From Bradyrhizobium sp. SK17 (GTDB lineage: Bacteria; Pseudomonadota; Alphaproteobacteria; Rhizobiales; Xanthobacteraceae), in the NCBI RefSeq assembly GCF_002831585.1, contig NZ_CP025113.1:930001-994000 (forward strand): 64,000 nucleotides of DNA, written 5' to 3'. A program made the position numbers and the translations under genes. The notes beneath the pieces are model-generated. The model did no database searches, had not been told where the DNA came from, and saw only the letters and a list, made by a program, of their open reading frames with translations. Shown here one piece after another: positions 1 through 64,000 of the stretch. The number at the start of each line of letters is the position of its first letter. Within the stretch, counting starts at the first letter, position 1.

Positions 1-410
1 CGATCACGCCGAGAAACAGGGTGGGAACGACCGCGGTGAACTGCACCGTCGAGGTGACGACGCTGCCGGTCTTGGTCATGGTCGGCGTCACGCTGGTCAC
101 GGTGAAGCCGCTCTGGTTCAGGACATTGCCGTTGAAGATGTTGGTCGCATCGGCCTGGCCGGCCGCGATCGGGCCGTCCGAGGTCATGGCGCCGGCGGCG
201 ATGAAGCCGGGCGACGACTTGGAAACCGATCCGACGCTCGCGGCGTCGGCAGCGGACAACAACTTGCTGCGGATCTGGTTGGCCCGGGAATAGTCGACCG
301 CGCATCCGACGGCGACGACGAGCGGCAGCACGGCGAGGCCAAACGTCATCGCGATGTTGCCGGAGCGATCGCGGCGGAAACGGCTGATAGCCCGGATCAA
401 GATGCGCATG
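1..410 (-). CDS. TadE/TadG-like pilus assembly protein, N-terminal part (cut by window edge)
   Basis: The frame opens at ATG 410-408 and runs off the left edge after 136 codons with no stop. The first 16 residues are basic (RAISRFRRDRSGNIAM), followed by one hydrophobic segment at about residues 20-40 that ends in a VDYSRA-type sequence. This layout is typical of TadE/TadG-like proteins of the Flp/Tad pilus system, which are anchored in the inner membrane by one N-terminal helix with the rest facing the periplasm. TadG-like proteins often carry a C-terminal von Willebrand A domain, but that part lies outside the window. The gene is divergent from mutT. The family is recognised from the N-terminus only. 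Confidence 0.72.
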
Positions 411-581
411 GTTATATCGGCAAAGAATATGATGGACACATAACGTGACACTTCACCCTGCCGGCTGCGAATTAAGGCAGGCTTATCGCGATCGCAGAAA
501 AACACTCGGACACAAATCGTTTGGCCCGGAGCGCTTTGCTGGTTAATGAAACCTGAAGATCGAGAAGGAAGTCCTCACCGC

Positions 582-992
582 ATGACTGACATCAAGCTGA
601 CCCTCGTCGTCGCCTGCGCGCTGGTCGACGCCGACAAGCGCGTGCTGCTGGCGCAGCGCCCCGAAGGCAAGGCGCTGGCCGGCCTGTGGGAATTCCCGGG
701 CGGCAAGATCGAGCCGGGCGAGCGGCCGGAGCAGACCCTGATCCGCGAGCTGCACGAGGAGATCGGCGTCACCGTGGCCGAGCCGTGCCTCGCGCCGCTG
801 ACCTTCGCGAGCCACGCCTACGAGACCTTCCATCTGCTGATGCCGCTCTACATCTGCCGCCGCTGGGAGGGCATCGCGGTGGCGCGCGAGGGCCAGAACC
901 TCGCCTGGGTGCGGGCCAACAAACTGCGCGACTACCCGATGCCGCCCGCCGACATCCCGCTGCTGCCGCATCTGATCGATCTGCTGCTATGA
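582..992 (+). CDS. mutT: NUDIX hydrolase, MutT-type 8-oxo-dGTP diphosphatase
   Basis: The 136-residue protein has a complete Nudix box, with GGKIEPGE followed seven residues later by REL and HEEIGV, the metal-binding helix of the family. MutT proteins hydrolyse oxidised nucleotides such as 8-oxo-dGTP and so prevent A:T to C:G transversions. Length and the WEFPGGK start of the box match MutT closely. I start at ATG 582 (MTDIKLTL) because a GAAGGAAG ribosome site lies just before it; an ATG at 546 in the same frame adds 12 residues that do not look like family sequence. The gene stands alone and is divergent from the pilus gene. Confidence 0.88.
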   Translation: MTDIKLTLVVACALVDADKRVLLAQRPEGKALAGLWEFPGGKIEPGERPEQTLIRELHEEIGVTVAEPCLAPLTFASHAYETFHLLMPLYICRRWEGIAVAREGQNLAWVRANKLRDYPMPPADIPLLPHLIDLLL

Positions 993-1404
993 TCTTCTCC
1001 CTCGCGAGAGAGGCGCATTGCCGGAATATCGAAAACAACCCCATGCAAAGCAGTCGGCGGTGGCCGGCGTTCGACCAGGCGACTTGACACGTCGGGCAAC
1101 TCACCGGCACAATTCCATTATTCCGAAATGGTGGCAGGCCGCCATCGCATCTGATGTGGTTTCGCCGGCGCGCATCAAGCGGCACCGACCGTAAGGGACA
1201 CACTGTGGACGGGCTCCCTCCCCCTTGCGGGGGAGGGCTGGGGAGAGGGGTGCCACGCGGCGCGCTCTCTCAGCATGCATCTTGAAGACGGGCTCAGAAT
1301 TGCAAAAGCGATGATCACACTGATATCTCGCCCGGGGCTACCCCTCTCCCCAACCCTCTCCCGCAAGGGGAGAGGGAGCCCGAGCCGCGTGCTTACCCTA
1401 CGCC
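993..1404. other. Intergenic stretch with a pair of inverted GC-rich repeats
   Basis: This 412-base gap between mutT and the convergent methyltransferase gene holds no convincing coding frame. Its main content is the pair of inverted repeat arms listed separately. The segment 1013-1200 shows no gene, RNA or terminator that I can recognise. Confidence 0.6.
1211..1381. repeat. Inverted repeat of the ctctcccc/ggggagag type (family D)
   Basis: The arm at 1211-1254 (starting gggctccctccccctt) and the arm at 1336-1381 are near-perfect reverse complements of each other, and each arm also folds on a short GC stem around ttgcggg. The arms are 81 bases apart. Related elements occur at 34659-34806 and 60028-60182, always between genes. 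This is a bacterial interspersed palindromic element; no coding function is visible. Confidence 0.8.
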
Positions 1405-2247
1405 TCAGCGCTTCACCTGCTTCACCGCCGCCTCCAGACTGGCCTTCGCCGAGCCAGGCCGCAGCGGCTTCGGCTGGCTGTCGTGCGGCGCCCAGCCGGA
1501 GAGCCAGACGATGTCGAAGGTGGCGCGGATGCGGCCGTCGGGATCGGCGAAGCGTTCGCCGTAGATCTGCGCCATGCGCAGCATGGTGGCGCGGCGGGTC
1601 GGGGTGTGGCGGCGCTCGCGCAGCACGTTGGTGGCGCCCATCCGCCTGAGGTCGGCCATCAGTGCGAACGCGCTCGAATAACGCACCACGACGCGGTCGA
1701 CATCGGTGACCGGCAGCGCGAAGCCGGCGCGCTGCAACAACGCGCCGATGTCGCGCAGATCGGCGAACGGCGCGACGCGCGGCGACACCCCGCCTTCGCA
1801 TTCTGCTTCCGCCGCGGCAAAACTCTGCCTGAGCTCAGTCAGCGTATCGCCGCCGAGCATCGCCGCCAGCAGCAGTCCGTCCGGCTTCAGCGCGCGACGG
1901 ATCTGCGCCAGCACGCCCGGCAGATCATTGACGAACTGGAAAGCCAGTGCGGAGACCGCGAGGTCGAGCGACTCCGGTGCCAGGCCGGTCGCTTCCATCT
2001 CGGCGAACGCGACCGCATCGACCGAGGCGACACGCTTGCGCACGGCGTCCGCGAGCCCGTCGCCCGGTGTCCAGATATCGGCCGCCGCCGAGAAGCTGCG
2101 CGATACCGCCTGCAACCGGTCAGCCAGGTCCTCCGTGGCGCGCTCGAGCAGGAACGTCGCCGCCCCCTCACGCCGTGCCCGCGCCAGCCGCGCGCCGAGC
2201 AAGGCGCGGTCGAACAGGATGGGGGCTGAGGCCGGGGTGGTTGCCAT
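1405..2247 (-). CDS. SAM-dependent methyltransferase-fold protein, BioC/NDUFAF5-like
   Basis: A 280-residue protein with the class I methyltransferase fold. The N-terminus (LFDRALLGARLARAR, FLLERATEDLADRL) is characteristic of the alphaproteobacterial and mitochondrial NDUFAF5 group, which in eukaryotes modifies an arginine of a complex I subunit during assembly. The motif around SALAFQFVNDLPG and the ALKPDGLLLAAMLGG strand fit motifs II-III. A role in respiratory complex I assembly is plausible from family knowledge, but the bacterial function is unproven. It is divergent from comF, with 77 bases between the starts. Confidence 0.75.
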   Translation of the reverse strand: MATTPASAPILFDRALLGARLARARREGAATFLLERATEDLADRLQAVSRSFSAAADIWTPGDGLADAVRKRVASVDAVAFAEMEATGLAPESLDLAVSALAFQFVNDLPGVLAQIRRALKPDGLLLAAMLGGDTLTELRQSFAAAEAECEGGVSPRVAPFADLRDIGALLQRAGFALPVTDVDRVVVRYSSAFALMADLRRMGATNVLRERRHTPTRRATMLRMAQIYGERFADPDGRIRATFDIVWLSGWAPHDSQPKPLRPGSAKASLEAAVKQVKR

Positions 2248-2324
2248 GCCGGCTGGTTACGCCGGACCGCCGCCGCAGGCAATGCGCCTTGAGCCCGCGT
2301 TGCGCAAACGCTAGCCTTCGTGTC

Positions 2325-3134
2325 ATGGACGCCGAGGCATCACCGACACGCTCCATTACCGGTCACGTCCAGCGCGCGCTCGGCGCGGTCGGCGGCGCCT
2401 GGTTGCGCACCGCGCGGCTGGCGCTCGATATCGCACTGCCGACGCTGTGCGTGTCCTGCCGCGAGCCGGTCCATGGCGAGGGGGTGTGCGCGGCCTGCTG
2501 GGCCAAATTGTCGTTCATCGCGCCGCCTTTCTGTCCGCGGCTCGGCATCCCCTTTGTCTACGATCCCGGGCCGGAGCTGTTGTCGATGGAGGCGATCGCC
2601 AATCCGCCGGCCTACCAGCGTGCGCGCGCCGCGGTGCGCTATGACGATATCGCCCGTACCCTGGTGCATGCATTGAAATACCAGGATCGCACCGATCTGG
2701 CGCCGACAATGGGCCACTGGATGGCGCGGGCGGGGAAGGAATTGCTCGACGGCGCCGACATGCTGGTTCCGGTTCCGCTGCACTGGCGGCGCGGCTGGAG
2801 CCGGCGCTACAACCAGTCCGGCGCGCTGGCCAAGACGATCGCCCGCCACAGCGGCGTCAAAATGGTCTCCGAGGCGTTGCGACGCACCCGCGCCACCGAG
2901 CAGCAGATCGGGCTGTCTCGCAAGGACCGCGCCAGCAATGTGCAGGGCGCATTCAGGGTCGCCGATGAACGCAAGGCTGACATCCAGGGCCGCCGCGTCA
3001 TTCTGGTCGACGACGTCCTGACCTCGGGTGCTACAGTGGATGCCTGCGCGCGGGCGCTGCTGCGGGCCAAGGCGGCTCAAGTCGACGTGCTGGTGTTCGC
3101 CCGGGTTGTCGATACCCACCGTGCTCCCATATAA
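2325..3134 (+). CDS. comF: ComF family protein (phosphoribosyltransferase fold)
   Basis: A 269-residue ComF-type protein. An N-terminal zinc ribbon has the pairs CVSC and CAAC at about residues 42-60, and the C-terminal half is a phosphoribosyltransferase domain with the PRPP loop VILVDDVLTSGAT. VPVPLHWRRGWSRRYNQS is the typical central ComF motif. ComF-type proteins are linked to DNA uptake in competent bacteria, but the role in Rhizobiales is unknown. I start at ATG 2325 (MDAEASP); the open frame extends further upstream without family sequence. It is the first gene of a run with grxC, a nitrilase-family gene and a DUF1178 gene. Confidence 0.85.
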   Translation: MDAEASPTRSITGHVQRALGAVGGAWLRTARLALDIALPTLCVSCREPVHGEGVCAACWAKLSFIAPPFCPRLGIPFVYDPGPELLSMEAIANPPAYQRARAAVRYDDIARTLVHALKYQDRTDLAPTMGHWMARAGKELLDGADMLVPVPLHWRRGWSRRYNQSGALAKTIARHSGVKMVSEALRRTRATEQQIGLSRKDRASNVQGAFRVADERKADIQGRRVILVDDVLTSGATVDACARALLRAKAAQVDVLVFARVVDTHRAPI

Positions 3135-3163
3135 TCTGTCATTCTGGTTCAACCGAGCACACC

Positions 3164-3436
3164 ATGACCGCTGCCATCGAAATCTACACCCGCCCGGGCT
3201 GCGGTTATTGCACCGCGGCCAAATCGCTTTTGACGCGCAAGAACGCCGCGTTCACCGAATTGAACGTCGCCAGCAACCCGGCCTACCGCGACGAGATGTA
3301 CGATCGCGCCGGCGGCGGGGCGACCTTCCCGCAGATCTTCATCGGCAAGACCCATGTCGGCGGCTGCGACGAGCTCTATGCGCTCGACCGCGAGGGCAAG
3401 CTCGACGGCCTGCTCAGCAACGGAGGCGGCGCCTGA
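3164..3436 (+). CDS. grxC: Glutaredoxin 3 (dithiol, CGYC)
   Basis: A 90-residue glutaredoxin with active site CGYC at residues 13-16 (YTRPGCGYC), the cis-proline segment GATFPQIFIG and the GGCDEL glutathione-binding motif near the C-terminus. It reduces disulfides with glutathione in the cytoplasm. The length is that of a single-domain GrxC. Its stop overlaps the start of the next gene by one base (TGATG), so the two are translationally coupled. That neighbour is a Nit-type amidase, which is of interest because deaminated glutathione is a known Nit1 substrate. Confidence 0.93.
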   Translation: MTAAIEIYTRPGCGYCTAAKSLLTRKNAAFTELNVASNPAYRDEMYDRAGGGATFPQIFIGKTHVGGCDELYALDREGKLDGLLSNGGGA

Positions 3437-4314
3437 TGAGCACGGAGAACAAGTTCACCGCGGCGATGGTGCAGATGCGCACCGGATTGCTGCCGGAGCC
3501 GAGCCTCGAGCAGGGCACGAAGCTGATCCGCGAGGCGGCGGCGCAGGGCGCCAAATACGTGCTGACGCCTGAAGTCAGCAACATGATGCAGTTGAACCGC
3601 AAGGCGCTGTTCGAGCACCTGGCGGGCGAAGAGGACGACAAGTCGCTCAAGGCCTATCGCGCGCTGGCCGCGGAACTGAAGATCCACCTGCATATCGGGT
3701 CGCTGGCGCTGCGCTATTCGCCGGAGAAGGCGGTCAACCGCTCGTTCCTGATCGGGCCCGAGGGCAACGTGCTCGCGAGCTACGACAAGATCCACATGTT
3801 CGACATCGACCTGCCCGGCGGCGAAAGCTATCGCGAATCGGCCAATTACCAGCCCGGCGAGACCGCCGTGATCTCCGACCTGCCCTGGGGCCGGATCGGC
3901 TTGACGATCTGCTACGACGTGCGCTTCCCGGCGCTGTATCGCGCACTGGCCGAGGCGGGAGCTTCCTTCCTCACCGTTCCCTCAGCCTTCACCCGCAAGA
4001 CCGGCGAAGCGCACTGGCACACTTTGCTGCGCGCCCGCGCCATCGAGACCGGCTGCTTCGTGTTCGCCGCGGCCCAGGCCGGCCTGCACGAGAACAAGCG
4101 CGAGACCTTCGGGCACTCGCTGATCGTCGACCCCTGGGGCGAGATCCTCGCCGAGGGTGGCGTCGAGCCGGGCGTGTTCCTGGCCGAGATCGATCCCGCC
4201 AAGGTCGAAACCGCGCGCAAGACCATCCCCTCGCTTCAGCACGGGCGGCGATTTGGCATCGCCGACCCCAAGGCCGGCCCGGAGCATCTGCACCTCGTCC
4301 GGGGCTCGGCATGA
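3436..4314 (+). CDS. Carbon-nitrogen hydrolase, Nit1/Nit2-like omega-amidase family
   Basis: A 292-residue nitrilase-superfamily amidase. The expected Glu-Lys-Cys triad is visible: E46 in LTPEVSN, K118 in SYDKIHMFD and C159 in LTICYDVRFPALYR. The CYDVRFP sequence around the nucleophile is the hallmark of the Nit branch. Members include Nit1, which hydrolyses deaminated glutathione, and Nit2, an omega-amidase. Its position directly after glutaredoxin, with a one-base overlap, favours the Nit1-type repair role (inference). I chose ATG 3436 over the long upstream extension in this frame because it overlaps the grxC stop and begins the conserved strand KFTAAMVQM. Confidence 0.85.
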   Translation: MSTENKFTAAMVQMRTGLLPEPSLEQGTKLIREAAAQGAKYVLTPEVSNMMQLNRKALFEHLAGEEDDKSLKAYRALAAELKIHLHIGSLALRYSPEKAVNRSFLIGPEGNVLASYDKIHMFDIDLPGGESYRESANYQPGETAVISDLPWGRIGLTICYDVRFPALYRALAEAGASFLTVPSAFTRKTGEAHWHTLLRARAIETGCFVFAAAQAGLHENKRETFGHSLIVDPWGEILAEGGVEPGVFLAEIDPAKVETARKTIPSLQHGRRFGIADPKAGPEHLHLVRGSA

Positions 4315-4781
4315 TCCGCTACACGCTGCGCTGCGAGCGCGGCCATCAGTTCGAGAGCTGGTTCCAGAGCTCCTCGGCCTATGAGTCGCAGGAGCGGCGT
4401 CACCTGATCAACTGCCCGGCCTGCGGCTCGGCCGAGATCGAGCGCGCGATCATGGCGCCGCAGATCGTCAGCAAGAAGGGCCGCGAACCGGCCCAGCCGC
4501 AGCCTGCCGCGCCGGTCGAGGCGACCGCCACTGAATCGACGTCGCTGATGATGGCGCAGGAGCGTGAGCTGCGCAGCAAGCTGAAGGAGCTGCGCGACCA
4601 CATCGTCAAGAACGCCGACAATGTCGGCGAACGCTTCCCCAATGAGGCGCGCAAGATGCATTACGGCGACATCGAGCATCGGCCGATCTATGGCGAGGCC
4701 TCGCCCGAGGAGGCGCGCGCGCTGGTCGACGAGGGCGTCGAGGTGTCGCCGTTGCCGACGCTGCCGGAAGACCGGAATTGA
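4311..4781 (+). CDS. DUF1178 family protein
   Basis: A 156-residue protein that begins MIRYTLRCERGHQFESWFQ, typical of DUF1178. It has a CPACGS zinc-ribbon-like pair near residue 35 and an early Cys at residue 8, suggesting metal binding, followed by a charged helical region and a conserved C-terminal block (YGDIEHRPIYGEAS). It overlaps the amidase gene by four bases (ATGA) and is the last gene of the comF-grxC-nitrilase run. Its function is unknown. In alphaproteobacteria it often follows the same partners, which argues for a shared process. Confidence 0.85.
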   Translation: MIRYTLRCERGHQFESWFQSSSAYESQERRHLINCPACGSAEIERAIMAPQIVSKKGREPAQPQPAAPVEATATESTSLMMAQERELRSKLKELRDHIVKNADNVGERFPNEARKMHYGDIEHRPIYGEASPEEARALVDEGVEVSPLPTLPEDRN

Positions 4782-4790
4782 CCTGCTTCC

Positions 4791-4915
4791 GTCATTCCCG
4801 GTGCGCAATTGCACACCTGGGGGCTCGCCCCTTGGCGCGAGCCCGGAATCCATTCCAGCGCTGGACTTGCGGCCCGATGGATTCCGGGCTCGCGCTTCGC
4901 GCGCCCCGGAATGAC
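4791..4915. repeat. Palindromic intergenic repeat, family A copy 1
   Basis: The outer arms read gtcattcccggtgcgc at the left and gcgccccggaatgac at the right, with inner segments around ggaatccat and atggattccgggctcgcg that also pair. The whole element can fold into one long hairpin. Other copies lie at 10805-10904, 53286-53386 and 58452-58552. Confidence 0.85.
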
Positions 4916-4928
4916 GGGCGAGAGTGAC

Positions 4929-5369
4929 ATGACCCCCGAGACATCCTCCTCCTGGCAGGTGTGGGCGTTTCTGTCCGCCGTGTTCGCGGCATTGACTGCG
5001 ATCTTCGCCAAGGTCGGCGTCGAAGGCATCAACTCCGATCTCGCCACCCTGATCCGCACCGTGATCGTGCTGATCACACTGTCGGCGATCCTGTTCGCGA
5101 CCGGGCAATTCACCCAGTCCGGCCCGATCTCGGGCAAGAGCTGGCTGTTCCTGCTGCTGTCCGGGCTCGGCACCGGTGCATCGTGGATCTGCTATTTCCG
5201 CGCCCTCAAGCTGGGTCCCGCCACGCTGGTCGCACCGATCGACAAGCTCAGCGTGGTGCTGGTGGCGCTGTTCGGCGCCACCTTCCTCGGCGAACGCCCG
5301 TCGGCCTATGGCTGGATCGGGATTGCGCTGATCTCCGCCGGCGCGGTGCTGATCGCGGTCAAGGGCTAA
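4929..5369 (+). CDS. Half-size EamA/DMT-type membrane protein
   Basis: A 146-residue protein with about five hydrophobic helices, half the size of a standard ten-helix EamA transporter. The final part GPATLVAPIDKLSVVLVALFGATFLGERPS is the conserved EamA signature with the LGE motif. Such five-helix proteins are thought to work as dimers. Start chosen at ATG 4929 (MTPETSSS); the frame extends upstream only through the palindromic repeat. It is convergent with a full-length EamA gene. The substrate is unknown. Confidence 0.8.
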   Translation: MTPETSSSWQVWAFLSAVFAALTAIFAKVGVEGINSDLATLIRTVIVLITLSAILFATGQFTQSGPISGKSWLFLLLSGLGTGASWICYFRALKLGPATLVAPIDKLSVVLVALFGATFLGERPSAYGWIGIALISAGAVLIAVKG

Positions 5370-5370
5370 A

Positions 5371-5414
5371 GCGCTTTCAAGCGAAGTGGGCACCGGTTCG
5401 CGTGAAGAAAGCGC
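5371..5414. repeat. Short inverted repeat between convergent transporter genes
   Basis: The sequence starts with gcgctttc and ends with gaaagcgc, an 8-base inverted pair around caccggttcgcgtgaa. The gcgctttcaagcgaagtgg wording is a common intergenic motif of Bradyrhizobium genomes as far as I recall. It lies between the stops of the two convergent EamA genes and could also act as a bidirectional terminator, though no T-run is present. Confidence 0.5.
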
Positions 5415-5427
5415 GTCAAACAAGAGC

Positions 5428-6327
5428 CTAAGCGGCGATCAGCAGCGCGACGCCGACCACAATCAGCACGATGCCAACAAGTTCACGCAGCGAGAATGGC
5501 TGCTTGAGCGAGAAATACGCGACGCCCTGCGCGAACAGCACCTCGATCAGCGCCAGCGTGCGCACATTGGCCGCGGCAGTGAGCGCGAACGCCAGGAACC
5601 AGAACTGCGACGAGAACGCGCCCATGAAGCCCGCGAACAGCGAGGGCCGCCACAGCGCAAGGATCGACTTCAGCACGTCGGGCGCACGCAGCAACAGATA
5701 AACCGACAGGATCAGCGTCTGGACGAACAGGCTCCACATCAGCGTGTAGGAGGCCGCGGTCACGAACGAGACCCCGGGCACCGCGATGATGGCACCGCGG
5801 AAGCTCACCGCCGAGATCGCGAACACCGCGGCGGCGCCGAGGCCGAGCACGGTCGGGCGCAGATCGGCGAAGCTCTTCTGGCCGCCCGGCCGCAGCGCGG
5901 TGATGACGACGCCGACGGTCGCGATCACGATCGCGATCACCTTGGCGGTCGTCAGATGGTCGCCGAGGAAGACGAAGCCGAAGATCGCGGTCTGGATCGC
6001 CTCGGTCTTCATATAGGCCGTGGTGACCACGAAGGAGCGGTCGTTCATCGCCAGCAGCATGAAGCCGGTGCCGACGATCTGGCTGAGCGCGCCGGACAAC
6101 AGCCACGGCCAGAACGAGACCGCCGGCCACGGCACCCGATCGCCGGTTGCGACGATCGCGAGCGCGAAGAACACCACCGAGAACGGCAGGCCGAACAGGA
6201 AACGGATATTGGTGGCGCCCCAGGTGCCGAGCGGCCCGGTCAAGCTCCGCTGCATCGCATTGCGCGCCACCTGCCCGAACGCAGCGACGATGGTGAAGGG
6301 AATCCAGAGCGAGGCGAGCGTGAACAT
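5428..6327 (-). CDS. EamA family (DMT) transporter
   Basis: A 299-residue membrane protein with ten predicted helices in two EamA repeats, starting MFTLASLWIPFTIVAAFGQ. Each half ends in a helix with the family pattern; the sequence MKTEAIQTAIFGFVFLGD closes the first half and ALIEVLFAQGVAYFSLKQP the second. DMT proteins export or import small metabolites such as amino acids, but the substrate cannot be read from sequence. It is convergent with the half-size EamA gene. No regulator is adjacent. Confidence 0.82.
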   Translation of the reverse strand: MFTLASLWIPFTIVAAFGQVARNAMQRSLTGPLGTWGATNIRFLFGLPFSVVFFALAIVATGDRVPWPAVSFWPWLLSGALSQIVGTGFMLLAMNDRSFVVTTAYMKTEAIQTAIFGFVFLGDHLTTAKVIAIVIATVGVVITALRPGGQKSFADLRPTVLGLGAAAVFAISAVSFRGAIIAVPGVSFVTAASYTLMWSLFVQTLILSVYLLLRAPDVLKSILALWRPSLFAGFMGAFSSQFWFLAFALTAAANVRTLALIEVLFAQGVAYFSLKQPFSLRELVGIVLIVVGVALLIAA

Positions 6328-6496
6328 GCGGGATTAGGGAGAGCGGGCCGGGCGGGAAGTCACGCCGCACCCTGCCGGGCCCGCAGCAGCCGGTCAACCG
6401 GAACGGCGCAGGCCAGGATTGCAACCAGCTCCGCGATTCCAGCTTGAACAAGCCATTCGGCCCGCAGCAGAAGCTTGCACGGCAGGCCGTCAGGTT

Positions 6497-7015
6497 TCAG
6501 TCGACGCGCCGCCAGATCGAAACCGGCGTGTCACCATTCGCCCTGGGGGGCACGCGATAGCTCAACTCGTTGGCCTTCAACTCATAGAGTCGAACTTGGT
6601 CCGTGCCTTCCCAATTTGGAAACGACGATTTGGAGATGTGGAAAGCGAGGGTCCCTTTCGCAGTGTCGACGTCGACCTTGCCGAAATGCGAACTCACCCC
6701 GAGGACCGCTGCACGATATTCGGCTTCGGTTGCCTTCAGCTTGTCGCCCGTTGCAAAGGGCCGTCGCTCGCTGTCGAAGATTTGCAGCGAATAGCGTCCA
6801 TCGGCGTCGATGAACAACATGCCCCTGGGCGAGGGTCCATAATCATGTCCGCGGCTGCCATCGCGATGCAGCACATCGGCGGCGACCAGGGTCCAGGTCC
6901 CTGCCAGGGATGCCGCGGCATCGCGGCCGGCAGCCAGCACGCGACACGGTGCCGACACCGTCATGATGAGCGGCAGAGCGACGCAGACACCCCTCGTCAA
7001 TGCACTGAAGTTCAT
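6497..7015 (-). CDS. Secreted lipocalin-like domain protein
   Basis: A 172-residue protein with a cleavable signal peptide (hydrophobic residues about 9-25, likely cleavage after VLAAG). The mature part begins SLAGTWTLVAADVLHRDG and continues GMLFIDADGRYSLQIF, the pattern of the lipocalin-like domain Pfam calls Lipocalin_5: a beta-barrel with the GTW motif at its start. It is predicted to be periplasmic. The ligand is unknown. It stands alone between an EamA gene and a LysR gene on the same strand. Confidence 0.75.
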   Translation of the reverse strand: MNFSALTRGVCVALPLIMTVSAPCRVLAAGRDAAASLAGTWTLVAADVLHRDGSRGHDYGPSPRGMLFIDADGRYSLQIFDSERRPFATGDKLKATEAEYRAAVLGVSSHFGKVDVDTAKGTLAFHISKSSFPNWEGTDQVRLYELKANELSYRVPPRANGDTPVSIWRRVD

Positions 7016-7154
7016 GCAACGGCCCTTTCAGATCGTGGTTGCTTGCCGCCACGATAGAGGTCCCGTCACGCAATAAAATCCCGTTATTCTGATGCGAGAG
7101 TTCAGAAAAACTGGACGGTTGCAGGTTCGCCGTGCCGACAACGTCGCTCAGTTG

Positions 7155-8042
7155 TCAGGCGATGCCAGCCAGCCCGCGCTGCGGCTCGGCGAGATGTTCC
7201 TGCAACGTCCTACCGATGATCGACCGCAATCGCACCATGGCCGGCTCGAGCGTCCTGCCGGCGTCATGCAGACAAGCCTTGAGAGAAGGTGCCGGCAGCG
7301 GCGGCAATCCGGCTGTGCCGGGAAGCGCACACAATTGGTCGGGCAACGCGATCGCCGTCCGCAGCGTCACTCCGAGCCCGGCTTCGACCGCGGCCCAGAG
7401 CCCACGCAGGCTCGGACTGGTGAAGGCGATACGCCAGGCGATGCCGGCCTGATCGAGCGCGGCGATGGCGCGCTGACGGAAGAAGCAGGGCGCCTCATAG
7501 ACGGCGAGCGGCACCGGCTCCCCCTGCCCCCAGATCGGACCAGCCGAGGCGCTGCCGATCCAGACGAGCGGCAAGGTGGCCACGGGCTGCGCATCGGCGC
7601 GCGTGGCGTTGTCGAGCGCCAGCACGAGGTCGAGGTCACCGCCGTCGAGTTGCTGCAAGAGCCGCCGGTTGCGATCGACCACGGCCTCGATCCGGACCGC
7701 CGGATAGGCCTGCTTGAAGTAAGCCAGCGCGGCCGGCAGCCACACTTCGGCAAAATCGGCGGGCAATCCGAAACGGACAACGCCTTCGACGGCACGGCCG
7801 CGAAGCGCCTCGACCGCTTCGTCGTTCAGATCGAGGATGCGCTGCGCATAGCTCAATACGAGCTCGCCGGCTTCGGTGAGAGCCAGCCCCCGCCCCTGCT
7901 TGACGAACAGCGGTTCGCCTACTTGTTGTTCGAGCTTGTCGATCTGCTGGCTGACGGCCGATTGCGAGCGCCCGATTTGTGCTGCGGCCCGGCTGAAGCT
8001 GCCCAGCCGATATGCCGTGATCAGCGTCCGCAACACGTCCAT
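7155..8042 (-). CDS. LysR family transcriptional regulator
   Basis: A 295-residue LysR-type regulator. The N-terminal winged helix-turn-helix (residues 3-62; FSRAAAQIGRSQSAVSQQIDKLE) is clear, followed by the ligand-binding domain from about residue 90. LysR proteins commonly control a divergent gene, but here the upstream neighbour ubiG lies on the same strand, so the target is not evident. Length is normal for the family. It might act on the lipocalin-like gene downstream or on distant genes. Confidence 0.88.
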   Translation of the reverse strand: MDVLRTLITAYRLGSFSRAAAQIGRSQSAVSQQIDKLEQQVGEPLFVKQGRGLALTEAGELVLSYAQRILDLNDEAVEALRGRAVEGVVRFGLPADFAEVWLPAALAYFKQAYPAVRIEAVVDRNRRLLQQLDGGDLDLVLALDNATRADAQPVATLPLVWIGSASAGPIWGQGEPVPLAVYEAPCFFRQRAIAALDQAGIAWRIAFTSPSLRGLWAAVEAGLGVTLRTAIALPDQLCALPGTAGLPPLPAPSLKACLHDAGRTLEPAMVRLRSIIGRTLQEHLAEPQRGLAGIA

Positions 8043-8076
8043 ATCGAGATTGACGTGGCCTATCGTCCTGACCAGA

Positions 8077-8847
8077 TCACACCTCCTCCGCCACCACCAT
8101 GTAGTTCACGTCCATGTCGGTCGAGACGGAGAACTTGTCGGCGAGCGGATTGTAGACCACGCCGGCCTGTTCCGTGATGGTGAGATTGACGTCGCCGAGA
8201 TAGCGCTCGAGCTCGGCCGGGGTGACGAATTTGCTCCACTCATGGGTGCCGCGCGGCAGCCAGCGCAGCACGTATTCGGCGCCGACGATGGCGAGCGCGA
8301 AGCTCTTCCAGTTGCGGTTCAGCGTCGAGACCACCATCAGCCCGCCGGGCTTGAGCATCGTGGCGCAACGCTTGATGAAGGCGCCGACGTCGACGACATG
8401 CTCGACCACTTCCATCGCCAGCACGATGTCGAAGCGCTCGCGCGCGTCCATCTCCTCGACCGTGGTGCAGCGATAGTCGATCGACAAATGCCCCTTGTCG
8501 GCATGCAGCTTCGCCGCCGAGATGTTGGTGGCGGACGGATCGACCCCGATCACCTGGGCGCCGAGCCGGGTGAACGGCTCGCACAGCAGCCCGGCGCCGC
8601 AGCCGATGTCGAGCAGGCGCAGCCCGGACAGGCAGCTCAGGCTCTTGGCGTTGCGCTCGAACTTGCGGCAGGCGGCGTCGCGGATGTAGGTCAGGCGCAG
8701 CGGATTGATCTTGTGCAGCGGCGCCATGTTGCCGCGCGGATCCCACCATTCATCCGACAGTTTGGAGAATTTCGCGATCTCGGCCGGATCGACCGAGCTG
8801 GCGGAGGCATTGGCGGAGGAACTGGAAATGGTTGATTGCATGGCCAT
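8077..8847 (-). CDS. ubiG: Ubiquinone biosynthesis O-methyltransferase
   Basis: A 256-residue protein matching UbiG throughout: FSKLSDEWWDPRGNMAPLHKINPLRL at the N-terminus, SAM motif I LLDIGCGAGLLCEP and the post-motif TLNRNWKSF segment typical of UbiG/COQ3. The enzyme carries out both O-methylations in ubiquinone synthesis at the inner membrane face. Two ATG codons (8847 and 8841) could start it; neither has a strong ribosome site. It lies next to lysC, divergently with the PH-domain gene in between, an arrangement common in Rhizobiales. Confidence 0.93.
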   Translation of the reverse strand: MAMQSTISSSSANASASSVDPAEIAKFSKLSDEWWDPRGNMAPLHKINPLRLTYIRDAACRKFERNAKSLSCLSGLRLLDIGCGAGLLCEPFTRLGAQVIGVDPSATNISAAKLHADKGHLSIDYRCTTVEEMDARERFDIVLAMEVVEHVVDVGAFIKRCATMLKPGGLMVVSTLNRNWKSFALAIVGAEYVLRWLPRGTHEWSKFVTPAELERYLGDVNLTITEQAGVVYNPLADKFSVSTDMDVNYMVVAEEV

Positions 8848-8861
8848 GATTGCGCGCGCCC

Positions 8862-9329
8862 CTATCGCGCGGTGATTGAACTGCGGAACGCCAGCGGCGA
8901 GGCGATGGTCCTGATCTTCTCAAAACCTTCGCCGACGCCCCGGATGGTCACATCGCCATAATTGAGGATGCGCCCGAGGATGCTCTGGTTGACATCGACG
9001 CTCTCGACCTTGTCGAGGCTCATCTCGAAGGTGCGCCGCTTGATGAACCCGGTCTTGTGCACGACCCGGAGATTGGTGACGTCGGTCTCGGTGGTCCAGC
9101 GGTGGAACCAGGCCGCCAGCGTCCAGTACAGCGCCGCAACCGCGACCACGGCGGCGGCGGCAAGGCACGCCAAAGTGAGGCCGTCGACCGTCGTCATGCG
9201 CGATGCGATCAGCAGCGCCAGCGCAACGATCCAGGCCAGGATCGCCTGCCAATAGAAGATCCAGTGCGCGTTGGTGGAATACAGCACCTTCTCGCCAGGC
9301 TGCAGGATTTCGTCGATGTAACGCCCCAT
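8862..9329 (-). CDS. Membrane protein with bacterial PH domain (DUF304-like)
   Basis: A 155-residue protein starting MGRYIDEILQPGEKVLYS. Two hydrophobic helices lie at about residues 25-70, followed by a PH-like domain with TETDVTNLRVVHKTGF and RTFEMSLDKVESVDV, the usual DUF304/bPH_2 pattern. Start at codon ATG 9329 is chosen because AAGG lies eight to ten bases upstream and family members begin here; the frame extends 21 codons further without similarity. The role is unknown, probably at the cell envelope. It ends 14 bases before ubiG begins. Confidence 0.8.
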   Translation of the reverse strand: MGRYIDEILQPGEKVLYSTNAHWIFYWQAILAWIVALALLIASRMTTVDGLTLACLAAAAVVAVAALYWTLAAWFHRWTTETDVTNLRVVHKTGFIKRRTFEMSLDKVESVDVNQSILGRILNYGDVTIRGVGEGFEKIRTIASPLAFRSSITAR

Positions 9330-9506
9330 CCGATCCGCCTTCGAGTAACCCCAGCGCCACAGCCCGCCGGGACGGCCCCAAGGGACCCCCATGAACCGGC
9401 TTGCCCCCGGGCGCGGCGCTATGTATACGCGCCTTTCGGTCCCCGCGCTTGCGGTTTTCGGCGTGGGTTAACCTACTTATCCTCTTAAAGGAATAGACGC
9501 GTCGTC

Positions 9507-10760
9507 ATGGGCCGCCTCGTGATGAAATTCGGCGGTACGTCCGTCGCCAATATCGATCGTATCCGCAACGTCGCGCAGCATGTGAAGCGCGAGGTCGACG
9601 CGGGCCATGAGGTCGCCGTCGTCGTCTCGGCGATGTCCGGCAAGACCAACGAGCTGGTGGCCTGGTGCACCGATGCCTCCGCCCTGCACGACGCGCGCGA
9701 ATATGACGCGGTGGTCGCCTCCGGCGAGCAGGTGACCTCGGGCCTGCTCGCGATCGTGCTGCAAGGCCTCGGTATCCAGGCGCGCTCCTGGCAGGGCTGG
9801 CAGATCCCGATCAAGACCTCCGACGCGCACGCCTCGGCGCGCATCCTCGAGATCGACGGCACCGAGATCATCACCCGCTTCAAGGAGCGCAAGGAAGTCG
9901 CCGTGATCGCCGGCTTCCAGGGCATCAATCCCGACACCGGCCGCATCACCACGCTCGGCCGTGGCGGCTCGGATACCTCGGCGGTGGCGATCGCGGCCGC
10001 GCTGCATGCCGACCGCTGCGACATCTACACCGACGTCGACGGCGTCTACACCACCGACCCGCGGGTGGTGCCGAAGGCGCGCCGGCTCGACAAGATCGCA
10101 TTCGAGGACATGCTTGAGCTGGCCTCGCAGGGCGCCAAGGTGCTGCAAGTCCGCTCGGTGGAGCTCGGCATGGTGCACAACATGCCGATCTTCGTGCGCT
10201 CCAGCTTCGACAAGCCAGAGGATATCGACCCGCACGGCACGCCGCCGGGCACGCTGATCTGCAGCGAGGAGGAAATCATGGAAATGCACGTCGTCACCGG
10301 CATCGCCTTCTCGAAGGACGAAGCCCAGATCTCCGTGCGCCAGATCGAGGACAAGCCGGGTGTGGCCGCCGCGATCTTCGGGCCGCTGGCCGATGCCAAT
10401 ATCAATGTCGACATGATCGTGCAGAACGTGTCCGAGGACGGCAAGACCACCGACCTCACCTTTACCGTTCCGGCCACCGACTATAACCGCGCCCGGGATA
10501 CCATTACCTCCGCCAAGACCAAGATTGGCTACATCAGGCTCGACACCGAGACCGACGTCGCCAAGGTCTCGGTGATCGGCAGCGGCATGCGCAGCCACGC
10601 CGGCGTCGCGGCGAAGGCGTTCAAGGCGCTGGCCGAGCGCAACATCAACATCCGCGCCATCACCACTTCCGAGATCAAGTTCTCGGTCCTGATCGACGCC
10701 GCCTATACCGAACTCGCGGTCCGCACCCTGCATACGCTGTACGGGCTGGACCAGGCGTAG
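9507..10760 (+). CDS. lysC: Aspartate kinase
   Basis: A 417-residue aspartokinase that phosphorylates aspartate, the first step toward lysine, threonine and methionine. The start MGRLVMKFGGTSVANIDRI carries the family signature KFGGTSV at residues 7-13. TTLGRGGSDTSAVA marks the active-site region, and two ACT domains follow from about residue 265 and bind feedback inhibitors. Length and ACT arrangement match the single-function, lysine/threonine-sensitive type of alphaproteobacteria. The start ATG 9507 follows AAAGGAA. It is divergent from the PH-domain gene. Confidence 0.95.
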   Translation: MGRLVMKFGGTSVANIDRIRNVAQHVKREVDAGHEVAVVVSAMSGKTNELVAWCTDASALHDAREYDAVVASGEQVTSGLLAIVLQGLGIQARSWQGWQIPIKTSDAHASARILEIDGTEIITRFKERKEVAVIAGFQGINPDTGRITTLGRGGSDTSAVAIAAALHADRCDIYTDVDGVYTTDPRVVPKARRLDKIAFEDMLELASQGAKVLQVRSVELGMVHNMPIFVRSSFDKPEDIDPHGTPPGTLICSEEEIMEMHVVTGIAFSKDEAQISVRQIEDKPGVAAAIFGPLADANINVDMIVQNVSEDGKTTDLTFTVPATDYNRARDTITSAKTKIGYIRLDTETDVAKVSVIGSGMRSHAGVAAKAFKALAERNINIRAITTSEIKFSVLIDAAYTELAVRTLHTLYGLDQA

Positions 10761-10804
10761 GGGCGATCGAGGGACCAGGCCGGCCGGGGGAGCTCCCTCT
10801 GCCT

Positions 10805-10904
10805 TCATTCCGGGGCGTGCGCAGCACGAGCCTGGAATCCATCGGGCCGCAGGTTCCGTGGATAAATGGATTCCGGGCTCGTGCTGCGCACGCCCCTGAA
10901 TGAC
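10805..10904. repeat. Palindromic intergenic repeat, family A copy 2
   Basis: Outer arms are cattccggggcgtgcgcag and gcgcacgcccctgaatg, with inner arms ggaatccat/atggattcc. The copy is shorter than copy 1 but uses the same core words. It lies downstream of lysC. Confidence 0.85.
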
Positions 10905-11067
10905 GAGGGGAGAGAAGGAGCCGTGCTCCACTACCCCGCCCCGGAGTTAGAATTTCTCTTAGCGGGCGCAGCATTACGTTGACGCAGACGTTATTTGCTA
11001 CTGGCAGGCGTTTTGCTTGGCAAAGCAAGCCTCGATTGGCTATACGGCCAGTCAGGTGGGCTGCCGC

Positions 11068-11084
11068 AAACTGTGCCACAGTTT
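11068..11084. promoter_or_regulatory. Perfect 17-base palindrome upstream of ptsP
   Basis: The sequence aaactgtgccacagttt is an exact inverted repeat of eight bases around a single central C. It lies about 120 bases before the ptsP start and looks like a dimeric regulator binding site. The cognate protein is unknown. It could also be a small hairpin in the transcript. Confidence 0.45.
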
Positions 11085-11203
11085 TGGCGATCCCGATTCG
11101 GCGGGAAACGGCGCCGAGCGACTAAAATTGTTTGTTTTGACGAGTTTTACGCCAGCGGCCGACCACCCTCGTGGGTCGGTCTCGTGGGGAGGGACTGAAG
11201 CTT

Positions 11204-13471
11204 ATGCGGAGCGCGTCGGGAGGCCCACGCATCCTGTTGAGACGGCTCCGCGAAACCATGGCGGAGCAAGTCTCCGCCCAGGAGCGCCTCGACAAGATCG
11301 TGGTGCTGATCGCGGCCAACATGGTGGCCGAGGTCTGCTCCTGCTACGTGCTGCGCGTCGACAACACGCTCGAACTCTATGCCACCGAAGGTCTGAACCG
11401 CGACGCCGTGCACCGCACCGTGCTGAGCGCGCATGAGGGCCTGGTCGGCCTGGTCGCCAGCGAGGCGACGCCGCTGAACCTGTCCGACGCGCAAAACCAT
11501 CCCGCCTTCGCCTACCGCCCGGAGACCGGCGAAGAGGCCTACCACTCGTTCCTCGGCGTGCCGATCCTGCGCGCCGGCAACACGCTCGGCGTGCTTGTCG
11601 TGCAGAACCGCGCCAAGCGGACCTATGTCGAGGAAGAGGTCGAGGCGCTGCAAACCACCGCCATGGTGCTGGCGGAGATGATCGCGTCCGGCGAGCTTGC
11701 CGCGCTGGCCCAGCCCGGCGCCGAGCCCGCGGCGCGGCATTCGCTGCACAAGACCGGCGCGGTGCTGTCGGACGGCATCGCGCTCGGCCATGTCGTGCTG
11801 CATGAGCCGCGCGTCGTCATCACCAACTACATCGCCGAGGACCTGCCGAAGGAAATCAAGCGGCTCGACACCGCGCTGGCCAATCTGCGCGCCGACCTCG
11901 ACCGCATGCTGGAGCGCGGCGACGTCGCCGAAGGCGGCGAGCACCGCGAGGTGCTGGAAGCCTATCGCATGTTCGCCAACGACCAGGGCTGGTCGCACAA
12001 GCTGCACGAGGCGGTCGCCACCGGCCTCACGGCGGAAGCCGCCGTCGAACGCGTGCAGTCCGACACCCGCGCGCGGATGCTGCGCTCGACCGATCCCTAT
12101 CTGCGCGACCGGCTGCACGACCTCGAGGATCTCGGCCATCGCCTGATGCGGCAGCTGGTCGGCCAGGACCACGCGCCGTCGCGCGAGCAATTGCCCGACA
12201 ACGCCATCCTGATCGCCCGCGCGATGGGTCCGGCGGCGCTGCTCGACTACGACCGCAAGCGGCTGCGCGGCCTGGTGCTGGAGGAAGGCACCGCGAATTC
12301 CCACGTCTCGATCGTGGCGCGCGCGCTCGGCATTCCCGCGGTCGGCGAGGTGCCGAACGCGCCCGGCATCGCCGATCCCGGAGATGCCATCATCGTCGAC
12401 GGCATTTCCGGCGAGATCTATGTCCGCCCCTCCGCCGAGATCGAATCGGCCTATGCCGAGCGCGTCCGGTTCCGGGCGCGGCGGCAGGCGCAATATTCGG
12501 CGCTGCGCGACAAGGCCTGCGTGACCAAAGACGGCCAACCGATCGAACTGTTGATCAATGCCGGCCTGACCATCGACCTGCCGCATATCGAGGAGACCGG
12601 CAGCGCCGGCATCGGCCTGTTCCGCACCGAATTGCAGTTCATGGTGAGCCCGAGCCTGCCGCGCTCCAGCGACCAGCTCGCGCTGTATCGTACCGTGCTC
12701 GACGCGGCGGGCGCCAAGCCCGTCACCTTCCGCACGCTCGACATCGGCGGCGACAAGGCGCTGCCCTATATGGAGACCGTGGTCGAGGAAAATCCCGCGC
12801 TCGGCTGGCGCGCGATCCGTCTCGGTCTGGACCGTCCGGGCCTGTTGCGTGGCCAGATCCGCGCGTTGCTGCGCGCCGGTGGCGGCCGCGCGCTGAAGAT
12901 CATGTTCCCGATGATCTCGGACATCGCCGAGTTCGACCAGGCCAAGGCGATCGTCGAACGCGAGCTGACCTATCTGCGCCAGCACGGCCATTCGCTGCCC
13001 GAACGCATCGATATCGGCACCATGGTCGAGGTCCCGGCCCTGCTCTACCAGCTCGACGAGCTGTTGAAGAAGGTCGATTTCGTCTCGGTCGGCTCCAACG
13101 ATTTGTTCCAGTTCCTGTTCGCGGTCGACCGCGGCAACTCCAAGGTTTCCGAGCGCTTCGACATCCTGTCGGCGCCGATCCTGCGCGCGCTGCGCGACAT
13201 CGTGCGCAAGGCCAGGGCCGCCAAGAAGGTCGCCTCGCTGTGCGGCGAGATGGCCTCGAAGCCGATCGGCGCGCTGGCGCTGATCGCACTCGGCTATCGC
13301 TCGCTGTCGCTGTCGGCGACCGCGCACGGCCCGGTCAAGGCGCTGATCCTCGACCTCGATGCCAAAAAGGCCGAGGCGATGATCAATCCGCTGCTGGATG
13401 CACCGGTCGGCAGCGTCTCGATCCGCGAGGCGCTGACGAAATTTGCGGAAACCGAGGGGCTGGCCTTGTAG
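11204..13471 (+). CDS. ptsP: Phosphoenolpyruvate-protein phosphotransferase of the nitrogen PTS (EI-Ntr)
   Basis: A 755-residue EI-Ntr. An N-terminal GAF domain (about residues 20-165) is followed by the PEP-utilising EI module. The phosphorylated histidine is H367 in GTANSHVSIVARALG, and the PEP-binding barrel follows (FRTLDIGGDKALPYME, GSNDLFQFLFAVDR, SLCGEMASKP). EI-Ntr passes phosphate from PEP to NPr and EIIA-Ntr, linking nitrogen status (glutamine sensed by GAF) to potassium transport and PHB metabolism. I start at ATG 11204 (MRSASGGPRILLRRLR), preceded by GGGAGGGACTGAAG, as in related proteins. Confidence 0.94.
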   Translation: MRSASGGPRILLRRLRETMAEQVSAQERLDKIVVLIAANMVAEVCSCYVLRVDNTLELYATEGLNRDAVHRTVLSAHEGLVGLVASEATPLNLSDAQNHPAFAYRPETGEEAYHSFLGVPILRAGNTLGVLVVQNRAKRTYVEEEVEALQTTAMVLAEMIASGELAALAQPGAEPAARHSLHKTGAVLSDGIALGHVVLHEPRVVITNYIAEDLPKEIKRLDTALANLRADLDRMLERGDVAEGGEHREVLEAYRMFANDQGWSHKLHEAVATGLTAEAAVERVQSDTRARMLRSTDPYLRDRLHDLEDLGHRLMRQLVGQDHAPSREQLPDNAILIARAMGPAALLDYDRKRLRGLVLEEGTANSHVSIVARALGIPAVGEVPNAPGIADPGDAIIVDGISGEIYVRPSAEIESAYAERVRFRARRQAQYSALRDKACVTKDGQPIELLINAGLTIDLPHIEETGSAGIGLFRTELQFMVSPSLPRSSDQLALYRTVLDAAGAKPVTFRTLDIGGDKALPYMETVVEENPALGWRAIRLGLDRPGLLRGQIRALLRAGGGRALKIMFPMISDIAEFDQAKAIVERELTYLRQHGHSLPERIDIGTMVEVPALLYQLDELLKKVDFVSVGSNDLFQFLFAVDRGNSKVSERFDILSAPILRALRDIVRKARAAKKVASLCGEMASKPIGALALIALGYRSLSLSATAHGPVKALILDLDAKKAEAMINPLLDAPVGSVSIREALTKFAETEGLAL

Positions 13472-13528
13472 CGACGCTGCCGTCGCTGTCACCGCCCGCT
13501 CACGCCTTCCGCAATTCGAGATACCGCC

Positions 13529-14608
13529 ATGCTCCCCGAAGCCAAACTCGACGTCCTGCTCGCCCACCACGCCTCGCTCGAGGCCGAGTTGCTCGGCGAG
13601 GTCAAATCCGACCGCTATGTCGCGATCACCCGCGAGCTCGCCGAGCTCAATCCGCTGATCGACGCAGTGAAGGCCTATCGTTCGGCCCGGTCAGAGCTTG
13701 CCGATACCGAGGCGATGCTGGCCGATGCCGGCACCGATGCCGAGATGCGCAGCATGGCGGAAGCCGAGCTGGAAACGTTGCAGGCGCGGATCGGCGAGCT
13801 CGAGCAGAAGATCCGGATCGCGCTGCTGCCCAAGGACGCGATGGACGACCGCAACGTGATGCTGGAAATCCGCGCCGGCACCGGCGGCGACGAGGCCTCG
13901 CTGTTCGCCGGCGACCTGTTCCGGATGTACGAGCGCTTCGCGGCCTTGCAGGGCTGGAAGGTCGAGGTGATCTCGGCAAGCGAGGGCACCGTCGGCGGCT
14001 ACAAGGAAATCATCGCCGAGGTGCAGGGCCGCGGCGCCTTCGCCAAGCTGAAATTCGAATCCGGCGTGCACCGGGTGCAGCGCGTGCCCGACACCGAAAC
14101 GCAGGGCCGCATCCACACCTCGGCCGCGACAGTCGCGGTGCTGCCCGAGGTGGAGGACGTCGACGTCGACATCAAGGACACCGACCTGCGGATCGAGACC
14201 ATGCGCGCCGGCGGCGCCGGCGGCCAGCACGTCAACAAGACCGAATCGGCGATCCGCATCACCCATCTGCCGACCGGCATCGTGGTCATGATGCAGGACA
14301 GCCGCTCGCAGCACAAGAATCGCGCCTCGGCGATGAACATCCTGCGCTCGCGCATCTATGACGCCGAGCGCCAGCGCGTCGAAGCCGCGCGCTCCGCCGA
14401 CCGCAAGGAGAAGGTCGGCTCGGGCGACCGCTCGGAGCGCATCCGCACCTATAATTTCCCGCAAGGGCGGGTCACCGACCACCGCATCAACCTGACGCTC
14501 TACAAGCTGCCGCAGGTGATCGCGGGCGAAGCGCTCGGCGAACTGATCGACGCGCTGACCACCGAGCACCAGGCCGCGCAGCTCGCGGCACAGGGCGCGG
14601 CGGCCTAA
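13529..14608 (+). CDS. prfA: Peptide chain release factor 1
   Basis: A 359-residue class I release factor that ends translation at UAA and UAG. The GGQ motif that triggers peptide release is at residues 231-233 ([15 protein letters not shown]) and the stop-codon-reading PxT motif appears as PDT at 187-189. The conserved [32 protein letters not shown] region completes RF1. The gene follows ptsP by 57 bases. Its usual partner prmC, whose product methylates the GGQ glutamine, is found 6.3 kb downstream here rather than next to it. The last four bases overlap the convergent MarR gene. Confidence 0.96.
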
Positions 14609-15075
14609 AGCGCGCCGCCGGGCTGCGGAGAGGATCGCAGCAAGCGGCGCAATGCCGGGCTCGCGGCACGGCGGAGCTCCTCGACATTCTTCTTCGAGAT
14701 CACCTGAAGCTTCTGCTCGCCCTTCGCGGTCAGCTTGAGCTGAACCCTGCGACCATCCTCCGGATCGGTCACCCGGCTGACCAGCCCGAGCTTCGCCATG
14801 CGGTTCATCAATTCGACGGCGGAATGATGCCGTATCAGCAGGAACCGGGCGATGTCACCGACGCTCGGCGGGCCGGGCTCGGCAAAGCCCTTGATCCCGA
14901 GCAGCGCCTGATGCTGCTGCGGCGTCAATCCGGCCTGACGGGCTCCCTCCTCGCTGAACGCAAGGAACGTGCGCAGCTCGTAGCGAAACCGCGCCAGCGC
15001 CCGATAGTCCACCGTCGCGGTCGCCGCATTGCGTTTCGCAGCCCCGGCCGGGGCTCGCTGTCGTGGTGGAGGCAT
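14605..15075 (-). CDS. MarR family transcriptional regulator
   Basis: A 156-residue winged-helix protein. Helices 3-4 and the wing read [49 protein letters not shown], a standard MarR recognition helix and wing with the DPEDGRR motif. MarR proteins are dimeric repressors that usually respond to small phenolic or lipophilic ligands. It ends four bases inside prfA (convergent). On its other side lie the alpha-CTD-like gene on the same strand and the ABC importer on the opposite strand, either of which may be its target. Confidence 0.88.
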
Positions 15076-15217
15076 TCAGTCGTCCCGCTCTGGCTCGCTC
15101 CGCCGGACGGCAGACGCGATTCGAGACTATCAAGCCCGAGCTGCACGCACCATGCTACCGGCAGCCTTTTGCACTCATGTTTTCAACGGTTTGCCGGTCG
15201 CGCCGTGCGGCCAAGCG

Positions 15218-15688
15218 TCACGGCTGCGGCCAGTGATCGTAGCTTGAGCTCAATATCTTCAAGAGCACGATCTGGAACGCGACCGGGATCCGCGGGCTCC
15301 TGCGGCGGATCGACTTCTCCAGCGCCTCGGTGATCTCGCTCTTGGTCAGATCGCCGGCCGACGCGCGCGCCACCAGACCGCCCCAGATCTCCGACAGCGA
15401 TTTGCCGGTATGGTGCGGGGACGGGATCGATATCCCGCGCGCCTCGGCCCATTCGACGATCTCACGCATGGTCTGCCGCCCGCAGTTCCGCGCGGTGGCA
15501 AGATGGCTCGCCGTCAAGAGGCGCAGCAGATCGTCCGGCGGCGTCCAGCCGATCTTCGGCGGCACTTCATCGAGCAGCTCGACCGACAGCTCCTTCAGAA
15601 CGTTGACCGCGCGAATGCTCAGGTCGCACGATGAGGCCGCCGCCTTCGCTTCGGAACTGCCAACCTGACCTGGGGGCTCTTCGACCAT
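15218..15688 (-). CDS. Stand-alone protein resembling the RNA polymerase alpha C-terminal domain
   Basis: A 156-residue protein of no named family that I recognise. Residues about 22-95 resemble the helix-hairpin-helix fold of the RpoA C-terminal domain: LSIRAVNVLKEL aligns with E. coli LTVRSANCLKAE, and ARNCGRQTMREIVEWAEARGIS aligns with the [20 protein letters not shown] segment. The equivalents of DNA-contacting R265, N268 and G296 are kept (R, N, G); K298 and S299 are Q and T. There is no RpoA N-terminal assembly domain. A second helical region follows (KSIRRRSPRIPVAFQIVLLKIL). It is divergent from the importer's binding-protein gene. A role in transcription is inference only. Confidence 0.7.
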   Translation of the reverse strand: MVEEPPGQVGSSEAKAAASSCDLSIRAVNVLKELSVELLDEVPPKIGWTPPDDLLRLLTASHLATARNCGRQTMREIVEWAEARGISIPSPHHTGKSLSEIWGGLVARASAGDLTKSEITEALEKSIRRRSPRIPVAFQIVLLKILSSSYDHWPQP

Positions 15689-15850
15689 CGTGCTTCACTA
15701 CAGGACCGATGCCCGGACGGTAAACCCTCGATGTATCGTTGACCGATATTAATCGATCGTAGGCCGATATGATTCGACGAAAGGCGACATTGACTAAATA
15801 TCCCGGTGGGGAATGCTAGCCGCGACAGGCTGCCACATCGCAGCCGGCGC

Positions 15851-15883
15851 GTCGTGCCGCGGATCGCTCCGATCCGCGACGAC
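15851..15883. promoter_or_regulatory. Strong hairpin in the leader of the ABC importer operon
   Basis: The arms cgcggatcg (15858-15866) and cgatccgcg (15870-15878) pair perfectly around the loop ctc, and outer arms gtcgt and acgac extend the stem past a two-base bulge. It lies about 45 bases before the ATG of the solute-binding gene, so it could act in RNA as an attenuating or stabilising hairpin, or in DNA as an operator. No T-run follows. Confidence 0.5.
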
Positions 15884-15927
15884 TGACTTTGGGCGCCAAT
15901 AATAATATAATTGGAGGATACCAAGCG

Positions 15928-17283
15928 ATGAGCACCAAGGATTTTCCGCCGGGCAGCGCAACGAACGTCTCGCGTCGCACCTTGCTGCAGGCCGGCGCAG
16001 GCCTGATCGGCGGCACCGTGCTGCCGGCCTCGATCGCGTCGAGGGCATTCGCCGAGGACCATCCGGCGATCGGGACCTTTCCCGCCGGCACCTCCGGATC
16101 GTCGGTCTTCATCGGCATCTCGGTGCCGCGCACTGGCACCTACGCGGTGCAGGGCGAGGATGAGCTGAAGGGCTACCAGCTCGCGATCGAACACATCAAC
16201 AGCGGCCATGAGCTGATCAAGAAGATCTCGCCGAAGACCAGCAAGGGCGTGCTCGGCAAGGAGCTGAAGTTCGGCGTCGCGGATTCCGCGGCGAAGCCGA
16301 ACGAGGCCGTGCAGGCGCAGCAGCGCTTCATCTCGGAGAACAAGGCCGTGATGATCACCGGCGGCACGTCGAGCGCGGTCGCGGTCGCGCTGAACAAGCT
16401 GGCGCAGCGCGAGAAGGTGATCTTCGTCTGCGGCATCTCCGGCTCCAACGACACCACCGGCAAGGACTGCGTGCGCTACGGCTTCCGGCAGAATTTCTTC
16501 GGCCAGACCGCAGCGGCGGCGATCGCACCGGTCATGATCAAGGCGTTCGGCAAGAACAAGAAGGCCGCCTATCTGACGCCGGACTACACCTACGGCCACA
16601 CCGTCACCAAATCGATGCAGGATTCGCTCGCCCAGGCGGGCTGGACCACCGTCACCAACCAGGTCTCGCCGCTCGGCGCGCCGGACTATTCGTCATACCT
16701 GCTGAACGTCGCGAATTCCGGCGCCGACGTGCTGATCAACGTCAACTGGGGTCATGACGCCGTGCTGTCGACCCAGCAGGCCAAGCAGTTCGGCGTGCTC
16801 GACAAGATGAAGCTCGTGGTGCCCTACCAGGTGCCGTTCATCGCCCGCGAGACCGGCGGCCTGATGCAGGGCGTCTACGCCGCCACCGATTATTGGTGGA
16901 CCATCGAGGACAAATATCCGCTGGCCAAGATGTTCAACGAAACCTTCGAGAAGAAGTTCGGCTACAAGCCGGAATGGGGCGCCGAGAACGCCTATGTCAG
17001 CTTCGCGCACTGGGCCCGCATGGTCGAGGAAGCCGGCAGCTTCTATCCGCCCGACGTCATCAAGGCCTACGAGAAGGGCGAAACCATCCCGTCGCTGGTC
17101 GGCGACGTGCACTATCGCCCCGAAGATCACCAGTGCGTCCGCCCCGTCATCATCGTCCGCGGCAAGATGGAAAAGGAGATGAAGAACAAGGAGGACTATT
17201 ACGAGGTGGTCGAGATCGTCCCCGGCGACGGCCTGATGCAGAAGCCGGACGCGTTCGGCTGCCATCTCGGCGACTATACCTGA
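15928..17283 (+). CDS. ABC transporter solute-binding protein, branched-chain amino acid/amide (HAAT) family
   Basis: A 451-residue periplasmic-binding-fold protein (Peripla_BP_6 type). The N-terminus VSRRTLLQAGAGLIGGTVLP is a likely Tat signal with twin arginine and AFA cleavage near residue 37. The mature domain begins IGISVPRTGTYAVQGEDELKGYQLAIEHIN, the usual HAAT pattern. Start at ATG 15928 is supported by GGAGG eleven to fifteen bases upstream. It opens the operon with livH, a livM-livG fusion and livF. The ligand is not predictable; HAAT systems carry branched-chain amino acids, urea, short amides or aromatic acids. Confidence 0.87.
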   Translation: MSTKDFPPGSATNVSRRTLLQAGAGLIGGTVLPASIASRAFAEDHPAIGTFPAGTSGSSVFIGISVPRTGTYAVQGEDELKGYQLAIEHINSGHELIKKISPKTSKGVLGKELKFGVADSAAKPNEAVQAQQRFISENKAVMITGGTSSAVAVALNKLAQREKVIFVCGISGSNDTTGKDCVRYGFRQNFFGQTAAAAIAPVMIKAFGKNKKAAYLTPDYTYGHTVTKSMQDSLAQAGWTTVTNQVSPLGAPDYSSYLLNVANSGADVLINVNWGHDAVLSTQQAKQFGVLDKMKLVVPYQVPFIARETGGLMQGVYAATDYWWTIEDKYPLAKMFNETFEKKFGYKPEWGAENAYVSFAHWARMVEEAGSFYPPDVIKAYEKGETIPSLVGDVHYRPEDHQCVRPVIIVRGKMEKEMKNKEDYYEVVEIVPGDGLMQKPDAFGCHLGDYT

Positions 17284-17388
17284 TCAAACGTGGGAAAACT
17301 CGGCGCCGTGGGCGGGGCGACCCGACCCGCGGCGCCGCTTTGTGTCGAAACGCCTGCCTCCATTGACCGGGCCAACTGAACGCATGTC

Positions 17389-18263
17389 ATGATCAACTGG
17401 CCGAATTTCGTCTCGCAGCTATTCAACGGGCTTGCGCTCGGCGCGCTGCTCGCACTGATCAGCTCCGGACTGACAATCATCTACGGCACGCTCGGGTGCT
17501 CAACCTCGCCCACGGCGCCATGTTCATGATCGGCGGTTACGCCGGATACGTGACCTATTCCTACACCGGCTCGTTCATCCTCGCCGTCATCGCCGGATCG
17601 CTGTTCGTGATGGCGCTCGGCGTCGCGATGGAGCGGATCATCATCCGCCATTTCTATCATCGCCCGCACGAGGACCAGCTGCTGGTGACCTTCGGCCTCG
17701 GCATCTGCTTCGTCGAGATCGTGCGGCTGATCTTCACCAGCCAGTCGCAGGTGGTGCCGCCGCCGGCGATGCTGCAAGGCATCACCTCACTCGGCTTCCT
17801 GTTCTACCCGACCTATCGGCTCGCGGTGGTCGGCATCGTCGCGGTCGCGCTCGGCGGCCTGTTCCTGATCCTGTACCGCACCCGGCTCGGCATGATCGTG
17901 CGCGCCGGCATCGAGGATTCGGTGATGGTCGATTCGCTCGGCATCAACGTCTACCGCGTCTTCATGATCGTGTTCGGCATCGGCGCGATGGCCGCGGGCT
18001 TCGCCGGCATCATCAATGCGCCCGTGGTGTCGCTGACGCCGGGCGTCGGCGACGACATCCTGGTCGAGACCTTCGTGGTGGTGGTGATCGGCGGCGTCGG
18101 CTCGTTTCCCGGCGCGATCCTCGGCGGCCTGATCGCCGGCGAGATCATCAGCATCACCTCGATGTTCAACCCCGGTTACGCCTACGTCATGCTGTTCGCG
18201 GCGATGACGCTCGTGCTCGTGCTCCGACCGCACGGCCTGCTCGGCACGCAGGGCCGCGAATGA
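17389..18263 (+). pseudogene. livH: Branched-chain-type ABC permease, LivH, with a one-base deletion
   Basis: The product is an inner-membrane permease with about eight helices (VLNLAHGAMFMIGGYAGYVTYSYTG, then GVGDDILVETFVVVVIGGVGSFPGAILGG). The true start is ATG 17389 (MINWPNFVSQLFNGLALGALLALISSGL). The reading frame breaks at 17494-17496: ctcgg is followed directly by gtgctcaac, where one more base is needed to give TLG-VLNLAHG. Without it the first frame stops after about 46 codons. Both halves are well conserved, there is no other damage and the operon is otherwise intact, so a sequencing deletion is likely. If the base is restored the protein has 291 residues. Confidence 0.85.
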
Positions 18264-18277
18264 CCACGGATTCCTGA

Positions 18278-20131
18278 ATGCTGAAACAGCGCCCATATTT
18301 GATCGAGTTCCTGACGGCCGCCGGCCTGATTCTCGCGCCCTTCGTGCTGCCATGGCTCGGCTTCGCGCCCAATACGGTGAACCGGATCCTGGTCTGGGGC
18401 CTGTTCGGCCTCGGCTTCGACATCCTGTTCGGCTTCACCGGCCTGCTGTCGTTCGGCCAGTCGGCCTTCTACGGCACCGGCGGCTTCGTCGCCGCCTATC
18501 TCCTGACCCGCGCAGGCTTCCCGAACGTGGTGCTCGCGCTCGTCATCGGCATGATCGCGGCGGCCGCCGCCGGCTATCTGATCGGCCTGATCGCGCTGCG
18601 CCGGACCGGCATCTATTTCGCCATGATCACGGTCGCGATCGCCGAGGTGTTCTTCTTCGTCGAGTTCAATCCGCTGTCGGACTTCACCGGCGGCGAGAAC
18701 GGGCTGCCGGGCGTGCCGACCCCGAGCTTCAATCTCGGCTTCACCACGCTGCACTTCACCACCGGCTGGTCGCTCTATCAGTTCCTGGCGCTGTGCTATT
18801 TCATCGGTGTCGTGATCGCGCTGCGCATCGTGCGCTCGCCGGTCGGCGCGGTGTTCAGCGCGATCAGGGACAATCCGCTGCGGGCGACCGCGGTCGGGCA
18901 CAACATCCACGGCTACAAGCTGACCGCCTTCGTGATCGCCGCCGCCTATGCCGGCTTTGCCGGCGGGCTCCTGGGCGTGCTACAGGCTTTCATGCCGCCC
19001 GACGCCTTCACCTTCGACACCTCGGGGCAGCTCGTGATGCAGACCGCGATCGGCGGCCGCGGCACGCTGTTCGGGCCGCTGGTCGGCGCCGCGGTCTGGC
19101 TGTCATTGCAGGACTTCCTCCAGGCGGCGCTCGGGCTCGGCGCGGCCTGGAAGCTGGTGCTCGGCATCGTGTTCGTGCTGCTGGTCTGCTTCCTGCGCCG
19201 CGGCATCATCGGCGGCCTCGCCGATCTCTATCGCCTGCTGACCGGACAGCGCCGCGCCCGCGAGCCGGACGAGAGCGAGCCGGAGGTCGCGGCCGTCGCA
19301 AGCGAACCGCACGCCGCGGCGGCGGCAATGCCCGCATCGCCACCTCGTGCCCAGGGCAACCCGTCCGGCCCGATCCTTCAGGCCAGGGGCCTGACCAAGC
19401 GCTATGGCGGCCTGCTCGCCAACAGCGACATCGACTTCACGGTCAATCACGGCGAGCTGCGCGGCATCATCGGCCCGAACGGCGCCGGCAAGTCGACCTT
19501 CTTCAAGATGCTGACCTGCGAGGTGCATCCGACCTCGGGCACCATCATGTTCGAGGGCCGCGACATCACCGGCATGAACGTCACCGACGTCTGCCAGCTC
19601 GGCCTGACCAAGAGCTACCAGGTCAACCAGCTGTTCGCCGGGCTCACCGTGCGCGAGAATTTGGTGATCGCGGCGCTGTCCGGGCTGCGCGGCAAGTTCA
19701 AGCTCGACCTGTTCCGCAGCATCGACAGCATCCCCGGCCTGTCCGAGCGCGTGCAGCAGACGCTTGAGCTGGTCAACCTGACCAAGCGGCCCGATACGCC
19801 GGTCTCCGAGCTCGCCTATGGCGAGAAGCGCCGGCTGGAGATCGGGCTGGCGCTGGCGACATCGCCGAGCCTGCTGCTGCTCGACGAGCCGCTGGCCGGC
19901 ATGAGCCCGCGCGAACGCGTCGAGACCGTGAAGCTGCTGAAGTCGATCAGCCAGGGCCGCACCATGATCATCATCGATCACGACATGGATGCGCTGTTCG
20001 AGCTCGCCGAGCGCGTCACCGTGCTACAGGAAGGCCGCGTGCTGGTCGAGGGAACGCCGGAGGAGATCAAGAACAACGCGACCGTCCAGGAGGCCTATCT
20101 CGGCGGCGTGCATGGAGTGCTCGCCGCATGA
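18278..20131 (+). CDS. Fused LivM-type permease and LivG-type ATPase of ABC importer
   Basis: A 617-residue fusion. Residues 1-325 are a LivM-type permease with about ten helices (GLLSFGQSAFYGTGGFVAAYL, then AIRDNPLRATAVGHN, the permease-ATPase coupling motif). An Ala/Pro-rich linker (about 330-362) joins it to a LivG-type ATPase: Walker A GPNGAGKS at 399-406, the LivG-style signature ELAYGEKRRLEIGLAL, Walker B LLLLDEP and the H-loop IDHDMDALFEL. In most genomes these are separate livM and livG genes. It ends four bases inside livF (ATGA), so translation is coupled. The natural fusion fixes one permease subunit to one ATPase. Confidence 0.9.
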   Translation: MLKQRPYLIEFLTAAGLILAPFVLPWLGFAPNTVNRILVWGLFGLGFDILFGFTGLLSFGQSAFYGTGGFVAAYLLTRAGFPNVVLALVIGMIAAAAAGYLIGLIALRRTGIYFAMITVAIAEVFFFVEFNPLSDFTGGENGLPGVPTPSFNLGFTTLHFTTGWSLYQFLALCYFIGVVIALRIVRSPVGAVFSAIRDNPLRATAVGHNIHGYKLTAFVIAAAYAGFAGGLLGVLQAFMPPDAFTFDTSGQLVMQTAIGGRGTLFGPLVGAAVWLSLQDFLQAALGLGAAWKLVLGIVFVLLVCFLRRGIIGGLADLYRLLTGQRRAREPDESEPEVAAVASEPHAAAAAMPASPPRAQGNPSGPILQARGLTKRYGGLLANSDIDFTVNHGELRGIIGPNGAGKSTFFKMLTCEVHPTSGTIMFEGRDITGMNVTDVCQLGLTKSYQVNQLFAGLTVRENLVIAALSGLRGKFKLDLFRSIDSIPGLSERVQQTLELVNLTKRPDTPVSELAYGEKRRLEIGLALATSPSLLLLDEPLAGMSPRERVETVKLLKSISQGRTMIIIDHDMDALFELAERVTVLQEGRVLVEGTPEEIKNNATVQEAYLGGVHGVLAA

Positions 20132-20826
20132 GCCTGCTCGAGGTCAACGGACTGAACAGCTATTACGGGGATTCCCACATCCTGTTCGACGTCTCGTTGC
20201 GCGTCGAGCGCAACGAGGTGGTGGCGCTGCTCGGCCGCAACGGCGCCGGCAAGAGCACGACGCTGAAGAGCCTGATGGGCGTGGTGACGCCGCGCCGCGG
20301 CTCGGTGATGTTCGACGGCGTCGATATCGCCGGCAAGAAAAGCCACAAGATCGCACAGGCCGGCATGCAGCTGGTGCATGAGGAGCGCCGCATCTTCGGC
20401 AGCCTGAGCGTCGAGGAAAACCTGGTGATCGCCGGACTGACCGCCTCGCAGCGCTGGCCGCTGGAGCGCATCTACGAGATGTTCCCGCGGCTTCGGGAAC
20501 GGCGCAGCAACCGCGGCACGGATCTGTCCGGCGGCGAGCAGCAGATGCTGGCGATCGCGCGCGCGCTGGTGCGCGATCCCAAGATCATCCTGCTCGACGA
20601 GCCGTTCGAGGGGCTGGCGCCGGTGATCGTGCGCGACCTGATGAAGGCCTGCCGCGACCTGGCCGAGGCCGGGCAGACCATCGTGCTGGTGGAGCAGAAC
20701 CTCGCCGCGACGCTCGCGCTGGCACAGCGCATCTACATCATCAACAATGGACACATCGTCCATGAAGGGCCGGCGCAGGAGATCAAGGCCCAGCCGGACG
20801 TGCTGCAACGCTATCTCGGAGTCTAG
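20128..20826 (+). CDS. livF: ABC transporter ATPase, LivF type
   Basis: A 232-residue ATPase with Walker A GRNGAGKS, signature DLSGGEQQMLAIARAL and Walker B IILLDEPFEGLAP. The spacing and the ending VLQRYLGV are those of LivF, the second ATPase of branched-chain-type importers. It should pair with the ATPase half of the fused protein upstream, giving an asymmetric ATPase dimer beneath the two permeases. It starts four bases before the fusion's stop and is the last gene of the importer operon. It lies 69 bases before prmC. Confidence 0.92.
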   Translation: MSLLEVNGLNSYYGDSHILFDVSLRVERNEVVALLGRNGAGKSTTLKSLMGVVTPRRGSVMFDGVDIAGKKSHKIAQAGMQLVHEERRIFGSLSVEENLVIAGLTASQRWPLERIYEMFPRLRERRSNRGTDLSGGEQQMLAIARALVRDPKIILLDEPFEGLAPVIVRDLMKACRDLAEAGQTIVLVEQNLAATLALAQRIYIINNGHIVHEGPAQEIKAQPDVLQRYLGV

Positions 20827-20895
20827 CGTGCTGCTGCGGCGGCAACAGGCGCAAGCGATATCGACGCCGGATCGACCTTCGGCTAACAACGCGCG

Positions 20896-21786
20896 ATGAG
20901 CGCATCAGCCGAACAGGGCAACCAGACCGTAGAGAGCGCCCGGCGCACCCTCGCCGCGCGCCTCAAGGCGGCCGGCAACGACGCCGCCGAGCTCGATGCG
21001 CGGCTGCTGACCGGCGCCGCGACGGGGCTCGATCTGACCGGCATGGTCACCGGCGCCAAACGCTTGCTGACGCCGGATGAATCAACTTGCCTCGATGACT
21101 TCGCGCGGCGCCGCCTCGCCGGCGAACCGGTGGCGCGCATCGTCGGCGTCAAGGAGTTCTGGGGGCTGCCGCTGCATCTCTCGGCCGCGACGCTGGTGCC
21201 GCGTCCCGATACCGAGACCGTGGTGGAGCGCGCGCTCGAGCTGCTGCGGGCCGACAATGCGACCGAGCGCGCGTTGCGGATCGCCGATCTCGGCACCGGC
21301 TCCGGCGCGATCCTGCTGGCGCTGCTCTCGGAACTGCCCAACGCGCATGGCTTCGCCACCGACATCTCGGGGGAGGCGCTGCGGACGGCGAGCCGCAACG
21401 CCGCCGAGCTCGGACTTGCGGGTCGCACGACCTGGATCGAGTGCGACTATGGCAGCGGGCTGAGCGGCGCGTTCGACCTGATCGTGTCCAACCCGCCCTA
21501 CATCACCACCGCCGACATCGCAGGTCTCGACATCGAGGTGCGCGAGCATGATCCGCGCGCGGCGCTCGATGGCGGCGCCGACGGGCTCGACGCCTACCGC
21601 GCGCTGATTTCGCAATCTGCGGGTCTTTTGACACCACATGGATTTCTGGTTGTGGAAATCGGGCAGGGCCAGGCGGGCGACGTTGAAGCCCTGATGACGG
21701 CCTCCGGGTTATCCCCAACGGGGCCGCCCAAGGCCGATCTCGGGGGCGTCCCGAGGGCCGTTTCGGGGCGCCGGCTGCCCAGATAA
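20896..21786 (+). CDS. prmC: Release factor glutamine N5-methyltransferase
   Basis: A 296-residue PrmC. The N-terminal helical domain (AARLKAAGNDAAELDARLL) is followed by the SAM-binding domain with IADLGTGSGAILLALL and the catalytic NPPY at residues 199-202 (LIVSNPPYI). It methylates the glutamine of the GGQ motif in RF1 and RF2. It is usually directly downstream of prfA; here an importer operon and two regulators intervene. It may now depend on the importer promoter or on its own in the short gap before it. Confidence 0.94.
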   Translation: MSASAEQGNQTVESARRTLAARLKAAGNDAAELDARLLTGAATGLDLTGMVTGAKRLLTPDESTCLDDFARRRLAGEPVARIVGVKEFWGLPLHLSAATLVPRPDTETVVERALELLRADNATERALRIADLGTGSGAILLALLSELPNAHGFATDISGEALRTASRNAAELGLAGRTTWIECDYGSGLSGAFDLIVSNPPYITTADIAGLDIEVREHDPRAALDGGADGLDAYRALISQSAGLLTPHGFLVVEIGQGQAGDVEALMTASGLSPTGPPKADLGGVPRAVSGRRLPR

Positions 21787-22237
21787 AGTCCTATTGGAAC
21801 GCAAAAAAACCTCTTGGAATATCCCCGGGGAACGACTACGTTCCGGCCACAACATCGGTGCTGGCCCCGTAACCGTTACGGGTGATGACCAGGGTTCAGC
21901 AGAGCCCGCCGATCGAAAGGTTCCAGGAACGCAGGTCTCATTGAGCGCAATAGCCGAAGCTGTGCCGCTCTGACTGCCAAGCGAACGAAAGCCTGTTATT
22001 GCGCTTGAACACTTACGCACGAGAACTGGGCCTGTCTCGACGGGCAGAATGATTTAGTCGCTGGCGTGTTTGGCCGGCGCTTGGGGAACGCGTCTTTGCT
22101 GAACGCGACTTTACTGAACGAGATGGCCGGCGACATCGAAGCCACTTCAAACGGTGTTGTGATTCCGTGCGCCCCGGGCGCGCGCCGAATCGAACGGTGG
22201 ACTGCAATAACTTCAGGGCTGGAATAAAAGGCGACAG
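21787..22237. promoter_or_regulatory. Long structured leader upstream of the DUF4167 gene
   Basis: No coding frame is convincing in this 451-base gap. It carries several inverted repeats: cccgtaac-c-gttacggg at 21866-21882 (perfect, eight bases each side), agcgcaata at 21944-21952 with tattgcgct at 21997-22005 (perfect, nine bases each side), and gcctgt/acgggc at 22030-22045 around the loop ctcg. These fit a structured 5' untranslated region or a small RNA, but I cannot assign it to a known family. A ribosome site before the ATG at 22238 is weak (aaaaggcgacag). Confidence 0.45.
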
Positions 22238-23008
22238 ATGAGAAACGGTCAGAACAACAAGCGGATGCGCAACCGGAATAACAACAACAATAATAACAAC
22301 AACAATAACCGGCGCGGCCAGAATCCCCTGACGAGGGTCTACGAATCGAACGGCCCCGACATCAAGATCCGCGGCACGGCCTCCCATGTGGCCGAGAAAT
22401 ACGTCCAGCTCGCGCGCGATGCACGCTCCTCCGGCGATCCGGTGGCAGCCGAGAACTACTACCAGCACGCCGAGCACTACTACCGGATCATCGCCGCGGC
22501 GCAGGAGCAGTTCCGGCAGAATCAGCAGCAGCCGCGCCCCGACGCCGAGCCGGTCGCGACCGACGACAATGACGACGACAGCGACGGCTATTCGAGCTTC
22601 GGCCAGGAGCCGGGCTTCGTGCCGCAACAGCAGCAGCCTTTCGTCCGCGAGAACGGCCAGCAGCCCTATCAGCGCGATCAGCAGCAGCCGCGCGAGCATC
22701 GCGAGCGTGACCAGCAGCCGCGTGAGCACCGCGAACGTGAGCATCGTCCGCAGCCGCAATATCAGCCGCAACCGCAGAGCCAGCCGCAGCCCGCGATGGC
22801 CGATGCCGGTGGCGTCGATCGTCTGCCCTCCTTCATCACCGGTGGCGCGCAGCCGCAGGTCAACGGATCGTATGAAGGCAATGGCGGCGGAGAGCGCAGC
22901 GAGCGGAGCGAGCGCTTCCCGCGGCGGCGCCGCCGTCCGGCGGGCCCGCGTCCCGACATGGCCGCGCAGCCCGCGCCGAGCGACGACTTCAATCCCGGCA
23001 ACGAGTAA
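22238..23008 (+). CDS. DUF4167 domain protein, Asn/Gln-rich
   Basis: A 256-residue cytoplasmic protein. After MRNGQNNKRMR comes a run of eleven asparagines (residues 14-24) encoded by mixed AAC/AAT codons. The conserved DUF4167 core follows: RVYESNGPDIKIRGTASHVAEKY and AENYYQHAEHYYRIIA, at about residues 30-90. The rest is low complexity, rich in Gln, Pro, Arg and Glu with QQPREHRERD repeats, and is probably disordered. DUF4167 is typical of Rhizobiales and lies next to prmC in many of them. Its function is unknown; the basic, disordered tail suggests RNA or protein binding. Confidence 0.88.
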   Translation: MRNGQNNKRMRNRNNNNNNNNNNNRRGQNPLTRVYESNGPDIKIRGTASHVAEKYVQLARDARSSGDPVAAENYYQHAEHYYRIIAAAQEQFRQNQQQPRPDAEPVATDDNDDDSDGYSSFGQEPGFVPQQQQPFVRENGQQPYQRDQQQPREHRERDQQPREHREREHRPQPQYQPQPQSQPQPAMADAGGVDRLPSFITGGAQPQVNGSYEGNGGGERSERSERFPRRRRRPAGPRPDMAAQPAPSDDFNPGNE

Positions 23009-23021
23009 CGCACACAAATTT

Positions 23022-23105
23022 GTCATGCCCGGGCTTGTCCCGGGCATCCACGTCTTGGCTTCCAGGTAACGGAAGACATGGATGGCCGGGACAAGCCCGG
23101 CCATG
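23022..23105. repeat. Palindromic intergenic repeat, family C
   Basis: The left arm gtcatgcccgggcttgtccc and the right arm gggacaagcccggccatgac are reverse complements apart from one or two positions. The left arm also folds on itself (cccgggcttgtcccggg). It lies between the stops of the convergent DUF4167 and methyltransferase genes and could work as a transcription stop for either. Confidence 0.8.
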
Positions 23106-23151
23106 ACGGTGTGGATAGATCAGCCTATTCATTCCACGACTTCGGGGCGGA

Positions 23152-23903
23152 CTACGACTCGGAGTGACTGGATTTACGCGTCGCAGTCGATGACGGCACC
23201 AGCACCGGCTGCAATGACGGGATCAGCCGCGTGCGCTCGCGGCGCGCCGGGATCGCGCGATAGACCTGCTTGCTCGCTTCCACGATATGCACGCCGGCAA
23301 ACGGCATCGACAGCGCCGCCCCGACCCGCTCCCACGCCATCGCCGAACGCAGGAACCAGCTGCCCTGGACCGGCGGCATGAACAACGCCTCGCCCCATGA
23401 CGACGGCGTGAACCAGGTCTGCCGCAACAGCTGCGTGATCTGGGCCCGCGAATAGGGCCGGCCGTGGCCGAACGGCGTCGCATCGGTGCGGGTCCAGACC
23501 CCGCGGCGATTCGGAATGATCGCGATCAGCCGCCCGAAGGCGACAGCACCCGCCACACCTCACGCAGCAACCGTTCCGGGTCGTCGGACATCTCCAGCGC
23601 ATGCACCAGCAACACGCGGTCGACCGCGGCATCGGGCAACGGCATCGAGAATTCGTCGACCAGGGTCGCCAGCGCCGGCCGGCCGGTCGGCCATTTCAGC
23701 ACGCCCTGGGCTGCCGGCATGAAGGCGATGCAGCGCTCGCAGGACTCACGGAACAATCCGAGATAGGGCGTCGGATAGCCGAGGCCAAGCACGCGCTGGC
23801 CTTCCGCATCGGGCCAGCGCGCCCGGATGCCACGGTTGATCAGCTGCCGCGCCACGATGCCGAGGCGCTGCGAATAGAAGTCGCGGAGGTCGATGACGTC
23901 CAT
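23152..23903 (-). pseudogene. SAM-dependent methyltransferase with a one-base deletion
   Basis: The gene starts at ATG 23903 (MDVIDLRDFYSQRLGIVARQ) and encodes a type 11 methyltransferase whose central motif LLVHALEMSDDPERLLREVWRVLSPSG is intact. At about 23535 the frame is lost: the codons for SPSG should run into RLIAIIPNRRGVWTRTD, but one base is missing, giving a stop two codons later. The second part (IPNRRGVW, FGHGRPYSRAQI) is fully conserved to a normal end at 23152. The restored protein has 250 residues. It is divergent from gloB, which is often its neighbour in Rhizobiales. A sequencing error is the simplest explanation. Confidence 0.83.
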
Positions 23904-24005
23904 GCTCGCCAGCCTACCATGCCCCCCGGTGCCGGGGTGCGCCGAAAATTGCGTTGCCGCCGGAGCGTTAACGCCATATTTCACCCCTATATAGGGCGCG
24001 TTAGA

Positions 24006-24053
24006 AGCACGATCCCAAAAGGTGGATACCGGCTTTTCGAAAGCATCATGCTC
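24006..24053. repeat. Short imperfect palindrome of the agcatgatcc/gatcatgct type (family I), copy 1
   Basis: The arms agcacgatcccaaaag and cttttcgaaagcatcatgct pair imperfectly around gtggataccgg. A related element lies at 27261-27330. It sits between the divergent methyltransferase and gloB starts, close to where promoters are expected. Confidence 0.55.
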
Positions 24054-24087
24054 TGAAGTGCCCGCCCCGTTTGTTCGTGGAGATATC

Positions 24088-24855
24088 ATGGCCGCCGAAA
24101 TTCGTACCTTCACCTGCCTCACCGACAATTTCGGGTACCTGATCCACGATCCCGCCACCAAGGCGACGGCATCGATCGATGCGCCGGAGGCGGCCCCGAT
24201 CATCAAGGCACTGGAGCGCGAAGGCTGGACGTTGACCGACATCCTGATCACCCATCACCATGGCGACCATGTCGGCGGCGTCGCCGAGCTGAAGCAGAAA
24301 TATGGCTGCCGTGTCGTCGCCCCGCACGACAAGTCGGCCAAGATCGCCAATGTCGACCTGCGCGCCGCCAATGCCGACGTCATCAAGGTCGGCAGCCTGC
24401 TGGCCCGGGTGGTCGAGACCCCCGGCCATACGCTCGACCATATCTCCTATGTGTTCGACGGCGAGAAGGCGGTGTTCGCCGCCGACACGCTGTTCTCGAT
24501 CGGATGCGGGCGGGTGTTCGAAGGCACCTATCCGATGATGTGGGATTCGCTGTTGAAGCTGCGCTCGCTGCCGGACGATTTTCGCCTGTATTGCGGCCAT
24601 GAATACACCGCCTCGAATGTGAAGTTCGCACTCACCGTCGAGCCCGACAATGCCGCCCTGCAAGCGCGCGCCGAGGAAGTCACCCGGCTGCGGGCCGAGA
24701 ACAAGCCGACGATTCCCGTGCTGCTCGGCGACGAGAAGAAGGCCAACGTGTTCCTGCGCGCCGACGAGCCCGCGGTCGCGGCCAAGCTGCACATGAAGGG
24801 CGCCGATCCGGCGCTGGTGTTCGGCGAACTCCGCGAGCGCAAGAACAAGTCGTGA
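24088..24855 (+). CDS. gloB: Hydroxyacylglutathione hydrolase (glyoxalase II)
   Basis: A 255-residue metallo-beta-lactamase-fold enzyme. The metal-binding motif THHHGDH is at residues 55-61 (ligands H56, H58, D60, H61), with ETPGHTLDHISY and YCGHEYT supplying the remaining ligands. It splits S-lactoylglutathione into glutathione and D-lactate, the second step of methylglyoxal removal. I start at ATG 24088 (MAAEIRTFTCLTDNFGYLI), after GTGGAGATAT; the length then equals that of typical GloB. Its stop overlaps the start of the next gene by one base. Confidence 0.94.
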   Translation: MAAEIRTFTCLTDNFGYLIHDPATKATASIDAPEAAPIIKALEREGWTLTDILITHHHGDHVGGVAELKQKYGCRVVAPHDKSAKIANVDLRAANADVIKVGSLLARVVETPGHTLDHISYVFDGEKAVFAADTLFSIGCGRVFEGTYPMMWDSLLKLRSLPDDFRLYCGHEYTASNVKFALTVEPDNAALQARAEEVTRLRAENKPTIPVLLGDEKKANVFLRADEPAVAAKLHMKGADPALVFGELRERKNKS

Positions 24856-25289
24856 TGGCCGACCTCTCGGCTGCCGACATCATCGCGCGGCTCGATCTGA
24901 AGCCGCATCCCGAAGGCGGGCATTATCGCGAGACGTTTCGCGACGAGCGCACTGACGCCGCCGGACGCGCGCATTCGACCGCGATCTACTTCCTGCTCGC
25001 GCGCGGCGAGCGCTCGCACTGGCATCGCATCGACGCGGTCGAGATCTGGCACTATCACGCCGGCGCGCCGCTGACCCTGCGGATCGCGCAGGATGGCGGC
25101 CCGCAGCAATCGATCAGGCTCGGGCCAGATGTCGCGCGCGGCGAACAACCGCAGGCGATCGTGCCGGCGGGCGCCTGGCAGGCGGCGGAAAGCGGCGGCG
25201 ACTGGACGCTGGTCGGCTGTACCGTCGCGCCGGGATTCGAGTTCTCGAAGTTCGAGCTGGCGCCGAAGGGCTGGGAGCCGGCTCGCTAG
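24855..25289 (+). CDS. DUF985 cupin protein
   Basis: A 144-residue single-domain cupin (LKPHPEGGHYRETFRD, STAIYFLLARGERSHWHRIDAVEIWHYHAG), the pattern of DUF985. The histidines in HWHRIDAVEIWHYH suit a metal site, but no enzyme activity is established for the family. ATG 24855 overlaps the gloB stop (TGATG), so it is translated with gloB; a GTG one codon earlier is also possible. The link with glyoxalase II suggests a part in aldehyde or glutathione metabolism, but this is inference. Confidence 0.85.
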   Translation: MADLSAADIIARLDLKPHPEGGHYRETFRDERTDAAGRAHSTAIYFLLARGERSHWHRIDAVEIWHYHAGAPLTLRIAQDGGPQQSIRLGPDVARGEQPQAIVPAGAWQAAESGGDWTLVGCTVAPGFEFSKFELAPKGWEPAR

Positions 25290-25293
25290 CTTC

Positions 25294-25378
25294 GTAGGAT
25301 GGGTAGAGCGCAGCGAAACCCATCTACTTCGGTCCGCATGGCAAAGTGATGGGTTTCGCTGCGCTCTACCCATCCTAC
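25294..25378. repeat. Palindromic intergenic repeat, family F
   Basis: The left arm gtaggatgggtagagcgcag and the right arm gcgctctacccatcctac pair almost perfectly over about 28 bases, with a loop of about 28 bases. It lies between the convergent cupin and transporter genes. Confidence 0.85.
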
Positions 25379-25380
25379 AT

Positions 25381-26253
25381 CTACGTTCTTTTCCTCAACA
25401 CCATATCCTTCGCCGCGATCAGCCCGCCGCCGGCGATCAGGATCGCGGCGATCGCGATGTTGGCACTCGGCCTGGCAAAGCCCGCAAGAATCAGGAACGC
25501 GGTCGAGAGCAGCGGCGTGGCATAGGACGCGGCGCCGAGCACGCGGATGTCGCCGCGCTTCATGCCGATGTCCCAGGCAAAGAACGCCGCGCCCACCGGA
25601 CCGATGCCGAGCGCGATGACCGCAAGCCATTGCAGCAATGTTGTTGGCCACACCGTGGTCTCCACCATCATGTGCACGGCCGCCGCGAGCACCGCGGTCG
25701 CAAGACAGAAGCCCGCCACCGCATCGGTCGGCACCGCCTTGAGCCGGCGCGACATCACCGAATAGGCAGCCCACACGAAGGCCGCGACAAAGGCCGCGGC
25801 GAAGCCTGGAATCTGCTCTTTGGTGAAAGCGCCGGTGTTGCCGGCGAACAGCAACACGGTGCCGGCAAGGCCAAGCAACGCGCCGACGATGTGGTGGATC
25901 GCAAGCCGCTCGCCCGGCAACAGCGAGGAAAACAACACGATCAGGAGCGGCCAGAGATAATTGAGCAGGCCCGCCTCGGCCGGCGGCGCGAAGCGCAGCG
26001 CCAGGAAATACAGCGCGTGATAGCCGAACAGGCCGCCGACGCCGACCACCCAGGCCACCAGCGGCTGCTTCAAGGCGCCGAACGCTGTGGGACGGAACAG
26101 GAAGCTCGCGAACGCGACCGCGGCACCGATCGCAAACGTCATCGCGGCGAGCTGGAATGCCGGGATGGTCCCGGTCGCGACCGTCATGACCGACAGCAGC
26201 GACCACATCAGGATCGCGGTCAGTCCGACAAGGGTGGCAGTCCGGGTCGTCAT
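25381..26253 (-). CDS. DMT family transporter, YddG-like
   Basis: A 290-residue protein with ten hydrophobic helices. The start MTTRTATLVGLTAILMWSLLSVMTVATGTIPAFQL resembles the YddG branch of EamA transporters, which export aromatic amino acids. The family pattern PPAEAGLLNYLWPLLIVLFSSLLPGERL closes the first half. I prefer ATG 26253; the frame also has a GTG two codons upstream. No biosynthetic neighbour is present, so the substrate is a guess from family resemblance. Confidence 0.8.
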   Translation of the reverse strand: MTTRTATLVGLTAILMWSLLSVMTVATGTIPAFQLAAMTFAIGAAVAFASFLFRPTAFGALKQPLVAWVVGVGGLFGYHALYFLALRFAPPAEAGLLNYLWPLLIVLFSSLLPGERLAIHHIVGALLGLAGTVLLFAGNTGAFTKEQIPGFAAAFVAAFVWAAYSVMSRRLKAVPTDAVAGFCLATAVLAAAVHMMVETTVWPTTLLQWLAVIALGIGPVGAAFFAWDIGMKRGDIRVLGAASYATPLLSTAFLILAGFARPSANIAIAAILIAGGGLIAAKDMVLRKRT

Positions 26254-26361
26254 TTGCACTCATCCGTAGAGCCGGCTTAGCCGTCCGGAGGACGGCGTCG
26301 CTTCCGCTCGCCTATGTCACGGCCGGCCCTCTCTTTGCTTTGCGCCGGGCGGTTGTAAAGA

Positions 26362-26389
26362 CGAAAATGCCCGGCACAAGGCCGGGCAT
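26362..26389 (-). terminator. Rho-independent terminator after phbB
   Basis: On the minus strand a nine-base stem (atgcccggc/gccgggcat) with a five-base loop is followed by four T residues. It lies 48 bases after the phbB stop. A nearly identical hairpin follows phaA. Confidence 0.75.
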
Positions 26390-26436
26390 CACGACTGCAT
26401 CGATAGTGTGCCTGCGACGCGACGACGCTGGTCGCG

Positions 26437-27162
26437 TCAGGCGTGATACTGGCCGCCATTGATGGTCAGGGTCGAGCCGGTGATGAAGCCGGCATCGTCG
26501 GCCGCCAGGAACACCACCGCGCGCGCGATCTCCTCGGGCTCGCCGAGGCGATTGACCGGGATCTGCGGGATCACGTTCTTCTCCAACACGTCCTTCGGCA
26601 CCGCCTGCACCATCTCGGTGTTGATGTAGCCGGGCGCGATCACGTTGACGGTGATGCCGCCCTTGGCGTTCTCGATCGCCAGCGCCTTGGTGAAGCCGAT
26701 GTCGCCGGCCTTGGCCGCCGAATAGTTGACCTGGCCGAACTGACCCTTCTGGCCGTTGATCGAGGAGATCGAGATGATGCGGCCGAACTTGCGGGCGCGC
26801 ATGCCTTCGATCACCTGGCGCGTCATGTTGAACAGCGAGCCGAGGTTGGTGTTGATCACGGCATTCCACTGCTCGAGCGTCATCTTGTGGAAGGCGGTGT
26901 CGCGGGTGATACCGGCATTGTTCACCAGCACGTCGACCGGGCCGAGTTCGGCCTCGACCTTCTTCACGCCTTCCGCGCAGGCGTCGAACGATGCGACGTC
27001 CCACTTGTAGACGGGAATCCCGTTCTCCGCCTTGAACTTCTCCGCCGCGGCATCATTGCCGGCGTAGCTTGCCGCCACCTTGTAGCCGGCCGCCTTCAGC
27101 GCCTTGCTGATAGCAGCTCCGATGCCCCGCGTTCCGCCCGTCACCAATGCAACACGTGCCAT
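26437..27162 (-). CDS. phbB: Acetoacetyl-CoA reductase (NADPH)
   Basis: A 241-residue short-chain dehydrogenase. The cofactor loop VTGGTRGIGAAI is at the N-terminus and the catalytic Ser and YxxxK appear in SISSINGQKGQFGQVNYSAAKAG. The GQVNYSAAK and TALITGGT-type context and length identify PhbB, which reduces acetoacetyl-CoA to (R)-3-hydroxybutyryl-CoA for polyhydroxybutyrate synthesis. It follows phaA on the same strand, but a terminator and a palindrome lie between, so phbB probably has its own promoter in 27170-27260. Confidence 0.94.
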   Translation of the reverse strand: MARVALVTGGTRGIGAAISKALKAAGYKVAASYAGNDAAAEKFKAENGIPVYKWDVASFDACAEGVKKVEAELGPVDVLVNNAGITRDTAFHKMTLEQWNAVINTNLGSLFNMTRQVIEGMRARKFGRIISISSINGQKGQFGQVNYSAAKAGDIGFTKALAIENAKGGITVNVIAPGYINTEMVQAVPKDVLEKNVIPQIPVNRLGEPEEIARAVVFLAADDAGFITGSTLTINGGQYHA

Positions 27163-27260
27163 GTCCGTCTCCTCCTTGGCCGTCTTTTATAACCGGATAA
27201 CTCCGGCCTACGCACTCACAACGAAGCGCGATGGGATCGTCGCGCTTCCGCTCCCGTTTT

Positions 27261-27330
27261 GAGCATGATCCCTTCGGAAAACCGCTTCACGCTTTACGCT
27301 AACGCGGCTCTCCGGGTCCGGATCATGCTC
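27261..27330. repeat. Palindromic intergenic repeat of the gagcatgatc/gatcatgctc type (family I), copy 2
   Basis: The outer arms gagcatgatc (27261-27270) and gatcatgctc (27321-27330) are exact reverse complements, with ttcggaaaaccgcttcac between, a common core in Bradyrhizobium intergenic repeats as I recall. It lies between phaA and phbB next to the phaA terminator. Confidence 0.8.
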
Positions 27331-27334
27331 TCGA

Positions 27335-27364
27335 AACAAAAATGCCCGGCGCAAAGCCGGGCAT
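27335..27364 (-). terminator. Rho-independent terminator after phaA
   Basis: On the minus strand a nine-base stem (atgcccggc/gccgggcat) closes a five-base loop and is followed by a T-rich run (TTTTTGTTT). It lies 71 bases after the phaA stop. This separates phaA transcription from phbB. Confidence 0.8.
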
Positions 27365-27435
27365 CTTTTCTATCAGCTCGCGCCGTGGTTGACAGATGAT
27401 CTTTTCATCACCTAGCCGGCCTCGCTGCCTTTTGT

Positions 27436-28928
<1,493 letters not shown>

Positions 28929-29519
28929 ATGGCAAAATCTGAACAACCGACCACGATCAAGAAATACGCGAACCGGCGGCTCTATAATACCGGTACGAGC
29001 ACCTATGTGACGCTCGAGGACCTCGCGGCGATGGTGAAGGAAGGCGAGGATTTCCTCGTCTATGACGCCAAGACCGGCGACGACATTACCCGCTCCGTGC
29101 TCGCGCAGATCATCTTCGAGCAGGAGAACAAGGCCGGCCAGAACCTGCTGCCGACCACCTTCCTGCGCCAGCTGATCCGCTTCTATGGCGACAGCATGCA
29201 GATGGTGGTGCCGAAATATCTCGAACAATCGATCGAGACGCTGACCAAGGAACAGGAAAAATTCCGCAAGCAGATCGCGGGCGCCCTGAGCGGGACACCG
29301 TTTGCTCCGCTGGAGGAGCAAGTCCGCCGCAACATGGAGCTGTTCCAGCAGACTTTCTCGATGTTCAAGCCGTTCGTGCCGCAGCGCGGCGGCGCCGAGA
29401 CCGAGAAGGTGCCGGAGCCGGCGCCCGACAACGGCAACATCGACGACCTGCGCCGCCAGATGAAGGACATGCAGGAACGCCTCGAGCGCATGTCGCAGCC
29501 GGCGAAGAAGGACGAGTAA
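28929..29519 (+). CDS. phaR: Polyhydroxyalkanoate synthesis repressor PhaR
   Basis: A 196-residue protein. The N-terminal PHB/PHA accumulation regulator domain is clear (TTIKKYANRRLYNTGTSTYVTLEDLAAMV, then DDITRSVLAQIIFEQENK and LLPTTFLRQLIRFYG), followed by a helical, charged C-terminus with likely coiled coil (DDLRRQMKDMQERLERMSQ). PhaR binds both PHB granules and DNA and represses phasin and its own gene, and affects carbon flow. It is divergent from phaA. Start ATG 28929 follows GAAGTGAGAGCCC. Confidence 0.94.
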   Translation: MAKSEQPTTIKKYANRRLYNTGTSTYVTLEDLAAMVKEGEDFLVYDAKTGDDITRSVLAQIIFEQENKAGQNLLPTTFLRQLIRFYGDSMQMVVPKYLEQSIETLTKEQEKFRKQIAGALSGTPFAPLEEQVRRNMELFQQTFSMFKPFVPQRGGAETEKVPEPAPDNGNIDDLRRQMKDMQERLERMSQPAKKDE

Positions 29520-29588
29520 GGTCCTCGGCCGATCCATCGGCCGTTATCGCATCGCGAGAATCTCCGACGTCGGCGCGCCTCGCCGACG

Positions 29589-31952
29589 TCACGTCCCCAT
29601 CGTCCCGCCAAACATGTTCTTGGGCACGATCGCGTGCACGCCCCAATTGCCGTCGGCAACCTGGGTGACGCCGAAATCGACGCCGAGCGAGATCAGCGCC
29701 AGCGCCTCATCCTCGCTGAGGCGATAGCACTCCATCAGGAATTTGCGCGTCGCGCGGAATGCATTGCGCAGCGCGAGATCGACCGACGAACGCTGGTAGA
29801 TTTCAGACTGCGCATTCCGCCCGAGCTCCCGCAGGTAATTGCCATAGCTGAAGCCGTGCAGGATCCACGCCTCCGGCGTTTCCAGGAGCGGATGCGCAAG
29901 GCCCTCGACATGCGGCTTGGCAGCGCTGCCGCTCTTGTGCAGCACGAAGCGAAACTGGCCGGTGAGCGATAGCTCGAGCGCGGTGCCGTTGACCTCGCCG
30001 TCGCCCTGCGCGAAATGCGGATCGCCGATCGAGAACAGCGCGCCGGGCACGGCGACCGGAAGATACAGCGTGGTGCCCTTGGTGGCGCGCCAATTGTCGA
30101 CATTGCCGCCGAAATAGCCCGGCGGAATCGAATCGATGATGTCGGACTCGCGCGGCGCCACCGCCATGAAGCCGAAATGCAATCGCGCCGGGATGCGCAC
30201 GCCGGCCAGCACGCCCTGCCGTTTCTCGATGGTGGCGTGGTCGACCGGCACGCCCGGATAATCCATCGTCTCGTGACGCACGCCGAACGGATCGGTCTGC
30301 GGCGTCCAGCGATAGGAATAGAGGGCGTGGGCCCATTCTGCCCGCGCGTCGGTCTCGAAGATCGTGATGGTCTCGCGCCTGGCCGGCTGATCGATCAGGT
30401 CGTTGTACTGAAAGCCCCACCAGGCCGCGGCATTGCTGCCGAACGACTTGCCGGCAAAGGCCGGGTTGGCGGAGGGCCGCGGCCAGATATCGAGGATCTG
30501 CACCTCGAGCACGTCGCCGGGCTCCGCGCCGCAGACATGGATCGGACCGGTGCAGATGTGCACGCCAAAGCCTTCGCCGGCGCCACGGCCGAAGATCGAA
30601 CCGTCCATCGGGCCGGCGCCGCGCCGTTCCACCGACTTGCCCTCGGCGGTCCAGCGAAACACGCTCTCGGCGCCCGGGTCGCCCTTGATCATGCGCTCAT
30701 AATCATCGAAGGCGTGCTGGGTCAGCGTCTCGATCGTCACCAGCGCGCCCGACCGCACGCTCATGACAGGCGGAATGGCGCGGCTGAGATAACCCCAATG
30801 GGCAGTCTCCCTCGACACCTTGAGATGATGATGGGAGGCGTCCCGCCCTTCCGGCGCCGCCGCTGGCTCGACCGCCAGGATCGGCTCCTGCTGCGCAATC
30901 GTCCCGCGCGATGCCGGGCTTGGCGCGAGCCGCAGCACGGTCGCGGTGCCGCGTGCCAGCCGCGGCCGGCCGCGCGTACGCTCGCTCGCGACATCGCGCG
31001 GCACCGCCTTGCGGAAGTCGCGCGGCGAGGTGCCGTAGGTCGCGCTGAACATCCGGCTGAAATGCGCCTGATCGGTGAAGCCCCAGCGATAGCTGATTTC
31101 GGCGATGCGCTGGTCGGCGTAGTTCGGATCGATCAGATCGTTGCAGCAGCGCTCCAGCCGCCGCTCGCGCACATAGGCGGAGAATGTCGTGCTCTGCCGT
31201 TCGAACAGCCGCTGCAAATAGCGCTGCGACAGGCCTTCCTGCCGGGCGATGTCGGCGATCGTCAGACCGGCATTGCCGAGCTGGGCCTCGATCGCGGCAT
31301 CGACCCGCCGCAAATGGCCGGCCTGGACCTGCGTCATCGCCTCCGCATCGAGCCGCGTCTCGCCGAGTAGCGCGCCGGCGATGAGCTCGGTGACCGCGAC
31401 CTCGGCAGTGGCGAGATCGGCCTTGTCGAGGATCGCGAAATTGCCGCCCAATGTCCGCATCACCGGCCGCACGGCCGCCGCGGCAATCGATGCGCCGAGC
31501 ACGGCCGGCAGACGCAGCCGATTATGCCCGAGCCGGCCGAGCAGCCGCTCGCGCGGCAATTCGAGCAGCAGGATCTCGAAATCCTCGCGTAAAGCCATGC
31601 GCCAGGGCGATTGCAGGTCGCACACCGAAACGTCGTTGTCGGCGAATTCGCACCTGCGTGGGCCGGACGCGACGCTGCCGCGGCCGTAGGCATGGAAGAT
31701 GATGGCGACCCGCGCCGGCATTCCCGGTGACGCGGCGTGACCGTTGCAGACGATCTGCTGCTCGGTGGAACGCAGCAGCGCGAGCTGCGCGCCGCTGGTC
31801 GAACGCTTCGCGGTCAACTCGCCGAACTGGAATTGGCCGGCCTCCGGCAATTCGCAATCGAGCTGCAAGCCGGACAGCGCCTCGCGCCACATCTCCCGCC
31901 GGTTTTGCCGCGGGATCGCATCGACCGAAATCCGGTAGGTCGTCGCGACCAT
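29589..31952 (-). CDS. AraC-type regulator fused to acetamidase/formamidase
   Basis: A 787-residue two-part protein. Residues 1-315 form a complete AraC regulator: a cupin-like sensing domain of the AraC_binding_2 type (about 20-200), then two helix-turn-helix motifs (LTIADIARQEGLSQRYLQRLFE and IAEISYRWGFTDQAHFSRMFSATYG). After a 60-residue Ala/Pro linker, residues 375-787 form a full FmdA/AmdA acetamidase/formamidase domain (GAGPMDGSIFGRGAGEG, VDHATIEKRQG, ISLGVDFGVTQVADGNWGVH). Start ATG 31952 has GGAGG just upstream. There is no signal peptide, so it is cytoplasmic. The divergent neighbour is an exported version of the same enzyme. The junction is continuous in one frame, with no stop near it. 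Confidence 0.92.
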   Translation of the reverse strand: MVATTYRISVDAIPRQNRREMWREALSGLQLDCELPEAGQFQFGELTAKRSTSGAQLALLRSTEQQIVCNGHAASPGMPARVAIIFHAYGRGSVASGPRRCEFADNDVSVCDLQSPWRMALREDFEILLLELPRERLLGRLGHNRLRLPAVLGASIAAAAVRPVMRTLGGNFAILDKADLATAEVAVTELIAGALLGETRLDAEAMTQVQAGHLRRVDAAIEAQLGNAGLTIADIARQEGLSQRYLQRLFERQSTTFSAYVRERRLERCCNDLIDPNYADQRIAEISYRWGFTDQAHFSRMFSATYGTSPRDFRKAVPRDVASERTRGRPRLARGTATVLRLAPSPASRGTIAQQEPILAVEPAAAPEGRDASHHHLKVSRETAHWGYLSRAIPPVMSVRSGALVTIETLTQHAFDDYERMIKGDPGAESVFRWTAEGKSVERRGAGPMDGSIFGRGAGEGFGVHICTGPIHVCGAEPGDVLEVQILDIWPRPSANPAFAGKSFGSNAAAWWGFQYNDLIDQPARRETITIFETDARAEWAHALYSYRWTPQTDPFGVRHETMDYPGVPVDHATIEKRQGVLAGVRIPARLHFGFMAVAPRESDIIDSIPPGYFGGNVDNWRATKGTTLYLPVAVPGALFSIGDPHFAQGDGEVNGTALELSLTGQFRFVLHKSGSAAKPHVEGLAHPLLETPEAWILHGFSYGNYLRELGRNAQSEIYQRSSVDLALRNAFRATRKFLMECYRLSEDEALALISLGVDFGVTQVADGNWGVHAIVPKNMFGGTMGT

Positions 31953-32339
31953 CACCCCTCCGGGCCGCCACACCGCGGCCTTCCAGTCACAGAGCCGTGA
32001 AGACAGCGTGCACCGATTGCCGGGGCGCGGCAAGCATGTTGCTGCGGCACGCGCTGCCCAGCCTTCGTGCAATGGACGCAAGCGGCCGCGGTTACGCCGC
32101 AGCACCGTTGCCCGCGAACGCAGTGCAACTTGATCGAATACGTCCAAATTCTTGACCATCGCGGCCACGCCGCAATGCGGAGGCAGCCGTCTCACCTGGC
32201 TTCCACGCCTTTGCGCGGGCGTTCGCGCCGCAAGGAACAGCATCGCACCTACAAATTATTGGGCGCGCCCGGTCATGTCGGGACGACGGCGCGCGATGCA
32301 GTCTCGTGCGCACACTTTCGATCCAAGGGAGAGCCAAAG
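31953..32339. promoter_or_regulatory. Divergent control region between the AraC-amidase fusion and the exported amidase
   Basis: This 387-base gap separates the two divergent amidase genes and is where the fused AraC protein would be expected to bind. No gene is seen. AT-richer patches occur at 32125-32155 and 32245-32262, which may be promoters, but no clear -35/-10 pair or direct-repeat operator could be picked out by eye. Confidence 0.4.
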
Positions 32340-33794
32340 ATGTGCGCAGGTGACGACAAGAACTGCCCGGACTTCGAATTGCATCATCGACAATTCAAGG
32401 AGACGCTCGACCGGGAACGCCGCTCGTTCCTGCGATCGAGCTTCGCGGCGGCCGGCGGCGCAGCGGCGATGACCGCCGGCGGCATCTCGCTGGTGACACC
32501 GAAGATGGCGGCCGCCGCCGAAAAACACCAGCCGGCGCAGCGCGCCTATCACCATCTGCCGGCCAATGCCGACACCGTGCATTGGGGCTATTTCAGCAAG
32601 ACGCTGAAACCGCGCGTCGAGATCAATTCCGGCGACTTCATCACGATCGAGGCGCTGACGCACCACGCCAATGACGATGCCGAACGCATGGTGAAGGGCG
32701 ATCCCGGCGTCGAGAGCGTCTATCTCTGGACCAAGGAGAAGAAGGGCGTGAATCGGCGCGGCGCGGGTCCGATGGACGCCTCGCTGTTCGGACGCGGCGC
32801 CGGCGAAGGCCTCGGCGTGCATATCTGCACCGGGCCGGTGTTCGTGCGCGGTGCCGAGGAAGGCGACGTGCTCGAGCTACGCATCATCGACGTCGCGCCG
32901 CGGCCCTGCGCCAATCCGAAATATTCCGGCAAGGCGTTCGGCAGCAACGCCGCGGCCTCGTGGGGCTTCCACTACAAGGATCTGCTCACCGAACCGAAGC
33001 CGCGAGAGGTCGTCACCATCTATGAGGTCGACGCAACCGGCGAACGCAACTGGGCGCGTGCCGTCTACAACTTCACCTGGACGCCGCAGACCGATCCGTC
33101 CGGCGTGGTGCACAAGACCATCGATTATCCCGGCGTCCCGGTCGATCATTCGACGGTCAAGGAGAACCACGGCATCCTGAAGAACGTGCGCATTCCGGTG
33201 CGGCCGCATTTCGGGGTGATCGGGCTCGCGCCGAAGGAGGCCGAGTTCGTCGATTCGATTCCGCCGAGCTACACCGGCGGCAACATCGACAATTGGCGGA
33301 TCGGCAAGGGCGCCACGATGTATTACCCGGTGGCGGTCGAGGGCGGGCTGCTGTCGGTCGGCGATTCGCACGCCTCGCAGGGCGATTCCGAACTGTGCGG
33401 CACCGCGATCGAATGCTCGCTCAACGGCACCTTCCAGATCATCCTGCACAAGAAGGCCGACCTCGCGGGCACCGCGCTGGAAGCGCTCGACTACCCGATG
33501 CTGGAGACGAAGGACGAATGGCTGGTGCACGGATTCAGCTACGCCAACTATCTCAGTGAGCTCGGCTCCAGCGCGCAGACCGAGATTTACAAGAAATCGT
33601 CGGTCGACCTCGCCTTGCGCGACGCCTTCCGCAAGATGCGCAAGTTCCTGATGACGACCAAGAAGCTGACCGAGGACGAGGCGATCTCGCTGATCTCGCT
33701 CGGCGTCGATTTCGGCGTCACCCAGGTGGTCGACGGCAATTGGGGCGTCCATGCGGTGATCCGCAAGGACATCTTCGCCGGCGGCGACAACTGA
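32340..33794 (+). CDS. Tat-exported acetamidase/formamidase
   Basis: A 484-residue amide hydrolase of the FmdA/AmdA family. Its N-terminus has a twin-arginine motif ERRSFLRSSFAAAGG at about residues 27-41 followed by a hydrophobic stretch and an AAAA cleavage area near residue 60, preceded by about 26 polar residues. The enzyme domain (about 75-484) closely parallels the fused copy across the promoter: RRGAGPMDASLFGRGAGEG, TPQTDPSGVVHKTIDYPGVP, ISLGVDFGVTQVVDGNWGVH. It should hydrolyse short amides to acid and ammonia. Start ATG 32340 follows AGGGAGA. The Tat signal implies folding before export. Confidence 0.9.
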   Translation: MCAGDDKNCPDFELHHRQFKETLDRERRSFLRSSFAAAGGAAAMTAGGISLVTPKMAAAAEKHQPAQRAYHHLPANADTVHWGYFSKTLKPRVEINSGDFITIEALTHHANDDAERMVKGDPGVESVYLWTKEKKGVNRRGAGPMDASLFGRGAGEGLGVHICTGPVFVRGAEEGDVLELRIIDVAPRPCANPKYSGKAFGSNAAASWGFHYKDLLTEPKPREVVTIYEVDATGERNWARAVYNFTWTPQTDPSGVVHKTIDYPGVPVDHSTVKENHGILKNVRIPVRPHFGVIGLAPKEAEFVDSIPPSYTGGNIDNWRIGKGATMYYPVAVEGGLLSVGDSHASQGDSELCGTAIECSLNGTFQIILHKKADLAGTALEALDYPMLETKDEWLVHGFSYANYLSELGSSAQTEIYKKSSVDLALRDAFRKMRKFLMTTKKLTEDEAISLISLGVDFGVTQVVDGNWGVHAVIRKDIFAGGDN

Positions 33795-33985
33795 CCAAAA
33801 GGGCCTCGCGCGAGGAACAGCCTCAAGCGCGGTGATCCGCGGGTCACCGCTCTCTGGCCAAGACGCTCCAGCAAGCCTGCACTTGCAGGCTTGCAAGCCC
33901 GGATTGCCGCGCGGCAATCGCATCGCCTGCGACGCCCCTCCCACGCCACGCTAGACAGACGGCCTGACGAAGAGAGGCAATCCGA

Positions 33986-34650
33986 ATGACCATCCAGCTC
34001 TACGGCTTCTGGCGCTCGAATGCGGCATTCCGCGTCCGGGTCGCGCTGGCGCTGAAGAACCTTCCGTTCGAGGAAATCGACATCGACATTCTGTCCGGAC
34101 GCCAGTTCGATCCGGGCTACGCCGACGTGAACCCGGAGCACGTCGTGCCGACGCTGGTTCACGACGGCCGCCTCGTGTTCCAGTCCTTGGCGATCGTCGA
34201 ATATCTCGATGACATCACGGCCGAGCCACGGCTGTTGCCGACCGACGCCGCCGAACGGGCCTATGCGCGGTCACTGGCCATGATCCTCGCGGCGGACGTG
34301 CACCCGCTGACCGTTCCGCGTGTCCGCAAATATCTCGGTCAGGTACTCGGCGCCGACACGGCCGCCATCGAGTCCTGGTGCAGGCATTGGACCGCCGAGG
34401 GCTCTCGACCTACGAGCGCCTGCTGGTGCGACGTCCACCCGTCCCCTTTGCGCTGGGAGCGACGCCGACGATCGCCGACATCAGCATCGCCGGCCAGGTG
34501 GCGCTGGCCGATGTCTACCGCATGGATCTCGCAGCGTTTCCCGCGGTAGCGGCGTTGGCGAAGCGCTGCTTCGCATTGCCGGCCTTCGCCGACGCGCATC
34601 CGTTTCAGCAGCCCGGCTACAAGACCTCGGGCGAGGCTCGGCAAGTGTGA
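33986..34650 (+). pseudogene. Glutathione S-transferase, maleylacetoacetate isomerase-like, with a one-base deletion
   Basis: The start MTIQLYGFWRSNAAFRVRVALALKNLPFEEIDID is that of zeta-class GST/maleylacetoacetate isomerase, with the glutathione site VPTLVHDGRLVFQSLAIVEYLD. At 34397-34403 the codons for AEG should run into LSTYERLLVRR, but one base is missing (gag gg ctc) and the first frame diverges. The second half (TIADISIAGQVALADVYRMDL) is intact to the stop at 34650. The restored length is 221 residues, normal for the family. Such enzymes act in tyrosine/homogentisate or gentisate breakdown. A sequencing error is likely. Confidence 0.82.
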
Positions 34651-34658
34651 TCGCACTG

Positions 34659-34806
34659 GGCTCCCTATCTCCGTTCTTACGGGGAGAGGGTTGGGGTGAG
34701 GGGCTGCTTCCGCGAGCTGAGTGACAGTAGAACTCGTGGAGACTCTCCCTCACCCGGATCGCATCTTCGATGCGATCCGACCTCTCCCCGCACGCGGGGC
34801 GAGGTG
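34659..34806. repeat. Inverted repeat of the ctctcccc/ggggagag type (family D), copy 2
   Basis: Words such as cggggagagggttggggtgagggg (34680 onward) and cctctccccgcacgcggggcg (34789 onward) form inverted arms, with an inner hairpin ggatcgcatc/gatgcgatcc at 34757-34779. It lies between the convergent maiA-like and LysR genes. Confidence 0.7.
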
Positions 34807-34838
34807 AAGCAGAGTCCCGGCTGGATTTGGGATAAGGA

Positions 34839-35753
34839 TCATCGCGCCTCAAGCGCAGCGCGATTGCGCGAGCGTCCTTCGAGCAACTGGCGGCGCGCCG
34901 CCAGCCCTTGCCCCACGATGTCGAAGAAGGCGCGGACCCGGGCGGTGTTGCGCAGATCGCGGTGGGTGATGAGCCAGAGTTCACGCGTCAGCGTGGCCTC
35001 GGGCACCGACACGCGCTCGATGTCCGTCTCCGGATCGCCGAGATAGCAAGGCAGCAACGCCATCCCGATGCCGGCCTTCACCGCCATCATCTGGTTGATC
35101 AGGCTGCTGGAGCGATACACGATCTGCTGGTTCGGCACGGTTTCGGTGAGCCAGCTCGCCGCTGCCGCGACCGCCGAGCTGTCCCAGCCGATGAAGCTGT
35201 GGCCCTCGAACGGAACGCCGTCCGGCCGGCCGCGGTCGGCCAGATAGCGTGGGCTCGCATAGAGCGCCCACGCCGTCTCCGCGATCTGCCGTCCGAACAA
35301 GTCGCCCTCGGTCGGACGCGTCGCCCGGATCGCAATATCCGCCTCACGTCGGAGCAGGTCGAGCTGGCGGTTGTCGACGAGCAGCTCGACCGTGATCCCC
35401 GCGTGCTTCGACCTGAACTCGGCAAGCAGGTCGTTGAGGATGCGGTAGGCCAGGGATTCCGAGCAGGTGATGCGCAGATTGCCGGACAACCTGGCGTCCT
35501 GACCGCTGACCTCACGGTCGACCGCAAGCACCTCCATTTCCATGCGCTCGGCGGCGAGCAGCATCCGGTCTCCGGCGTCCGTCGGCGTATAGACGCCGTC
35601 GGCGCGCTCGAAAAGCTGGACCTGAAACCTCGCCTCGAGCGCGTTGAGCCAGCGGAAGATCGTGGAGTGGTCGTTGCCGAGCTGCTGTGCGGCTCCTTTC
35701 AGCGAGCCGGCCCGGCCGATCGCAAGGATCAGCCGAAAATCGTTCCAGTCCAT
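34839..35753 (-). CDS. LysR family transcriptional regulator
   Basis: A 304-residue LysR-type regulator. The N-terminal DNA-binding part MDWNDFRLILAIGRAGSLKGAAQQLG is complete, although the recognition helix (NDHSTIFRWLNALEARFQ) is of the less common type seen in GcvA-like/VirR groups. The effector domain spans about residues 88-295 (LSGNLRITCSESLAYRIL). It converges on the maiA-like gene and is not divergent from an obvious target. The effector is unknown. Confidence 0.87.
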   Translation of the reverse strand: MDWNDFRLILAIGRAGSLKGAAQQLGNDHSTIFRWLNALEARFQVQLFERADGVYTPTDAGDRMLLAAERMEMEVLAVDREVSGQDARLSGNLRITCSESLAYRILNDLLAEFRSKHAGITVELLVDNRQLDLLRREADIAIRATRPTEGDLFGRQIAETAWALYASPRYLADRGRPDGVPFEGHSFIGWDSSAVAAAASWLTETVPNQQIVYRSSSLINQMMAVKAGIGMALLPCYLGDPETDIERVSVPEATLTRELWLITHRDLRNTARVRAFFDIVGQGLAARRQLLEGRSRNRAALEAR

Positions 35754-35866
35754 ACCACCTTGCTCTCCGGAAAGCCGCAGCGCGGTTCGGCACGCGCTTG
35801 CGCTGCCGGATATGAGGTGTGGCGGCCGGGGTCAACGCAATGACCCGCGGGGCAGCCATGACGACG

Positions 35867-37557
35867 TCAGCCGGCGGCGGGGACGGCCTTCTCCGCCAGC
35901 GCATTCCAGGGCCGGTCCGGCGAGGCGAGGCCGATCAGGCGGCCCTGGATGAAATCGCAGCCCCATTCGCGCAGCATCACGGCGGCCTCTTCGTGCTGCA
36001 CCCATTCGGCAACCGTCTTGATTTCGAGCCGGCGCGCCAGATCGATCAGCGTCTGCACGAAGGCACGGTCGTCGGCCGAGCGCACGATGTTCTGCACGAA
36101 GGCGCCGTCGATCTTCACGATGTCGACGCCGAGCTTGCGCAAATTGCGGAACGAGGTGTAGCCGGCGCCGAAATCGTCGATCGCGATCCGGCTGCCGAAA
36201 TTCTTCAGCCGCGTGACGAAGCCGCGGACGTCGTCGATATCCTGGATCGCGACCGTCTCGGTGATCTCGACGATCAACCGCTCGCCGACGCCGGGATGCG
36301 CGCGCATCAACGATTCGATGGTGGCCCACCAGTCGGGTCCATCGTGGTGTCGGGCGAGATGTTGAGGCTGAGCTGCACATCGGGGGCGGCGGCGAGTTCG
36401 GCGATCGCGAGCTCCAGCACGCGGTGATCGACCAGCCGGATCAGGCCGAGCCGTTCAGCAACCGGGACGATATCGGGTGCCAGCAGTGCCTGGCCATCCT
36501 GCTGCTCCATGCGGACCAGGCATTCGTAGAACGAAGGCTGCCGCGATCGCGCGTCGACAACGGGCTCGAAGCCGATCACGATGCGGCGCTCGTTCAGCGC
36601 AGTGACGATCTCGTCGGTGACGCGAATGTTGACGCGGCGCTGGGCATCGCGCTCGACATTCGGCTTCCACAGCGCGAACGATCCGGCGCGGCGGCTCTTG
36701 GCGGCGTCAAGCGTCTCCTGGGCGCGATTGACCGCCTCTTCTGCCGACTTGGCATGGCGGGGGATGGTGACGGCGCCGATCGAAGCCGTCACCGACACCG
36801 GGCCGGACTTGGTCGGCACCACCTCGTCGCGAACGGCGCCGAGGAAGCGCTCGGCCGCGACATTGGTGTCGTCGACGGTGCAGTTGCGCAGGATCAGGCC
36901 GAACTTGTTGCCGGAGAAGCGGCCGAGCATGTCGCCACTGCGCAGCCGCGCCCGGATCCGCCTCGCGATCTCGGCGATGACGGCGTCGGCGACATCGAAG
37001 CCGAAGGCATCGTTGACGCGCGCCAGATGATCGATGCCGATCAGCATGAAGGCGCAGGAGGAGCGGAAGCGCGCGCACTCCTCGATCGTCTCCGCGAGCG
37101 ATGCGATCAGATGGGTGCGGTTGAGCTCGTTGGTGAGCGGGTCGTGCCGCGACAGTTTCAGGAGCTGCTCGTCGCGGGCGTGCCGTTCATTGTTGATGCG
37201 GACGACGCCCTCCGCACGCGCCGGCCTGCCGTCGGCGCCGGCGAACCAGCAACCGGTCTCCTCGATCCAGATCACCGGCGCGGAGGTCACGGCGCGCACG
37301 CCATACTCGATCCGGTAGGGAACGCCCTCCCCACCCGGCACATGCGTGGCCTGGCCGATCGCATCCGTGCGCACCGAGCGCTGCGGCTCGATCAGCTTTG
37401 CGAATTCGGCACCGGTCGCCAGCGCCGTGCCAGGAATCTCCGGCAAGACCGTCGCCACATTGTCGCTCCAGGCGATCACGTCGGTCGCAAGGTCCCAGGC
37501 GAATGTGGCCTGGCCGAGCGAGGCGAGGATGCTGGCAGCTGGCGGGACAGGGGGCAT
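35867..37557 (-). pseudogene. PAS-like, GGDEF and EAL domain protein with a one-base deletion
   Basis: The restored protein has 563 residues: a PAS-like part (about 10-125), a GGDEF domain (about 135-300) and an EAL domain (from about 313). The GGDEF motif is degenerate, SGNKF at 215-219, so diguanylate cyclase activity is unlikely. The EAL domain has ECL at 345-347 in place of EAL but keeps the glutamate, LSLNIS, VEITET, IDDFGAGYTS and VDIVKIDG, so phosphodiesterase activity is possible. At about 36333 one base is missing: codons for TTMDP should run into DWWATIESLM. Both halves are conserved. It probably breaks down or senses cyclic di-GMP. Confidence 0.85.
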
Positions 37558-37776
37558 CGCACATGTCTCGATTTGGGACGGCGCCCGGTGATTCTACGCG
37601 CCCTCAAGATAGTGGTTCCGGCGAATCCAACGCTAGGAGAAGTTGATAAATAATCCGGAAACCACGTTTTCCGATCTCCGGGAACGAACTGGGCACGGCA
37701 GGCATGCCCCTTGCCACGGTGAGGTTGCGGAGGGACGCAACGTCCCAAACTATGACGCAGCAACGGGTCGCAGCCG

Positions 37777-38058
37777 ATGTTCGACGAACAACCAGAAGTA
37801 CCGGACGGCGAGGTCACGGGCGATGCCGAAGCGCCCTGCACAGCGCTGGTGCCGCTCGCCGTGACCACCCATTGGGCGCCCAAGATCCCGCTGCTGCACG
37901 CCGATCCGTCCTTTGTGGCGCAGCTGATCGCGACCGCGGCGCATGAGCCGCAGACCCGCGGGCAGCGGCGTGGGTCATTGGCCGACGCGCAAAGCGCTTA
38001 CGGCCCGCATTTCGACGAGCGCCGCAGCGTGGCGCGACGGACGCGGCAGATCATCTAG
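37777..38058 (+). CDS. Small uncharacterised protein
   Basis: A 93-residue soluble protein of unknown function, not recognised. Its first third is acidic (MFDEQPEVPDGEVTGDAEAP) and the last third basic (HFDERRSVARRTRQII). The middle VTTHWAPKIPLLHADPSFVAQLIATA is hydrophobic and could form two helices. No signal peptide. The codon pattern (high GC at third positions) and the absence of a competing frame support it being real. It stands alone between the GGDEF-EAL gene and a membrane protein gene. Confidence 0.6.
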   Translation: MFDEQPEVPDGEVTGDAEAPCTALVPLAVTTHWAPKIPLLHADPSFVAQLIATAAHEPQTRGQRRGSLADAQSAYGPHFDERRSVARRTRQII

Positions 38059-38137
38059 CGCATGGTCCGGCCCCGGAGGGCCGCGTTAGCACTCCGAAAA
38101 GATCACGCACAAACAAGAAACTTGCTGGAGCGTTTTC

Positions 38138-38776
38138 TCAGCGCTGCGGCGTGTCCGATGGCGGCTGGCCGCCCGGCTGCAAGTCGGGTGAGGTGACCGT
38201 CGGCTTGGGCGCGGACGGATCGAGCAGCACGGATTCAGCAACCGACGTCGCTGGAGGAACCGGAGCGGCCGGCGGCGGCGCGGCAGGGGCCGGTGCTGCG
38301 ACAGGCGCAGGCTCGATCCGCGCAGCGGGCTGCACGGCAGGCGCGGGCGCCGGCGCCTCAGGCTGCGGCTCGCTGACGCTCGGTGCGGGGGCGGCGGCTG
38401 CAACTGCCGCACGACGGCGGGTGCGCAGCGCAACTCCGGAAATGAAATCGACCAGCGCCAGCAGCGTGAGCAGGCAATAGGTCGAGTTGCCGAATTTCGG
38501 CCAGAGCACGAATTCGGCGGCGGCAGCGCCGAACACGATCAGCGACAGCAGGTGGTCGGTGAGATATTTCGCGCCGGGGCGTGCGCCCTTGATGACCTCG
38601 AGCAGCAACAGCAGCACGCCGGCAGCGAGCAGCATGTCGCTGAGCGTGATCTGCCATTGCTCGCCCGACAGCAAGGTCAGCCTGATCAGCGGGTCCGTAA
38701 AGGACACGCCCGGCATCAGGAAGGCGATGATGTTGTAGACCGCGAGCGGAACGAGCAGCAGCGGAAAACCGACCAT
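38138..38776 (-). CDS. Membrane protein with Pro/Ala-rich cytoplasmic tail
   Basis: A 212-residue protein. Four hydrophobic helices occupy residues 1-115 (MVGFPLLLVPLAVYNIIAFL, DMLLAAGVLLLLLEVI, LLSLIVFGAAAAEFVLW, YCLLTLLALVDFISGVAL). The remaining 95 residues are rich in Pro and Ala (PAPAPAVQPAARIEPAPVAAPAPAAPPP) and likely disordered. I do not recognise a named family. It lies next to rpmF on the same strand, but nothing suggests a shared role. Confidence 0.72.
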   Translation of the reverse strand: MVGFPLLLVPLAVYNIIAFLMPGVSFTDPLIRLTLLSGEQWQITLSDMLLAAGVLLLLLEVIKGARPGAKYLTDHLLSLIVFGAAAAEFVLWPKFGNSTYCLLTLLALVDFISGVALRTRRRAAVAAAAPAPSVSEPQPEAPAPAPAVQPAARIEPAPVAAPAPAAPPPAAPVPPATSVAESVLLDPSAPKPTVTSPDLQPGGQPPSDTPQR

Positions 38777-38921
38777 CGGGCTTGGGCCTTATTCAGGGAG
38801 AACCAGCAATGCGGCGACGCCTATAGGCCTCGCCGCGAACGCGCCCGTCTTGACCGCACTCGTTGGCCGAATTCGGGCGCAGCGCCGTGTGTCTGAGACG
38901 GCGCGGCAGCCGAAGGTCCGA

Positions 38922-39107
38922 TCAGGACTCTTTCTTGGCCTTCAGGACCTGGCGGCCCTTGTACATGCCGGTCTTCAGGTCGAGGTGGTGCGGGCGGCGC
39001 AGCTCGCCGGAGTCCTTGTCCTCGACATAGGTCGGGGTCTTGATCGCATCGGCCGAACGGCGCATGCCACGGCGCGACGGCGAGGTTTTTCTTCTGGGAA
39101 CGGCCAT
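38922..39107 (-). CDS. rpmF: 50S ribosomal protein L32
   Basis: A 61-residue basic protein that begins [20 protein letters not shown] and contains [15 protein letters not shown], the L32 pattern of alphaproteobacteria. It lacks the zinc-binding cysteine pairs of some L32 forms, as is usual in this group. Start ATG 39107 follows AGAGGACACCGTC; the frame extends upstream but L32 always begins at MAVP. It lies between a membrane protein gene and mtgA on the same strand. Confidence 0.95.
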
Positions 39108-39267
39108 GACGGTGTCCTCTAGGGGTGTTGCGAAGGCATCGTCCGCAATGCGGACGAGCGCACAGCGCTCCAAAGCGCCAGCTGCGATGCCGGTAAGGCC
39201 GCGCTTATAGAGGAAGGGGCTGCGTAAAGCTAGGCCCGGAGACAGCAAAATGCGCCCGAAATCGGCC

Positions 39268-39939
<672 letters not shown>

Positions 39940-40138
39940 AACGGGGGTTTCCGGGGAGAACCTTTCCAGGAGGATTTAGGGCCCGCCCGCCAGACCACGG
40001 CCGGCGCCGTCAGAGGTCTGCGGGATAATTCACGGTTTTTCCAGCACTTTTAAGGCGCGAATCCGCCGCAGGGTGGAATTGACGAAGCCGATGCCATCAA
40101 CGATTGTCCGGCCGAAAATCGATCTGGAGCAATTCTTA

Positions 40139-41059
40139 ATGACGACCGGTACTGCAGAGTTTTCCAAGCGGCTGGACCAGACCGCGGAGGATACCGAAGC
40201 CCTGCTCGCGAAGCTGCTGTCGGATGCGACCGAGAGCGACGAGATCGTGCGGCCGAAGCGGCTGATCGAAGCGATGCGCTATTCGAGCCTTGGCGGCGGC
40301 AAGCGGCTGCGGCCGTTCCTCGTGGTCGAGAGCGCGGCGGTGTTCGGCATCCCGCGCGAAGCCGCGCTGCTGGCCGGCGCCGCGCTGGAATGCATCCACT
40401 GCTACTCGCTGATCCATGACGATCTGCCGGCGATGGACAATTCCGACCTGCGCCGCGGCCGCCCGACCCTGCACAAGGCCTATGACGACGCCACCGCGAT
40501 CCTCGCCGGCGACGCGCTGTTGACGATCGCCTTCGACATCATCACCCGCGACGCGATCCACAAGGACCCGACGGTACGCCTGCTCTTGACCCGCGCACTG
40601 GCGCGCGCCTCCGGGGTCGGCGGCATGGCCGGCGGCCAGATCCTCGACCTCGCCGGCGAAGGCCGCTTCGGCGACCGCGAGCCGGTCGACGTCGCCCGCC
40701 TGCAACAGATGAAGACCGGCGCACTGTTGCGGTTCGGCTGCATCGCCGGCGCGATCCTCGGCCAGTCCTCCGAGAGGGAATACCAGGCGCTCGACGATTA
40801 CGGCAAAGCGCTCGGCGAGGCCTTCCAGATCGCCGACGACCTGCTCGATGTCGAGGGTGATGCCGCCGCACTCGGCAAGCCGGCCGGTGCCGACGCTGCG
40901 CTCGGCAAGACCACCTTCGTCACCCAGCTCGGCATCGACGGCGCCAAGCAGCGCGTGCGCGACCTGTTGGCGCGCGCCGACGCCGCGCTGTCGCTGTTCG
41001 GCAGCCGCGGCGACGTGCTGCGCGCGGCCGCCCGCTTCGTCGCCGAGCGCAAGAACTAG
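40139..41059 (+). CDS. ispA: Farnesyl/geranylgeranyl diphosphate synthase (polyprenyl synthetase)
   Basis: A 306-residue trans-isoprenyl diphosphate synthase. SSLGGGKRLRPFL binds the allylic substrate, the first Asp-rich motif is IHDDLPAMDN, RRGRPTLHKAY follows, and the second Asp-rich motif is FQIADDLLD. The two residues before the first motif (CYSLIHDDLPAMD) fit a farnesyl-to-geranylgeranyl product. I start at ATG 40139 (MTTGTAEFSKRLDQ), with GGAG nine bases upstream; ATG 40091 or GTG 40073 would add a poorly conserved N-terminus. The product feeds ubiquinone, undecaprenyl and hopanoid synthesis. Confidence 0.92.
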   Translation: MTTGTAEFSKRLDQTAEDTEALLAKLLSDATESDEIVRPKRLIEAMRYSSLGGGKRLRPFLVVESAAVFGIPREAALLAGAALECIHCYSLIHDDLPAMDNSDLRRGRPTLHKAYDDATAILAGDALLTIAFDIITRDAIHKDPTVRLLLTRALARASGVGGMAGGQILDLAGEGRFGDREPVDVARLQQMKTGALLRFGCIAGAILGQSSEREYQALDDYGKALGEAFQIADDLLDVEGDAAALGKPAGADAALGKTTFVTQLGIDGAKQRVRDLLARADAALSLFGSRGDVLRAAARFVAERKN

Positions 41060-41077
41060 CCGAAGGCGACCCGCGGA

Positions 41078-41758
41078 ATGAACAAGGAGTTCGACGATCG
41101 CCTTGTTCGCTTCCGCAAGCTGCCGATGCCGGTCCGCATCGTCGTGGGCCGGCCGCGAACCTTCGTCTCGATCGCGGTCGGCATCGCCGTCGCGCTGCTG
41201 ATCCCCGGCTCGACGCGCCTGGTCACGCGCCTGCTCGCCGGCTGGGACGCCTTCGCCGCGCTCTATCTTCTGCTCGCCTATGTGATGATGCTGCGCTGTG
41301 GGGTCGCCCACATCAAGCGCAGCGCCATCTTGCAGGACGACGGCCGTTTCCTGATCCTGCTGCTGACCGCGTCCGGCGCGCTGGCAAGCCTGCTCGCCAT
41401 CGTGTTCGAACTCGGCGCCTCCAAGGGCAGCCCGGCCGGGCTGGCGGTGGCGATCGTCACCATCACGCTGTCATGGGCGGTGGTCCACACCGCGTTCTCG
41501 CTGCACTACGCCCACGAGTTCTACCGCGGCAAGACGCCCGGCGGATTGCAGTTTCCGAGTGGCGACGAGCATGTCGACGCCGACTATTGGGATTTCGTCT
41601 ATTTCTCGTTCGTGATCGGCATGACCGCGCAGGTCTCCGACGTCGGCATCACCGACAAGATCATCCGCCGCACCGCGACCGTGCACGGCATCATCTCATT
41701 CGTGTTCAACACCGCGCTGCTGGCGCTGATGGTCAACATCGCGGCGAGCTTGATCTGA
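41078..41758 (+). CDS. DUF1345 membrane protein
   Basis: A 226-residue integral membrane protein with about five to six helices. HTAFSLHYAHEFYRGKTPGGLQFP and DYWDFVYFSFVIGMTAQVSDVGITDK are the typical DUF1345 blocks, with conserved His, Tyr and Asp. The function is unknown. It begins 18 bases after ispA and is likely co-transcribed with it. It converges on the caspase-like gene. Confidence 0.88.
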   Translation: MNKEFDDRLVRFRKLPMPVRIVVGRPRTFVSIAVGIAVALLIPGSTRLVTRLLAGWDAFAALYLLLAYVMMLRCGVAHIKRSAILQDDGRFLILLLTASGALASLLAIVFELGASKGSPAGLAVAIVTITLSWAVVHTAFSLHYAHEFYRGKTPGGLQFPSGDEHVDADYWDFVYFSFVIGMTAQVSDVGITDKIIRRTATVHGIISFVFNTALLALMVNIAASLI

Positions 41759-41768
41759 CCATTCAGCA

Positions 41769-43655
41769 CTAATTGCAGGACTCGACATTGCCGACGCCGA
41801 GGCCGGGACCGCCGCCGCCGCGGTACTCGATGTGGCAGCCATGCCGGACCGGACGGCACGCATAGGCATCGCAGACGATCTGACCGCCGCCGCCTTCGGC
41901 CCTGGCGCGGCCGCGCGGGCGCGGCGCCTCCGCCGACGGCATCGATGGTTCGAGCCGTTCGCGCTGCGGATGGAAGGCGCGCTCGCGCCGCGACGGCCGC
42001 TCGTCGCTGTCGCGCCTGGCAACCGGCTTCCGCTCGCGCCGCTTCTCGCATTCATTGTCGTCGTTGAGGAAGGCGCCCTCGGCGCACACGATCCTGGTGC
42101 AGCGATCGCCGTCCGCCTTGTAGCCATGCTCGCAGACCAGCGGGCAGACACGCGCCTGCTTCAGCCTGATGGCATCGAGCGTGTCGGCGTTCGCGGCCTT
42201 GATGTCGAGCTTGGTGCCGGCGTAGCGGTTGAACAGCGTCAGCGAGCGTTGTGAGGCCGCGTTCCAGTCGCCGTCGACCGCACCGGTCAGGCAACCGACG
42301 CGGCGCAGCTCGGTCTGCACCGACTTGACGACATCGGCCTCCGGCGAACCGGTGGCCAGCGCGGCAACGGTCGTGCCCTTCTCGGCTGGAGCCGGCGCTG
42401 CTGCGGCGGCAGGGCTTGCCGCCTGATCGGTAACCGGCTTATCCGCGGCGGCCCGATCGGCGACCGCAGCATCCGCCTGCCGCTTCTGCTCAGCGGCCGC
42501 GACCTGCTCCTGCGCGATCTGCTTGGCCCGCTCCGCGGCAAGGCGCGCCGCCTCGGCCGCCTTTGCATCGGCTTCGGCCTTGGCCTGCTGCGCCTTCTGC
42601 GCACCCTCGGCGGCGAGCCGTGCGCGCTCCTGCTCGGCCAGACGCGCCTTCTCGGTGGCGGCGACGCGGGCCTCCTCCGCCCCGAACTTCTCCAGCTGCA
42701 ACCTGGCGAGGTTGGCGTAATAGCCGTTGGGGTACTGGGCGAGGAAGGCGTTCATCGCGCTCTTGTTGCCGATCTGCAGCGCGAGCTCGTAATCGCGACG
42801 GGCCTCCGACTGCGGCGTCGGTGCCGGCGCCGCAGGCGCGGCAGCAGCGGCGGGCGCCGGCTTGGCCGGTGCCGGCACCAGCGGCACGTCCTCGCCGCCG
42901 AGGGAGCCATAGACGAACGGCTCCTGGCGGTTGTTGGTGGTCTTCAGCACCTCGTCGCGGACATAGCCGAAGGCGCGGCGCACATCGAGACCGGGGGTCG
43001 GCAGGAACTTGGACAGCGCGATCGTGAACGGGCTGTTCTTGCCGTCGCCGTCGGCTGCGGTCGAGCCGGCCTTGGCCGAATAGGCGATCAGCACGTTCGG
43101 GCTGGTCGGCTCGACCTTGGCGAGGCCCTGTCCGATCGCCCGGGTCGCCAGCGTCCGCTTCATGGTCTTGGCGAACGGGTTGTCGCGGCAGGCATCGAGG
43201 ATCACCAGCCGGAGTTTCCGGGCCGGCTCGATCGCGACCAGGATGCGATCCAGCGAGAACGCCTCGTCATAGACGTCGGTGTCGCGCTCCAGGCGGGCAT
43301 CGACCGGGATCAGGTAATTGGCGCCGTCGACCTCGATGCCGTGGCCGGCGTAGTACACCAATGCGATATCGGCATCGCGGGCGAGGTCGGCGAATTCGCG
43401 CAGCGCGCGGCGGGTTTCGATCGCGGGCAGGTCCTTGCGGAAATCGACCACATCGAAGCCGGCATTCTTCAGCGTCGCGGCCATCACCGCGGCATCGTTG
43501 ACCGGGTTCGCCAGCGGCGCGGTGTTCCGGTAGGCGGAGTTGCCGAGCACCAGCGCCACGCGCTTCTCGGCAAAGGCCGGCTGGCAGACGATCAGCAGAA
43601 CGGCGGCCACCGCCAGCAGCAGTCGTTTCAGTTTCAAGAGCCCAGACCCATTCAT
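41769..43655 (-). CDS. Secreted caspase-like (peptidase C14) protein
   Basis: A 628-residue exported protein. A signal peptide covers residues 1-29 (cleavage after AFA). The caspase fold (about 31-255) has the His-Cys dyad H105 in YYAGHGIE and C156 in LDACRDNP, so it should be an active cysteine protease. An Ala/Pro linker, then a long Ala/Lys/Glu/Gln coiled coil (about 325-410), a peptidoglycan-binding-like stretch (VQTELRRVGCLTGAVDGDWNAASQRSL) and a Cys-rich basic tail follow. I start at ATG 43655 (MNGSGLLKLKRLLLAV) rather than 27 bases upstream. Substrate and activation are unknown. Confidence 0.88.
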   Translation of the reverse strand: MNGSGLLKLKRLLLAVAAVLLIVCQPAFAEKRVALVLGNSAYRNTAPLANPVNDAAVMAATLKNAGFDVVDFRKDLPAIETRRALREFADLARDADIALVYYAGHGIEVDGANYLIPVDARLERDTDVYDEAFSLDRILVAIEPARKLRLVILDACRDNPFAKTMKRTLATRAIGQGLAKVEPTSPNVLIAYSAKAGSTAADGDGKNSPFTIALSKFLPTPGLDVRRAFGYVRDEVLKTTNNRQEPFVYGSLGGEDVPLVPAPAKPAPAAAAAPAAPAPTPQSEARRDYELALQIGNKSAMNAFLAQYPNGYYANLARLQLEKFGAEEARVAATEKARLAEQERARLAAEGAQKAQQAKAEADAKAAEAARLAAERAKQIAQEQVAAAEQKRQADAAVADRAAADKPVTDQAASPAAAAAPAPAEKGTTVAALATGSPEADVVKSVQTELRRVGCLTGAVDGDWNAASQRSLTLFNRYAGTKLDIKAANADTLDAIRLKQARVCPLVCEHGYKADGDRCTRIVCAEGAFLNDDNECEKRRERKPVARRDSDERPSRRERAFHPQRERLEPSMPSAEAPRPRGRARAEGGGGQIVCDAYACRPVRHGCHIEYRGGGGPGLGVGNVESCN

Positions 43656-43857
43656 GGCGACACTCTCGCCCTTTCCCAGCATGCAGGTCCAATTACCAGA
43701 AGCAAGCGGCCGGCTTTGTGAGGCGCCTCACGATCGGTGCCGGCGGGGACCGCGCATCCTGACTGTTAGTCGACGAAACAGAGCAGTGGTTCGGATTTGG
43801 CTGGTGGCGACATTTCGGGCACCATCGGGGCAACGAGAACAAGACACGGAGGACGTC

Positions 43858-44274
43858 ATGCAGGGCGCAAGCGCACCGGTTCCAGCCTACCGATCCCGCA
43901 CCATCGGCGGCATGGCCCGAAATCTCATCGCGCTTGCGCTGCTGGCCGGCTGCGCCGCGGGATGCGGCCTGGTCGACGCCGTGTTCGACGGCTTCAAGCA
44001 CGCCAAAGCCGTCGAGAACGACCTCTTCGCGATGGTCGGGGTCAAACCGGCGGTCGGCTTCAACTGGCACAATGGCCGGCTCACATCGGTGACGGTCACC
44101 TTCCCGAACCTGCTCCAGGACAAGCCATTGCAGGAACTTGCCGACGCAGCCCGCACCGCGGTCGGCAAGGAGTTCAAGCAGCGCGCCGACGACGTCGTGC
44201 TCGCGTTCTCGCTGGGACCGTCCGAGACGCCAGCGACGCAGGCGGACCAAACTCAGGGCAAGAACTTGCCTTGA
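43858..44274 (+). CDS. Small putative lipoprotein
   Basis: A 138-residue protein of no family I recognise. A basic N-terminus is followed by a hydrophobic stretch ending in the lipobox LLAGC (ARNLIALALLAGCAAGC), so it is probably lipid-modified and anchored. The mature part (VKPAVGFNWHNGRLTSVTVTFPNLLQDKP, QELADAARTAVGKEF) looks like a small alpha/beta domain. ATG 43858 is supported by CGGAGGA six bases upstream; a second ATG at 43912 (MARNLIALAL) would give a shorter, more standard signal. It is divergent from the caspase-like gene. Confidence 0.72.
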   Translation: MQGASAPVPAYRSRTIGGMARNLIALALLAGCAAGCGLVDAVFDGFKHAKAVENDLFAMVGVKPAVGFNWHNGRLTSVTVTFPNLLQDKPLQELADAARTAVGKEFKQRADDVVLAFSLGPSETPATQADQTQGKNLP

Positions 44275-44294
44275 GCAGATTTATTCCCCGCCAT

Positions 44295-44729
44295 CTATTT
44301 TCCGTCTCGCGTCACGTGCTCCTGATACTGCGGCAGATCGTCGGTGATCTCGTCCCATGGCGCCTTCGAACCGACGAAGATATGCGCGGTCGGCCGGATC
44401 GCCGGCGCGTCATTCAGCGTCCCCATCGTGACATGGACATAGGCGCCGTTGCGAACCTGCGAATAGAGCAGCGAGCCGCAGCGGCCGCAATGCGCGTCAT
44501 GGGTGGTCTCGTCGCCGTAGATCAGAAGGCCATCGGCGCCGCTGACAACGGCGAATTTTTCGCGCACGATTCCCGCGAACGGCTTGAACGCCGATCCAGT
44601 GGCGCGCCGGCAATTCGAGCAGTGACAATTCATCGCATAGGCAAAGGCGTCGGCCACCTCATAGCGCACGTCGCGGCAGAAGCATTCACCGCTCAGGATC
44701 CGATTGTTCGAATTTGCGGATGCAGTCAC
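44295..44729 (-). CDS. GFA domain protein (glutathione-dependent formaldehyde-activating-like)
   Basis: A 144-residue zinc-binding GFA-family protein. The metal ligands are CFC in SGECFCRDVRYEV, CHCSNCRR, and CGRCGS. Only the founding member Gfa has been linked with formaldehyde and glutathione; most paralogues are uncharacterised. I start at GTG 44729 (MTASANSNNRIL), with GAGGGA six bases upstream; the frame extends 33 codons farther without family sequence. It converges on the lipoprotein gene and is divergent from the NTF2-like gene. Confidence 0.82.
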   Translation of the reverse strand: MTASANSNNRILSGECFCRDVRYEVADAFAYAMNCHCSNCRRATGSAFKPFAGIVREKFAVVSGADGLLIYGDETTHDAHCGRCGSLLYSQVRNGAYVHVTMGTLNDAPAIRPTAHIFVGSKAPWDEITDDLPQYQEHVTRDGK

Positions 44730-44827
44730 GACTGGTCCCTCACGCAGAATTTTGCCGCCGGCCATAGCGCGGTCCGGCAGTTCATGGCTAAATCCTAGCA
44801 GATCAATTCCGGCCGGGAGGACCACCA

Positions 44828-45202
44828 ATGAGCCAAGATCGATCCAGCGTCGAAAACGTCGTGCAAACCTATTTCGACGGTCTCTATGAAGGCAATGCCG
44901 ACAAGCTCGCCGCTGCCTTTCATCCGAGCGCCGACCTGCGCTGGGTGGAGAAGGGCGAGCTGAAGGTCCTGACCGTGCCGGACTGGCTCGCCTGGGTGCG
45001 CAAGCGGCCGTCGGCGCAGGCCGAAGGCAAGCCGCGCGAGGACTTCATCGTCACCATCGACCGCTCCGACGACAACACCGCCTTCATCAAGGTGCGTTGC
45101 CAGCTGCCGCCGCGGTTCTTCACCGACTATCTGGTCGCGATGAAGCTCGCCGACGGCTGGCAGATCGTCTCGAAGTCCTACCGCTACGACCTCAGGGACT
45201 GA
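44828..45202 (+). CDS. NTF2-like (SnoaL-type) fold protein
   Basis: A 124-residue single-domain protein starting MSQDRSSVENVVQTYFDGLYEGNADKLAAAFHPSADLRWVEKGEL, the alpha-helix and strand pattern of NTF2-like small proteins, closest to the putative lumazine-binding group (FLKVRCQLPPRFFTDYLVAMKLADGWQIVSKSY). These bind or convert small molecules; a specific role cannot be inferred. GGGAGG lies eight to thirteen bases before the start. It is divergent from the GFA gene. Confidence 0.8.
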   Translation: MSQDRSSVENVVQTYFDGLYEGNADKLAAAFHPSADLRWVEKGELKVLTVPDWLAWVRKRPSAQAEGKPREDFIVTIDRSDDNTAFIKVRCQLPPRFFTDYLVAMKLADGWQIVSKSYRYDLRD

Positions 45203-45308
45203 CCGGCCGGGCGCGCAGACCCGCGACAGCTTTATGACACGCTCTCGCGGTCCGGCACCGGCCGGACCGCATTGACTGGCGGTGGTTTCCGGGCGAATTG
45301 AGCCCATT

Positions 45309-46916
45309 ATGGAAGCCAAGTTTCAGATTTTCCTCACCTTGCTCGGCGTACTGGCGGGAACCGCGCTGGTGGCGCGGCGGACCGATATCGCGCCGGCGAT
45401 CCTGCTGCTGCTGGTCGGCATCGTGCTCGCCTTCGTGCCGGGCATGCCGTCGCTGGAACTGCCGCCCGAGCTGGTGCTTCTGGTGGTGCTGCCGCCGCTG
45501 ATCTATTCGGCCAGCGTTGCGATGAGCTGGCGCGAGTTCAAGGCCAATCTGCGGCCGATCATCCTGCTGTCGGTCGGCTGCGTGATCTTCACCGCCTTCA
45601 TGGTGGCGGCCGCGACCCACTATGTGATCGGCCTGCCCTGGAGCATCGGCTTCCTGCTCGGAGCCATCGTCGCGCCGCCCGACGTGGTCGCGCCACTGGC
45701 GATCGCGCGCAAGCTCGGCATGCCCCGCCGCATCCTGGTGATCCTCGAGGGCGAAGGGCTCGCCAATGACGCCACCGCGCTGATCCTCTATCGCTTCGCG
45801 CTCGCCGCCATCACCACCGGGCTGTTCTCGCTGCCGAAGGCGACCGGCACCTTCTTCGTCATCGTCGCCTGCGAGATCGCATTCGGCACCGCGGTCGGCT
45901 GGCTCAGCCTGCGCGCCCGCCGCCGTGCCCGGGATCCGCAGGTCGAGATCACGCTGTCGCTGATCACCCCCTATCTCGCCTACTGGGTCCCCGAGCATTT
46001 CGGCGGCAGCGGCGTGATCGCGACCGTCGCCTGCGGGCTCTACATGAGCTGGAACGGACCGCTGCTGATCTCCGCCGCGACGCGCCTGCAGGGCATCTTC
46101 TTCTGGGATTTGATCATCTACCTGATCGAGGGCCTGCTGTTCCTGTTGACCGGCTTCCAGATGCGCTCGCTGTACGAGAAGTCGAAGTCGTTTCCGCTGC
46201 ACGACATCCTCACCGCCACCGTGCTGGTTGCCGCCATCGTGATCGCCGCGCGCTTCCTCTGGGTGTTTCCCGGCACCTATCTGCCGCGCTGGCTCAGCAA
46301 GCGGGTGCGCGAGCGCGATCCGCTGCCGTCGTGGCGGGCGGTGTTCGTGGTCGCCTTCACCGGCGTGCGCGGTGCGGTCTCGCTCGCCGCGGCGCTGGCG
46401 CTGCCCCTGACGCTGCCGAGCGGCGAGGCCTTCCCGTATCGTGACCTGATCCTGTTCGTCGCCTTCGGCGTGATCTTCGTGACCCTGGTCGGGCTTGGCC
46501 TCACCCTGCCGCCGGTGGTGCGCTGGCTCGGCCTCGCCAAGGACGGCCGCAGCGAGCATATCGCCGAGCACGAACAGGAGATCACCGCGCGGCGCGAGGC
46601 GCTGAACGCGGCACTGAAGTCGCTCGACGCCATCACCGACGACCGCGAGCTCTCCGACGAGGTGATCAAGCTGCTGCGCTCGCGACACGAGATCCGCATC
46701 AACCAGCTGCCCGACTCGCTCGACCCCGACAAGCACGACGTCTCCGCCACCGGCACCGAACTGACGCGGGAGCTGATCTCCTCCGAGCGCAAGTTCATCC
46801 ATATGCTGCTGCGCGACGGCAAGATCACCGACGAAACCCGACGCCGCATCGAGCGCGACCTCGATCTGGAGGAGGCGAGCCTGTCGAACCGCGAGTATCG
46901 CAGGATACCGTTGTAG
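45309..46916 (+). CDS. Cation/proton antiporter, CPA1 family (NhaP/YjcE-like)
   Basis: A 535-residue antiporter with about twelve helices. Family motifs are visible: LGAIVAPPDVVAPLAIARKLG, EGEGLANDATALILYRFAL with the ion-binding ND pair, and TGVRGAVSLAAALALP. A cytoplasmic tail of about 130 residues (EHIAEHEQEITARREALNAA onward) is helical, as in bacterial NhaP/YjcE proteins. It exchanges Na+ or K+ for protons across the inner membrane. I start at ATG 45309 (MEAKFQIFLTLLG); the frame opens slightly earlier. Confidence 0.9.
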   Translation: MEAKFQIFLTLLGVLAGTALVARRTDIAPAILLLLVGIVLAFVPGMPSLELPPELVLLVVLPPLIYSASVAMSWREFKANLRPIILLSVGCVIFTAFMVAAATHYVIGLPWSIGFLLGAIVAPPDVVAPLAIARKLGMPRRILVILEGEGLANDATALILYRFALAAITTGLFSLPKATGTFFVIVACEIAFGTAVGWLSLRARRRARDPQVEITLSLITPYLAYWVPEHFGGSGVIATVACGLYMSWNGPLLISAATRLQGIFFWDLIIYLIEGLLFLLTGFQMRSLYEKSKSFPLHDILTATVLVAAIVIAARFLWVFPGTYLPRWLSKRVRERDPLPSWRAVFVVAFTGVRGAVSLAAALALPLTLPSGEAFPYRDLILFVAFGVIFVTLVGLGLTLPPVVRWLGLAKDGRSEHIAEHEQEITARREALNAALKSLDAITDDRELSDEVIKLLRSRHEIRINQLPDSLDPDKHDVSATGTELTRELISSERKFIHMLLRDGKITDETRRRIERDLDLEEASLSNREYRRIPL

Positions 46917-46933
46917 CGCGGGATGTCTCCACA

Positions 46934-47058
46934 CGTCGTCCCGGCGAAAGCCGGGACCCATTACCACAAGTACCGATTGGTTTGCGAAGCTGGAGCCACA
47001 GCGCGTTTCAACAACGCAACGCTGTGGTTATGGGTCCCGGCTTTCGCCGGGACGACGG
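46934..47058. repeat. Palindromic intergenic repeat, family B copy 1
   Basis: The left arm cgtcgtcccggcgaaagccg and the right arm cggctttcgccgggacgacg are exact reverse complements over about 20 bases, continuing with gggaccca/tgggtccc. The loop is about 70 bases. Other copies are at 49503-49637 and, split by the IS30 element, at 52105-52210 plus 53249-53270. Confidence 0.88.
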
Positions 47059-47065
47059 GGGAGGC

Positions 47066-48406
47066 TTACTCCGCCGCCGCGTTCTGCCCGGGGCTGCCGA
47101 CGAAGCCTGCGGGATCGCCGAACCGTTCGATCATCACCGCTGTGAGATCCTTGGTCTTGCTGGTGACGCAGGCGCCGGAGCGCACGGTGTAGCGATCCTG
47201 GTGCGCCGCATGCGGCGGCGCCTCGCCCTTTTGCAGCGCGCGGGCCGCCTCCATCATGAGCTTGCGGAAATGCAGGATGCCGAGGTCGGTCGGGCCGAGA
47301 TGCTCGCGGGTGCGATCGGCGATTGGGCCCTGGCTGTCCTGCACCGCGGCGTCCTGCTCGGAGACGCCCTTGATGCCGGTGTAGCTTTTGGTCCGTTGCA
47401 GCTTGCGATCGATCAGATAGTCGTTTGCCTTGTTGCGCAGCGGCACGTAGTTCTCGTCGACCACCGCCATCACGCCGTTGCCATTGGCATAGCCGTCGCG
47501 CTCGGCTTCGGTCAGCGGCCGGTCGGAATTCCAGGCATAGGTGTAGATCCAGCAATTGGTGTCGGTGACCGGCACGAAGGTCTGGCCGAACATGTTCTCG
47601 CCCGGCATCGAGCTCGGCGCATAGGAGTGGAAAGGCATCAGGAACTGGGCGATGCGCCAGTAGATATTGTCGCTGCCCGTGAGTCGCCCGCCCGCGACCG
47701 TCAGCCCGGCGTCGTGCGGATTGATCTTGATCACCGGGCGCGGGTCCTCGGCGATCCAGCGCATGTGGTCGGTCGCGACCCGCGCCAGCGGATTGACGAA
47801 ATGCCGCTTGATGTCGAGGATCTCGTTCTCCTCCTTCTCGAAGGAGAGATGCGCGAAGGTGAAATGCGCGGTGTCGATCGAGCCTTCCACCGCCTGCACC
47901 CAGTTGCAGTCCTGCCACTTCTTGCTGACGAAGCGATGCGAGGCCGGCAGCAGCGCCATCTCCAGCGCCGGCAATTCGGGCATCTGATCGGCCGGGCCCA
48001 TATAGGCCCAGATCATGTCGCCCCATTCGCGCACCGGATAGGACTTGATGCGGATCAGGTCCTTGGCGTTGAGGTCCGGATACGACGTCGGCATGTCGAC
48101 GCAGCGGCCATCGGTGTCGAACTTCCAGCCGTGATAGACGCAGCGGATGCCGCACTCCTCGTTGCGGCCGAGCCATAGATTGGCGCCGCGATGCGGACAG
48201 TACTGGTCGATGACGCCGACCACGCCCCTCGAGTCGCGGAAGGCGAGCAGCTCCTCGCCCATGACAACGATCTTCTTCGGATCGCTATCCGGCTCCGGCA
48301 GCTCTTCCGACAGCAGCACCGGGATCCAGAACCGGCGCAGCAATTCGCCCATCCCGGTCCCCTCACCTGACTCGGTGAGGAATTTGTTGTCTTCGGCACG
48401 AAGCAT
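47066..48406 (-). CDS. Rieske [2Fe-2S] aromatic-ring oxygenase, phthalate dioxygenase-type
   Basis: A 446-residue oxygenase. The Rieske cluster ligands appear as CPH (about residue 71) and CVYHGW, 17 residues apart, and the mononuclear iron site as DTAHFTFAH further on. Residues 1-45 (LRAEDNKFLTESGEGTGMGELLRRFWIPVLLSEELPEPD) match the phthalate 4,5-dioxygenase/LigX group, whose members hydroxylate or demethylate aromatic acids and need a separate reductase. No reductase gene is adjacent. It lies downstream of a TauD-type dioxygenase on the same strand. The substrate is unknown. Confidence 0.9.
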   Translation of the reverse strand: MLRAEDNKFLTESGEGTGMGELLRRFWIPVLLSEELPEPDSDPKKIVVMGEELLAFRDSRGVVGVIDQYCPHRGANLWLGRNEECGIRCVYHGWKFDTDGRCVDMPTSYPDLNAKDLIRIKSYPVREWGDMIWAYMGPADQMPELPALEMALLPASHRFVSKKWQDCNWVQAVEGSIDTAHFTFAHLSFEKEENEILDIKRHFVNPLARVATDHMRWIAEDPRPVIKINPHDAGLTVAGGRLTGSDNIYWRIAQFLMPFHSYAPSSMPGENMFGQTFVPVTDTNCWIYTYAWNSDRPLTEAERDGYANGNGVMAVVDENYVPLRNKANDYLIDRKLQRTKSYTGIKGVSEQDAAVQDSQGPIADRTREHLGPTDLGILHFRKLMMEAARALQKGEAPPHAAHQDRYTVRSGACVTSKTKDLTAVMIERFGDPAGFVGSPGQNAAAE

Positions 48407-48437
48407 CGACGACCTCCCGATTTTGTTTTTGTTGGCA

Positions 48438-48523
48438 GGGCGGGTTAGCCGAAGGCGTAGCCCGCCGATCTATCGTGTTGTTCACGCAGATGGTGGGTTA
48501 CGCTTCGCTAACCCACCCTACGC
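48438..48523. repeat. Palindromic intergenic repeat, family H
   Basis: The left arm ggcgggttagccgaaggcgt and the right arm acgcttcgctaacccacc pair over about 18 bases with a few mismatches. It lies between the TauD-type and Rieske genes, on one strand, and may end or modify read-through between them. Confidence 0.75.
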
Positions 48524-48529
48524 ATTCCC

Positions 48530-49423
48530 TTACACCGGCCGCTCGCCCTTCACGGTCACCCGCGTGCCGGCGCGGGTGTGCGGCCAGTAATCCCACATCG
48601 CACGGTGCTGGGCGCAGCGGTTGTCCCAGAACGCGATCGCGTTCTCACTCCAGCGGAAGCGGCACTGGAACAGCGGGTTCTCGGCGTGCCGATAGAGATA
48701 GGCCAGCATCGCGTCGCTCTCGTCGCGCGGGATGCCGATGATGAAGCGGGTGAAGCCGCGATTGACGTAGAGCGATTTCTTGCCCGTCACCGGATGGGTG
48801 CGAACCACCGGATGCTCGGCGCGGGGATAGTCGCGCTTGTCGGCGACGCCGTAATTGGCGTATAGGCCACGATAAGTCTGCTCGCCGTCATGCAGCGCGG
48901 TCAGTCCGTCGAGATAGGCCTTCATGCGGTCCGACAGCGCCTCATAGGCCGCGTACATGTTGGCGAACAGCGTGTCGCCGCCGCGCGGCGGGCACTGCTT
49001 GATGTAGAGGATCGAGCCCATCGGCGGCTCGAGGTCGCAGGACACGTCGGTATGCCAGCCCTCGCCATTGGCGCGTGGGCTATCCTTGTCGGCGTAGATC
49101 TTCATCAGCGCCGGATCGCCCTCATTGGGCGCGGCCGGATGGACGTGCAGGTCACCGAACTTGCGGCCGAAGGCGAGATGTTGTTGGGGCGTGATGTGCT
49201 GGTCGCGGAAGAAGATGACAAGGTTCTCGGCGAGCGCGCGATGGATCTCATCCATCTGATGGTTGGAGCGCGCTTCGTCATTGACCAGCTTGCCGATATC
49301 GACGCCGGAGATCTCCGCGCCGATGATCGGCGTCAGCTTCTCGACGCCGATGGTCTCATAAGGCTCGGACTCACCGGCGACGTGCCGATAGCGCGGACCC
49401 TGTTTGCCGGACAGCGAGCTCAT
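48530..49423 (-). CDS. TauD/TfdA family 2-oxoglutarate-dependent dioxygenase
   Basis: A 297-residue Fe(II)/2-oxoglutarate dioxygenase. The iron ligands are H124 and D126 in GEGWHTDVSC and H273 in NRCAQHRAMWDYWPH, followed by the 2-oxoglutarate-binding arginine in HTRAGTRVTV. TauD releases sulfite from taurine and TfdA cleaves 2,4-D; family members use many sulfonates and phenoxy acids. Start at ATG 49423 (MSSLSGKQGPRYRHV) has GGGAGAA six bases upstream, better than the ATG at 49441. It is followed by the Rieske gene on the same strand, suggesting a shared substrate. Confidence 0.9.
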   Translation of the reverse strand: MSSLSGKQGPRYRHVAGESEPYETIGVEKLTPIIGAEISGVDIGKLVNDEARSNHQMDEIHRALAENLVIFFRDQHITPQQHLAFGRKFGDLHVHPAAPNEGDPALMKIYADKDSPRANGEGWHTDVSCDLEPPMGSILYIKQCPPRGGDTLFANMYAAYEALSDRMKAYLDGLTALHDGEQTYRGLYANYGVADKRDYPRAEHPVVRTHPVTGKKSLYVNRGFTRFIIGIPRDESDAMLAYLYRHAENPLFQCRFRWSENAIAFWDNRCAQHRAMWDYWPHTRAGTRVTVKGERPV

Positions 49424-49502
49424 GGGCGTTCTCCCAATCATTCTTGATTGGGAGCATCGTAGCGCTCATCGATGGAAGCGCAATCTGCACCGCAAACATA
49501 TC

Positions 49503-49637
49503 TGTCGTCCCGGACAAGCGCAGCGCCGATCCGGGACCCATCACCACAGGATTGGGTTTGGCGAAGGCTCGCACCCCCATCTCGCGCCACAACCACGGCC
49601 TGTGGTTATGGGTCCCGGCCTTCGCCGGGACGACGGT
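49503..49637. repeat. Palindromic intergenic repeat, family B copy 2
   Basis: Arms gtcgtcccggacaagcgcag (left) and tgggtcccggccttcgccgg then gacgacgg (right) share the family B words, with gggacccatcaccaca and tgtggttatgggtccc pairing inside. It lies between ispG and the TauD-type gene. Confidence 0.82.
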
Positions 49638-49661
49638 GGAGTGTATTGCGAGAGTAGCGGC

Positions 49662-50951
<1,290 letters not shown>

Positions 50952-51210
50952 GGCGTCTCGAATATCAGGTTTCGGTGACATTCACCAAGGGGGCGATGGG
51001 CCCTGCGCAGGGCAGGCCAAACGGACATGTTTCGGAGTGAATTCAACAGCTTATGCCGCCGATTGAGGCCAAACGCAAGCCATGCGGCGGCGGCGTGCAT
51101 GGTCAGCTATATTGGACCGAATTGGGGTGAATCAAAGGGCAAAGTGACAGCTTTTCATGTGATCCGGAGCATCTTAGCATTGCATTAAGAACCTGCCGGG
51201 AGGGCATGAC

Positions 51211-52086
51211 ATGGCCGGCCACAGCGAGCTGATCACCACGGCGGAACTTGCCGACATCCTGACCCGGCCCGAGCTGCGCCTGTTCGACTGTACGACTTAT
51301 CTGGAGCCGGCCCCCGCCGGGAGTGCCGCACCTTATATTGTCGTCTCGGGCCGCCAGACCTTCGAGGCCGGGCACATTCCGGGCGCGAATTTCCTGGATT
51401 TGCAGGCCGAATTCTCCGATTCCCGCACCGAGCTGCGCTTCATGATGCCGCCGACCGCCCAGCTCGAGGCTGCGTTCGGTCGCCACGGCATTTCAGCCAA
51501 CAGCCGCGTGGTGCTCTATTCGATCGGGACCGCGATGTGGGCGACGCGGTTCTGGTGGATGCTGCACGCGCTCGGCTTCGAGGGCGCCGCGGTGCTCGAC
51601 GGCGGCATCGACAAATGGACCGCCGAGGGACGCGACATCGAGACCGGACTGGCCGGCGGCTATCCGCCGGCGACGTTTCCGGCGCGTCCGAAGGAGGGGA
51701 TGTTCGTCGACAAGCACGACGTGCTCGCCGCGACCAGTGAGCGCGACACCGTGATCGTCAACGCGCTCGGCCCGCAATTCTACAAGGGCCTGGAGCCGAG
51801 CCGCTATGGCAGGCCCGGCCGCATCCCCGGCAGCGTCAGCGTGCCGGCGGCAACTCTGATCGATCCCAAGCACAAGACGTTCGTGCCGCTGGCGGACGCC
51901 GAGGCAAGCTTCGCGGCCCAGGGCATCACCAAGGACAAGCGGGTCATCGCCTATTGCGGCGGCGGCATCTCGGCGACCATCGACCTGTTCCAACTGCACC
52001 GGCTCGGCTACGACAATCTCACGCTCTATGACGGCTCGATGGGCGAATGGGCGAAGGACCAGGCGCTGCCGATCGAGGTGGGGTAG
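51211..52086 (+). CDS. sseA: Thiosulfate/3-mercaptopyruvate sulfurtransferase (two rhodanese domains)
   Basis: A 291-residue protein of two rhodanese domains. The first (about 10-140) is inactive and structural; the second (about 165-285) has the catalytic cysteine C249 in VIAYCGGGISAT. The CGGGIS loop is close to the CG[S/G]GV[T/S] loop of mercaptopyruvate sulfurtransferases rather than the CRxGxR of thiosulfate rhodaneses. GFEGAAVLDGGIDKWTAEGR and RIPGSVSVPAATLID are conserved structural motifs. Start ATG 51211 follows CGGGAGGGC. It is divergent from ispG. Confidence 0.88.
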   Translation: MAGHSELITTAELADILTRPELRLFDCTTYLEPAPAGSAAPYIVVSGRQTFEAGHIPGANFLDLQAEFSDSRTELRFMMPPTAQLEAAFGRHGISANSRVVLYSIGTAMWATRFWWMLHALGFEGAAVLDGGIDKWTAEGRDIETGLAGGYPPATFPARPKEGMFVDKHDVLAATSERDTVIVNALGPQFYKGLEPSRYGRPGRIPGSVSVPAATLIDPKHKTFVPLADAEASFAAQGITKDKRVIAYCGGGISATIDLFQLHRLGYDNLTLYDGSMGEWAKDQALPIEVG

Positions 52087-52104
52087 TGGGCACGCTTTCT
52101 CCGC

Positions 52105-52210
52105 GCGTCGTCCCCGCGAACGCGGGGACCCATAACCACCGAATTTGCTAGTGAACGGCAACGCGGCCCCAACATCGCGCGACGACCGACATTCGGTGTA
52201 ATGGGTCCCC
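52105..52210. repeat. Palindromic intergenic repeat, family B copy 3, left part, cut by the IS30 element
   Basis: The segment starts gcgtcgtccccgcgaacgcg and carries ggggacccataaccacc and later atgggtcccc, the same words as copies 1 and 2. The matching right arm (tggctttcgccaggacgacgg) lies beyond the insertion sequence at 53249-53270, showing that IS30 landed inside a complete palindrome. Confidence 0.8.
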
Positions 52211-52237
52211 TGAGTTCACAAACGAAGTGCAACACTT
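52211..52237. repeat. Left terminal inverted repeat of the IS30 element
   Basis: Matches the right end with 23 of 27 bases identical. The core CGAAGTGCAACACTT is identical in both ends. It lies 19 bases before the transposase start. Confidence 0.85.
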
Positions 52238-52255
52238 CCATCTGGAGGTGTTGCC

Positions 52256-53272
52256 ATGGGGCGGACTTACAAGCAGCTCTGCCTGGAGGAGCGATGCGAG
52301 ATTGCCAGGCTTTCGGCCGGTGGTAGCTCGATCCGGCAAATCGCGGCAGCTTTGGATCGCCCGCCATCAACGATCTCTCGGGAGCTGAACCGCAATTCTG
52401 GCGTTCAGGTCGGTTACAAGCCCAGCTATGCCCAGCAACAGATGCGAGCGCGGCGCTGGACGGGCTCTCGCCTCGAACGAGAGCCCGGCCTGCGCCGCGC
52501 GGTGTTGGAACGTCTTGGTCGGGGCTGGTCGCCCGAGCAGGTCGCCGGCCGGCTGGCGCGTGAGCACGGCCGCAGGGTGATCTCCTATGAGAGCATCTAC
52601 CGCTTCATCTATGCCCAGCTCACCCGCACCTCGGACTTCAGCTGGCGACGCTATTTGCCGCGCGGCAAGAGCAAGCGCGGTCGTCGCGGCAAGCGGGGCG
52701 GCAGTCCCGCAAGCTTCATCGAAGGCCGTGTTTCGCTGGATCAGCGTCCCATCGAGGTCGCCGATCGCAAGACCCCGGGCCATTGGGAGGCCGACCTCAT
52801 GATGTTCTCCAAATACGGTCAGCAGATCTTGGCCGTGCATGAGCGCACCTCCCGCCTGTTGCTCGGCGTCCCCCTCGCAAGCAAGCTCGCCTCCGGCGTC
52901 GCCCACCATCTCGTGCGCCTGTTCGAGGTCCTGCCACAACCGATCCGCCGGACCGTCACCTTCGACAACGGCACCGAGTTCGCAGCTCACCTTTCCTTGC
53001 AAAGCCTCTTGATCAAGACGTTCTTCTGCGATCCCCACGCCCCCTGGCAGAAAGGTGGCATCGAGAACGCCATCGGCCGCATGCGCCGCTTCATCCCACG
53101 CAACACCGACCTTGAGAAGCTGCCGACCCGCCGCCTTCGCAAGTCCATCGCCGCCTACAACAACACCCCGCGCAAATGCCTTGACTTCAAGACCCCGACA
53201 GAGGTCTTTGCTGCTCAAGTGTTGCACTTCGAGTGTGAATCCACCTCCTGGCTTTCGCCAGGACGACGGTGA
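52256..53272 (+). CDS. IS30 family transposase
   Basis: A 338-residue transposase. The N-terminal helix-turn-helix (IARLSAGGSSIRQIAAALDRPPSTISREL) recognises the ends. The DDE catalytic core has D in HWEADLMM (KTPGHWEADL), D in VTFDNGTEF and E in WQKGGIENAIGRMR. The last residues (VLHFECESTSWLSPGRR) are encoded across the right inverted repeat and on into the flanking palindrome, where the stop codon lies. The gene looks intact. Start ATG 52256 follows TGGAGG at 52242-52247. Confidence 0.93.
   Translation: MGRTYKQLCLEERCEIARLSAGGSSIRQIAAALDRPPSTISRELNRNSGVQVGYKPSYAQQQMRARRWTGSRLEREPGLRRAVLERLGRGWSPEQVAGRLAREHGRRVISYESIYRFIYAQLTRTSDFSWRRYLPRGKSKRGRRGKRGGSPASFIEGRVSLDQRPIEVADRKTPGHWEADLMMFSKYGQQILAVHERTSRLLLGVPLASKLASGVAHHLVRLFEVLPQPIRRTVTFDNGTEFAAHLSLQSLLIKTFFCDPHAPWQKGGIENAIGRMRRFIPRNTDLEKLPTRRLRKSIAAYNNTPRKCLDFKTPTEVFAAQVLHFECESTSWLSPGRR
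53217..53243. repeat. Right terminal inverted repeat of the IS30 element
   Basis: The sequence begins aagtgttgcacttcg and is the reverse complement of the left end apart from four bases. It lies inside the 3' part of the transposase reading frame, which continues into the flank. Confidence 0.85.
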
Positions 53273-53285
53273 GTGATTCCCCGTC

Positions 53286-53386
53286 GTCATTCCGGGGCGT
53301 GCGAAGCACGAGCCCGGAATCCATCAGGCCGCATCGCTCGTAGGTGAATGGATTCCAGACTCTCGCTGCGCGAGCCCCGGAATGAC
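53286..53386. repeat. Palindromic intergenic repeat, family A copy 3
   Basis: Arms gtcattccggggcgtgcgaa and cgcgagccccggaatgac with inner arms ggaatccat/atggattcc. It lies between the IS30 element and the EamA gene, right after the remainder of the family B copy. Confidence 0.88.
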
Positions 53387-53393
53387 GAGGAGA

Positions 53394-54350
53394 TTACGCC
53401 GGTACGTTCGGGTCCGGCGTCACCTTCGGATCCGGCTTGTTGACGAGGTAAAGCCCCGCGATCACCAGCAGCGCGGCGACGCCGAACACCGGGGTCAGGG
53501 TATCGTGCATGATGAAATAGGCCGCGACCACGCCGAACAGCGGCGTGATGAAGGTGAAGGCCGACAGCTTGCTCGCCGAATAGCTCTTCACCATCGCAAA
53601 CCAGATCACGAAGGTGCAGCCGACCACCCAGACCGCCTGATAGGCCAGCAGCGAGATCGAAAGTGCGCTCGGCACATGCGCGATCCGCTCGCCGGCGATC
53701 CAGGCGGCGAGGCCGAGGATCGGGATCGAGATCGCAACCTGGTAGCCGAGCGCCTTTTCCGGCGCGACCTTGCGCAGGCTGGTGCCCTTGGCGACCAGCG
53801 TGGTTGCGGCCCACAGCGCGCCGCCGCCGACCACCATGAGGTCGCCGAGCAGCACCCTGGCATCGACATTGGGCTGCGGCACGCCGATCGCGAGCGCGAC
53901 GCCGGCAAAGCTCAGCGCCAGCCCGCTCCATTGCACGGTCGAGAGACGCTCGCCGAGGAACTGGTGTGAGCCGAGCGCGACGAAGAACGGCGCGGTGTAG
54001 AGGAAGACCGAGGCCCGCGAGGCCGAGGTGAAGACCAGCCCGGTGAATATCAGCACGAACTCGCAGCCGAACATCAACCCGGCGATTACGCCTGGCAGCA
54101 GCGTGCCGTCGCGCTCGAAGAATTTGACGCCGCGCAAATGGCCGACGATCAGCATCACCGGCAGCGCGCCGGAGGAACGGATCAGCGCCTGCAACATCGG
54201 CGGCACGTCGGGCAGCGCGAGCTTGACCGCGAGCTGGTTGAAGCCCCAGCTCACGCACAGCATCAGCATCAGCGCGATGGCGCCGGGCGGCAACCCGTGG
54301 CCGACGCCGACAGGTCGCGTGACGTGGGCTGAGATCGCTTGGGTCGACAT
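53394..54350 (-). CDS. EamA family (DMT) transporter
   Basis: A 318-residue membrane protein with ten helices in two EamA repeats. The first half ends ASRASVFLYTAPFFVALGSHQFLGERLSTVQ and the second SASKLSAFTFITPLFGVVAAYFIMHDTL, both standard patterns. It is probably an exporter of small metabolites; the substrate is unknown. Start ATG 54350 (MSTQAISAHVTRPV). It is followed by a family A palindrome and the IS30 element on its downstream side and by zur upstream. Confidence 0.85.
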   Translation of the reverse strand: MSTQAISAHVTRPVGVGHGLPPGAIALMLMLCVSWGFNQLAVKLALPDVPPMLQALIRSSGALPVMLIVGHLRGVKFFERDGTLLPGVIAGLMFGCEFVLIFTGLVFTSASRASVFLYTAPFFVALGSHQFLGERLSTVQWSGLALSFAGVALAIGVPQPNVDARVLLGDLMVVGGGALWAATTLVAKGTSLRKVAPEKALGYQVAISIPILGLAAWIAGERIAHVPSALSISLLAYQAVWVVGCTFVIWFAMVKSYSASKLSAFTFITPLFGVVAAYFIMHDTLTPVFGVAALLVIAGLYLVNKPDPKVTPDPNVPA

Positions 54351-54409
54351 GTTTCCTCGCGGGCCGGCCTATCGGCCTGTTGTTGTTGGTATTCGCGTGT
54401 CGCTGGATC

Positions 54410-54491
54410 GTCATTGCGAGCGCAGCGAAGCAATCCATTTCACCACTTGCCGAGGCATGGATTGCTTCGGCGCTTCGCTCCTCGCAATGAC
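54410..54491. repeat. Palindromic intergenic repeat, family G
   Basis: The left arm gtcattgcgagcgcagcgaa and the right arm cgcttcgctcctcgcaatgac pair over about 20 bases, with aagcaatccat/atggattgctt pairing inside. It lies between zur and the EamA gene. Confidence 0.85.
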
Positions 54492-54507
54492 AGGGAAGGG
54501 TCGAGAA

Positions 54508-54993
54508 TCATTTCTGGCAGTGCGCGCAGGTGCCGGCGATCTCGACGACCGAGAGTTTCGGGATGAAGCCCGAGGCGCGCGCCGCCGCGGTCAGGCTTTG
54601 CGCGACGGGAGCGGCGGGGATCTCGCCGACCGAGCCGCAATGGTCGCAGATCAGGAACGCGACCATCGAGGTCTCGTCATGATCGTGGGCGCAGGCGAGG
54701 AAAGCGTTGCGGCTCTCGATACGGTGCACGAGGCCGTTTTCCATCAGGAAGTCGAGCGCGCGATAGACGGTAATCGGTGCCGGTCGCGGCATCGTCTTGG
54801 CCAGCTCGTCGATCACCTCATAGGCGCCGAGCGGCCGGTGGCTCGACAGCAGCGCCTGAAGCACGTGGCGCCGGATCGGGGTGAATTTCTGGCCGCGGCG
54901 GGCGCAGACCTGCTCGGCATGCGCCATCGCGTCCGCGGCACAGCGGCCGTGGTCGTGATCGGGGGCAGGAAATGTCGGCTTGGCGAGGCTCAT
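54508..54993 (-). CDS. zur: Fur family transcriptional regulator, Zur type
   Basis: A 161-residue Fur-family protein. The winged helix (FTPIRRHVLQALLSSHRPLGAYEVIDEL, PITVYRALDFLMENGLVHRIES) is followed by a dimer domain with the structural zinc sites CDHCG and CAHC and the sensing stretch ACAHDHDETSM. The histidine-rich N-terminus (PAPDHDHGRCAADAMAHAEQ) and LVHRIESRNAFLAC fit the zinc-uptake regulator Zur better than Fur or PerR. Start ATG 54993 (MSLAKPTF); the frame continues upstream without similarity. No znu genes are in the window. Confidence 0.85.
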   Translation of the reverse strand: MSLAKPTFPAPDHDHGRCAADAMAHAEQVCARRGQKFTPIRRHVLQALLSSHRPLGAYEVIDELAKTMPRPAPITVYRALDFLMENGLVHRIESRNAFLACAHDHDETSMVAFLICDHCGSVGEIPAAPVAQSLTAAARASGFIPKLSVVEIAGTCAHCQK

Positions 54994-55111
54994 TGCCCAA
55001 TATGTAGCATTTTTGCGCTCATTCCCATAGCCCGACGCGGATCTTGAGATCGGCCTTGCAGCCATGTGTGCAATGCGGGGCAGCCCCCCGTTTACCCGGC
55101 ATGAAGAATTC

Positions 55112-55141
55112 ATAAGCAAGCTTATTATATCCCAAGCTTAT
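55112..55141. promoter_or_regulatory. Probable MarR operator in front of the efflux operon
   Basis: ataagc-aa-gcttat (55112-55125) is a perfect six-base inverted repeat, and the nine bases caagcttat occur twice, at 55117-55125 and 55133-55141. The site lies 14-43 bases before the marR start, in an AT-rich stretch, exactly where a self-repressing MarR protein would bind. The binding protein is inferred from position. Confidence 0.6.
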
Positions 55142-55154
55142 GGAGGCAGAATCG

Positions 55155-55633
55155 ATGCGCGGTTCCGTGGACGCGAACTTCATGTTTACGCTGGGCGAGT
55201 TGTTCCGGCTGATCCGCGTCTATGCGGACAAGGAAGCCGCGCGCTATGGCATCACCCGGGCGCAATGGGCCGTGCTGTCGAAGGTGGAACGGCAGGAAGG
55301 TCTGAAGCAGACCGAACTCGCCGAGCTGCTCGAGGTGCAGCCGATCACGCTGACACGGCTGATCGACAAGCTCTGCGACAATGGCTGGATCGAACGCCGC
55401 AACGACGAGAACGACCGCCGCGTCAACCGCCTCTATCTGAAGAAGGCCGCCGCCCGCTGCTCGGCAAGCTCGCCGGCCTGCGCTCCGAACTCACCGCGAC
55501 CGCGCTCGAGGGCATCAGCCCGGCTGACGCGCATCGCCTGCTCACCCAATTGGAATCGATCAAGGAAAACGTTCGCAATGCCATCCAAAGCCCAGCCGGC
55601 GAGCCCTCCCGAAAGGAACAGCGCTATGGCTGA
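55155..55633 (+). pseudogene. MarR family regulator of an efflux operon, with a one-base deletion
   Basis: The first part (MRGSVDANFMFTLGELFRLIRVYADKEAARYGITRAQW, then QTELAELLEVQPITLTRLIDKLCDNGWIERR and DENDRRVNRLYL) is a complete MarR winged helix. At 55445-55455 the codons for LKKAA should run into RPLLGKLAGLRSELTATALEG, but one base is missing and this frame instead runs on into emrA. Restored length is 159 residues. The C-terminal helices are intact in the next frame to the stop at 55631-55633. I start at ATG 55155, nine bases after GGAGG, not at 55140. The stop overlaps emrA by eight bases. Confidence 0.85.
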
Positions 55634-56798
55634 CCCCGTCCTCAAACTCGCCCCCGAGCAGAAGAGCAATCCGGGCGCCCCTGCGCCGGAGACAACCGGC
55701 GAAGCGCCGCGCGGCGGCCTGATGGGCGGCCTGCGGCGCCATCGCCGCACGCTGCTGCTGGTCGTGCTGCCGACCGTGGCTGCGATCGGCGGCATCGTGT
55801 TCTATCTCAATGGCGGACGCTATGTCGGCACCGACGACGCCTATGTCGGCGCGCAGAAGGTGCTGATCACGCCGGAAATCTCGGGCAAGATCGACAAGAT
55901 CGTCGTGAAGGAAGGCCAGCACGTCAAGAAGGGCGATGAGCTGTTCGAGATCGACCCGGTGCCGTTCCGCTTCGCAGTGGCGCAAGCCAAGGCCGCGCTC
56001 GACCAGACCAGAACGGCCTATGACAATCTGGTCGACAACATCAAGATCAACACCAAGATGCTGGAATTCGCCCAGCAGAGCATCGAGCTGAAGAAGCGCG
56101 ACGTCGATCGCAAATCGACCCTCGCCAAACAGAATTTCGGCTCGCAGCTCGATCTCGACAATGCGGCCAACGCGCAAGTCACCGCCGAGAGCCTGGCACA
56201 ATACATCAAGCAGCAGATCTCCAAGGACAAGACGCAGCTGCTCGGCGATATCGACCTGCCGATCGAGCAGTTCCCGCCCTACGCCCAGGCCAAGGCCAAG
56301 CTCGACGACGCACAGCGCAATCTCGATCACACCGTGCTGCGCGCGCCGATGGACGGCGTCGCAACGCAGGTCGACCAGATCCAGCTCGGCCGCTTCGTCG
56401 CAGCGGGCGCGCCGGTATTCTCGGTGATCGATGTCGACCATCCCTGGGTCGACGCCAATCCGAAGGAAAGCGACTTCACCTATGTCGCGGTCGGGCAGCC
56501 GGTGTCACTCGACGTCGACGCGTTCCCGAACCACGAATTCAAGGGCAGGATCGGCTCGCTGTCGCCCGGCACCGGCGCGCAGTTCGCGATCCTGCCGCCG
56601 CAGAACGCCACCGGCAATTTCGTCAAGGTGGTGCAGCGGGTGCCGGTGCGGATCTATTTCGACGAGAACGATCCGTTCGTGAAGAAGCTGAAGGCCGGCA
56701 TGAGCGTCTATGCGACGATCGACACCAACCATCGCCGCAGCCTGGCCGGCCTGCTCGGACTGGGCTCGGCCGCGGCGCACCCGGATCATCAGGACTGA
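55626..56798 (+). CDS. emrA: HlyD/EmrA-type membrane fusion protein
   Basis: A 390-residue periplasmic adaptor. One N-terminal helix (TLLLVVLPTVAAIGGIVFYLNGG, about 41-62) anchors it in the inner membrane, then the barrel-sandwich lipoyl domain (YVGAQKVLITPEISGKI), a long coiled-coil hairpin (about 115-240) and the beta-barrel (DHTVLRAPMDGVATQVDQIQLGRFV). EmrA links the EmrB pump to an outer-membrane channel. ATG 55626 lies inside the end of marR (eight-base overlap). Because of the marR frame break, the open frame appears to begin upstream in marR, but the family start is here. Confidence 0.92.
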   Translation: MADPVLKLAPEQKSNPGAPAPETTGEAPRGGLMGGLRRHRRTLLLVVLPTVAAIGGIVFYLNGGRYVGTDDAYVGAQKVLITPEISGKIDKIVVKEGQHVKKGDELFEIDPVPFRFAVAQAKAALDQTRTAYDNLVDNIKINTKMLEFAQQSIELKKRDVDRKSTLAKQNFGSQLDLDNAANAQVTAESLAQYIKQQISKDKTQLLGDIDLPIEQFPPYAQAKAKLDDAQRNLDHTVLRAPMDGVATQVDQIQLGRFVAAGAPVFSVIDVDHPWVDANPKESDFTYVAVGQPVSLDVDAFPNHEFKGRIGSLSPGTGAQFAILPPQNATGNFVKVVQRVPVRIYFDENDPFVKKLKAGMSVYATIDTNHRRSLAGLLGLGSAAAHPDHQD

Positions 56799-56885
56799 GA
56801 TCGAACAAGATCGAAACCCGGCGCGCCACCTCTCCCGTCGGGGAGAGGTGGTCTACACCACGGCTTACAAGCGGGACTGAACTGA

Positions 56886-58441
56886 ATGAATGCACCGTCA
56901 CCATCCGCCGTCCCCGGCATGCGCCGGAATATGGTGACGATCTGCGCCATGACCGCGACGATCATGCAGGCGCTCGACACCACGATCGCCAACGTCGCGC
57001 TGCCCTATATGCAGGGCTCGCTGTCGGCCTCGCAGGACCAGATCAACTGGGTGTTGACCTCCTACATCGTCGCAGCAGCCATCATGACCGCGCCGGTGGG
57101 CTGGATCGCCAACCGCTTCGGCCGCAAGCGCATCCTCATCATCTGTTCGGCCGGCTTCACCGTCGCCTCGGTATTGTGCGGCCTGGCGCAGGACATCAAC
57201 CAGATGGTGCTGTTCCGCCTGCTGCAAGGCGTGTTCGGCGCGGCGCTGGTGCCGCTGTCACAGGCCGTGATGCTCGACTCCTACGCGCTGCATGAGCGCG
57301 CCAAGGCAATGTCGATCTGGGGCATGGGCGTGATGATGGGCCCGATCATGGGGCCGTCGCTGGGCGCCTGGCTGACCGAGACCTATTCCTGGCACTGGGT
57401 GTTCTTCGTCAATCTGCCGTTCGGCTTCTTCACGGTGCTGGGCCTGATCATCTTCATGGACGAGACCAAGCAGGACATCAATTTGCGCTTCGACTGGTTC
57501 GGCTTCGGTGCGCTCGCCATTGCGATCGGCGCACTGCAACTCGCGCTCGACCGCGGCGAGCAGCTCGGCTGGCTGGAATCCAACGAGATCATGATCGAGT
57601 TCATCGTCTCGGCGATCGGCTTCTATTATTTCTTCGCCCATTCGTTGACGACCAGCCGGCCGTTCATCCAGTTCGCGCTGTTCAAGGACAAGAATTTCCT
57701 CGGCGGCTGCGTGTTCATGACCGTGATGGGCCTCGTGCTGTATTCGACCATGGCGCTGTCCTCGCCTTACCTCCAGAACGTGGTCGGCTATCCGATCATC
57801 ACCGCGGGCCTGCTGCTCGCGAGCCGCGGTTTCGGCACCTTCGTCGCGATGATGCTGGTCGGCCGGCTGATGCGCTATATCGAGGCGCGGACGCTGATCA
57901 TCTCCGGCCTGGCACTGACCGCGGCGTCGCTGTTCCAGATGACCGGCTGGACCGACATGACGCAGGCGACCGAAATCATCGTCGTCAGCGTGATCCAGGG
58001 CTTCGGCTTCGGCCTGGTGTTCGTGCCGCTGTCGACGGTGGCGTTCCTGACGCTGCCGGCCATCTGCGCACCGACGGCACCTCGATGCTGACGCTGCTGC
58101 GCAACGTCGCGAGCTCGGTCGGCATCTCGATCGTGATCGCGCAACTGACGGAAGGCTCGCGGCGAATCTACGCCAAGCTGTCGGAGCAGATCAACCCGTT
58201 CAACCACGCGCTGCAGATGCCCGACGTGTCGGGCATGATCAACCTCAACACCGACGCCGGTCGCGCGATGGCCGACCGCATGGTCGCCGCGCAGTCGCAG
58301 ATCATCGCGTTCTCGCACGACTACCAGCTGGTGATGATCTTCATCCTGGTCTCGATCCCGCTCGCCATCATGATCGGCTCCACCAAGGCCGCGCTGCGCA
58401 AGCAGACCGCGCCGTCGGACCATGCCGCAGTGATGGAGTAG
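56886..58441 (+). pseudogene. emrB: EmrB/QacA-type MFS efflux pump with a one-base deletion
   Basis: The pump has fourteen helices (DHA2 family), starting MNAPSPSAVPGMRRNMVTICAMTATIMQALDTTIANVALPYMQGSL with the motif LDTTIANVALP and GWIANRFGRKRIL. At about 58060 the frame is lost: the codons for TLP should run into a residue then HLRTDGTSMLTLLRNVASSVGIS, but one base is missing and a short tail to a stop at 58091 results. The final helices are intact from 58062 to 58441. Restored length is 518 residues. With EmrA it exports lipophilic compounds using the proton gradient. A sequencing error is likely. Confidence 0.87.
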
Positions 58442-58451
58442 GTTTCTCCTC

Positions 58452-58552
58452 GTCATTCCGGGGCGTGCGAAGCACGGGCCCGGAATCCATCGGGCCACAG
58501 ACGTCGAGGATGAATGGATTCCGGGCTCTCGCTTCGCGAGCCCCGGAATGAC
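58452..58552. repeat. Palindromic intergenic repeat, family A copy 4
   Basis: Arms gtcattccggggcgtgcgaa and cgcgagccccggaatgac, nearly identical to copy 3 at 53286-53386, with the same inner ggaatccat/atggattcc pair. It follows emrB. Confidence 0.88.
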
Positions 58553-58689
58553 GAACGGAGAGAGGCTGCCTCAACCCCCTCCGAAAGCGCAAGGCGCCGC
58601 ACCGGCAATCGCGTTGACTTTCCCCGGTCGCCTCCCAATACTCTGCAAAAAAATGCCCGTCGCAAATGACGGCTTCAGGGGAGGACGCG

Positions 58690-60000
58690 ATGCCGACTTC
58701 ACGCAGGACGCTGCTGAAGACTTCTGCGGCTGCCGCCGCTGCTTTCAGTTTCGATTGGACACGGGCACAGGCGCAGGCCGAAGCGGTCCGCATCGGCGTG
58801 ATCTACGACCTGACCGGCCCGTTCGCCGCGGGCGGCTCGGTCGCCTCCTCGATCGGTACCCAGATCGCGATCGATCTCGTCAACGAGAAGGGCGGCGTCG
58901 GCGGCAAATACAAGATCGCGCCGGTCAATGTCGATTCCCAGAGCAAGCCTGATGTCGCGATCAACGAGGCCAACCGGCTGATCGACCAGGAGAAGGTCGA
59001 CATCCTCAACGGCGTGTTCGCGAGCTCGCACGCGGTGCCGCTCGCCGCCAAGGTCGAGCAGCAGAAGCGGATCCTGTGGATCACGACCGCGGTTTCGACC
59101 GCCGTGTTCAAGGACAAGAACCTGCACTATGTGTTCCGCGCGCAAATCCATTCCGACCAATACGGCCAGGCCTTTGGCGGCTTCCTCGCGGAGCACGCCA
59201 AGGCCAGGCTCGGCATGGAGCCGAAGGACGTCAAGGTCGCGCTCATCCATGAGGACGGTCCCTACGGCGTCGGCGTTGCCGCCGCCGACGAGATGTTCGC
59301 CAAGGAAGCCGGACTACAGGTCGTGCTCAAGGAAGGCTATTCGGCCTCCGCCCCCGATCTCTCGGTGCTAGTGACCAAATTGAAGCGCGCCAAGGCCGAC
59401 ATCATCTCGCATGCCGGCTACAACCCCGACATCACGCTGTTCCTGCGCCAGGCGCGCGAGAGCGGGCTGAAGTTCAAGATGCTGTTCGGCGCCGGCGCCG
59501 GCTACAGCCAGCTCGACAAGCTGCGCACGACGTTCGGTGCCGACATCGACAATTTCTGCAACATCGACCCGGTGCCGGCGCAGCTGCTCGATCCCGCCAA
59601 GCTGGCGCCCGGGGTCGGCGACCTCACCAAGGTGATGGTCGCGCGCTATCGCGAGAAGACCAGCGCCACCGAAGTGCCGCCGCACTGCTCGATGGGCTTC
59701 AACCAGACCTGGATCCTGCTCAACAATGTACTGCCGGTCGCCAAGGAGAAATATGGCGGCTTCGATCCCGAGGCGATCCGCAAGGCGGCGCTCGACGTCG
59801 ACATCCCGCCCGGCGGCACCATCCAGGGCTATGGCGTGAAATTCTATCCGCCGGATACGCCGATGTCGGGCCAGAACGAGCGCTCGACGCCAGTCGTGAT
59901 GCAGAACGCCGGCGAGCGCATCACCGTGGTGTGGCCGACCAATATTCGCACGCAAGACCCGGTGTTTCCGCTGCCGAAGGGTTCGGTGTACGGGGCTTAG
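58690..60000 (+). CDS. ABC transporter solute-binding protein, HAAT family
   Basis: A 436-residue binding protein. The N-terminus PTSRRTLLKTSAAAAAAFSF is a Tat-type signal (RRTLLK) with cleavage near AQAQA (residue about 31). The mature domain begins VRIGVIYDLTGPFAAGGSVASSIGTQIAIDLVNEKGG, typical of branched-chain/aromatic-acid binding proteins. Start ATG 58690 follows GGGGAGGA. No permease or ATPase genes are adjacent in the window. It lies before a Gfo/Idh/MocA gene and the pca genes (on the other strand), so uptake of an aromatic or related compound is possible (inference). Confidence 0.85.
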   Translation: MPTSRRTLLKTSAAAAAAFSFDWTRAQAQAEAVRIGVIYDLTGPFAAGGSVASSIGTQIAIDLVNEKGGVGGKYKIAPVNVDSQSKPDVAINEANRLIDQEKVDILNGVFASSHAVPLAAKVEQQKRILWITTAVSTAVFKDKNLHYVFRAQIHSDQYGQAFGGFLAEHAKARLGMEPKDVKVALIHEDGPYGVGVAAADEMFAKEAGLQVVLKEGYSASAPDLSVLVTKLKRAKADIISHAGYNPDITLFLRQARESGLKFKMLFGAGAGYSQLDKLRTTFGADIDNFCNIDPVPAQLLDPAKLAPGVGDLTKVMVARYREKTSATEVPPHCSMGFNQTWILLNNVLPVAKEKYGGFDPEAIRKAALDVDIPPGGTIQGYGVKFYPPDTPMSGQNERSTPVVMQNAGERITVVWPTNIRTQDPVFPLPKGSVYGA

Positions 60001-60027
60001 GGTTACGGATTGCAGCAGCGGAGCACA

Positions 60028-60182
60028 CCCTCTCCCCTTGTGGGTGAGGGTGGCTTCGATGCTCTGCATCGAAGCCGGGTGAGGGGTTCTCTCCGCGAAT
60101 GACGTCTCGCGGTTGAGTATGCGGTGACAATCCCTCATCCGGCGCGCTGCGCACGCCACCTTCTCCCACAAGGGGAGAAGGC
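60028..60182. repeat. Inverted repeat of the ctctcccc/ggggagag type (family D), copy 3
   Basis: The left arm caccctctccccttgtgggt and the right arm ccaccttctcccacaagggg with inner hairpin ggcttcgatg/catcgaagcc at 60051-60075 belong to the same family as 1211-1381 and 34659-34806. It follows the solute-binding gene. Confidence 0.7.
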
Positions 60183-60243
60183 AGAACAGCACGCCGCTAG
60201 ACTAGCGGGTGATCCTTGTCCTGGCTGGTTGGCTATCATCCCC

Positions 60244-60344
60244 GTCATCCTGAGGAGCCCGCACTTGCGGGCGTCTCGAAGGATCGACGGCCACCGGCCG
60301 GGCCGTTCATCCTTCGAGACGCGCTACGCGCTCTCAGGATGACG
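60244..60344. repeat. Palindromic intergenic repeat, family E
   Basis: The left arm gtcatcctgaggagcccgca and the right arm ctctcaggatgac pair, with the inner tctcgaaggatcg/cgttcatccttcgaga pair and a GC-rich centre (ccaccggccgggcc). It lies in the 392-base gap between convergent genes at 60001-60392, which otherwise shows no gene. Confidence 0.82.
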
Positions 60345-60392
60345 GGTCTGGCGTGGCACACGCGAGAAAGTCGTCTCGCTGCTGTCCGTGAC

Positions 60393-61562
60393 CTACAACA
60401 CCACCCGCCTGCCCTCGTCGGCCGCCCAATAGCCGGCGTAGTTCACTTTCGTCGTCTCATACGCCAGCGCGAGATCGGCGAGCGGCTGCCGGCCGGTCGC
60501 CACGCATTCCATGAAGTCCTGGATCTCCTGCAGATAGCCGCGGGTCCATTCCTCCTCGAGGCAGACATATTGCCAGCCGGTTTTGCGGTCGACCTTCTCG
60601 GTGATGTAGACCGACGCGAGCTTTTCCTCTGATGTCTGGTAGCTCGTCAGATGCGTGTTCGGCGTGATGTTGGCGAACAGCGAGCCGCCGCTCGTATAGG
60701 TCTCGATCAGATTACGCACGCCGCCCATGATCATGTCGCCGGAGAACACCGTGGCCTTGGTGCCGTCGGAGAACGTCGCGGTCAGCGTGCCCCAATCCTC
60801 GACGTCGACCGGGTTGGCCTTGATGTAGACGCGCTCCGCCGGCTTGAGGGCGGAGGTGACATTGCCGACATCGCAGGTGACGCTGGCAACATTGATGGTC
60901 TCGCCGCGGGCCTTGGCCTCGACCTGCTTGAGATAGAGCACCGCTGACAGCGGATGGCAGCCCATCCGGATCAGCGAGCCGCCGCCCGTCATCGCCCATT
61001 GCGCGGCATGCGCCGCATGCGAGCCGGAATGGCTCTCCTCGCCCTTCATGAACAGGATCTTGTCTTTGGTGGCGCGGACGATCTCCGCGGTCTTGGTGAT
61101 CGCCGGCGCGTAGATCCAGTCCTCGGCATACATGAAGAGCTGCCCGGTCCGCTCGATCGCGGCGCGGGTCACCTCCATCTCCTCCATCACGCGCTGATAC
61201 ATCAGCGCCTTCGGCACATGCCTGCCGATCGGTACCTGGTCGCCGGGCTGTCCGAAATAGCCGCTGAACGGCTTTTCGCAGATCACGTGCTTGCCGCGTT
61301 GCATGGCCTCGACGATCATCGCGGCATGCAGGTTGGGCGGCGTACAGATGTCGATGACGTCGATATCGGCGTCGGCAACCAGTTCGGCGAAGCTGCGACA
61401 GGCGTTGGGGATCTGGTGCTTGCGCGCGAACTCATCGACGTGATCGCCGCGCGCCGCGACCGCCCTCACCTCGACATCGACGCCATAGACGCGCCGGTAA
61501 GCATACATGTGCAGCTCCGAGACGAAGCCGCAGCCGGCCAGACCGATCCTGATTTTTTTCAT
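60393..61562 (-). CDS. Gfo/Idh/MocA family oxidoreductase
   Basis: A 389-residue NAD(P)-dependent oxidoreductase. The Rossmann start MKKIRIGLAGCGFVSELHMYAYRRVYG has the GxGxxG-like GLAGCGFV, and CEKPFSGY carries the catalytic-region lysine EKP of the family. Family members oxidise or reduce sugars, inositols and related polyols, and some act on 4,5-dihydroxyphthalate or similar aromatic intermediates. It precedes (in the same strand order) nothing before the strand change, and ends the row pcaF-pcaH-pcaG-aroE-like-Gfo. The substrate cannot be read from sequence. Confidence 0.87.
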   Translation of the reverse strand: MKKIRIGLAGCGFVSELHMYAYRRVYGVDVEVRAVAARGDHVDEFARKHQIPNACRSFAELVADADIDVIDICTPPNLHAAMIVEAMQRGKHVICEKPFSGYFGQPGDQVPIGRHVPKALMYQRVMEEMEVTRAAIERTGQLFMYAEDWIYAPAITKTAEIVRATKDKILFMKGEESHSGSHAAHAAQWAMTGGGSLIRMGCHPLSAVLYLKQVEAKARGETINVASVTCDVGNVTSALKPAERVYIKANPVDVEDWGTLTATFSDGTKATVFSGDMIMGGVRNLIETYTSGGSLFANITPNTHLTSYQTSEEKLASVYITEKVDRKTGWQYVCLEEEWTRGYLQEIQDFMECVATGRQPLADLALAYETTKVNYAGYWAADEGRRVVL

Positions 61563-61578
61563 TGACTGTCTCCGCCCT

Positions 61579-62427
61579 TCACGGCGCAGCGTAGCGCGCA
61601 GCCATCACCGCGTCGAACGCATTTGCCATCACGTCATGCGGCGGCGCCATCCCCGTGAACAGTCTGAACGCATCGGCGGATGCGTTGATCGCAAGCTCGC
61701 GTCCGGTCAGGACGCTTGCGCCCCTGGCCTTGGCGGCGGTCAGCAGCGGCGTCCAGAGCGGCGTATAGACCGCGTCGGCGACCCACATTGACGGATGCAA
61801 CAGCGCCTCCGGCACCGGCGTAGCGCGGCTCGGCAGCATGCCGACCGGCGTCGCATTGATGAGACCTACGGCCCCTTGCACCGCCGCCTCGACGCTGGCA
61901 GCGCGGACCGCATGATGATCGCGCAATTGGGTCGCGAGCTGTGCGGCCTTTGTCGCATCGGCATCGAAGATCCGGAGCTCGGCGGCGCCGAGGCCGGCAA
62001 GTGCGAAGGCGATCGCCTTGCCGACGCCACCGGCACCGATCAGCGCGATCGGGCCATGCGACGTGGCGGCGAGCAGCGGTCCGATCGCTCGGGCAAAGCC
62101 CGTGGCATCGGTGTTGTGCCCGACCAGACGCGCGCCATTGACGACGATGGTGTTGACCGCGCCGATCGCGCGCGCATCCGGCGTGAGGTCATCGACGAGG
62201 TCGACGACCGCTTCCGTATAGGGAAAGGTGACGTTGACGCCGGCAAAGCCGAGCCGCCTGATGCCGTCCAGCATTGCGCGCAGATCGTCGCGCCCGGCGC
62301 CCTTCACCTCGATGAGATGGTAGTGGCAATGGACGCCGATCGCGGCGGCGGCCCGCTCGTGCATCGCAGGCGCCGCCGAATGCGCGATCGGATAGCCAAT
62401 CAGGCCGGTCAGCAAGCGGTCGCGCAT
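61579..62427 (-). CDS. Shikimate dehydrogenase-like protein lacking the catalytic lysine
   Basis: A 282-residue protein with the AroE fold. The substrate domain starts LTGLIGYPIAHSAAPAMH, and the NADP domain has GPIALIGAGGVGKAIAFALAGLGA. Compared with AroE the substrate serine pair is S17 but A19 in place of the second Ser, and the catalytic lysine (NVTxPxK) is threonine, T71 in NVTFPYTEAV. The aspartate of the NTD motif is kept (GHNTDATGF, D107). So it probably does not work as normal shikimate dehydrogenase; quinate or another substrate is possible. It lies 67 bases after pcaG and 16 bases before the Gfo/Idh/MocA gene. Confidence 0.85.
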   Translation of the reverse strand: MRDRLLTGLIGYPIAHSAAPAMHERAAAAIGVHCHYHLIEVKGAGRDDLRAMLDGIRRLGFAGVNVTFPYTEAVVDLVDDLTPDARAIGAVNTIVVNGARLVGHNTDATGFARAIGPLLAATSHGPIALIGAGGVGKAIAFALAGLGAAELRIFDADATKAAQLATQLRDHHAVRAASVEAAVQGAVGLINATPVGMLPSRATPVPEALLHPSMWVADAVYTPLWTPLLTAAKARGASVLTGRELAINASADAFRLFTGMAPPHDVMANAFDAVMAARYAAP

Positions 62428-62494
62428 TGTCCCTCACAGGGCCGTGCCCGGCTCATGCGGTCGAGCCGAGCATAGCTACCTTCTGAGACACAAA

Positions 62495-63094
<600 letters not shown>

Positions 63095-63796
63095 TTACTT
63101 GGTCTCCATCGGCGTGGCGTTGCGCCCGCGCAGCACGATATCGAAACGGTAGCACAGCGCCCATTCCGGCTTGGTGTTGTCGAGATCGAACGACGAGATC
63201 ATCCGCGCCCGCGCTTTCTCGTCGGTCACCGAATTGAAGATCGGGTCGAACGGAAACAGGGGATCGCCGGGGAAATACATCTGCGTCACCAGACGCGAGA
63301 CGAAGGAGTGTCCGAACACCGAGAAGTGGATGTGCGCGGGTCGCCACGCATTGTGGTGATTGCCCCACGGATAGGCGCCGGGCTTGATGGTGATGAACTT
63401 GTAATAGCCCTTGTCGTCGCTCTGCGTCCGTCCGGCACCGGTGAAGTTTGGATCGAGCGGCGCCGGATGTTGATCGACGACATGGACGTAGCGGCCGCAG
63501 GCATTGGCCTGCCACAGCTCGACCAGCGTGTTCGGCACGCCGCGGCCATCCTCGTCGAGTACATGGCCGTGCACGATGATGCGCTCGCCGAGCGGCTCGC
63601 CCTTGGCCTGGATGGTGAGGTCGTTGTCGTGCTCGCGCACCGTCTCATGACCATAGACCGGTCCGGTCAGTTCCGAGAGCGTGTGCCGCATCGGGATCAA
63701 CGGCTTCGAGGGCGCGCGCTTCACGGTGGAGCGATAGTCCGGCGACAGCCGCGCCGGATGAGCCGCAAGCGATTGCAGCGGATACAACAGGGTCAT
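63095..63796 (-). CDS. pcaH: Protocatechuate 3,4-dioxygenase beta subunit
   Basis: A 233-residue iron-bearing subunit. The iron ligands Y103 (NACGRYVH), Y142 (KPGAYPWGN), H155 and H157 (WRPAHIHFSV) have exactly the spacing of the Pseudomonas enzyme (39, 13 and 2 residues). Start at ATG 63796 (MTLLYPLQSLAAHP) has GGAGGA seven bases upstream; the frame extends 13 codons further. It is followed at once by pcaG. The cluster belongs to the beta-ketoadipate pathway for aromatic acids such as 4-hydroxybenzoate. Confidence 0.96.
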   Translation of the reverse strand: MTLLYPLQSLAAHPARLSPDYRSTVKRAPSKPLIPMRHTLSELTGPVYGHETVREHDNDLTIQAKGEPLGERIIVHGHVLDEDGRGVPNTLVELWQANACGRYVHVVDQHPAPLDPNFTGAGRTQSDDKGYYKFITIKPGAYPWGNHHNAWRPAHIHFSVFGHSFVSRLVTQMYFPGDPLFPFDPIFNSVTDEKARARMISSFDLDNTKPEWALCYRFDIVLRGRNATPMETK

Positions 63797-63843
63797 GGCG
63801 AAGTCCTCCGCGGCCCACGCGCCCGGTGAGCTCACTTCAGATC

Positions 63844-63849
63844 ATTATA
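63844..63849 (-). promoter_or_regulatory. Possible -10 box of the pcaH promoter with adjacent palindrome
   Basis: On the minus strand the bases read TATAAT, the consensus -10 sequence, 47 bases before the pcaH start. The adjoining ccaaattgg (63858-63866) is a perfect palindrome next to ataacc, reminiscent of the PcaQ (LysR) binding sites reported in rhizobia (ATAACC-N4-GGTTAA), but only the ataacc half matches. No clear -35 box is seen. Confidence 0.35.
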
Positions 63850-63866
63850 GTGCATAACCAAATTGG

Positions 63867-63890
63867 GGAAGGGCTGTTTTCAGCCCTTCC
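63867..63890. terminator. Strong hairpin between pcaF and pcaH
   Basis: ggaagggctg and cagcccttcc pair perfectly over ten bases around a tttt loop. Its position, just after the pcaF-like stop, fits a transcription stop for that gene, but no T-run follows on the minus strand, so it may instead be a processing or regulatory hairpin in the pcaH leader. Confidence 0.5.
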
Positions 63891-63901
63891 AAGCCATTGG
63901 A

Positions 63902-64000
63902 TCAATTCAGCTTTTCGATCGCGACCGCGACGCCCTGGCCAACGCCGACGCACATAGTTGCCAAGGCAAGCTTCCCGCCCCGCTTCTCCATGCCGTGCAC
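63902..64000 (-). CDS. 3-oxoadipyl-CoA thiolase-like, C-terminal end (cut by window edge)
   Basis: The last 32 codons of a thiolase end here (MEKRGGKLALATMCVGVGQGVAVAIEKLN, with stop at 63902-63904). The MCVGVGQG segment is the C-terminal thiolase signature with the second catalytic cysteine. Next to pcaHG this is most likely PcaF, which splits 3-oxoadipyl-CoA into succinyl-CoA and acetyl-CoA at the end of the beta-ketoadipate pathway. Other thiolases share the signature, so the specific name is inferred from context. Confidence 0.78.
   Translation of the reverse strand: MHGMEKRGGKLALATMCVGVGQGVAVAIEKLN

Follow-up and report, generated by a model that had tools for sequence, protein, structure and literature searches.

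What is an amidase domain doing at the end of a transcription regulator, and which genes does such a protein control? The question is raised by a 64,000-nucleotide stretch of the Bradyrhizobium sp. SK17 genome (contig NZ_CP025113.1, positions 930,001 to 994,000; referred to below as the window, with positions counted from its first letter), where an AraC-type regulator is fused to an acetamidase/formamidase domain and faces a second, Tat-type amidase of the same family across a divergent intergenic region. Comparison of this locus with its homologues suggests that the fusion is probably a one-component regulator in which an amidase fold serves as a second sensor, and which controls neighbouring enzyme or importer genes.

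The fusion gene and its divergent paralogue

The first-pass annotation of the window reported one uninterrupted gene encoding a complete AraC regulator followed by a full FmdA/AmdA domain, and this observation is confirmed (Table 1). The frame 31952-29589 contains no internal stop, and its stop codon ends at 29589. The likely start is the ATG at 31952, which has GGAGG just 5' of it and corresponds to the start in relatives; the frame is open further up to an ATG at 32243. All Pfam matches exceed their cut-offs: AraC_binding_2, the N-terminal sensor and dimerisation domain of AraC/XylS proteins, scores 34.7 bits (cut-off 27); HTH_18, the helix-turn-helix pair of the same proteins, 74.7 bits (cut-off 33.6); HTH_AraC, 53.9 bits over two stretches (cut-off 26.6); and FmdA_AmdA (PF03069), 96.9 bits (cut-off 27). 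In the AF2 model (mean pLDDT 83.3, pTM 0.72) the C-terminal half also has the amidase fold, and the structural matches of the AraC sensing part are the sensing domains of AraC, BgaR and ToxT. The low-pLDDT segment between the halves is a linker of the kind found in BzdR-like enzyme-derived sensors; residues 446-461 within the amidase are of low pLDDT too.

The second amidase, which the annotation had placed across a 387-base gap, is indeed there (FmdA_AmdA, 104.8 bits; gap 31953-32339). It carries RRSFLR and a hydrophobic stretch, and Pfam and NCBIfam reported no Tat signal model in it at E 0.01. Both the fusion and the paralogue score well below the 500-bit cut-off of the FmdA equivalog NF045496 (60.3 and 60.2 bits, NCBIfam).

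Table 1. Features of the fusion locus (window coordinates)
Feature	Position	Strand	Evidence or remark
Fusion gene, 787 aa, AraC regulator and FmdA_AmdA amidase domain	29589..31952	-	open frame, Pfam matches, AF2 model
AraC unit, residues ~5-316: AraC_binding_2 and two helix-turn-helix motifs (HTH_18, residues 235-315)	31005..31940	-	
Flexible linker, residues ~320-369	30846..30995	-	low pLDDT
Fused amidase domain, residues ~370-784	29601..30845	-	
Gln412 codon CAG, at the position of the stand-alone-invariant His	30717..30719	-	sequence comparison
Operator-like site 1, core 32140-32156 = ACGTCCAAATTCTTGAC	32137..32162	+	motif matrix; site part of training set
Weaker second operator-like site, CCCAATAATTTG block	32244..32269	-	13.4 bits
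Tat-type paralogue, FmdA_AmdA amidase, 484 aa, His108 kept	32340..33794	+	Pfam, sequence comparison, AF2 model
Paralogue N-terminus, residues ~1-60: Cys motif MCxGDDxxCP, twin-arginine RRSFLR, hydrophobic stretch	32340..32519	+	motif only

Recurrence and origin of the fusion

AraC-amidase fusions of this kind are found in three classes, the Alpha-, Beta- and Gammaproteobacteria. HTH_18 and FmdA_AmdA occur together in 120 of the 120 homologues listed (the best 120 of 2691), and each of the best 80 loci has one open fusion frame, the one at L096 running off the contig end; these 80 were picked as the best matches to a fusion, and their uniformity is thus no measure of how often the fusion breaks. 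Within the genus, 53 of 117 genomes have a fusion match and one more has a partial match. The sole stop counted among the genus matches (G069) is where the protein normally ends: this part of the contig is also locus L040, with the frame 9560-12355. A stop or frameshift at the junction, or absence of the fusion from relatives, would have told against the first-pass annotation; neither was found. That two separate genes were joined artificially, by misassembly or a frameshift, is ruled out for all practical purposes: we found nothing in its favour, and the junction also reads through in the best 80 loci and in the four other close Bradyrhizobium genomes.

The fused amidase domains (81 rows) group in a single clade with an SH-aLRT of 97; next to it are a Tat clade and a near-cytoplasmic clade (84 each). 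The single clade makes a single fusion event likely.

Partner genes

Of the 80 loci, 59 have a partner amidase within a flank of up to 10 kb, in most cases adjoining the fusion. It is of the Tat type in 27 loci (divergent in 20, same-strand in 6, convergent in 1), near cytoplasmic in 20 and distant in 12; the 21 loci that show no partner amidase include some on short contigs. The partner can be an exported amidase, or a cytoplasmic amidase accompanied by an importer of the amino-acid type; other loci, mostly with TRAP transporters, show no amidase beside the fusion. The annotation asked whether the fusion recurs together with a divergent Tat paralogue. The fusion does recur, but an obligatory pairing with such an enzyme is rejected as a general rule; other partners occur besides that paralogue, and an exported enzyme is not what the circuit is specifically about.

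Among neighbour families, for which one representative each was scanned, are SBP_bac_3, permease-ATPase, RidA, TRAP and gamma-glutamyltranspeptidase; the representative of a further family, the cluster-17 gene, matches Polysacc_deac_1 at 22.6 bits, below the cut-off of 23.1. They suggest that the substrate is a compound taken up by the cell, either an amide or something like an amino acid, and allow no finer assignment.

The divergence of the fused domain rises with that of its partner (r = 0.89; 378 locus pairs, which are non-independent). In all 378 pairs the fused domain is more diverged than its Tat partner (mean identity 64.8 vs 76.9%); the excess over cytoplasmic partners is weak (seen in 123 of 190 pairs, 77.0 vs 81.5%).

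A predicted operator

A predicted operator, approximately GTC-N5-GCGCACAAAnnCTTG, is conserved upstream of partner genes. Its matrix was built from 17 representative sites out of 21 divergent intergenic regions, the window's included; the window's own site departs from the core. In five aligned Bradyrhizobium intergenic regions the block of site 1 is conserved except for two variable bases, and the CCCAATAATTTG block is identical in all five. An inverted repeat is not claimed, the palindrome being weak (best column correlation 0.48). Nor do the data show that the operator is unique in its own genome: a loose 16-mer with one mismatch gives 105 matches vs 84 for the reversed control. Five matches are listed when no mismatch is allowed, one of them in this gap, for a pattern written with the window's site in view.

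The matrix was applied to 55 other loci that were 9 kb or longer, five shorter loci and the 21 training regions having been excluded before counting. The top match of the locus falls in an upstream zone in 28 of these 55, where 1.64 are expected, a contrast whose significance is overstated, because about a dozen matches are near-identical Ancylobacter-type sites, and which is not a blind prediction, as the zones were drawn after matches in the same loci had been seen. The 28 sites precede the fusion (13), a paralogue (8), the importer gene (3) or the cluster-17 gene (4); those at L087 and L096 are weak, with 13.6 and 11.5 bits. Forty column-permuted matrices place 1.6 top matches on average, and 6 at most, within zones of the same loci.

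In the other 27 held-out loci the top match is outside the upstream zones. At L088 and L102 it precedes an importer gene and is off-zone because the mechanical gene start was set too early; at L107 and L114 it also precedes an importer gene once the start is projected by homology. L076 and L079 have their top match elsewhere or off-zone, yet score 13.8 and 12.6 bits at most 300 bp from the projected importer start, and L094 has 7.5 bits at best near that start. With starts projected in this way, 11 of the 12 importer genes examined have a match that scores 11.9 bits or more and lies no further than 300 bp away. Such values are to be read with the knowledge that scores of 13-15 bits arise by chance in a few kb, and that one negative locus has 15.7 bits inside a gene. 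Eight further loci, drawn from 48 genus loci of this type and chosen after the held-out test (L141 being on the same contig as held-out L107), all have the top match of their 12-14 kb placed 72-110 bp before the projected importer start, with 13.7-20.6 bits.

Upstream of Tat amidase genes that have no fusion beside them, nothing exceeds 8.9 bits in 400 bp at any of the 13 testable loci. Taken with the joint divergence of the domains, this presence of the site with the fusion and absence without it favours the annotation's proposal that the fusion may control the exported enzyme. Regulation of its neighbours by the fusion, through an operator that is itself a prediction, is well supported by the comparative evidence.

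Residue signature of the fused amidase

The position of His108 in the paralogue is occupied by His in 60 of 60 stand-alone amidases and by Gln in 73 of 81 fused domains, including the one in the window. His is kept in eight fusions, most of which branch nearest the stand-alone enzymes. The stand-alone rows have 82 invariant columns, of which 59 are retained by 95% or more of the fused rows and 41 are unchanged in all 81; of the 82, only His108 and a Leu-to-Ile/Val position differ in more than half of the fused rows. The window's fused domain differs at six of the 82 and retains the wider-family signature GGNxD, GDxH and GDxE. His108 is not a family-wide residue, since the aligned position in 3TKK is Cys. 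Although the fused domain retains most invariant residues, it is doubtful in view of the fusion-specific His-to-Gln change that it is an ordinary active amidase; the fused fold is probably altered in catalysis.

Proposed mechanism and its alternatives

We suggest that the fusion works as a cytoplasmic one-component transcription regulator, whose AraC half would bind the predicted operator upstream of amide-handling genes. In the window the target would be the divergent Tat-exported paralogue, and in other loci a cytoplasmic paralogue or an importer, of either the amino-acid-type ABC or the TRAP kind. The other half, apparently a former amidase carried on a flexible linker of about 50 residues, would serve mainly as an effector-binding sensor for a compound that the neighbouring enzyme takes as substrate or releases as product. 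Once the fusion had arisen, by a single event, most lineages would have swapped the invariant His for Gln and kept most other conserved residues. From the sequences we infer operator binding by the fusion protein, its ligand, the altered catalysis, and activation rather than repression. More tentatively, the family may be one of two-sensor AraC proteins in which a retired amidase reads the substrate of a living paralogue, with His-to-Gln marking the conversion and fusions resembling the preceding step surviving.

The fused amidase could instead be fully active, a trigger enzyme that is amidase and regulator in one and signals to the AraC half by turnover or site occupancy. The three signature motifs kept in the window's domain, the 41 columns unchanged in every fused row and the 21 loci where no separate amidase is found all suit such an enzyme, which we nevertheless hold to be the less likely case, given a substitution that is frequent in fused domains and absent from stand-alone ones, the six departures in the window's copy, divergence beyond that of the Tat partners, and a stand-alone paralogue in most loci. 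It is quite improbable that the amidase half has no signalling role and that the fusion merely co-expresses a metabolic enzyme with a regulator sensing through AraC_binding_2. The latter is a sensor fold in its own right, as its structural matches indicate; against this, the fused domains have their own residue signature and remain one clade over three classes despite changes of partner enzyme and importer, even if the fused state of all 80 loci is partly a matter of selection.

The GCGCACAAA..CTTG element might, instead of being the operator of the fusion, act as a promoter or be bound by a different regulator. Its GCAC...TTG faintly resembles sigma-54 promoters, and the loose 16-mer is not rare in its own genome, but the spacing and the GG/GC pairs are unlike the sigma-54 consensus, and a sigma-54 promoter was set aside on spacing. 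The site moreover tracks the fusion across partner kinds and is missing where a Tat gene stands without one, so that another identity for it is unlikely.

Few cases are traceable step by step in which an enzyme was converted into a sensor for transcription. Here the stand-alone enzyme, the His-keeping fusions and the Gln fusions all exist in nature, many of them accompanied by a predicted operator, and, if the proposal is true, the path from enzyme to sensor could be replayed with natural intermediates. The family is also a candidate amide-responsive switch, and the tie to importers narrows the substrate search for a little-studied amidase subfamily (the 3B9T type, exported or cytoplasmic).

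Comparison with known systems

No description of an AraC-amidase fusion was found in the literature searched (titles and abstract starts), in keeping with the annotation, which named no described example, although databases already use the name 'acetamidase/formamidase/AraC-like DNA-binding protein'. PutA, BirA, NadR, MocR/PdxR and Ada join an enzyme fold and a DNA-binding domain in one chain; to our knowledge none is an AraC-amidase, and here, in contrast to them, the apparent target is a separate paralogous enzyme. The best NCBIfam match of the regulator half is FeaR, and AraC_binding_2 and HTH_18 are common to the fusion and FeaR-like AraC/XylS proteins, but its 126 bits are below the 199-bit cut-off of the FeaR equivalog NF007243, and FeaR is not known to have an enzyme tail. 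The closest solved relative of both amidases in the window is PDB 3B9T, a Tat signal protein of Methylobacillus flagellatus, which has the same fold and length as the fused domain and 57% identity to it; 3B9T is stand-alone and has the His, whereas the window's fused domain has Gln.

A parallel in design is BzdR, in which a linker joins the DNA-binding domain to an effector-binding domain derived from shikimate kinase, and loss of enzymatic activity is called essential for its evolution (PMC3602430). A DNA-binding domain, a linker and an enzyme-derived domain are common to both proteins, and the DNA-binding and enzyme families are different. Unlike BzdR, the fusion is an AraC regulator that has its own AraC_binding_2 and a second, C-terminal amidase domain, and its lineages with and without the His coexist.

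Fusion gene and its divergent paralogue

The AraC regulator and the FmdA_AmdA amidase domain are encoded by a single gene with no stop inside, and AraC_binding_2, HTH_18 and FmdA_AmdA all exceed their curated Pfam cut-offs in its product. The first-pass annotation was correct in describing one uninterrupted gene divergent from a second, twin-arginine FmdA_AmdA gene, and in the coordinates of the pair.

Features of the window, with positions and strands
Feature	Position	Strand	Description
AraC-amidase fusion	31952-29589	-	787 codons
Tat paralogue	32340-33794	+	FmdA_AmdA, 484 aa; opposite direction to the fusion, 387 bases away; twin-arginine motif
Cysteine motif	32340-32420		Precedes the twin arginine
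Isomerase-like ORF	33986-34549		
Repeat-like string	25093-26263	both	Within ORFs

A cysteine motif, unusual for a signal region, precedes the twin arginine of Tat-type amidases; it is present in 28/28 Tat-clade rows, reading MCxGDDxxCP or MCxGNDxxCP in alphaproteobacterial rows and HxCxxxCxHG in those of Beta- and Gammaproteobacteria. Any part in metal handling or proofreading would be conjecture. The isomerase-like ORF presumably resembles the N-terminal part of maleylacetoacetate isomerase; its final ~45 residues appear by eye to be out of frame, and no relative was found in the related loci L038-L041. Elsewhere in the window, ORFs on both strands contain a string like GWVERSETH...DGFRCALPIL, which by eye looks like a dispersed repeat and not a protein.

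Distribution and partners

HTH_18 and FmdA_AmdA occur together in all of the best 120 of 2691 homologues (E up to 0.001), at identities down to 53%. Each of the best 80 loci in the genome collection, kept out of 233 confirmed relatives, holds one open fusion frame, partly through selection, because these loci are the best matches to the fusion query. They belong to Alpha-, Beta- and Gammaproteobacteria, plus one bin labelled Actinobacteria; among those carrying a name, the loci closest to the window are from Bradyrhizobium. A Tat-type paralogue (RR-x-hydrophobic pattern within 75 residues preceding the amidase core) accompanies the fusion in 27 of the 80, divergent in 20, on the same strand in 6 and convergent in 1; a near cytoplasmic paralogue is found in 20, a distant one, roughly 340-400 aa long, in 12, and no amidase partner in 21, some of these on short contigs. 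Partners as far as 6.8 kb away were counted in some loci. The recurrence that the first-pass annotation proposed to check is seen for the fusion across three proteobacterial classes, and together with a divergent Tat paralogue in 20 of the 80 loci, the rest having other arrangements, other partner types or none.

Among 117 sampled genomes of the genus (threshold 1e-60), a fusion of 93-100% identity is present in 5, each time near an opposite-strand amidase match; 48 carry a fusion at 46-53% and, on its contig and strand, another amidase match; 14 carry a stand-alone Tat-type match without the fusion, 1 a fusion piece, and 49 no fusion or amidase match. A phylum sample of 299 genomes gave the fusion in 6 and at least one match at 1e-100 in 13. 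Two fusion types only ~47% identical, each with different partners, coexist in one genus, which suggests horizontal transfer of the module.

Neighbouring families across loci include clusters represented by SBP_bac_3 (19 loci) and by a permease-ATPase (20 loci), gamma-glutamyltranspeptidase (9) and RidA (7). Twelve loci (L045-L053, L063, L066, L071) have the fusion without an amidase paralogue. TRAP genes (DctQ or DctM clusters) are found in 9/12 of them, and 8/12 have gamma-glutamyltranspeptidase in the stretch listed, shadow frames having been called at the corresponding place in those counted as lacking them.

The fused amidase domain

Fused amidase cores form a single clade (SH-aLRT 97), as do the Tat rows (84) and the 20 near cytoplasmic rows (84); the root of the second amidase tree lies inside the fused rows, placed for drawing only. 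In 28 Tat-type loci the pairwise identities of fused domains and of partners are correlated (r = 0.89), the fused domains having the lower value in 378/378 pairs; in the 20 near cytoplasmic loci r = 0.69, and the fused domain is lower in 123/190, locus pairs not being independent of each other.

In an alignment of 141 cores, 60 stand-alone and 81 fused, 82 columns are invariant in the stand-alone rows; every fused row keeps 41 of these, and 59 are conserved in 95% or more of the fused rows. Only two are altered in a majority of fused rows: one Leu is replaced by Ile or Val, and the position of His108 (Tat paralogue numbering) has Gln in 73 rows against His in 8. The window's fused domain departs from six invariant columns, including Gln412, aligned with His108. 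All 24 genus loci L014-L037 combine one ETLTHH frame with another ETL(T/S)QH frame, and among the best 120 of 2691 homologues the pattern gives Gln in 115, His in 4 and Pro in 1. Seven of the eight His-bearing fusions fall in two groups branching near stand-alone rows; the eighth, in locus L043, is placed among Gln rows. In 3TKK a Cys is aligned at this position, so the wider family does not share the His throughout, and we read His108 as a subfamily feature, perhaps with a catalytic role.

Three loci with His-bearing fusions and a distant amidase (L096, L099, L113) have three neighbour families in common (clusters 25, 37 and 38). By eye these resemble a Rieske oxygenase, an MFS transporter and an extradiol-type dioxygenase, and they may belong to a route for an aromatic amide.

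A predicted operator

Counts of gapped words across 17 intergenic regions are indecisive alone, the top words occurring in 9 and 7 regions and the maxima of twelve shuffles being 5 to 8. One of the top words, CAAA-N2-CTTG, has extended similarity around it; starting from this word, a matrix was refined on the 21 divergent intergenic regions, with 17 representative sites, and it marks a similar relative place in most of them. In 55 loci outside training, the whole-locus best match falls within an upstream zone in 28 (1.64 expected; at most 6/55 with 40 column-permuted matrices), the zones having been set once the first scan had shown matches in these loci. New loci were therefore tested: in eight same-strand genus loci, taken from 48, the top match of 12-14 kb precedes the amino-acid-type ABC importer gene in 8/8, 72-110 bp before its projected start, one of the eight (L141) duplicating the held-out L107. 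The top match lies directly upstream of the fusion in 12/12 paralogue-free loci. Where the Tat amidase occurs without the fusion, nothing above 8.9 bits was found in the 400 bp upstream in 13/13 testable loci (14, less one at a contig end). The consensus of 39 sites, picked by hand from training, held-out and new-locus matches, is G(T)C-N5-GCGCACAAAnnCTTG.

Proposed mechanism and known systems

Operator placement, comparative in nature, is the main evidence that the fusion regulates its neighbours, which is very probable on these sequence grounds. In the simplest account, the fusion would be a cytoplasmic regulator binding an amide via its converted amidase domain, and would switch on the enzyme or importer handling that amide, in the window the exported amidase. 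That the amidase half acts as a sensor with altered catalysis is somewhat more likely than not.

A literature search found no published study of an AraC-amidase fusion, in agreement with the first-pass annotation, which knew of no described example; yet the fusion is visible in databases, because source names there already combine both domains. As far as could be found, neither the pairing of AraC with an amidase nor the operator nor the residue signature had been described before. In kind, the fusion would belong with one-component regulators whose sensor derives from an enzyme, of which BzdR is a worked case (PMC3602430).
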